The notes under the pieces: model-generated
Databases searched by the model: none
What the model saw: the letters and a program-made list of their open reading frames with translations, nothing else
What the model was told of the DNA's origin: nothing
Part shown: one piece after another, positions 1 through 24,712 of the stretch
How positions within the stretch are numbered: position 1 is the first letter of the stretch
Layout of the letters: every line of letters begins with the position of its first letter
Source of the DNA: a virus
Length of the DNA stretch: 24,712 nt
Reading direction: 5' to 3' (one strand)
IMG/VR virus record: IMGVR_UViG_3300026130_000395
Coordinates: 1-24,712 of that record
Program-made: the position numbers and the translations under genes

Positions 1-737
1 TTCTTATCTTTCAAATCTTGAAACTTGTAAACTTTTCTCCAACTCTCGCCTTCAAGATAACACACGTCCCATCCTGGAAAAGTCTTCTCGTATTTTTGAA
101 TCTCTCTGAGCGACATAATAGCACCTGGTTTAATTGCAGAAAAACAAGCATCATTGTGGCCGCCAACTTTCAATCTATTATATCGTAAATTTGGATAATG
201 TTGTCTGAATTGCTCTAGATGCGCAGCCATTTCTGGAAATTTTTCATCAATATATATGTCTTTTCCTATCTGTGTTATTTCAGGCGCGGACACTTGTGGA
301 ATATTTCTAGACCATGTTGTCACTACATCTTGACTGTTCCATTTATCAAGTGCATCATACACACTTTGATGTTCTTCAGATGGTCTAAACTGCGTATTTC
401 CTATTACAATAGTGCAATCTCGTGGCTGGAGAGGAGCGCGAGGAACTTGTTGTTTATCGACAATAAGTCCTTTTCTTGTTTGAATTTTACCATCTGCATC
501 AATATAGTTCATTAATTCGTCATTTGGGTCCAACTCAGGACGAATAACCTCGCAGCCAAAATCTTTCAGCACTTGTGCATAATTCTCTAGGTCTTCATGT
601 GACTCATCAGCAATTCTATAAAACGCATCACGAATCTTTTTATTCTTGATTCCTCGATAAAACTCTTTTTGATAAGTTGTGCCTAACAGCACACTGTTAA
701 GTTTACCCCACTTATCCCATATGTTGTATTTGTTCAT
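1..737 (-). CDS. Amidinotransferase-like (pentein) protein, 3' end cut by window edge
   Basis: An uninterrupted reading frame runs from an ATG at 737 to the window edge, giving at least 245 residues. The N-terminus has [18 protein letters not shown], followed by [10 protein letters not shown] (about residues 105-114), GGHNDAC (192-198), a 'KPGAIMSL' stretch and PGWDV. A PRD...GN segment followed by GGH.D is the pattern of guanidino-group-modifying enzymes (glycine/inosamine amidinotransferases and related penteins); the catalytic Cys would lie beyond the edge. Its ATG overlaps the guaC stop as ATGA, so the two genes are probably translationally coupled and share the promoter at 1909-1937. Substrate is unknown. 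It could be another pentein hydrolase such as an arginine deiminase or dimethylargininase type. Family assignment rests on motif recognition only. Confidence 0.55.
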
Positions 738-1876
738 ATCTTAGTAGTTGTTCCTTCGTATGTACGATTATATTGGTTATTAACCATGACAAATGTGGTA
801 CACTTACTCAACCGTTTTAATTTATCGGCACCAACGTAAGTGCAAGTAGAACGCACACCACCAAGTATATCTTGAATAGTACTTTCCACTCTTCCTCTGT
901 AAGGTACGAGAGCTTCTCGGCCTTCGCTCGCACGATATTCTTTAAGTCCTCCAAAATGTTTTGTATTAGCCGCATCACTACTCATCCCATAAAATTGTAC
1001 AAACTGTTTCTCTTCTACTCGTAACCGAGCACCCGTCTCATGTTCTTCAATCTCATTGGTCTGATAACGCTTAGTGATTACTTCGCCACCGCCCTCATCA
1101 TGACCTGCTAACATGCCACCCAACATCACGAAATCTGCACCGCCAGCAAAAGCCTTCGCTACATCACCGGGGCAAGTACAGCCACCATCAGCGATAATAT
1201 GGCCACCAAGACCATGAGCGGCATCTGCACACTCAATGACAGCCGAGAGTTGGGGATAACCAACACCAGTTTTAATACGAGTAGTACACACACTACCAGG
1301 ACCAATGCCCACTTTAACGATATCAGCTCCACTTAGAATCAACTCCTGCGTTTGGTCACCTGTTACTACATTGCCAGCAATGATTACAATGTGTGGATAG
1401 CCTGCTCGCAACTTACGAATAAAGTCAGTAAATCGCTCCGAGTATCCATTAGCTACATCAACACACACGTATTTAAGATTGCCGCTCGGCACTGCTCCAT
1501 ATACATTTTGAAATCTATAAAAGTCCTTGTCGCTAATACCCATACTATACGCAACATATGGTCTTTCAACTGAAAAGAATTCTACCAGCTTATCAACAGA
1601 ATAAGTCTTGACCAGACAAGTAAACAACCCTTGCTCTGATAGTGTCTCTGCCATTTCAAATGTGCCAACACCATCCATATTAGCCGCCATGATAGGAATA
1701 CCAGTATAATTTCCGTTTTCTGGGCGTAGATGCTCTATATCCATATCATGTGGCTTATAGTTTCTGAACGAAAATGTCCGTTCAAGTGATACTTCTTTAC
1801 GACTACCCAATGTACTTCGTTTCGGACGAATGAGTACGTCACTATAGTCAAGCTTAATGTCTTGTTCAATACGCAT
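734..1876 (-). CDS. guaC: GMP reductase
   Basis: 380 residues, (beta/alpha)8 barrel of the IMPDH/GMPR family. It converts GMP to IMP with NADPH and release of ammonia. The catalytic-loop motif [20 protein letters not shown] carries the nucleophilic Cys, followed by [20 protein letters not shown] and a FYGMSS segment matching the GuaC type. There is no CBS pair, unlike most IMP dehydrogenases, and the N-terminus ([16 protein letters not shown]) is GuaC-like. It is somewhat longer than the roughly 350-residue bacterial enzyme because of extra sequence around [22 protein letters not shown] at 1876 is preceded by an AAAAGG ribosome site and a sigma70 promoter. The likely role is rerouting guanine nucleotides during infection, an inference. 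The downstream amidinotransferase-like gene overlaps it by 4 nt. Confidence 0.93.
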
Positions 1877-1908
1877 ATTTTGCCTTTTGATTGTTTTATA
1901 TACAGTCC

Positions 1909-1937
1909 ATACTACATGATATAGTACAGACTGTCAA
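1909..1937 (-). promoter_or_regulatory. Sigma70-type promoter upstream of guaC
   Basis: On the minus strand a perfect TTGACA (1937-1932) is separated by exactly 17 nt from TAGTAT (1914-1909), about 30 nt before the guaC ATG. It lies in the short gap after the 412-aa gene. This is the typical form of a host-polymerase (early) phage promoter. No T4-late-like ATAAATA box is present in this gap. Confidence 0.72.
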
Positions 1938-1942
1938 GTTGA

Positions 1943-3181
1943 TTATTCCGGTAGAACGATTTCAGCCACTGGTTCAATGTCAAGTGCTGCCATCCAACCT
2001 TGTAATGTGCCTGATTTTAAAGCATCTAGCTTGCCCAACATAGAGTCAAACTTTTTCGCTAATGCTTGAATCCATTCATTGATTTTATCAAGTATTCGTT
2101 TAAATAACGCTTTAATATCAAATGCTTCATTTACATCCAGTTTCTTAAGATTTGCCGCTGAAACGTCCATCTTCATGCTAAATGCCATCTTATTCATTTC
2201 ATCATATATAGCCGCAATGTCAACATCATTACCATCTGCAAGTTGTTTTTTATAGTATTTCGCAAATGCCGATGTGCCACTGCGCATTTTGCCCGTAGGC
2301 AAACCACGAATGTCAAACTTAGATACTTTAGAACAAGCAACTACATATGGGTCATCTGGTTTTTGTACACTATGTACGCCTTTGGGTGATAGAACCCACT
2401 GAGCATACGGAAACTGAAAGTTGTACTTGATAGACGAGCTTAATGCTTCCCATGTAATGTATTGCTTCAACTCTGGATTATCTTTCAATGTTGCCTGTAT
2501 AGTTTTAAGAATCTCGTTCTTTAGAACTTTAGTTGCTTCAGCATATGCGTCTGTAGCATCTTGCTCTACTTTAGCAATGTGTTCTTGGAGACCTTCGTAG
2601 ATTACTTTAACGTCACTAAACTTATTGATAACTTTAAGTTTGCGGGCTTCAGGCAAGATACGATTTTTTACTTCACCAACATAATCATTCTTAGCAGTTT
2701 GTATAGCTCTCTTTAGGCCATCAACTGCGTCACTTACATCTAGGTCATTGCCTTTAGTCTGCATATAGTAGTCAAGAGCGCTATCAAATATACCTGCAAA
2801 CTCTTCTTTGTTTTGCGCACTAGCAACAACAAACGCTGTATCCAGTTTAACGGATATAGCTTTGTCATTTAACACTATATCACTTTTAGCAGACTTTACA
2901 CCATATGCTGGCGATGGCGCATCTTGTAATCCAAAGTTAGAGTTTGAACCACTTGTCCATTTCTCGCCAGGGAAACGCTCGTTCAACTTTGTGATTGCTT
3001 GTATAGTTTGCTTTTTGTGACCAGGTGATGCAAACTCGGTAGCATGTGCATCATACACTTCTTCTAAACTCTTATCTGGATTATTGGATGATAGTAACGC
3101 AAGTGTCACCAAGTCATCTTCAAACTTCTTTGCGGCGCCACCTTCGTGACCTTCTGCTTCAAATAAATCTAAGTATTTCAT
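1943..3181 (-). CDS. Unknown phage protein, 412 aa, probably late-expressed
   Basis: I do not recognise this protein with confidence. It starts MKYLDLFEAEGHEGGAAKKFEDDL. The central part (about 90-130) reads KSDIVLNDKAISVKLDTAF; a D...(I/V)SVK strand pair of this form can occur in PD-(D/E)XK nuclease-like folds, but the rest of such a fold is not clear. Residues about 150-240 are helical and charged. The C-terminal 60 residues form an amphipathic helix region (ALFKRILDKINEWIQALAKKF). It sits behind an ATAAATA box at 3213-3207, so a late or virion role is plausible, for example an internal head protein. ATG at 3181 has a GGAG site 11 nt upstream. Confidence 0.8.
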   Translation of the reverse strand: MKYLDLFEAEGHEGGAAKKFEDDLVTLALLSSNNPDKSLEEVYDAHATEFASPGHKKQTIQAITKLNERFPGEKWTSGSNSNFGLQDAPSPAYGVKSAKSDIVLNDKAISVKLDTAFVVASAQNKEEFAGIFDSALDYYMQTKGNDLDVSDAVDGLKRAIQTAKNDYVGEVKNRILPEARKLKVINKFSDVKVIYEGLQEHIAKVEQDATDAYAEATKVLKNEILKTIQATLKDNPELKQYITWEALSSSIKYNFQFPYAQWVLSPKGVHSVQKPDDPYVVACSKVSKFDIRGLPTGKMRSGTSAFAKYYKKQLADGNDVDIAAIYDEMNKMAFSMKMDVSAANLKKLDVNEAFDIKALFKRILDKINEWIQALAKKFDSMLGKLDALKSGTLQGWMAALDIEPVAEIVLPE

Positions 3182-3206
3182 TTATTGTTGGACTCCATAA
3201 TAACAC

Positions 3207-3213
3207 TATTTAT
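3207..3213 (-). promoter_or_regulatory. T4-late-like promoter box (ATAAATA)
   Basis: Minus-strand ATAAATA, close to the T4 late consensus TATAAATA, overlaps the stop codon of the Mom-like gene and lies about 26 nt before the ATG of the 412-aa gene. The identical heptamer recurs in several other gaps between genes in this window (5836-5830, 7553-7547, 12273-12267, 23167-23161). Confidence 0.5.
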
Positions 3214-4028
3214 TACGAAAACAGATCATCAAAGGTACTTTCACCAGTCTGCTTATGAGCATTGATGTTCTTAGCGTTATATGTAGCTTCTTCAAATGTA
3301 AATGCTGGCTGGTCAACTTTAATCTTACTACCTCTACCACCTGTCACATCAAACCACTCTAAGTCGCCGTCTTTTGGATACTCAAAGTTCCATGTCAATG
3401 TAGACTCATTCTTCATTAGTCGCTTGGCTTTCTTATTCAACGGATAAATGTATCTGAACATATAACCCTTGATTTTCTTAATGCCTTTGTGCTTCATGAA
3501 GTCAGATGTTAGCCAGAATAGTTTCTCTTTGCCTTCAAATTCAGCATTCTCTTTTAACAATGCTTTGGTTGATCTAGGATGTAACTTTTCGCCATTCTCC
3601 ATGAGATATACATCAGTTAGATATTTCTCGCCAAAGTAGAAGTTGCTTGCTTGATATACGTAACCACACTTGCCCATGATACCATCGGCCATTGTGTATA
3701 GAAATAGCTTCTCTGGTGTATTCTGTTTCATCCACTTAACCGTTGCGCTAATCATCTGTGACTCGCTGTTGCGTGGCATTTCTTCATCCATACACATCTT
3801 ACCAATCTCATAATAATGCTCTGATTCTAGCCCAGGAAACATCTTATTGATTGTTTGTCGTGGTTGAGTGCCCCAACCTAACGTTAGGACACCCACCAGT
3901 TTGTTCTCAACAAAAAAGCCGAGAAAGTGTTTTGTAAGTTTTGGCATTACCGGTGAGTAATGATACTTCTGTACAAATTCAGTGGCCACTTTTCTGCTTA
4001 ATTCTCTGACAACAAAATCGTATTTCAT
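3213..4028 (-). CDS. Mom-like GNAT-fold DNA-modification protein
   Basis: 271 residues. The N-terminal 150 residues resemble the phage Mom-like GNAT family: KYHYSPVMPK, a GFFVENKLVGVLTLGWGTQP strand-turn-strand, YEIGKMCMDEEMPRNSESQ, and YTMADGIMGKCGYVYQASNFYFG. Mu Mom adds a carbamoylmethyl group to adenine N6 in DNA, protecting the phage from restriction enzymes; that activity is known for Mu Mom and only inferred here. The C-terminal half is lysine-rich (HKGIKKIKGYMFRYIYPLNKKAKR) and fits nucleic-acid contact. ATG at 4028 overlaps the preceding 52-aa gene as ATGA. It could be another GNAT acetyltransferase; the family call is based on remembered motifs. Confidence 0.65.
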   Translation of the reverse strand: MKYDFVVRELSRKVATEFVQKYHYSPVMPKLTKHFLGFFVENKLVGVLTLGWGTQPRQTINKMFPGLESEHYYEIGKMCMDEEMPRNSESQMISATVKWMKQNTPEKLFLYTMADGIMGKCGYVYQASNFYFGEKYLTDVYLMENGEKLHPRSTKALLKENAEFEGKEKLFWLTSDFMKHKGIKKIKGYMFRYIYPLNKKAKRLMKNESTLTWNFEYPKDGDLEWFDVTGGRGSKIKVDQPAFTFEEATYNAKNINAHKQTGESTFDDLFS

Positions 4029-4183
4029 TTATTTTTCCAATGATGAGGACAATCTTCTGTGTGACCTTTCGCTCGTGTGCCTTCGCACACAGGACATGGC
4101 CATGTTCCATTGAATATCTTTTCGTAGTTTTCTTTGTATTTCTTGTGGTCTTTTTTCTTGCCACCTGAGTCATATACTGCCAT
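4025..4183 (-). CDS. 52-aa zinc-ribbon-like protein
   Basis: 52 residues from the ATG at 4183. That start shares one base with the stop of the DexA-like gene (TAATG). A longer upstream reading is possible but would overlap the exonuclease gene by 43 nt and lacks support. The C-terminal half is CPVC-X12-CPHH, a likely Cys3His or Cys2His2 zinc site; the N-terminal half is very lysine-rich. It overlaps the Mom-like gene as ATGA, so the two products are probably made together. A nucleic-acid-binding role is plausible. Function is unknown. Confidence 0.72.
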   Translation of the reverse strand: MAVYDSGGKKKDHKKYKENYEKIFNGTWPCPVCEGTRAKGHTEDCPHHWKNK

Positions 4184-4725
4184 TATAACGTAACTCCTAG
4201 CTCCTGTATAGCTTCTTGAACACATACCGCTTGAATGCGGGCATCTTCTAATGCGTTGTGTGCGTCAAAACTTTTACTCTTACGAGGGTCTTTTGGTAGA
4301 ATGCCAAACAATGTACGACTATCACGTACTTTCCAGAATGGCCAAGGATACTTCATATCAAAGTCTTTGTATAGTGATTCCATTAATACAATGTCAAACA
4401 CTATACCGTGTGCCCACACGTTGTCAGTACCCACTAACCATTTATTTAATGCGGCTAACACTTCTGGTACTGAAGTGCGTCCATCTTCGCCTAGTGCTTC
4501 TTCCATTACCGCCGGGTCTTGTGTACCCCACCAAGCAATAGTATCTTCATTTGTTTCACGACCTTTTTCAAGTTGCGAATCAACATCAAACCTATAGTAG
4601 AACTCACCGAATGGCTCCCTTGTTGGGTCATTTGGGTCGAACTTTACACCACCGATTGTTAATATCACTGAGCCTGGCTCTTTGCCTAGTGTCTCAATGT
4701 CAATCATTGCGTGAATCTTTGCCAT
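4183..4725 (-). CDS. DexA-like 3'-5' exonuclease (DEDDh family)
   Basis: 180 residues. All exonuclease motifs are visible: ExoI MIDIET (D9, E11), ExoII AHGIVFDIVLMES (D111) and ExoIII HNALEDAR (H156, D161), which makes it DEDDh-type. Length and the opening IDIETLGKEPGSVILTIGGVKFDP match phage T4 DexA and the related Rv2179c-like exonucleases. It should remove nucleotides from single-stranded 3' ends, in DNA degradation or repair, possibly RNA. The start has a GAGAAAGAG site and lies 26 nt inside the 3' end of the cytidylyltransferase gene, so the two are coupled. All catalytic residues are present. Confidence 0.85.
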   Translation of the reverse strand: MAKIHAMIDIETLGKEPGSVILTIGGVKFDPNDPTREPFGEFYYRFDVDSQLEKGRETNEDTIAWWGTQDPAVMEEALGEDGRTSVPEVLAALNKWLVGTDNVWAHGIVFDIVLMESLYKDFDMKYPWPFWKVRDSRTLFGILPKDPRKSKSFDAHNALEDARIQAVCVQEAIQELGVTL

Positions 4726-5146
4726 TCTCTTTCTCCGCTACTCGTTTGCGCAAACCACTAGAGCTAAATCTATGGTCTCTCTTATTAAAGTATAGTTGAA
4801 TACCTCTACGTTTGCAAATGTCCTTTCCCGTAAAGTCTTTCTCCTTGTACTCGTCTCCTAGAATTCGTACATCAATATGATACATTTCAAGAACGTCTTC
4901 AAGATCTTGCTCGGTAGCGTATGGAATAATTTCATCTACATAGCTAACAGCATGAAGCTGTGTATAACGCTCCACTATCGTTTGAACGGGAGCATTCTTT
5001 TCTGGTCTATCTGCACTAGGGTCAAATTGAAGACCACAGATAAGATAATCGCATTGCTCTTTTGCTTCTCGTAACATTTGAATATGCCCACTATGAAGCA
5101 AGTCAAATGAAGAAAATACAACTCCGACTTTACTGTTTTTTAACAT
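4700..5146 (-). CDS. HxGH cytidylyltransferase-like protein (TagD/HldE-C type)
   Basis: 148 residues from the ATG at 5146, chosen because AGGAAAAGC precedes it; an upstream ATG at 5197 would overlap the GIY-YIG gene much further. The nucleotidyltransferase signature FDLLHSGH (H18, H21) is followed by GLQFDPSADRPEKNAP, GDEYKEKDFTGKDICKRRGI and a C-terminal RFSSSGLRKRV, which corresponds to the usual ISTTxLR motif. This is the layout of glycerol-3-phosphate cytidylyltransferase and of the HldE adenylyltransferase domain. It activates a small phosphorylated substrate with CTP or ATP; the substrate cannot be told from sequence. The neighbouring amidotransferase-like gene suggests a nucleotide-activated surface or tail modification, an inference. 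Confidence 0.8.
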   Translation of the reverse strand: MLKNSKVGVVFSSFDLLHSGHIQMLREAKEQCDYLICGLQFDPSADRPEKNAPVQTIVERYTQLHAVSYVDEIIPYATEQDLEDVLEMYHIDVRILGDEYKEKDFTGKDICKRRGIQLYFNKRDHRFSSSGLRKRVAEKENGKDSRND

Positions 5147-5810
5147 ATTTTGCTTTTCCTTTTTTAATCCATCTATTGATAGCTTGTCTTGAAACATTTA
5201 ATGCTGTTGCGGCAGCAATGACACCAGGATACACAACTTCATCTATTTCTACCGGAGTTTGTCTATTTACTAAAGATTTTCCGCGTCTTGATTTCATCGC
5301 ATTAGCATGATTTTTCTTCCATTCATCAGACTTCGTAACGTTTCTATTGCTCTCTCTAATACGCTGCTTGACTTCTTCACTGTGTCTATAACCATCGGGA
5401 AGAGTTGCTTTGCCTTTCTTAGATTTGCTAATGTTTTCTCCCCACTGCTTGCGTTGTTCCTCCGAACAATTACTCCACGCATTTTTCAGTCCTTGATTTC
5501 GTTTGGCAACAATTTCTCGTTTATATTCTTCGTCTGCTCTGGCAAGAGTATCACCGCCCTCGCCGCCTTTTGCTATGTTGTACGTCGGATTGCGGGTTTC
5601 AATAAACATTACTTCCGCATCGTTTAGCTCATGTTCTGTATCATACACAGATAGCATTATAACTTCAAAGTTTTCTTTGCCATATTTTTCCAGTGCTCGT
5701 TGCAGTATCGTTCCACTGCCGTAGTAAGTGCTATCAAAATCGCCTTTCTTTTTTCCTATATAGGTTTTGCCGTTTACAAGATTTGTTGTTTCATAAATGT
5801 ATCCAAACAT
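5130..5810 (-). CDS. GIY-YIG homing endonuclease
   Basis: 226 residues from ATG 5810, preceded by AAGGAGAAC. The catalytic domain is N-terminal: GYIY (3-6), TYIG (16-19), a YYGSG segment, and VMFIETRNPTYNIAKGGEGGDT containing the catalytic Glu and Asn. The middle part (about 100-170) holds charged NUMOD3-like stretches (ISKSKKGKA, RHSEEVKQRI). The C-terminus, YPGVIAAATALNVSRQAINRWIK, is a NUMOD1-like helix-turn-helix. This resembles free-standing Seg-type homing endonucleases of T4-like phages. It stands between the amidotransferase-like and cytidylyltransferase genes and overlaps the latter by 17 nt. It has its own ATAAATA box. It is a likely mobile insertion that parted two formerly adjacent genes. 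Confidence 0.88.
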   Translation of the reverse strand: MFGYIYETTNLVNGKTYIGKKKGDFDSTYYGSGTILQRALEKYGKENFEVIMLSVYDTEHELNDAEVMFIETRNPTYNIAKGGEGGDTLARADEEYKREIVAKRNQGLKNAWSNCSEEQRKQWGENISKSKKGKATLPDGYRHSEEVKQRIRESNRNVTKSDEWKKNHANAMKSRRGKSLVNRQTPVEIDEVVYPGVIAAATALNVSRQAINRWIKKGKAKYVKKQ

Positions 5811-5829
5811 AATGTTCTCCTTATACATT

Positions 5830-5836
5830 TATTTAT
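5830..5836 (-). promoter_or_regulatory. T4-late-like promoter box inside a small inverted repeat
   Basis: Minus-strand ATAAATA, 20 nt before the GIY-YIG ATG, sits in a 72-nt gap. It is flanked by ACATTT and AAATGT, a 6-bp inverted repeat around a 7-nt centre. The motif ACATTT occurs three times within about 45 nt here. The box would drive the endonuclease-to-Mom gene group. Confidence 0.42.
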
Positions 5837-5882
5837 CAAATGTTGTAAATGTAACTCTATTTACTAAATGTAATACCTACTT

Positions 5883-6452
5883 TCATAATCCTATTGCCTG
5901 TTTAACTTCTTCAGGTATCCAACAGTCTTCCATTCGCTCTGGATGCCACAACACTGTTGCTATATTAGCAAGTCGCCATGATTCACAATATCCATGTTCA
6001 TCACTAGCTATAACCGTAGCACCAGGAGGTAGTACACTTAATACTTCTTCGTGTCTACTGACTACATTTACTTTATTATTATGATAGTGTACTACATGGT
6101 CTTCTGTATGTAAAGTACTTTTTTCTAGTTTGCCTCCCATGCTCACAGTCAAGAACTGTGTGCCGCGAGATATGCCTAATATAGGTTTTTTGTAGCGGCA
6201 AGCAATCTCAAGAACATGTTTCTCTACACGGAGTCGTTCTTCATTATATTGCCAGTTGTCAGGGAACATGCTATTGCCGCCACTAAACACTACCAAGTCT
6301 GATTGCTTGATAGTGTCTGAGTTGAAATGTTTTAAGTTGTTGGGGATTGGACGAAGGTTATGACCTTCAAACATTTTATAGAACCCTTGGTCAATGCTGT
6401 CATAGGGTCCGTTGCGGTAGTCAATAACACGTTGCGTTATTGCTATGTTCAT
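5883..6452 (-). CDS. Class I glutamine-amidotransferase-like protein, nucleophile Cys replaced by Ser
   Basis: 189 residues. The opening MNIAITQRV and a SGGN turn near residue 57 match the peptidase-C26/PuuD-like amidotransferases found in capsule and sugar-modification loci. The nucleophile elbow reads GISRGTQ (residues 93-99), so Ser95 stands where the catalytic Cys normally is; the codon is TCT. The C-terminal LWHPERME (H170, E172) retains the other two triad positions. Family members cleave gamma-glutamyl amides or supply ammonia. With Ser it may be a weak hydrolase, a binding protein or an altered enzyme. It follows clpS by 8 nt with no clear Shine-Dalgarno site. It may work with the cytidylyltransferase beyond the inserted GIY-YIG gene. 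Confidence 0.82.
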   Translation of the reverse strand: MNIAITQRVIDYRNGPYDSIDQGFYKMFEGHNLRPIPNNLKHFNSDTIKQSDLVVFSGGNSMFPDNWQYNEERLRVEKHVLEIACRYKKPILGISRGTQFLTVSMGGKLEKSTLHTEDHVVHYHNNKVNVVSRHEEVLSVLPPGATVIASDEHGYCESWRLANIATVLWHPERMEDCWIPEEVKQAIGL

Positions 6453-6460
6453 TTATTAGT

Positions 6461-6760
6461 TTATTCTTCTTCAATACTCACATCAAGAGGAAAACCTGCG
6501 CGGCGAGCCTCTGTAACAGTCTCTACTGACTTTTGCTCAGCAACTTCATATGAATAGGTGCCAGCTACTGCTCGTCCTTTCTCATGTACTTCCATCATAA
6601 TCTCATGTGATTCCTGCGTAGTCTTATTGAATATATTCATAAGAACGGCTACTACAAAATCCATTGGTGTTGTATCGTCATTAAGCATAATGACATGATA
6701 TTTACTAGGACCTTTAAGTTTAGTCATTTCTGTGCTAGTACTTCGTTGTACTTGTGACAT
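6461..6760 (-). CDS. clpS: ClpS adaptor
   Basis: 99 residues from ATG 6760, preceded by GAGGTTAAT; a start at 6802 would run through the hsp20 terminator, so it is rejected. The core KYHVIMLNDDTTPMDFVVAVL, then a VHEKGRAVAGTYSYEVAEQK segment, matches ClpS, including the NDDxTPMxFV segment that forms the N-degron pocket. Bacterial ClpS binds the ClpA N-domain and delivers N-end-rule substrates to ClpAP. No ClpA is encoded in this window, so it would act on host ClpA, divert it from other substrates, or possibly work with another ATPase; these are inferences. It lies just after the hsp20 terminator without an obvious promoter, so read-through is likely. Confidence 0.93.
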   Translation of the reverse strand: MSQVQRSTSTEMTKLKGPSKYHVIMLNDDTTPMDFVVAVLMNIFNKTTQESHEIMMEVHEKGRAVAGTYSYEVAEQKSVETVTEARRAGFPLDVSIEEE

Positions 6761-6775
6761 ATTAACCTCATTTAG

Positions 6776-6800
6776 AAAAAGGGCGGCTGTTACACCGCCC
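6776..6800 (-). terminator. Intrinsic terminator after hsp20
   Basis: On the minus strand GGGCGG (6800-6795) and CCGCCC (6786-6781) form a 6-bp GC-only stem with an 8-nt loop, followed at once by TTTTT. It starts 10 nt after the hsp20 stop codon. clpS follows 16 nt later, so it probably attenuates rather than isolates clpS expression. Confidence 0.85.
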
Positions 6801-6810
6801 AAGTGTTTAT

Positions 6811-7236
6811 TTACTTGATTTCAAGTTTGCGTGGAAGCAACTCATCTGGTACGATTTGCTCTAGATAAACGTTTAGTACACCTAGCTCAAGTCTTACATC
6901 AGTTACTTCTACATGGTCAGCTAGTTGGAATTGACGCTCAAACGAACGACCCGCTAAGCCACGATGTAGATATTCTACTGTTTCGTCCTGCTCTGGTGCT
7001 GTACCAGTAACAGTTAGTTTATTACCATCTTGTGTGACTTCTAGGTCTTTTTTATCAAAACCTGCCACAGCAATGCTAATAACATATACATTGTCACCTG
7101 TTTTCACAATGTTGTATGGAGGATATCCACTGGATGTAGTACTAGTGAATGCTCGTTCCATTTCATTAAATAGTCGGTCAAAACCAACAGTTGATTTGTA
7201 AAAGTCAGGTAGATTTTTAGTAGTTAGTCGTGTCAT
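6811..7236 (-). CDS. hsp20: Small heat-shock protein (Hsp20/IbpA type)
   Basis: 141 residues with an alpha-crystallin domain. The segment YPPYNIVKTGDNVYVISIAV and then AGFDKKDLEV, YLHRGLAGRSFERQFQLADHV and a GVLNVYL strand match IbpA-type proteins. The C-terminal tail ends KLEIK, an IxI-like motif used in oligomerisation. It binds unfolding proteins without ATP and hands them to other chaperones. ATG 7236 has a strong GGAGGA site, 18 nt after the 63-aa gene, so both share the promoter at 7565-7536. A hairpin terminator follows. Hsp20 genes are known in marine T4-like phages; a role in virion assembly or stress protection of infected cells is inferred. Confidence 0.95.
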   Translation of the reverse strand: MTRLTTKNLPDFYKSTVGFDRLFNEMERAFTSTTSSGYPPYNIVKTGDNVYVISIAVAGFDKKDLEVTQDGNKLTVTGTAPEQDETVEYLHRGLAGRSFERQFQLADHVEVTDVRLELGVLNVYLEQIVPDELLPRKLEIK

Positions 7237-7254
7237 TTTGAAATCCTCCGTAAA

Positions 7255-7446
7255 TTAAAGTTTAAATGCTTTCTTAGCTTCGGCTACATAAGAGTCAGCC
7301 GCTGAAACAATACCGTTAGCAAGTGAGCGATTAGCTTCAACTGCCGCTAGTGCTGGTTCTTTGTAAGAATCCATAAAATAAGTATCTACGAAGTTTTTCT
7401 GTGCGTCGGAAACGCTAGTGATCATTGTATTAATTGCTTGAAACAT
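7255..7446 (-). CDS. 63-aa alanine-rich helical protein, first gene of the hsp20 operon
   Basis: 63 residues from ATG 7446, chosen for the AAAGGAGAAAAC ribosome site; a start at 7470 would fall inside the leader hairpin. The protein is one long amphipathic helical sequence, MFQAINTMITSVSDAQKNFV..., ending AADSYVAEAKKAFKL. Length and pattern faintly resemble fragments of alphaproteobacterial phasins, which coat storage granules and can act chaperone-like, but I cannot assign that. Placement directly ahead of hsp20 under one promoter suggests a stress-related role. Function is unknown. Confidence 0.78.
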   Translation of the reverse strand: MFQAINTMITSVSDAQKNFVDTYFMDSYKEPALAAVEANRSLANGIVSAADSYVAEAKKAFKL

Positions 7447-7529
7447 AATGTTTTCTCCTTTATTAAGCAAGATTGCGAGGACCCTAATGGCATCCTCTAT
7501 TAAGATAGCAGTACTCTTACTACTTTCTT
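7447..7529 (-). promoter_or_regulatory. Structured 5' leader with ROSE-like hairpin over the ribosome site
   Basis: The leader between the predicted transcription start (about 7529) and the ATG at 7446 is about 83 nt. At 7470-7455 the RNA reads UUGCUU-AAUA-AAGGAG, so the ribosome site AAGGAG can pair with UUGCUU through a stem holding one G-G mismatch. A U(U/C)GCU anti-Shine-Dalgarno with a G-G pair is the hallmark of ROSE RNA thermometers in small heat-shock operons. A second small stem (GAGGA at 7497-7493 with TCCTC at 7481-7477) lies upstream. This is a visual prediction only; no folding energy was computed. Confidence 0.42.
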
Positions 7530-7535
7530 AAATTC

Positions 7536-7565
7536 ATTATATACTGTATTTATCTCGGTTGTCAA
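7536..7565 (-). promoter_or_regulatory. Sigma70-type promoter of the hsp20 operon, with embedded ATAAATA
   Basis: Perfect TTGACA (7565-7560) and perfect TATAAT (7541-7536) on the minus strand, 18 nt apart, start just after the groES stop codon. An ATAAATA box (7553-7547) lies in the spacer, so early (host sigma70) and late-type initiation could both occur. It drives the 63-aa gene and hsp20. Confidence 0.75.
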
Positions 7566-7568
7566 GAA

Positions 7569-7826
7569 TTATTTTACTATTCCGACAACTTTTTCGTCAT
7601 CCATGATGACATATGTTTGGTCGCCAAGTTTAACTTTTTCTCCTGAACCTTGGACATACAGGATAGTGTCACCTTCTTTTACCGTGGCACTGGCGCTGGC
7701 ACGAACAACCAGTCCACGGGAAGGTTTGGCACTCTCTTTTTCTACAAAGACAATGCCAGCTTCGGACTTGTTTAACACGGGTTCAGGTTTAACACAAATA
7801 AACTTGTTTATTGGTCTAAAGTCCAT
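7569..7826 (-). CDS. groES: GroES-like co-chaperonin
   Basis: 85 residues, shorter than the 97-residue bacterial protein. FRPINKFICVKPEPV forms the first strand, and NKSEAGIVFVEKE is the position of the mobile loop that contacts GroEL. SRGLVVRA, the EGDTILYV strand and a C-terminal YVIMDDEKVVGIVK follow the Cpn10 pattern. It caps host GroEL; phage versions such as T4 gp31 allow folding of the large capsid protein, which is the likely role here (inference from family). It follows the bS21 gene by 9 nt with an AGAGGT site and ends the clpX-infC-rpsU group. No groEL is in the window. Confidence 0.9.
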   Translation of the reverse strand: MDFRPINKFICVKPEPVLNKSEAGIVFVEKESAKPSRGLVVRASASATVKEGDTILYVQGSGEKVKLGDQTYVIMDDEKVVGIVK

Positions 7827-7835
7827 GATTACCTC

Positions 7836-8087
7836 TTAGTATAAACGATTAGTACGGAGACTTTCTTGTGATACACGCTTACGATTCCGAGAAACCGCTT
7901 GCTTCTTTGCCTTTGTCCGGGCAGTAGTTGGCTTTTCATATTCACATCGTTCACGATACTCTTGAAGTTTGCCATCGTTGTTGACTTTCTTTTTGAACTT
8001 GCGTAGCGCTTGTTCTACATTACCGTTTTGTACTTCTACCGTAAGACCAAAGCCCCGTGGTAGTGCTGGGTTATTCCTGTTACTCAT
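7836..8087 (-). CDS. rpsU: Ribosomal protein bS21 homologue
   Basis: 83 residues. The core VEVQNGNVEQALRKFKKKVN, a YRERCEYEKPTTARTKAKKQ segment and a basic tail (VSRNRKRV) match bS21, which sits near the mRNA exit side of the 30S subunit beside the anti-Shine-Dalgarno helix. Phage-borne bS21 is known, and is thought to replace the exchangeable host copy and favour phage mRNAs. The N-terminal 12 residues and the C-terminus are longer than E. coli bS21 (71 residues). ATG 8087 has an AAGGT site 8 nt after infC. Its place between infC and groES suggests co-expression of two translation factors. Confidence 0.92.
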   Translation of the reverse strand: MSNRNNPALPRGFGLTVEVQNGNVEQALRKFKKKVNNDGKLQEYRERCEYEKPTTARTKAKKQAVSRNRKRVSQESLRTNRLY

Positions 8088-8095
8088 TGTTTACC

Positions 8096-8617
8096 TTATG
8101 CTATTTTTGCGCTGACTCTGTTTCCTGACCGTGAAAAGCCTTCTAGCTCCACTTCAAGTTTCTCAGCGAATTGTTTAATTAATGCTTCTGCCAAATCCGC
8201 CCGGCCTCGTTCCCGTCCTTTAAGTGTGACAGTAATCGTGACTTTAGCATTTTTAGCCAGCATTTTGCGAATATTATTACACTTAACCTCAATATCACCT
8301 GTATCAATGTTAAGTCCCATACGAACTTCTTTTTGCTCTACAGCGTTTTCTCGTTGCTTTTTCTTAGCCTCTTTTTCACGCTGTTTTTGCTCATACATGT
8401 ACTTATTCAACTCCACTATGCGACACACCGGTGGATTAGCGGCAGCATTGATAAGAATGATATCTTTCTCTTGCTCTTGTGCCTCGTACATTGCTTGTTT
8501 AAAATCTACTATCTCTCCGTCTATTCGCACTTCTTTCGCACGAATAGCTTCGTTATAGATAATACCTTCATATTTGTCTTGGACACGATTGCGTCCGCGT
8601 CTGTTATCGTTTCTCAC
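8096..8617 (-). CDS. infC: Translation initiation factor IF-3
   Basis: 173 residues, near full IF3 length (180 in E. coli). The N-domain has the NEAIRAKEVRIDGE pattern and ILINAAANPPVCRIVELNKY; a lysine-rich linker (KQREKEAKKKQRE) follows; the C-domain has EVRMGLNIDTGDIEVKCNNI and a VTITVTLKGRERGRADLAEAL segment. IF3 binds the 30S platform, blocks 50S joining and proofreads the start codon. It starts with GTG at 8617, overlapping the clpX stop as GTGA, with AAAGG 9 nt upstream. Its placement right behind clpX and ahead of bS21 suggests coordinated takeover of translation. Both IF3 domains appear intact. Confidence 0.93.
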   Translation of the reverse strand: MRNDNRRGRNRVQDKYEGIIYNEAIRAKEVRIDGEIVDFKQAMYEAQEQEKDIILINAAANPPVCRIVELNKYMYEQKQREKEAKKKQRENAVEQKEVRMGLNIDTGDIEVKCNNIRKMLAKNAKVTITVTLKGRERGRADLAEALIKQFAEKLEVELEGFSRSGNRVSAKIA

Positions 8618-9834
8618 GAAACACTACCTTTAATCATAAAGGGCTTAGCATTTCGTGTAATAGTTTCTTCCGTCACTATGATTTTTTCTACCTTTTGCTC
8701 ACTTAGCTCTGGGAGATTATATTGCGTCTCCATTAAAGCCGTTTCTAATATTTTCTTGAGACCACGTGCCCCAAGGTCCTGGTCGATTGCCTTTTGCGCA
8801 ATCTCTTCCAATGCTTTGATCTTAAACTCTAAATCTATTTTGTCAAGTTTAAATAACGCCTGATATTGCTTTACCAAACTATGCTTCGGCTCAGTCAATA
8901 CTTTAATCAAATCGTCTTTGCTCAACTCGTGTAGAACATTTACACTAGGAAGACGACCACAAAACTCTGGTATCAATCCATACTTCACAAGGTCGTGTGT
9001 CTCCAAATGATTTATCCAGTCGTCATTATTATTTATGCTTGAATTATTAAAACCAATCTTTTTCTTGCCTATTCGCTGTTTTACTACATCATCCAAGCCA
9101 ACAAACGCTCCACCTACCACAAACAGTATGTTAGTTGTGTCTATCTCTACCTCTTCTGGATGAGCACCTGGCTTGTTAGGCACTTTCATCACTGTGCCTT
9201 CCATTAACTTCAATAAACTCTGTTGTACGCCTTCGCCACTCACATCACGACTTAAACTAACCATATCATTGCGCTTGGCTTTCTTGTCAATCTCATCTAC
9301 ATAGATAATGCCTATCTCTGCCTTAGATACATCATAGTTAGCGTTTTGAAGTAGCTTGTGTATGAGAACTTCCGCGTCATCACCAGCATATCCACTTTCT
9401 GTTATGGTAGTAGCATCTGTTATTACGAATGGTACATCTAAAAAGTTTGCCAATGTTTGTGCGATTAATGTCTTGCCTACTCCAGTTGGACCTATTAGCA
9501 ATACATTACTTTTTTGAATAGGCACATCAGTCTCGTTGAATATGCGCTTACAATGATTATACACTGCGACCGATACGCCTTTCTTTACATGCTCTTGGCT
9601 GATAACATGCTCGTTTAATGCCTCATGTATTTCACGAGGCCTAGGCGTAATATATAACTCTTTAAGTCTGCGTTTGCGTTTGTCTTCATTTCTTCTGGTA
9701 TCATCACGAAGTAAGACGTTATGACATAACTCAACACACCGGTCACAGATATGTGTGTCATCGTGACCCGCAAGTAGTTTATCTACTTCTTTTTGTGTTT
9801 TGCCGCAAAAGTTGCAGTGTAGATTTTGTGTCAT
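8614..9834 (-). CDS. clpX: ClpX ATPase, unfoldase of ClpXP
   Basis: 406 residues against 424 in E. coli. The N-terminal zinc domain has C7, C10, C30 and C33. Walker A is GPTGVGKT (115-122), the pore loop is GYAG (148-151, usually GYVG), Walker B is IIYVDEID (176-183), and RDVSGEGVQQSLLKLMEGT follows. The IGF tripeptide that docks on ClpP is present at 260-262. IPEFCGRLP and the sensor-2 stretch GARGLKK (355-361) complete an apparently intact AAA+ protein. It unfolds tagged substrates and feeds them to ClpP. It overlaps the upstream receiver-like gene as ATGA and infC as GTGA, so the three are translationally coupled. The region after IGF (NNSSINNNDD) differs from bacterial ClpX. Confidence 0.96.
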   Translation of the reverse strand: MTQNLHCNFCGKTQKEVDKLLAGHDDTHICDRCVELCHNVLLRDDTRRNEDKRKRRLKELYITPRPREIHEALNEHVISQEHVKKGVSVAVYNHCKRIFNETDVPIQKSNVLLIGPTGVGKTLIAQTLANFLDVPFVITDATTITESGYAGDDAEVLIHKLLQNANYDVSKAEIGIIYVDEIDKKAKRNDMVSLSRDVSGEGVQQSLLKLMEGTVMKVPNKPGAHPEEVEIDTTNILFVVGGAFVGLDDVVKQRIGKKKIGFNNSSINNNDDWINHLETHDLVKYGLIPEFCGRLPSVNVLHELSKDDLIKVLTEPKHSLVKQYQALFKLDKIDLEFKIKALEEIAQKAIDQDLGARGLKKILETALMETQYNLPELSEQKVEKIIVTEETITRNAKPFMIKGSVS

Positions 9835-10271
9835 TCGTCTACTACTTTCATTTCCATTTTAATATACCATTCTAACTCTTCTATACTATTTAGAATGGGA
9901 TAACTCGCTGTAGCATTAAGAAGACGAATCATATCTTTGCGTTTATGTTTCTCGCTAAGAAAAACAGTAATATGATTATCATCACGAGGACGAAGGAGTG
10001 CGGCACATACATCAGTTGGCGAGCATGTGTCAATATCAATAATCATGATATCACACGGCTGTGATACATACCATAACCATGCTACCGTACTCTCATTAGT
10101 AGGCGCTCGTTGAACATTAAAGATAATACTTGTTTGTACAATACTTTCAAAGATATCTTTTATTTGTTGTATCTTCTCTTCATCATTACAGGTGATAAGA
10201 ACAGACATGCCATTTTCAGTCAGCATGAGGTCAGGCGCAGTTACAGTATAGGTACTGTTATCTTGTTTCAT
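9831..10271 (-). CDS. Receiver-like domain protein coupled to clpX
   Basis: 146 residues. After a 22-residue leader, MSVLITCNDEEKIQQIKDIF is a beta-alpha start, followed by CDIMIIDIDTCSPTDVCAAL, HITVFLSEKHKRKDMIRLLN and ASYPILNSIEELEWYIK. This is the order of a response-regulator-like (beta/alpha)5 fold: D at the end of strand 3 (IIDID), S at the end of strand 4 and a helix after strand 5. The conserved receiver Lys is not obvious. The family call is weak. It overlaps clpX by ATGA, and RssB, a receiver-domain protein, is a known ClpXP adaptor, so an adaptor role is an attractive but untested inference. AAGGATTATAC precedes the ATG. Confidence 0.78.
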   Translation of the reverse strand: MKQDNSTYTVTAPDLMLTENGMSVLITCNDEEKIQQIKDIFESIVQTSIIFNVQRAPTNESTVAWLWYVSQPCDIMIIDIDTCSPTDVCAALLRPRDDNHITVFLSEKHKRKDMIRLLNATASYPILNSIEELEWYIKMEMKVVDE

Positions 10272-10280
10272 GTATAATCC

Positions 10281-11873
10281 TTAGATTTCTTTCTTTTGAT
10301 TCAAATCTTTAGTTATTTTGTTATAAACTTCTTCTAGCTTGGTTGGGTCAGTATGAGACAGCATATCCTTGATAAGTTCTTCCTTACTCTTACTTTCGTT
10401 TGCTCTACGTGCCAATTCAGCCTCGTAATCAACCAACGAAGGTGCTGGATGATGTTCAACAATTGGTTCTTTTGGCTTTTCTTTATCAACCAACGGAATT
10501 GATGTAGTTTGCTCTTCAAAGTTAAACTCAGGAAGTTTGACTTCCACTGATTCAGATTTACGATTGTGTTCACGAACCATTGGATTATAGTCACCAATGT
10601 CACCGTAAGAGTTTTCAATTTCTTGATTCATTCGTGAGAACTCTTCCATTATTTCATTGTGTTCCATTTCTTCAATCGGTTTTTCTGGCATAGGAATTTC
10701 TTTTTTATCTGGTTGTTTTTTCTCACGACTAGGAGCATTCTCTATAAGTGTGATACCCGCTATAATCAATACAACTGCCAATGGGTCAAATACTACTACA
10801 AGAATAAGAATAACCCAGCGAACAGCTTCTTCCAGCATGTTAGTCGTGGCTTCATTGCCGTATACCATCTCTGCTATGTACTTGACTGGCCCTACTTCTG
10901 CTTCTAATAGTCGTGCTTGTTTTTCTATTTCAAACTTTTGGTCAAACAACAATTCAATTTCTACATTTGCTTCTTTTATTCTATCTCGTTGTTCGGATAT
11001 ATCAAGCGCAACTTGCTCAGAGTTGTCATTTCTTCCTAGTTGGTCACGTAAACGACTAATTAACTTGTTACTATCTGCTATTTCGTTTTCAGCAATCTTA
11101 CGAATGCGTTGTATCTCATTAGAACTATTATCTCTTAATTCTTGTAATTTGGCAAGTGTTTCTTCACGTTGATTATTTTGAGTAGTCAACCAATCATCTA
11201 CTGCTTTTTTAGTACCAGGGCCATAACGACCGTCAGGTGTTGTGCCTACAAGACGTTGTAGGTCTCTTATATTATTCTCAGCGTTATATGTATTGTATAA
11301 TTCCAATTGCGAATCTATACTTGTTAATTGTGATTCATATGGTGCCAAGTTGTCCAATAAAAGTTGCTTTTGCTCATTAATAGCTGGTTGAATTCTTTCA
11401 TAAGCCGTATCAATTCTTTGTTGCTCTGCGTCTATCTTCTGCTGGATTCCTTCGTCCGCGTCCACATTCGCATTTTCAAGTTTTTGTATTTGTACTTCGG
11501 CACGAGCAACAACTTCTTCAAATCTTGATATCTCGGTTTCAATTCTCTCAATTTGAGCAACACCTTCCGTAGCCTGTGCTGTCTGCTCAATATGAGCCTT
11601 TGATAGGAATCCAAATATTCCCATGCTAGTAATGAACATAAGCAAAACTAGTGCTATGCTTAAATATGTTTTAATGTGCCATGCCGCTTTATCCCAATAG
11701 GTATGAAGCCACACAGCCGTAGTTATCTTGCCAACTTCTAATGCCGCACCCATTATAATAATAGGCAACATAGCGGCCGCAAATATGGCAACCAATCCGA
11801 CAATACTGTAGTACGCGGCTACAGCACTAATCCCTAGTGCTACAAATACTGTCCAGTATCCGAATAGTTTCAT
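10281..11873 (-). CDS. Membrane protein with long coiled coil and peptidoglycan-binding-like segment
   Basis: 530 residues. Hydrophobic segments at about 5-46 (two helices) and 68-90 are followed by a long coiled-coil region (about 95-325), rich in E, Q, R and I heptads. Within it, LQRLVGTTPDGRYGPGTKKAV (about 205-225) resembles a PG_binding_1 repeat. Another membrane helix spans about 351-376. The last 150 residues are charged and disordered (PDKKEIPMPEKPIEE). The layout suggests an inner-membrane protein spanning the periplasm with a cytoplasmic tail. It shares one base with the SNase stop (TAATG). Possible roles are superinfection exclusion or cell-envelope remodelling; the function is not known. 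Confidence 0.85.
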   Translation of the reverse strand: MKLFGYWTVFVALGISAVAAYYSIVGLVAIFAAAMLPIIIMGAALEVGKITTAVWLHTYWDKAAWHIKTYLSIALVLLMFITSMGIFGFLSKAHIEQTAQATEGVAQIERIETEISRFEEVVARAEVQIQKLENANVDADEGIQQKIDAEQQRIDTAYERIQPAINEQKQLLLDNLAPYESQLTSIDSQLELYNTYNAENNIRDLQRLVGTTPDGRYGPGTKKAVDDWLTTQNNQREETLAKLQELRDNSSNEIQRIRKIAENEIADSNKLISRLRDQLGRNDNSEQVALDISEQRDRIKEANVEIELLFDQKFEIEKQARLLEAEVGPVKYIAEMVYGNEATTNMLEEAVRWVILILVVVFDPLAVVLIIAGITLIENAPSREKKQPDKKEIPMPEKPIEEMEHNEIMEEFSRMNQEIENSYGDIGDYNPMVREHNRKSESVEVKLPEFNFEEQTTSIPLVDKEKPKEPIVEHHPAPSLVDYEAELARRANESKSKEELIKDMLSHTDPTKLEEVYNKITKDLNQKKEI

Positions 11874-12232
11874 TAACTTCTTGGACCTCCGTCATACTCT
11901 ACAGCGTGACCTTCAGTGACAAGTTGCTCGTTGATATTCATACGAGTGCCTTCTTCATTTTCAACATGTAGAATACCTAGCACTCTGCCAAACTTGCCTC
12001 TTTTGTTAAGTATAGTTTCAACGATAAACTCTTTGCCTAGTATTTCAGTCAATCGCTGTTTAGCCGCTAAACCACGTTCTTTTTCTTCTAAATCAGTAGT
12101 ACGTGTTTCTGGTGTATTAATTCCATATAGGCGAATACGCTGTTTTAAAAATACGCCGAAGCCTAAATCTATTTCAGCATCTACTGTGTCGCCATCAATT
12201 ATTCTTATTAGTTTTGCTTTGTATGTATACAT
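11873..12232 (-). CDS. Staphylococcal-nuclease-like (TNase) protein
   Basis: 119 residues from ATG 12232; an earlier ATG at 12277 would lie inside the promoter and terminator region. IIDGDTVDAEIDLGFG and QRIRLYGINTPE provide the calcium-site Asp residues and the first catalytic Arg, with Glu following; KFGRVLG supplies the second Arg. This is the SNase fold with a full catalytic set. It degrades DNA or RNA, and its target in the phage cycle is unclear. No signal peptide is present, so it should act in the cytoplasm. It is the first gene after the TATAAATA box and is coupled to the membrane-protein gene by TAATG. Confidence 0.85.
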   Translation of the reverse strand: MYTYKAKLIRIIDGDTVDAEIDLGFGVFLKQRIRLYGINTPETRTTDLEEKERGLAAKQRLTEILGKEFIVETILNKRGKFGRVLGILHVENEEGTRMNINEQLVTEGHAVEYDGGPRS

Positions 12233-12266
12233 TATAATTGTAATTCCTAGAATGTCATAATGTATG

Positions 12267-12274
12267 TATTTATA
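12267..12274 (-). promoter_or_regulatory. Perfect T4-late-like promoter box TATAAATA
   Basis: Minus-strand TATAAATA, identical to the T4 late consensus, lies between the clpP terminator hairpin and the SNase gene, 34 nt before its ATG. It should drive SNase, the membrane protein, the receiver-like gene, clpX, infC, rpsU and groES. Confidence 0.6.
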
Positions 12275-12279
12275 CAAAT

Positions 12280-12300
12280 AAGGCGCCTTGTTGGCGCCTT
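12280..12300 (-). terminator. Hairpin terminator after clpP
   Basis: AAGGCGCC and GGCGCCTT form a perfect 8-bp stem with a 5-nt loop, 28 nt after the clpP stop. The following minus-strand tail (ATTTGTATAAATA) is only partly T-rich, so termination may be incomplete. The TATAAATA box starts 5 nt downstream. Confidence 0.68.
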
Positions 12301-12328
12301 ATATAACTAACACAATGGTAATATATTC

Positions 12329-12943
12329 TTATTTCTTATTAACTACCTTATCCGCTAGACCGTTAGCTACCGCTTCTTCTGCTGATAAGAATGTGTCAAA
12401 CTTCATAGTTTCAAATAACTCATCATACGATTTGCCTGCCGAGTTGTGCTCAACATACTTCTGTGTTAGAAACTCGTTCAATCGCTTAGATTCTTCAAAG
12501 TGACGGCGAGCATCTTCAAACTCTAACTCTTGTACATGTACTGAACCACGTGTGCCTGGAGTACCAGATGATACACGGTGTACCATTGTACGACTACTTG
12601 GTAGTACAAATCGTTTGCCTGGTTCGCCAGACATTGCCAAGAATGAACCCATTGATGCGGCTTGTCCTAGTACGATTGTAGACACTGGCGAGTTGATGTA
12701 CTGCATGGTATCGTAGATTGATAGACCAGCGGTCACTGAACCACCCGGTGAGTTAATGTAGAAGTGAATATCTTCTTCTGAGTTTTGTGATTCTAGAAAT
12801 AGCATCTGTGCTACGACTAGATTGGCTGAATGGTCATTTACATCTGTATTCAGCATTACGATTCGGTCTTTCAGTAGTCGTGAGTAAATGTCATATGCGC
12901 GTTCGCCGCGACCACTTTGTTCAATAACCGTTGGGATTAGCAT
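12329..12943 (-). CDS. clpP: ClpP serine peptidase
   Basis: 204 residues. INSPGGSV starts the oxyanion strand, [10 protein letters not shown] carries the nucleophile Ser97, MVHRVSSG carries His122, and [18 protein letters not shown] carries Asp183 at the place of E. coli Asp171. The His-to-Asp distance is about 12 residues longer than in E. coli because of extra sequence after [20 protein letters not shown], in the handle region that joins the two heptamer rings. The N-terminus lacks an evident propeptide. AGAGGAAGAC precedes the ATG. It follows the oxygenase gene directly and ends at a hairpin. It is the presumed partner of ClpX encoded 2.5 kb downstream under a different promoter. Confidence 0.95.
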
Positions 12944-13810
12944 TTAGTCTTCCTCTTTATAGCGGGCTTGTAAATCAAAAATAATAGAGTAACGAATTTT
13001 CTCGTTTGTGTCAGGATTATGTACCATTCTATGATAGATTGGCTTCCAACCAGATTTCTCTGCGTGTTCACTAAAGAACATTAATAGTTTGTTATCAGTA
13101 ATATTAGCAGACTCCCATTCACCTGTCAATGTGTTTTTGTATTGAAACTCAGTGACATTTTCTCCTAAGTGAAGACCACACAATGTCTCATCACAGTGGT
13201 CTGGACCAAAGCGTTCTGTATTATGCTTACGATGCTCAGTAATAGTTGTATCATCAGCGGTTGGACAAACATACTGAATAATCATCATTTTGTAGAGTAA
13301 CTTTTCTATATTAGGTGCTTGGTCAGCGAAACATTCATTGTAGTAGTGTTCCAGAACCTTCTTGTACTCTTCATGAAGTTTAAAGAAGTATTCTAACTCT
13401 GGAGTACGAGGCGCGCCATTTCTTTGCGCCATTTCATATTTTTCCTTTCCCCAATCATAGATATATATTTTCTTACGTAGTACATAGTCGCCAACTTTTG
13501 GTTCATCTTCTGTTCTATACCAATCACGTGGTCCTACCATATAATCCCAGTCGCAGCCAAACACAGGACCGCCATAACGGTCTGAGTAGCTTTTATCAGG
13601 GATTCCTTCTTCTTGCCATTTATCATGAGTCGGCCTATCGTCATCTATAAAGTCATTATAAGCATAGAAGAATTCTGGTGTCAATTTTTCCATTAGACGA
13701 CCAGCATTCTTCCATCGCTCAGCCAGTAACTCAGGAGAGCCTTCAAAGAAAGGTAACTCTCCAGTTTCTTGTTGTTTTTTTAGCTCTTCTCGTGTATATA
13801 GTTTAGTCAT
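12944..13810 (-). CDS. 2OG-Fe(II) oxygenase-like protein
   Basis: 288 residues from ATG 13810, which overlaps the previous gene by 8 nt; an ATG at 13852 would overlap it by 50 nt. The C-terminal third has HCDETLCGLHLG (H205, D207), then YHRMVHNP with H264 and KIRYSIIF with R273-x-S275, the isopenicillin-N-synthase-like HxD...H...RxS pattern that binds iron and 2-oxoglutarate. The N-terminal part is tryptophan- and tyrosine-rich (CDWDYMVGPRDWYR) and unassigned. Marine phages commonly carry such oxygenases, whose substrates are mostly unknown. The stop codon abuts the clpP start region. It is distinct in sequence from the second oxygenase at 14571-15113. Confidence 0.65.
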   Translation of the reverse strand: MTKLYTREELKKQQETGELPFFEGSPELLAERWKNAGRLMEKLTPEFFYAYNDFIDDDRPTHDKWQEEGIPDKSYSDRYGGPVFGCDWDYMVGPRDWYRTEDEPKVGDYVLRKKIYIYDWGKEKYEMAQRNGAPRTPELEYFFKLHEEYKKVLEHYYNECFADQAPNIEKLLYKMMIIQYVCPTADDTTITEHRKHNTERFGPDHCDETLCGLHLGENVTEFQYKNTLTGEWESANITDNKLLMFFSEHAEKSGWKPIYHRMVHNPDTNEKIRYSIIFDLQARYKEED

Positions 13811-14006
13811 TTTGTATATCATGTGTGGCAAATACATACATGTTTTTGCCATTTTCCTTTTCTATTCTTAATGTGCCTATTGCCTTCATATGGTCAATCA
13901 TTTTATCTACACCATCCGAGTGGCCTTTTTTGTAATTATAAATCACACATAGCGCTATAAAAGCCAGAAAAATAAATGTTTCAGTTAATCCTACATAGAT
14001 AGTCAT
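13803..14006 (-). CDS. 67-aa single-pass membrane protein
   Basis: 67 residues. One membrane helix is near the N-terminus (about 6-23, LTETFIFLAFIALCVIYNY), followed by KKGHSDGVDKMIDHM, so the tail is probably cytoplasmic. GGAGGAGAAT is a strong ribosome site. It shares one base with the upstream 60-aa gene (TAATG). Function is unknown. Confidence 0.75.
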   Translation of the reverse strand: MTIYVGLTETFIFLAFIALCVIYNYKKGHSDGVDKMIDHMKAIGTLRIEKENGKNMYVFATHDIQND

Positions 14007-14188
14007 TAGTATTCTCCTCCAGTTGCTTTAAACTCACGTTTTAACCACCACTTGTACTTAGCAAAGTACTGTTCTGGTGTGTACTCTGGCGTTCTGCCTG
14101 TCCATTCTAAAACTTCGTCACGATGCTCAAACCACTTGTTTGTGCACCAAACACGAAAATGAGATACTTTTGGCATTTCATCATTCAT
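14006..14188 (-). CDS. 60-aa phage protein of unknown function
   Basis: 60 residues, rich in aromatic and charged residues: FRVWCTNKWFEHRDEVLEWTG, then a TPEQYFAKYKWWLKREF segment. The pattern EYTPEQYF.KYKWWL looks like a conserved small phage protein, but I cannot name a function. ATG 14188 overlaps the upstream 59-aa gene as ATGA, and the stop shares a base with the 67-aa gene. Confidence 0.72.
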   Translation of the reverse strand: MNDEMPKVSHFRVWCTNKWFEHRDEVLEWTGRTPEYTPEQYFAKYKWWLKREFKATGGEY

Positions 14189-14364
14189 GCTTTCACCTTT
14201 TTGAATTTTCTGCGTTTCTTGTCAAACATTAATGGCTTGCTGAAAGTTTTAATTTCATCTTCGCCGTCTTTCTTGAATGCTACCAGTTTGCCATCACTGT
14301 TCAAGTAGTATGTGTGAGGCAGAAGGTCTGGTGTTGTCTCAACGAGTATTTCTGCGTAGTCCAT
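14185..14364 (-). CDS. 59-aa protein of unknown function
   Basis: 59 residues, starting MDYAEILVETTPDLLPHTYY and ending in a strongly basic tail (MFDKKRRKFKKVKA). Middle residues LNSDGKLVAFKKDGEDEIKTF suggest two beta strands. AAGGTGA precedes ATG 14364. It overlaps the next gene as ATGA and lies 26 nt inside the preceding small gene. The lysine-rich tail could bind nucleic acid; that is an inference. Confidence 0.7.
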   Translation of the reverse strand: MDYAEILVETTPDLLPHTYYLNSDGKLVAFKKDGEDEIKTFSKPLMFDKKRRKFKKVKA

Positions 14365-14500
14365 GATTCACCTTTTTACTAATGTTTCTGAACTTCTCAT
14401 AATAGTACAAATGACGAACATACGCAACAGCTTCTTCGGGCGTCACTCGACCTTCCTCAATCAGCTTTTCACAATATTTTAGCCACTGTACTCTTGTCAT
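14339..14500 (-). CDS. 53-aa protein, first gene after an early promoter
   Basis: 53 residues starting MTRVQWLKYCEKLIEEGRVT, then PEEAVAYVRHLYYYEKFR, predicted as two helices. ATG 14500 has a GAGAGAG ribosome site; an in-frame ATG at 14512 would add four residues (MREQ) but has no ribosome site. It lies about 20 nt after the predicted transcription start of the TTGACA-N17-TATGAT promoter. Small early phage proteins often target host machinery, but nothing specific is visible here. Confidence 0.62.
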   Translation of the reverse strand: MTRVQWLKYCEKLIEEGRVTPEEAVAYVRHLYYYEKFRNISKKVNHGLRRNTR

Positions 14501-14526
14501 TTGCTCTCTCATCAATCTATATTTAG

Positions 14527-14555
14527 ATCATAGAGTAAAGTGCCTTACCTGTCAA
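14527..14555 (-). promoter_or_regulatory. Sigma70-type promoter of the small-gene, oxygenase and clpP operon
   Basis: Perfect TTGACA (14555-14550), exactly 17 nt spacer, then TATGAT (14532-14527) on the minus strand, in the only 70-nt gap of this part. It should drive the genes from 14500 to clpP, ending at the hairpin at 12300-12280. Confidence 0.78.
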
Positions 14556-14570
14556 GACTTTTTTAAAAAT

Positions 14571-15113
14571 TTATACTATCATTGCTCTATCGCGCCATCG
14601 TTCATCTACCCAATTCACAATAATACTCGTTCGGTTGCTTGTTAATGGAGATAGCGAGTGTAATTCTTTGCCGGTATTTGCGAAAAACCAACCAGCATTT
14701 TTTATTGCCTGTGTTTCTGTTTTTCCTAATGTAGTACTTACATTTGTATCAGATAGATATATTTGTATAGTTGCGAGTTTTGCTGGGTCATCGTAATGTT
14801 CTACCAGATAACTGTCTTTGGCATCTTTACACAATTCTATTCTGGTTCCAAGATTAGTAAAATCTGTTCCACATATATCACTAAACATTTTTTTCACAAT
14901 GTTGCTGTCAAACAATGTACATACTTCTTGAAAACTAGAATAGTCATACTGATTCATGTATATTCTATCCATCCTACAAATTCTAGTTTTTTCTAATTTG
15001 AAATATTCAAAATGTTCAGATTCAGCTATTATTCTATCTGCTAAATCTGTCATAAAAAAGTTTTGAAATGTCCAATAATCAAATCCAACATTATGTTTTT
15101 GTAAATTTACCAT
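14571..15113 (-). CDS. 2OG-Fe(II) oxygenase (prolyl-4-hydroxylase-like fold)
   Basis: 180 residues. The double-stranded beta-helix motifs are in order: EHYDDPAKLATIQIYLSD with H106 and D108, GWFFANTGKELHSLSP with H152, and NRTSIIVNW with R161. The first three bind Fe(II) and the Arg binds 2-oxoglutarate. Small oxygenases of this type are frequent in cyanophages and other marine T4-like phages. The hydroxylated substrate is unknown. ATG 15113 overlaps the 262-aa gene by 7 nt without a clear ribosome site, so coupling is likely. Confidence 0.78.
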   Translation of the reverse strand: MVNLQKHNVGFDYWTFQNFFMTDLADRIIAESEHFEYFKLEKTRICRMDRIYMNQYDYSSFQEVCTLFDSNIVKKMFSDICGTDFTNLGTRIELCKDAKDSYLVEHYDDPAKLATIQIYLSDTNVSTTLGKTETQAIKNAGWFFANTGKELHSLSPLTSNRTSIIVNWVDERWRDRAMIV

Positions 15114-15895
15114 ATATTATTTTTATCAAATATCAATTTGCCTTCTGTCCAAGTCCAAGGGCCAGAAGTTACATAGTCGGATGCGACACATAATTCATCC
15201 ATGAATTTTTCTGTAGTTTGTTCCATCTCAGCAAATAAACTTTTTCCATTTTTTATTTCAAACCGACGATGTACTTTATCATCTATCTTTAACTTTCTGG
15301 TTCGGGCATGTTTAGACACATTTTTAAAAAAAGTGCTCATAAATGCTGTATGGTCTTTCACGGAATCTGAAAGCGCATAATCAGCAAGCATTATTAAACT
15401 TGTATCCCAGTTTTTGTAATACTGCTTCAATTGCTCTACAGTACGTATTTCATCATACTTCAAAAAATCAGGTCTTAATCCAAAATCAGGCAAATCCCAC
15501 TGACATAGTACATGTGTTAATCCCAAAGGACGAAACAACGAAAATCTATCCGACCCAGGATGAGGATTCCATTTGTCTATATTGCTATCAAATTGAAATT
15601 GTATTGGAGCAAGTAATCCATCTTTGTATATACTACTGCCTATAACACACCATTTATGTAATGTAAATAATCCGTCCCATCTATCTGCTATATCATATCT
15701 TGTAGAATTTATATAATCGTTGTTTTTGATATCAGACAATATAACATTAAATTTTTGTCGTAGATAATCTGCCGAATCAATACTACATATTTTTTCTAAT
15801 GTGTCAATGTCTACATTAGCGATACTCACTCTACCTTCTTTTAAATATTCATTTATTTCTTCGTCTGTTGTGAGTAAACGTTGTTGTCTTTTCAT
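15107..15895 (-). CDS. Unknown phage protein, 262 aa
   Basis: I do not recognise a family. Visible features are a WNPHPGSDRFSLFRPLG stretch (about 109-125), a cluster of Trp and Phe residues around it, a basic segment KHARTRKLKIDDKVHRRFE (about 196-214) and a C-terminal GPWTWTEGKLIFDKN. No signal peptide or membrane segment is seen. It overlaps the 56-aa gene by ATGA and the oxygenase gene by 7 nt, so the three form one unit. It could supply or present the oxygenase substrate, which is speculation from gene order. Confidence 0.8.
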   Translation of the reverse strand: MKRQQRLLTTDEEINEYLKEGRVSIANVDIDTLEKICSIDSADYLRQKFNVILSDIKNNDYINSTRYDIADRWDGLFTLHKWCVIGSSIYKDGLLAPIQFQFDSNIDKWNPHPGSDRFSLFRPLGLTHVLCQWDLPDFGLRPDFLKYDEIRTVEQLKQYYKNWDTSLIMLADYALSDSVKDHTAFMSTFFKNVSKHARTRKLKIDDKVHRRFEIKNGKSLFAEMEQTTEKFMDELCVASDYVTSGPWTWTEGKLIFDKNNIW

Positions 15896-16062
15896 GGATG
15901 CTTATGAATCATATAAAGTGTTTCGTGTACTATTCCTACTATAGTGTGAATAGACACACTAGGATATTTTTTGTGTAAAGTATCAATCATTGCTTCAATA
16001 TCTATTGTACTCAATGACATGCTCATTACATCGGTCACTATTTTACTAGCGTAGTCTTTCAT
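15892..16062 (-). CDS. 56-aa protein of unknown function
   Basis: 56 residues, MKDYASKIVTDVMSMSLSTI..., ending MIHKHP. The sequence is helical and methionine- and isoleucine-rich, without membrane segments. A GGGAGAG ribosome site precedes ATG 16062, and the stop overlaps the next ATG as ATGA, supporting a real coupled gene. Its coding sequence contains a perfect 7-bp inverted repeat (15942-15961). It fills what would otherwise be a 218-nt gap. Confidence 0.7.
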   Translation of the reverse strand: MKDYASKIVTDVMSMSLSTIDIEAMIDTLHKKYPSVSIHTIVGIVHETLYMIHKHP

Positions 16063-16113
16063 TGTACTACTCTCCCGCCGAAGTATATTTTTATTATATG
16101 TGTATTTAGATTC

Positions 16114-16611
16114 TTACACTTTTTCTACGGGAATATGACATTTTTCAAGGAATTTAATACCATCACTAGAGCGATAGTCGTTGCGATAATATACCTCTTT
16201 AATACCTGCTTGATATAGTGCTTTAGCACAATCAATACAAGGACTATGTGTGATAAAAATAGCAGCACCGTCGCCCGACTCGCCAGACTTCGCTAATTTT
16301 GAAATAGCGTTGGTTTCAGCGTGAAGAACTTCATCTTTACTTTTTAAGCAATATCTGCCTATCTCGTCTTTATAAGGATACATGCTTTTTCTCTGTGCTA
16401 CCGACAACGATGCCATATGCTCATAGTCATCACGAAGATAAATTCTATGCTCACACACATTCTCCCAACCACTAGGCATGCCGTTGATACCAATTGATAT
16501 AATACGGTCGTCTTTTACTACAATTGCACCTACTTGAAGACGAACAGCATACGACTCTTGTGCGAATCGTTCTGCTGTGTCCATGTATGCTACTTTCCAG
16601 TTATCTTTCAT
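16114..16611 (-). CDS. dCMP deaminase
   Basis: 165 residues. The zinc-site motif HAE (97-99) and PCIDC (124-128) with C125 and C128 match the cytidine/deoxycytidylate deaminase family, and the length is close to the T4 cd product. The insertion between strands (CEHRIYLRDDYEHM...) carries further His and Cys residues, as in phage dCMP deaminases. The enzyme converts dCMP to dUMP for dTTP synthesis and is usually under dCTP/dTTP allosteric control. The start overlaps the 109-aa gene by ATGA. A ComE-like deaminase is the alternative, but the phage context favours dCMP. Confidence 0.9.
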   Translation of the reverse strand: MKDNWKVAYMDTAERFAQESYAVRLQVGAIVVKDDRIISIGINGMPSGWENVCEHRIYLRDDYEHMASLSVAQRKSMYPYKDEIGRYCLKSKDEVLHAETNAISKLAKSGESGDGAAIFITHSPCIDCAKALYQAGIKEVYYRNDYRSSDGIKFLEKCHIPVEKV

Positions 16612-16937
16612 TTACTTTTTATCCATCCTTTCACACCTGCCAATCTAGCCATGAATGCGTCTTCTTCTGAAAATAATATAATCTGGTCTTTCTTCAGATA
16701 GTATGGGGAGCTAACATTACGAAGTAACATCAATAAATCGTCCGTGCTTATCTTTTCATTCAAATCAACCGACCACGAACCCATATGTTTATGTAGTATT
16801 GAATGTCCTTGTCTGGTCAATCTCAATGTCTTGCTGTTTAAGAACAATCTTATTCGGTCAATATCCACGCCTTCAGACTCAAGATAATCACTTATCTCAA
16901 GCTGGATTCTGGCCGGTTCTATTGATTGTTTCGCCAT
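16608..16937 (-). CDS. Unknown phage protein, 109 aa
   Basis: 109 residues: [20 protein letters not shown], a [21 protein letters not shown] stretch, and [19 protein letters not shown] at the C-terminus. No known family is recognised. The segment '[22 protein letters not shown]' could form a beta-helix DNA-binding element, but this is weak. It begins 41 nt inside the upstream gene and ends at the dCMP deaminase ATGA. The C-terminus '[11 protein letters not shown]' is reminiscent of short phage proteins acting near DNA metabolism genes. Confidence 0.72.
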
Positions 16938-17199
16938 CTGTTAGTTTTACAACCGTAAATTTGTTTGTGTTGAATTTTTTGTTTAAACGGTCAGCAAGAT
17001 TAAATGCGTGACCACTATTACTGAATGATACTTTTTTATACTTAGGTCCTGGATAATCTACCAAGGTGTTCAATGTACGCAAATTGATAGGCTTACCCTC
17101 ATAGAACACGGCATAGATAGCATCCGCCTCCAGTACTTGCTCTGCGTTGTAGTTTCTGTCGTTTAATTCTACTATGATAGTGGGTTTTGGTCTCGCCAT
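16897..17199 (-). CDS. Unknown phage protein, 100 aa
   Basis: 100 residues with an ordered alpha/beta pattern: [20 protein letters not shown], then [35 protein letters not shown] and a [13 protein letters not shown] strand. No family is recognised. The ribosome site AAAGGAG lies partly inside a 7-bp AT-rich inverted repeat (17214-17232). The 3' end overlaps the next gene by 41 nt. Confidence 0.75.
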
Positions 17200-17213
17200 C
17201 AGTTCGCGTCTCC

Positions 17214-17232
17214 TTTACTATTATTTAGTAAA
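17214..17232 (-). repeat. Perfect 7-bp inverted repeat over the ribosome site
   Basis: TTTACTA and TAGTAAA are separated by 5 nt. In the minus-strand transcript the second arm runs into the AAAGGAG ribosome site of the 100-aa gene. The stem is AT-rich and weak; it may be an operator or nothing. Confidence 0.35.
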
Positions 17233-17251
17233 AAACGCAAAAACACCATAG

Positions 17252-17689
17252 TTAATTTTTTAAACGCTGTATTTCGTGATTGGCTTCCCATTCAGACATG
17301 AATGGTCCACTATATGGATGCTTTTCTAGGGTCTCTATCTTTGGACAACTCCAGTTAAGCCAACCAGCGGTGTCTGTTTTTATAGCATAGAAGCCAGCGG
17401 CTTGTATTGTTTTGCTAGACTCTGATTTTTTGAACAACGGCAACTTTTCATGTTCTACCACAACACCTTTCTTGTATCGTGTTGGGAAGCCATTTACCGT
17501 AAACATATCAGTTTCAATCTGTTGTTTGTCGGCTTGTTCAAATTCATCAAATGATTCTAATATTGTTGTCTTATTATTCCTATTGTCAAAGAATTCAAAT
17601 CCATCATCACAGGCACGAAGTGTGCCTACTTTGCCATATTTGTCTGTTACTATCCAAAACTTATCAGGGATAACAACCTGAGCATTCAT
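17252..17689 (-). CDS. Unknown phage protein, 145 aa
   Basis: 145 residues. KFWIVTDKYGKVGTLRACDD forms a beta-rich start, FNGFP-like TVNGFPTRYKKGVV is in the middle, and GPFMSEWEANHEIQRLKN closes the protein. The region FYAIKTDTAGWLNWSCPKIE has two Trp residues near its single internal Cys. No known family is recognised. AGAAGGTTAGAT precedes the ATG, directly after the protease gene, so the two genes are co-transcribed. Confidence 0.78.
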   Translation of the reverse strand: MNAQVVIPDKFWIVTDKYGKVGTLRACDDGFEFFDNRNNKTTILESFDEFEQADKQQIETDMFTVNGFPTRYKKGVVVEHEKLPLFKKSESSKTIQAAGFYAIKTDTAGWLNWSCPKIETLEKHPYSGPFMSEWEANHEIQRLKN

Positions 17690-17691
17690 AT

Positions 17692-18900
17692 CTAACCTTC
17701 TTGATTTTTTAGAAACTCTTTTAAATTCATTAATGGCAGTGCCACATCAATAGGTCGTAGCATACCGCCTGCTTCGTTTCGGAGAACAGTCATCTTGACT
17801 ACCTCTCCTGGCTTTTTACCTAAGACTATTTTAATCATATCTATTGTGCCTGTCAACTGTTTATCGTCAACCGTTTCTATATAATCACCTTCTTTAATAC
17901 CCGCAAATAAGGCATCAGAATCATCAGGAATAGTTGATATTTTAACCGTTGAAGTAAATCCATTTTCACGCACATTCAACCAATCATCCTGTGATATATC
18001 TTCCATCTTAAAATCAATAGCTGCGTAGGTAGATTCGCCAAATTGTAGAATCTCATTGATAGATTTTTCTGCTTGCCATCCAGCAATCATTAAAGACACA
18101 CCCGCATAAGCCGCGCTGTTTGTACCTGGGTCAAGTATAGCGTCAACTACACCAACCACCTTGCCATCCATGTTAAGCAATGGACCACCACTGTTGCCTT
18201 TATTCACTACCGTATCAGACTGTATCATGAACTGAAATCGGCGAATCTGCCAACGGTCAAGTGCTGTAATGATACCAGAACTCATGCTCCAAGGCAACGA
18301 TAATCCATGGCCAATTGCTACTACTGGGTCGCCTTCTCTTATCTCATTATGGTCAGCCCATTCCAATGCCTTCCAATCGTTGAAGTCATTTCGTTTGACT
18401 CTAAGAACTGCTAGGTCAGCAATCTCATCATATCCTACTATTCTAGCAGGATAATCCCATGCGGTCATCAAATCATTAATTACTAAGTTTGTTTGCTCAC
18501 TATAGTTTATAGCCGTTTCTACCACATGATGATTTGTTACAACATACGCATAATCATCATCCACTTTAACGAACCAACCTGTGCCTATTGCGTTTTCTTG
18601 AGGAACTTCTCTACCAGCTTCTTTTAGTTTTCTCTCATATTCCTCAGTCAATGATATACGAATAAAAACTACACTTTCTTTACCTTCAGTTACTACCTTT
18701 GATACTTTGTTATCAAGTGTTGGTTTATTATTTGCCTGTGTTGCTTTATCAGTCACAACCGATAACTCAGTGTAAGTAGTTTCTAGCGCGTCCTCTATGT
18801 CGGATAACTTTAAACCAACGTGTAACGAAACAACACCCACGACAAACATCAGTAGAATGATTTTCCATTTTGGTAACGCTTTTTTCACGAGTGTCCTCAT
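17692..18900 (-). CDS. HtrA/DegP-like serine protease, membrane-anchored, with PDZ domain
   Basis: 402 residues. A basic N-terminus is followed by one hydrophobic helix (about 13-30), so the protein is probably anchored in the inner membrane with a periplasmic catalytic part. The trypsin-like triad is intact: H125 in TNHHVV, D162 in ADLAVL and S237 in GNSGGPLL. A single PDZ-like domain lies at about 292-385 (FAGIKEGDYIETVDDKQLTG). One PDZ and a membrane anchor make it DegS-like in layout. HtrA proteases degrade or sense misfolded envelope proteins; DegS starts the sigmaE stress cascade. Role in the phage is unknown: envelope quality control or altering host stress signalling. GGAG precedes ATG 18900, just after a terminator. 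Confidence 0.9.
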   Translation of the reverse strand: MRTLVKKALPKWKIILLMFVVGVVSLHVGLKLSDIEDALETTYTELSVVTDKATQANNKPTLDNKVSKVVTEGKESVVFIRISLTEEYERKLKEAGREVPQENAIGTGWFVKVDDDYAYVVTNHHVVETAINYSEQTNLVINDLMTAWDYPARIVGYDEIADLAVLRVKRNDFNDWKALEWADHNEIREGDPVVAIGHGLSLPWSMSSGIITALDRWQIRRFQFMIQSDTVVNKGNSGGPLLNMDGKVVGVVDAILDPGTNSAAYAGVSLMIAGWQAEKSINEILQFGESTYAAIDFKMEDISQDDWLNVRENGFTSTVKISTIPDDSDALFAGIKEGDYIETVDDKQLTGTIDMIKIVLGKKPGEVVKMTVLRNEAGGMLRPIDVALPLMNLKEFLKNQEG

Positions 18901-18916
18901 TTAGTATTTCTCCATT

Positions 18917-18941
18917 AAAAAAGCCCCTAGTTATAAGGGGC
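18917..18941 (-). terminator. Terminator hairpin containing the exonuclease stop codon
   Basis: GCCCC (18941-18937) and GGGGC (18927-18923) form a 5-bp GC stem, with extra A-T closure possible, followed by TTTTTT. The TAG stop of the 5'-3' exonuclease lies at the loop-stem boundary, so the 5' arm encodes the last residues of the protein. Confidence 0.8.
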
Positions 18942-19916
18942 ATTTAAATATTCAGCGTGGTCTTGCGCTCGCTCAGCTATTCTAGGCAAATCATGTTTCC
19001 CACAGAATCGCATAAACTGCATACCAACCTGCGACTTACGGTCTTTCTGTACTTGTTCAATGATTGTCTCATCAAGTACTTGTTTAATATCTTCTGGTTG
19101 TGCTGTTAAATCAATAAGCATACGATTACGCTCATAATCTTCCAGCACACGGTGCTCTACATTCTCATGGTCAACCCAGCGTTGTAACATAAAGTTATTC
19201 CAGTTGAAGCCTTTATCATTCTTATCAGCGAATGCTTCTAGAAGACCAACTTTGTTTTTACTACCTTTCTTGCGTACACCTGGATATGCTGAAAAGATAT
19301 TATCTGAGGTATCGCCACGAATACATTTTTCAAATAGTAGATATTCAGGGTCTTCTAGTACTTTAGGTTCACCAGTCTTCTTATTCTTAACAGGTTGTCC
19401 TTTCTCATTAAAGATGCCGCGTGTAGTGATTAGCTCTCCGCTGATACCATTGTATTGCTCCACGTTGTCAGTGAGCAGTTGATAAAAATCACTATCGCTA
19501 CTTACAATAACATGTTTATCTTCTGGATGATTCTGAATCCAACGAGCAATGAAATCATCTGCTTCGCATCGTTCATGCCTAAGAATTGTACAATTTGTCT
19601 TCTCACGAATGAAATCTTGAAATTCAGAGAGTGCATCCCAGAATTCTTGTTCTTCCTGTTGCTCTTTCACTGATTTGGCGGCGCGAATCTCGGCACGATT
19701 ACGCTTGTATGGCTCATATACATCTTTGCGCCAGCTACGACCTTCCAGACAAAATACAACATGGGAGCCATTTTGCTCACGCCATACTTTGTTAATGCTG
19801 TTGAACATAATAGTGTATGCCATGCCAATTTTCATTGACATATCATCACCTCGGACAACATGGCGCGCTCGGGCGAACATGTTTGCTGTATCTACTAGTA
19901 TGTAAGTATGTGCCAT
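18927..19916 (-). CDS. 5'-3' exonuclease / flap nuclease (T4 RNase H type)
   Basis: 329 residues, near the length of T4 RNase H. D9 in ILVDTANMF, RSWRKDVYEPYKRNR (about 60-74), CEADDFIARWI (E118, D120, D121) and SSDSDFYQLL (D141, D143) are the metal-binding motifs of the FEN/PIN-like family. CIRGDTSDNIFSAYPGVRKKG is the helix-hairpin-helix-type region with further Asp residues. The enzyme removes RNA primers and 5' flaps in replication. The usual Asp of the VFDGG motif appears as Cys (VFCLEGRSW), with Glu two residues later. The start shares a base with the 233-aa gene (TAATG), and it ends in a terminator. Confidence 0.88.
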   Translation of the reverse strand: MAHTYILVDTANMFARARHVVRGDDMSMKIGMAYTIMFNSINKVWREQNGSHVVFCLEGRSWRKDVYEPYKRNRAEIRAAKSVKEQQEEQEFWDALSEFQDFIREKTNCTILRHERCEADDFIARWIQNHPEDKHVIVSSDSDFYQLLTDNVEQYNGISGELITTRGIFNEKGQPVKNKKTGEPKVLEDPEYLLFEKCIRGDTSDNIFSAYPGVRKKGSKNKVGLLEAFADKNDKGFNWNNFMLQRWVDHENVEHRVLEDYERNRMLIDLTAQPEDIKQVLDETIIEQVQKDRKSQVGMQFMRFCGKHDLPRIAERAQDHAEYLNAPYN

Positions 19917-20617
19917 TATTTACCTTCGTAAAATTGTTTGTATGCGTTGTGCGCAGTGTGTAGCCACGCTCGTAAACGACCAATATCTGTTACTGGTCCT
20001 TGTCCAAATATCTGATATAGGTCATCCAATGTATGATGCGTATCATACACAATGTCGTGTAGTATACTTGTCTCTTTTCTGTTGACCAACACTTCATGTT
20101 GTTTTATATTATAGATGGTCTGTTCTACATTGTCAACTTCTTCTACCAGTTCATATACTTTATTTCTGTCATGTGCATATAAGATGATTTTTTCATCTAA
20201 TCTTTTGTAAGGAGTAAATATAGAACATAAATCTGTATCAGCGGAGTTAAGTTGCTCTACCATTCGTATATCAGAATTAGATTTCAAATGCATAGCCGTA
20301 CATATTGGCCAAGTTTGATTTATCAGCCGAGGATTATCACCGGGAATTGGCAATGGGACTTCTGCTAATGCATCTGTTTTGAACTTTATGCCACTTCTCA
20401 TAATGTCATTCAAATGTCCTGCCTTAAATAGTAATCCTATCAAAAACGGTTTACCAAACTGAGACATACTGATTTTCATATAAGAAAGTTGACCATCATC
20501 TGTCATAGTAACATCATCATGTGAGTTATTAAACCAAGCATATAATATCTTATTCAATACTTCACTATGATGACCTACTTCCGCAAGAGTGAAAAAAAAC
20601 TGACGTTGATTAAACAT
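19916..20617 (-). CDS. Unknown phage protein, 233 aa
   Basis: 233 residues. The first part (MFNQRQFFFTLAEVGHHSEV) is hydrophobic but not a signal peptide. There is a VPLPIPGDNPRLINQTWPIC stretch in the middle and a helical C-terminus (RLRAWLHTAHNAYKQFYEG). No known family is recognised. It is joined by one-base TAATG overlaps to both neighbours, between the 91-aa gene and the exonuclease gene, so a DNA-replication link is possible but unproven. Confidence 0.78.
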   Translation of the reverse strand: MFNQRQFFFTLAEVGHHSEVLNKILYAWFNNSHDDVTMTDDGQLSYMKISMSQFGKPFLIGLLFKAGHLNDIMRSGIKFKTDALAEVPLPIPGDNPRLINQTWPICTAMHLKSNSDIRMVEQLNSADTDLCSIFTPYKRLDEKIILYAHDRNKVYELVEEVDNVEQTIYNIKQHEVLVNRKETSILHDIVYDTHHTLDDLYQIFGQGPVTDIGRLRAWLHTAHNAYKQFYEGK

Positions 20618-20892
20618 TACATTTCTTGTGCTGAAATATTACGACATAACTCAGTGAACCATTGGTCCACAATCTCTTCTTGACTTTCACCAATGTAACC
20701 AGCTTGAACAAGTTGTCTTACAAATAATTCATTCCAGTCCAACTCAAAGTAACCATTCCCTGGCTCGTTTTTGTCAATTGTTACATTAACAACGCGGACA
20801 TACGGCTCTCCACGAGCCGTTGCCTGGTCTTTTTCGCTAATACTTTGAACTTCTTCTTTTGATTTGAATAAGCTCTTTAGCTTCTTAAACAT
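20617..20892 (-). CDS. Unknown phage protein, 91 aa
   Basis: 91 residues. The lysine-rich start MFKKLKSLFKSKEEVQ is followed by GEPYVRVVNVTIDKNEPGNG, FELDWNELFVRQLVQAGYIG and EEIVDQWFTELCRNI. The middle 'GYFELDWNELFV' and 'WF.ELCR' pattern looks like a conserved small protein of T4-like marine phages, but I cannot assign a function. GAGGATTAAC precedes the ATG, immediately after metK. Confidence 0.78.
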   Translation of the reverse strand: MFKKLKSLFKSKEEVQSISEKDQATARGEPYVRVVNVTIDKNEPGNGYFELDWNELFVRQLVQAGYIGESQEEIVDQWFTELCRNISAQEM

Positions 20893-20893
20893 G

Positions 20894-21982
20894 TTAATCC
20901 TCTATCTTTTCCCATGGAACATCTTTATCACCGAAGTGACCATATACACATTCTTTACTATACTTGGTAAAGTTGAATAAGTCAAATCTTTTTATGATGC
21001 CATACGGTGTTAGGTCAATCGTGTCAATCCAATTGCGGATTTCAGTTTCATTGCCATCACTGACAATATACACAGCCATTGGCTCTTTAACGCCAATAGC
21101 GTATGATAGCTGGATTTGACATTCAGATGCCATGCCCTTAGCTACGACATTCTTCGCAAGCCAACGAGCCATATATGCGGCTGAACGGTCTACTTTAGTA
21201 CCGTCTTTGCCGCTAAAAGCGCCACCACCATGTGGAGCATAACCGCCATAAGTGTCCACGATAATCTTGCGTCCTGTAACACCAGCGTCACCATCAGGCC
21301 CCCCGATAACAAAGTTGCCAGTAGGATTAAGATATAGTTTGGTTGTTCCTTCACGATACAAGTCTCCTAATTCTTCAACAATAGCCTGTTTAGCAAGTGC
21401 TTTAGCTTCGTCTTGTACTCCTTCTCCATGTTGCGTAGACACTACTACCGCAGTCGCATACACTGGCTTACTATCAATATATTGAATAGATACTTGTGAT
21501 TTAGCATCAGGGCCAAGTACATCTGGCTGTGCTTCACGCTTTTTATCAAGATTCTTTAGTATCTCATGGGCATAGTGAATAGGTGCCGGCATCATACTAG
21601 GCGTTTCTTTAGTTGCGTAACCAAACATAATGCCTTGGTCACCTGCGCCGAAATCATCTGTGCCTAGCGCAATATCACCAGATTGCGAATGAAGTAGATT
21701 AGTTACTTGTACATGCTTATGATGGAAGCCATCTTGCTCGTATCCAATGTCTTTGATTACACGGCGTACAATACGCTCTACTTCGGCAGGTGACACATTG
21801 AAGTTCTTAACTTCACCAGCTAGTACTACTCTGTTAGTAGTCACTAACGTTTCACATGCGACACGAGTTGTTTCGTCACCTGCCGCTAAGCCAGCATCTA
21901 CAATCGCATCACTGATTTGGTCCGCCACTTTATCAGGGTGACCTTTACTTACGGATTCACTCGTAAAAATATAATCGCTCAT
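20894..21982 (-). CDS. metK: S-adenosylmethionine synthetase
   Basis: 362 residues (384 in E. coli). [18 protein letters not shown] holds the catalytic His and Asp, [16 protein letters not shown] is the adenosine-loop motif, and [20 protein letters not shown] is the triphosphate-binding glycine-lysine motif. All three domains appear complete. The enzyme makes SAM from methionine and ATP. AAAAGGAAAC precedes ATG 21982. The gene is 14 nt after the SnoaL-like gene behind a sigma70 promoter. A methyltransferase-like gene lies just upstream. Extra SAM may support methylation of phage DNA or a secondary modification, or restore SAM; this is inference. Confidence 0.96.
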
Positions 21983-21996
21983 TTTGTTTCCTTTTA

Positions 21997-22323
21997 TTAA
22001 TTCTTAAATGCGTCAACCCGAGAAATTTTTTCACCATCAAATGTTAGTACATCAATGACATTCAATTCAAAATCTTTAGATTCGCTTGATACTTTAATAT
22101 GACAATATGCTCTATTTGCATTAACGGCTATGTCCAACACTACAATTTTAATGTCAGACACATTTGCCCATATATTTTCATTTGCAGACACAACTTCGTC
22201 AATTCCAGAAACTGACAAATCCCAATCTGTCAACGAGATGTTATCGGTTAATAGAGAACGAAATTGTTCAGAGTCTTGAGCATTCCATAACTGAAAATAC
22301 TTATTTACTACGTGTGTGTTCAT
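21997..22323 (-). CDS. SnoaL/NTF2-like protein
   Basis: 108 residues. [20 protein letters not shown] helix pair, then [17 protein letters not shown] and a run of beta strands ([21 protein letters not shown]) ending [21 protein letters not shown] fit a cone-shaped NTF2-like fold. Family members include ketosteroid isomerases, polyketide cyclases and non-enzymatic binding proteins, so no reaction can be given. AAAGG precedes ATG 22323. It is the first gene of the metK operon. Confidence 0.72.
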
Positions 22324-22339
22324 ATTACAACCTTTTATG

Positions 22340-23065
22340 TTAATTTATAATATATTGTTTGTATTTGTCAATAACTGACTGATAAATGCTCATATCAGGA
22401 GCATAAAATCCTAGAAAATTTGATGAATAATCTAAACAGAAGTCTATTCTAATAGGTGAAAAATCAAATACTATCATATCTTGCTCTTCTCGCAAAATTC
22501 TGAAATGCTCAAAATGTTCCTCTATCGTCTCTGACCTCCATAGTGGTGTACCATTGCCGTCCGGAGTCTCTGATATATAACATCCTTTCAGCGAGATTGA
22601 ATTCTTCCATGTAGCCAACGAAGGTTTAACTTTTTCAAATGGACCAGCACAACTATCATCAACAATAACATCTATACTTGTGACATCCATTAATTCTTTT
22701 ATTTTTATTACAGATGATTCAATGTATGCTTTATCATAGAGTACTTTTATCCGTTCTCGTGTGGAAAAAAGATTTTCAGAATTAATTTGACAATTTTTCC
22801 AATGCTCAAAATTGCCCATATTTCTCATAGATGTTTTTCTATAATCAAAATGGTCTATTCCTCCTATGGTCGTATTAGCATCGGACGCATCGTGCCAAGC
22901 CGCGTGTTTCAAACCAGCGCCTATTCCAAGCTCCAAAATACTCGTAATCGGACTTACAGATTGTTGCGCATTGAGAACATCTACAAAGAAAGGTACAAAA
23001 CCACGAAGATATGTACGCGCATTTGTTTCCTTAAATAAGGACTCAAGATTATTTACATTTAACAT
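22340..23065 (-). CDS. Class I SAM-dependent methyltransferase-like protein
   Basis: 241 residues. ITSILELGIGAGLKHAAWHD is a motif-I glycine loop, TTIGGIDHFD the acidic end of strand 2, and SIDVIVDDSC the motif-IV region; this is the Rossmann-like methyltransferase order, close to the CmcI/sugar-methyltransferase type. Target is unknown. The C-terminus (FSPIRIDFCLDYSSNFLGFY) is hydrophobic and beta-rich. GGAAAAAT precedes ATG 23065. The gene is isolated: a 100-nt gap with two hairpins lies upstream and a promoter for metK begins in its 3' end. A SAM supply from metK downstream fits such an enzyme (inference). Confidence 0.72.
   Translation of the reverse strand: MLNVNNLESLFKETNARTYLRGFVPFFVDVLNAQQSVSPITSILELGIGAGLKHAAWHDASDANTTIGGIDHFDYRKTSMRNMGNFEHWKNCQINSENLFSTRERIKVLYDKAYIESSVIKIKELMDVTSIDVIVDDSCAGPFEKVKPSLATWKNSISLKGCYISETPDGNGTPLWRSETIEEHFEHFRILREEQDMIVFDFSPIRIDFCLDYSSNFLGFYAPDMSIYQSVIDKYKQYIIN
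22344..22371 (-). promoter_or_regulatory. Sigma70-type promoter of the SnoaL-metK operon
   Basis: TTGACA (22371-22366), 16-nt spacer and TATAAA (22349-22344) on the minus strand, 20 nt before ATG 22323. The -35 box lies inside the last codons of the methyltransferase-like gene. TATAAATT here also resembles the late box, differing in the last base. Confidence 0.6.
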
Positions 23066-23080
23066 ATTTTTCCAAATAGC

Positions 23081-23103
23081 AATCGGTCCATGACGAACCG
23101 ATT
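23081..23103. repeat. Inverted repeat in the methyltransferase leader
   Basis: AATCGGT and ACCGATT, 7 bp, with a 9-nt loop, 15 nt upstream of ATG 23065. On the plus strand it is followed by TTT, so it could also be a weak antisense terminator. Role undecided. Confidence 0.4.
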
Positions 23104-23130
23104 TTATAGTATTAAGATATAGTATATACC

Positions 23131-23152
23131 AGGTAAACAGATTTGTCTACCT
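23131..23152. repeat. Inverted repeat after the DUF4376-like gene
   Basis: AGGTAAACA and TGTCTACCT form a 9-bp stem with one G-T wobble and a 4-nt loop, 15 nt after the stop codon of the 162-aa gene. A TTTTT tract follows only on the plus strand; for minus-strand transcripts it would be a hairpin without a U tail. It marks the border between the virion genes and the metabolic genes. Confidence 0.5.
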
Positions 23153-23160
23153 GTTTTTAA

Positions 23161-23167
23161 TATTTAT
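23161..23167 (-). promoter_or_regulatory. Late-like box ATAAATA at a gene end
   Basis: Minus-strand ATAAATA overlaps the stop codon of the 162-aa gene, as at 3213-3207. It lies 96 nt before the methyltransferase-like ATG. It may be a late promoter or chance. Confidence 0.35.
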
Positions 23168-23655
23168 TACCAAGTAACAGCAGTAACTTCAGCCAATGTA
23201 GTCATTGCCGTTACCTGTGCTCTTAGCGTGTTGAATTTTTGTAGTAGTTGTAATTTTATAACCGCACCATCAGCCAGAACTTGCTTAAGTTGGTCTGCGG
23301 TATGTAACACATACTCTTTGATTAATGTGTCTGGGTCACGACACGAATAGTAGTAATCAGAGTTTAGCGCCACTACACCAACGAGGTTTAGCTGGTCATC
23401 TGGGCCCGCATCATATTTTCTAGGTGTGCCACTCGCGGATGATATCCATCCATCTACAATTTCATTACCACATGCTTCCGATAATTCTTTTATTTTAAGT
23501 AATTTAGCACCAGACAGCATAGCATCTTCAAGGTCTCCTTGTGCCACACTGCCTTTAGTGAATACTAAACTTTCAAATGTGAATGGGTCACCGTCACAAT
23601 ACGCTTCTACGCCAGGAAAGTATTCAGATAACGCTTCTAAGTAATTTAATGCCAT
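23167..23655 (-). CDS. Phage tail-fibre-associated protein, DUF4376-like
   Basis: 162 residues. The middle, AKLLKIKELSEACGNEIVDG, with ASGTPRKYDAGPDDQLNLVG after it, matches the pattern of DUF4376 (arginine/lysine-helix, 'G..S...G....Y.....DQ.NL'), found in tail-fibre or fibre-assembly proteins. The rest is helical, with a C-terminus rich in small residues (VTAMTTLAEVTAVTW). Its ATG shares one base with the stop of the fibre-like gene upstream. Function would be in the tail-fibre tip or its assembly, an inference from the family. Confidence 0.72.
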   Translation of the reverse strand: MALNYLEALSEYFPGVEAYCDGDPFTFESLVFTKGSVAQGDLEDAMLSGAKLLKIKELSEACGNEIVDGWISSASGTPRKYDAGPDDQLNLVGVVALNSDYYYSCRDPDTLIKEYVLHTADQLKQVLADGAVIKLQLLQKFNTLRAQVTAMTTLAEVTAVTW

Positions 23656-24509
23656 TAGTAAGTAATCTCCTCTACTATGTAACTATTTTGTTGTAACAGA
23701 TTAGGCTGTAGGAATGTATTGCCTGAATTCTGGTTAACTTGGAATACAGCACCATTCGTAGAACCTACACGAGCCGAGTACGTATATGTGCCGACTGCTC
23801 CAGGAGTGTCTTTAACAAGAAAACATACTGTTTGTAGTGAATCTTTGTTGGCTGCTGTATCCATCATAGCACCAATCGGTGTTCCATCACGGAATATTAT
23901 CACAACAAACGAAGCCGATGCGTTACCAACAGAGAATGCAATAGCATTTGTGACCTGTACATCACTTGTATCAGTCGTTGTTGTAATCTGTTGACTCCAA
24001 ATCTCTAGTCCTGAAGTAGCAGTAACTGGCAGTGCAGGGTCTATTGCTTGGTTACCTGTTACTGCCGATATATTGCTCATGAACTTTTGAGGCGATGAAC
24101 CACCTGCGCCAGGAGCAAATAGCAACTTGCTTTCCCATAGACTTGTAGCGCCGTTGTAGTAGAATACATGTCCATCAGTGGCTGTTGCATTCACATCAGT
24201 AAGCTCGTTTAATGTGCTTGCGCCACCACCAGCTCCTGAATCTGTTCCTACTACCCAGTTTGTGCCGTCGTACTTAAGAACACTACCAGATATTGCTCCA
24301 GTTGTGTCTACATCAGGCACATCATTAATAGATGATACCGCAGGTATCAATCGTGCTTCATCAAGTGGCAAATCATTCAGTGCGGCATCCACACGAATCA
24401 TATGGTGTGTAGGATTAGCGGCTTGGTGTTCTTTTGCCAAGCCATGATGAAATACTGATTTACACTCTACACAATATGAGCCTCTAAATGATGTTAATAT
24501 ATTTTCCAT
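23655..24509 (-). CDS. Tail-fibre-like structural protein
   Basis: 284 residues. Two fibre-type repeats are visible: INDVPDVDTTGAISGSVLKY plus DGTNWVVGTD, and LNELTDVNATATDGHVFYYN plus ATSLWESK. They fit the 'L.DV..T....G.vL.YdG..W' pattern common in phage fibres. The N-terminal 40 residues hold CVECKSVFHHGLAKEHQAAN PTHH, a possible zinc site (two Cys, several His). The C-terminus is beta-rich and low in charge (TSGLEIWSQQITTTTDTSDV), as in receptor-binding domains. AAGGAATAAG precedes ATG 24509. It is likely an adhesin or fibre segment. Confidence 0.78.
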   Translation of the reverse strand: MENILTSFRGSYCVECKSVFHHGLAKEHQAANPTHHMIRVDAALNDLPLDEARLIPAVSSINDVPDVDTTGAISGSVLKYDGTNWVVGTDSGAGGGASTLNELTDVNATATDGHVFYYNGATSLWESKLLFAPGAGGSSPQKFMSNISAVTGNQAIDPALPVTATSGLEIWSQQITTTTDTSDVQVTNAIAFSVGNASASFVVIIFRDGTPIGAMMDTAANKDSLQTVCFLVKDTPGAVGTYTYSARVGSTNGAVFQVNQNSGNTFLQPNLLQQNSYIVEEITY

Positions 24510-24519
24510 TTCTTATTCC

Positions 24520-24712
24520 TTAGTTAAAGAAGTCAGGCGACTTGTTAGGTGTATTAACTCGTGTTACTTGATAATGTAAATCTAGCTGTAGACCAAATAC
24601 CGAGTCAAGATTTTCTGTTCCTGTGCCATTAGATATGCGTCTAATAGTAAACATTAACAACTCATCTGGCTCAGTTAGAATCAGAGGAACCGTAGTCTCA
24701 GTCACATAATGT
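24520..24712 (-). CDS. 3' end of a phage structural protein, cut by window edge
   Basis: An open frame enters from the right edge and ends at 24520. Visible residues include VPLILTEPDELLMFTIRRIS, GTGTENLDSVFGLQLDLHYQ and VNTPNKSPDFFN. A GTG at 24705 could be a start but has no ribosome site, and the frame stays open to the edge, so I treat it as partial. It is placed 10 nt ahead of the fibre-like gene. The ending FGLQLDLHYQV..VNTPNKSPDF looks like phage virion proteins, but no family is assigned. Confidence 0.6.
   Translation of the reverse strand, partial: HYVTETTVPLILTEPDELLMFTIRRISNGTGTENLDSVFGLQLDLHYQVTRVNTPNKSPDFFN

What the first reader, a model, noticed from the sequence alone, without database searches (positions are those of the whole stretch)
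6461..12943. A phage-owned ClpX-ClpP-ClpS system
ClpX keeps four zinc cysteines, Walker A/B, sensor 2 and the IGF ClpP-docking tripeptide. ClpP keeps Ser97, His122 and Asp183. ClpS keeps its NDDxTPM segment. A phage carrying ATPase, peptidase and an adaptor together is unusual. It could degrade host regulators or process virion proteins on its own schedule. ClpX shows GYAG in the pore loop and an altered post-IGF segment, and ClpP has a longer handle region, so the pair may recognise each other better than host parts.
Basis: partly seen in the sequence, partly recalled or inferred. Interest (0 to 1): 0.82.

Follow-up and report, generated by a model that had tools for sequence, protein, structure and literature searches.

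The report
Marine phage protein-degradation and translation kit
A large ocean virus of bacteria carries its own protein-shredding machine (ClpX and ClpP) beside genes that steer translation; the kit itself is already known from other giant phages, but in this ocean group the part that reads the cell's standard "destroy me" tag has been changed in every member examined.

Summary
The window encodes intact ClpP, ClpX and ClpS at the stated places, with catalytic, zinc, Walker, ClpP-docking and N-degron residues present. An independent contig of the same virus agrees.

Two interpretive points change. ClpS is the ClpA adaptor; relatives carry a phage ClpA, so the fuller system is ClpXP plus ClpAPS. 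And it is not unprecedented: cultured jumbo phages PA5oct, Phosso, Atu_ph07 and G hold overlapping sets, partly in the same order.

What looks new is in ClpX. In all 33 main-clade sequences, four of the six residues known to read the ssrA tag are changed (V154A, T199S, R228 and H230 lost). All 38 bacterial ClpX compared keep them. The ClpP-docking IGF is kept 33/33. Many of these phages also carry their own tmRNA, the source of that tag (25 of 39 records); it was not found in the window's own virus.

Best reading: a late-expressed phage ClpXP re-aimed away from ssrA-tagged proteins. New variant of a known kind. Substrates and host are unknown.

The parts
12329..12943 (-). ClpP (204 aa), catalytic S97/H122/D183; begins at the mature N-terminus, no propeptide; ~10-residue insert at the base of the handle helix
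   Evidence: Pfam PF00574 206.7 bits; triad 29/29; AF2 pLDDT 85, TM 0.83 to solved ClpP
12278..12302 (-). G+C-rich hairpin (AAGGCGCC..GGCGCCTT) between ClpP and the nuclease gene, terminator-like
   Evidence: sequence read upstream of SNase
12267..12274 (-). TATAAATA box, T4-type late-promoter-like, in front of the SNase-to-ClpS gene run
   Evidence: only exact match on the minus strand of the window; TAAATA[CT] upstream of SNase in 26/32 relatives against ~0.05 expected per 95 nt
11873..12232 (-). SNase-type nuclease (start re-set to the ATG downstream of the promoter box)
   Evidence: PF00565 39.9 bits; same position in 38/38 upstream-covered loci
10281..11873 (-). 530-aa membrane/coiled-coil protein, family unknown
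   Evidence: no Pfam/PHROG hit; conserved position
9831..10271 (-). 146-aa Rossmann/receiver-like protein, overlaps clpX start by 4 nt; candidate ClpX partner
   Evidence: present 38/38; median dN/dS 0.085; AF2 pLDDT 83; weak Foldseek hits to receiver domains and to a nucleoside deoxyribosyltransferase-like phage protein
8614..9834 (-). ClpX (406 aa): C4 zinc domain, Walker A/B, IGF docking loop; ssrA-reading residues altered (V154A, T199S, R228 and H230 lost)
   Evidence: Pfam; motif counts
8096..8617 (-). translation initiation factor IF-3, overlaps clpX stop by 4 nt
   Evidence: PF05198/PF00707
7836..8087 (-). ribosomal protein bS21
   Evidence: PF01165 53.3 bits
7569..7826 (-). GroES co-chaperonin
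   Evidence: PF00166 47.9 bits; not detected by tblastn in 47 related loci
6811..7236 (-). Hsp20 small heat-shock protein
   Evidence: PF00011 / phrog_432
6461..6802 (-). ClpS N-degron adaptor (NDDTTPM; ClpA-contact residues kept)
   Evidence: PF02617 102 bits; residues 38/38; present 47/47 downstream-covered loci

Best explanation
The cluster is a phage-owned proteostasis and translation operon in a marine clade of large T4-type phages related to Phosso and PA5oct. Phage ClpX docks on phage ClpP through its IGF loops and forms a working ATP-dependent protease. ClpX has been re-specified: the pore residues that read the ssrA C-terminal tag are changed, so it should degrade ssrA-tagged proteins poorly and favour other degrons or adaptor-delivered substrates. 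ClpS works separately, feeding N-degron substrates to a phage ClpA (present in relatives) or a host ClpA. IF-3, S21, GroES and Hsp20 keep translation and folding running for phage proteins, and the run is transcribed late from a TATAAATA box. Shown: intact genes, conserved order, co-occurrence, purifying selection, the pore changes, the promoter-like box. Inferred: complex formation, the substrate shift, late timing, biological role.
For: Intact domains and active sites; ClpP with ClpX in 38/38 and ClpS in 47/47 covered loci, same order; low dN/dS. ClpX V154A 33/33, T199S 33/33, R228 and H230 lost 33/33, loop shorter by 3 in 32 of 33, against V, T, R, H in 38/38 bacterial ClpX; IGF kept 33/33. 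Fei et al. 2020 list Y153, V154, T199, V202, R228 and H230 as the ssrA-degron contacts and report that R228A lowers ssrA and raises N-degron specificity (PMC7652416). ClpA-like ATPases in 9 of 25 relatives' records, the one read in full with IGF. TAAATA box before SNase in 26/32 relatives. Capsid protein of a relative 66-70% identical to Phosso, Vibrio phage 2.275.O and PA5oct.
Against: No biochemistry. T199S keeps the hydroxyl, so only three of the four changes are non-conservative. Main-clade ClpX forms one long branch, so the 33 sequences may reflect one ancestral change rather than 33 independent ones. ClpA is not visible in the window's own 31 kb. The distant clade keeps the ssrA residues and shows no ClpP. 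The TAAATA box is not found before gp23 of G001, which weakens the late-promoter reading.
Confidence: 0.6

Rival explanations
1. The phage parts mainly plug into host machines: phage ClpX docks on host ClpP, and phage ClpS redirects host ClpA, so the effect is rewired host proteolysis rather than a private protease.
For: IGF docking tripeptide unchanged 33/33; ClpS ClpA-contact residues kept 38/38; jumbo-phage review proposes phage ClpS delivers to host ClpAP (PMC7824862); the distant clade has ClpX and ClpS without detected ClpP.
Against: Main clade always carries its own ClpP (38/38) and several relatives their own ClpA, which would be redundant. If the host were SAR11, 15 SAR11 genomes show neither Clp_N nor ClpS.
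Confidence: 0.2
2. ClpP (and perhaps ClpX) serves virion assembly or is packaged: a maturation or quality-control protease for capsid or tail proteins.
For: Window ClpP matches PHROG head-maturation protease families; the PA5oct ClpP feature carries an ESI-MS/MS note in its record, which I read as mass-spectrometric detection; late-promoter-like box.
Against: Closest matches are housekeeping-type ClpP with ClpX-docking context, not gp21-type prohead proteases; the PHROG match reflects fold-level relatedness of S14 peptidases; the cluster is not next to capsid genes in the window.
Confidence: 0.15
3. The system degrades host regulators or defence proteins early to take over the cell.
For: General precedent of phages using Clp proteases; ClpS specificity module present.
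Against: Promoter-like box is of the late type; neighbours are translation and folding genes, not early takeover genes. No substrate evidence.
Confidence: 0.1
4. Bacterial DNA wrongly binned as viral, or a chimeric assembly.
For: Genes are of bacterial families.
Against: Two further contigs match the window at 99.75-100%; 58 viral loci share the order; gp23-type capsid on the same 192 kb contig; gene order differs from bacterial tig-clpP-clpX.
Confidence: 0.01

Closest known systems
Pseudomonas jumbo phage PA5oct and relatives (Arenbergviridae; Paride, MIJ3)
   Same: ClpX - S21 - (2 genes) - Hsp20 - ClpS in one run, with ClpP and ClpA within 26 kb; closest phage ClpP, 61.6%, with a handle insert; RKH loop residues also absent
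   Different: PA5oct ClpX keeps V154 and its docking tripeptide is MGF, not IGF; ClpP is ~10 kb away; IF-3 is not in the block; FtsH present
Sinorhizobium phage Phosso and phage AP-J-162
   Same: ClpX - IF-3, then S21, Hsp20 and ClpS in the same order over 17 kb; ClpP, ClpA and a permuted tmRNA elsewhere; AP-J-162 reported with tmRNA, six Clp ORFs, clpX beside IF-3 (PMC11242549)
   Different: 469-472 kb genomes; Phosso ClpX keeps V154, T199 and R228 (H230 is N); ClpP far from ClpX
Agrobacterium phage Atu_ph07
   Same: ClpX-IF3 adjacent, Hsp20-TK-ClpS nearby, plus ClpP and ClpA (PMC6102473)
   Different: S21 not annotated in the stretch read; no tmRNA found; ClpX keeps RKN
Bacillus phage G gp257-gp258
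   Same: adjacent ClpP-ClpX pair and a tmRNA in the genome
   Different: ClpX keeps V154, T199, R228, H230; docking loop LGF; no ClpS/IF-3/S21 annotated next to it
Phage-encoded two-piece tmRNA (Methylophilales phage Melnitz)
   Same: alphaproteobacterial-type permuted tmRNA in a marine T4-like phage (PMC9004378)
   Different: no Clp genes mentioned in that paper's text

Membership tests
ClpX (AAA+ unfoldase) | C4 zinc-binding domain | tested here: met
   PF06689 59.1 bits; cysteines 38/38
ClpX (AAA+ unfoldase) | Walker A/B, GARGL sensor 2, SGEGVQQ | tested here: met
ClpX (AAA+ unfoldase) | IGF tripeptide for ClpP docking | tested here: met
   38/38
ssrA-reading ClpX (E. coli type) | Y153, V154, T199, V202, R228, H230 | tested here: not met
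   Y153 and V202 kept; V154A, T199S, R228 and H230 lost in 33/33 main-clade sequences
ClpP (S14 peptidase) | Ser-His-Asp triad and ClpP fold | tested here: met
   29/29; Foldseek TM 0.83 to solved ClpP
ClpP (S14 peptidase) | tetradecamer stimulated by a Clp ATPase | not testable with these tools
   needs purified proteins
ClpS N-degron adaptor | N34, D35, T38, H66 pocket and E79/K84 ClpA contact | tested here: met
   38/38 each
ClpA partner for ClpS in the same virus | Clp_N domain ATPase with ClpP-docking loop | tested here: inconclusive
   present in 9/25 relatives' records; not within the window's own sequence
Phage trans-translation RNA (tmRNA) | alpha_tmRNA / permuted tmRNA match with tag ORF | tested here: inconclusive
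   25/39 relatives, tags by ARAGORN; none in window or its 6.5 kb extension L251
PA5oct/Phosso-type jumbo-phage Clp module | ClpX-(IF-3)-S21-Hsp20-ClpS gene order in a related T4-type phage | tested here: met
   capsid protein of a relative 66-70% identical

The most novel reading that the evidence does not exclude
These phages run a split, private degradation code. They supply their own tmRNA, which tags stalled nascent chains with AA-ending peptides, and their own ClpXP whose pore has lost the ability to read that tag. ssrA waste is thus left to ClpA or the host while phage ClpXP is reserved for other substrates, possibly delivered by the receiver-like 146-aa protein encoded directly before clpX.
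Probability: 0.2. Interest if true: 0.82.

Novelty: new variant of a known kind. Interest (0 to 1): 0.55.

Why it matters
Phage Clp genes have been listed before, but I found no clear function assigned to them. A clade-wide rewrite of exactly the residues that structural work assigned to ssrA recognition, with docking kept, turns a vague auxiliary gene into a specific prediction that a standard GFP-ssrA assay can settle. With phage tmRNA, ClpA and ClpS in the same viruses, it suggests that some large ocean phages control the infected cell's protein turnover themselves.

Tried and rejected
SAR11 host: the genome scan returned only Pelagibacteraceae ClpP, but that scan is limited by exact peptide patterns and database abundance. 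In about 390 Pseudomonadota genomes SAR11 ties with others (206 bits against 207.6), and window G+C (39%) is high for SAR11 (from general knowledge). An alphaproteobacterial ClpP source is favoured (tree); the host is left open.

h146 as homologue of the Phosso protein encoded before its ClpX: hhalign E 0.17, rejected as unproven; no phage hits by tblastn.

h146 as an RssB-like adaptor: fold is receiver-like but E-values are marginal and the best viral hit is a deoxyribosyltransferase-like protein; kept as an idea only.

tmRNA in the window's own virus: not found in 31 kb. The peroxiredoxin gene that precedes it in several relatives lies 785 bp from the end of L251, so absence is not shown.

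SmpB in 20 records: none, so a phage tmRNA would need host SmpB.

ClpP handle insert as a clade marker: polymorphic, and found outside the clade in PA5oct.

Full report
What was checked. The window is a 24,712-base viral record. All recognisable genes lie on the minus strand. Two other viral contigs match the window at 99.75% over 8,454 bp and 100% over 7,527 bp, so the arrangement is not an assembly accident.

What is really there. In the direction of transcription the order is ClpP, a hairpin, a TATAAATA box, SNase, a 530-aa membrane coiled-coil protein, a 146-aa protein, ClpX, IF-3, S21, GroES, a 71-aa protein, Hsp20, ClpS, then a glutamine amidotransferase and nucleotide or DNA-modification genes. 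h146-ClpX and ClpX-IF3 overlap by 4 bases, which suggests translational coupling. The finding is therefore a translation-plus-proteostasis operon, not an isolated Clp trio.

Conservation. A viral scan with ClpX gave 58 loci. In the main clade ClpP, SNase and h146 were each found in 38 of 38 loci with at least 5 kb upstream of ClpX. ClpS was found in 47/47, IF-3 and S21 in 44/47 and Hsp20 in 38/47 of those with at least 3 kb downstream. GroES was found in none but the window's own virus. Median dN/dS over moderately close pairs is 0.08-0.22 for all genes tested. A distant clade (ClpX 48%) keeps IF-3, Hsp20 and ClpS but shows no ClpP in fragments of 25-66 kb.

More Clp parts in relatives. The three largest relatives, 184-205 kb, hold a second, diverged ClpP with an apparently intact triad. 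Nine of 25 records hold a 746-770 aa ATPase with a Clp_N domain; the one read in full has an IGF loop. This is the natural partner of ClpS.

The ClpX pore. Cryo-EM and mutational work names Y153, V154, T199, V202, R228 and H230 as the residues that bind the ssrA tag. R228A lowers ssrA and raises N-degron specificity, and human ClpX, altered at two of these positions, does not degrade ssrA substrates (PMC7652416). In the 33 main-clade sequences (the window and its near-identical contig L002 both counted), V154 is A in all, T199 is S in all, and R228 and H230 are lost in all with a loop shorter by three in 32. All 38 bacterial ClpX keep V, T, R and H. The docking IGF is kept 33/33. The five distant-clade sequences keep the bacterial residues. 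Caution: the main clade is one long branch, so this may be a single ancestral change, and T199S is conservative.

tmRNA. ARAGORN and Rfam both find an alphaproteobacterial-type permuted tmRNA in relatives, 25 of 39 records by covariance model. Tags such as ANDNYSPEMALAA, ANNNYAPAMALAA and ANDNRAPAMAIAA are longer than the SAR11 tags ANESYALAA or ANQKFALAA. An ATAAATA box lies at the 5' end of 15/15 distinct phage tmRNAs against 0.03 expected per 60 nt. No SmpB was found. tmRNA was not found in the window's own virus within 31 kb. Phage tmRNAs are known (PMC9004378), and phage AP-J-162 is reported with tmRNA and six Clp ORFs.

Expression. TAAATA[CT] lies near -50 of the SNase start in 26 of 32 relatives against about 0.05 expected per 95 nt, and is rare before most of the other genes. 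This suggests one main promoter of T4 late type for the run. The same box was not found before gp23 of one relative, so late timing is inferred, not shown.

Known relatives. PA5oct has ClpX-S21-Hsp20-ClpS with ClpP and ClpA nearby. Phosso has ClpX-IF3, S21, Hsp20, ClpS. Atu_ph07 has ClpX-IF3 and Hsp20-TK-ClpS. Vibrio phage 2.275.O has IF3-S21-ClpS. Phage G has ClpP-ClpX. The capsid protein of a 192 kb relative is 66-70% identical to those of Phosso, 2.275.O and PA5oct. An earlier survey found Hsp20 and two Clp proteases frequent near phage bS21 (PMC9723584). The kind is therefore known.

Structure. The window ClpP model (pLDDT 85) matches solved ClpPs (TM 0.83). The insert falls at the low-confidence base of a long handle helix. 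h146 models as a Rossmann/receiver-like fold with only marginal database matches.

Verdict. Observation confirmed; interpretation partly supported; new variant of a known kind. The specific, testable novelty is the altered ssrA-reading pore of a ClpX that keeps its ClpP docking and, in many relatives, coexists with a phage tmRNA. Host, substrates and function are unproven.

Noticed in passing
L070 4595-4959 (-); L212-L232; 25 of 39 related records: Permuted alphaproteobacterial-type tmRNA genes with phage-specific tags, often about 8-14 kb downstream of ClpX on the same strand, with an ATAAATA box at the 5' end.
   Followed up: yes
L093 12641-13321; L066 11433-12071; L084 2188-2829: A second, diverged ClpP-like protease with an apparently intact triad in the three largest relatives.
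   Followed up: partly
L069 7623-9887 (-) and L076-L083: Phage ClpA-like ATPase (746-770 aa); the copy read in full has an IGF docking loop.
   Followed up: partly
15 SAR11 genomes (G026-G040): No Clp_N and no ClpS match in 15 SAR11 genomes of 0.8-1.1 Mb, so these SAR11 may lack the ClpS/ClpA pathway.
   Followed up: partly
window 9831-10271: 146-aa receiver/Rossmann-like protein strictly linked to ClpX (38/38), family unnamed.
   Followed up: partly
window 7569-7826: GroES present only in the window's virus and its near-identical contigs among the loci compared.
   Followed up: no
window 3213-4028: Mom-family DNA modification protein (PF25680, 192 bits), likely anti-restriction.
   Followed up: no
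window 17692-18900: DegP/HtrA-like trypsin-PDZ protease with an N-terminal membrane segment in a phage.
   Followed up: no
window 20894-21982 and 734-1876: Complete S-adenosylmethionine synthetase and an IMPDH/GMP-reductase family enzyme.
   Followed up: no
L205 record PV764938.1 349596-350198: Sinorhizobium phage Phosso matches the permuted tmRNA family at 113 bits; ARAGORN does not call it.
   Followed up: partly
window 10281-11873: 530-aa protein with N-terminal membrane helices, coiled coil and a stretch that looks like a peptidoglycan-binding motif (TTPDGRYGPGTKKAV).
   Followed up: no
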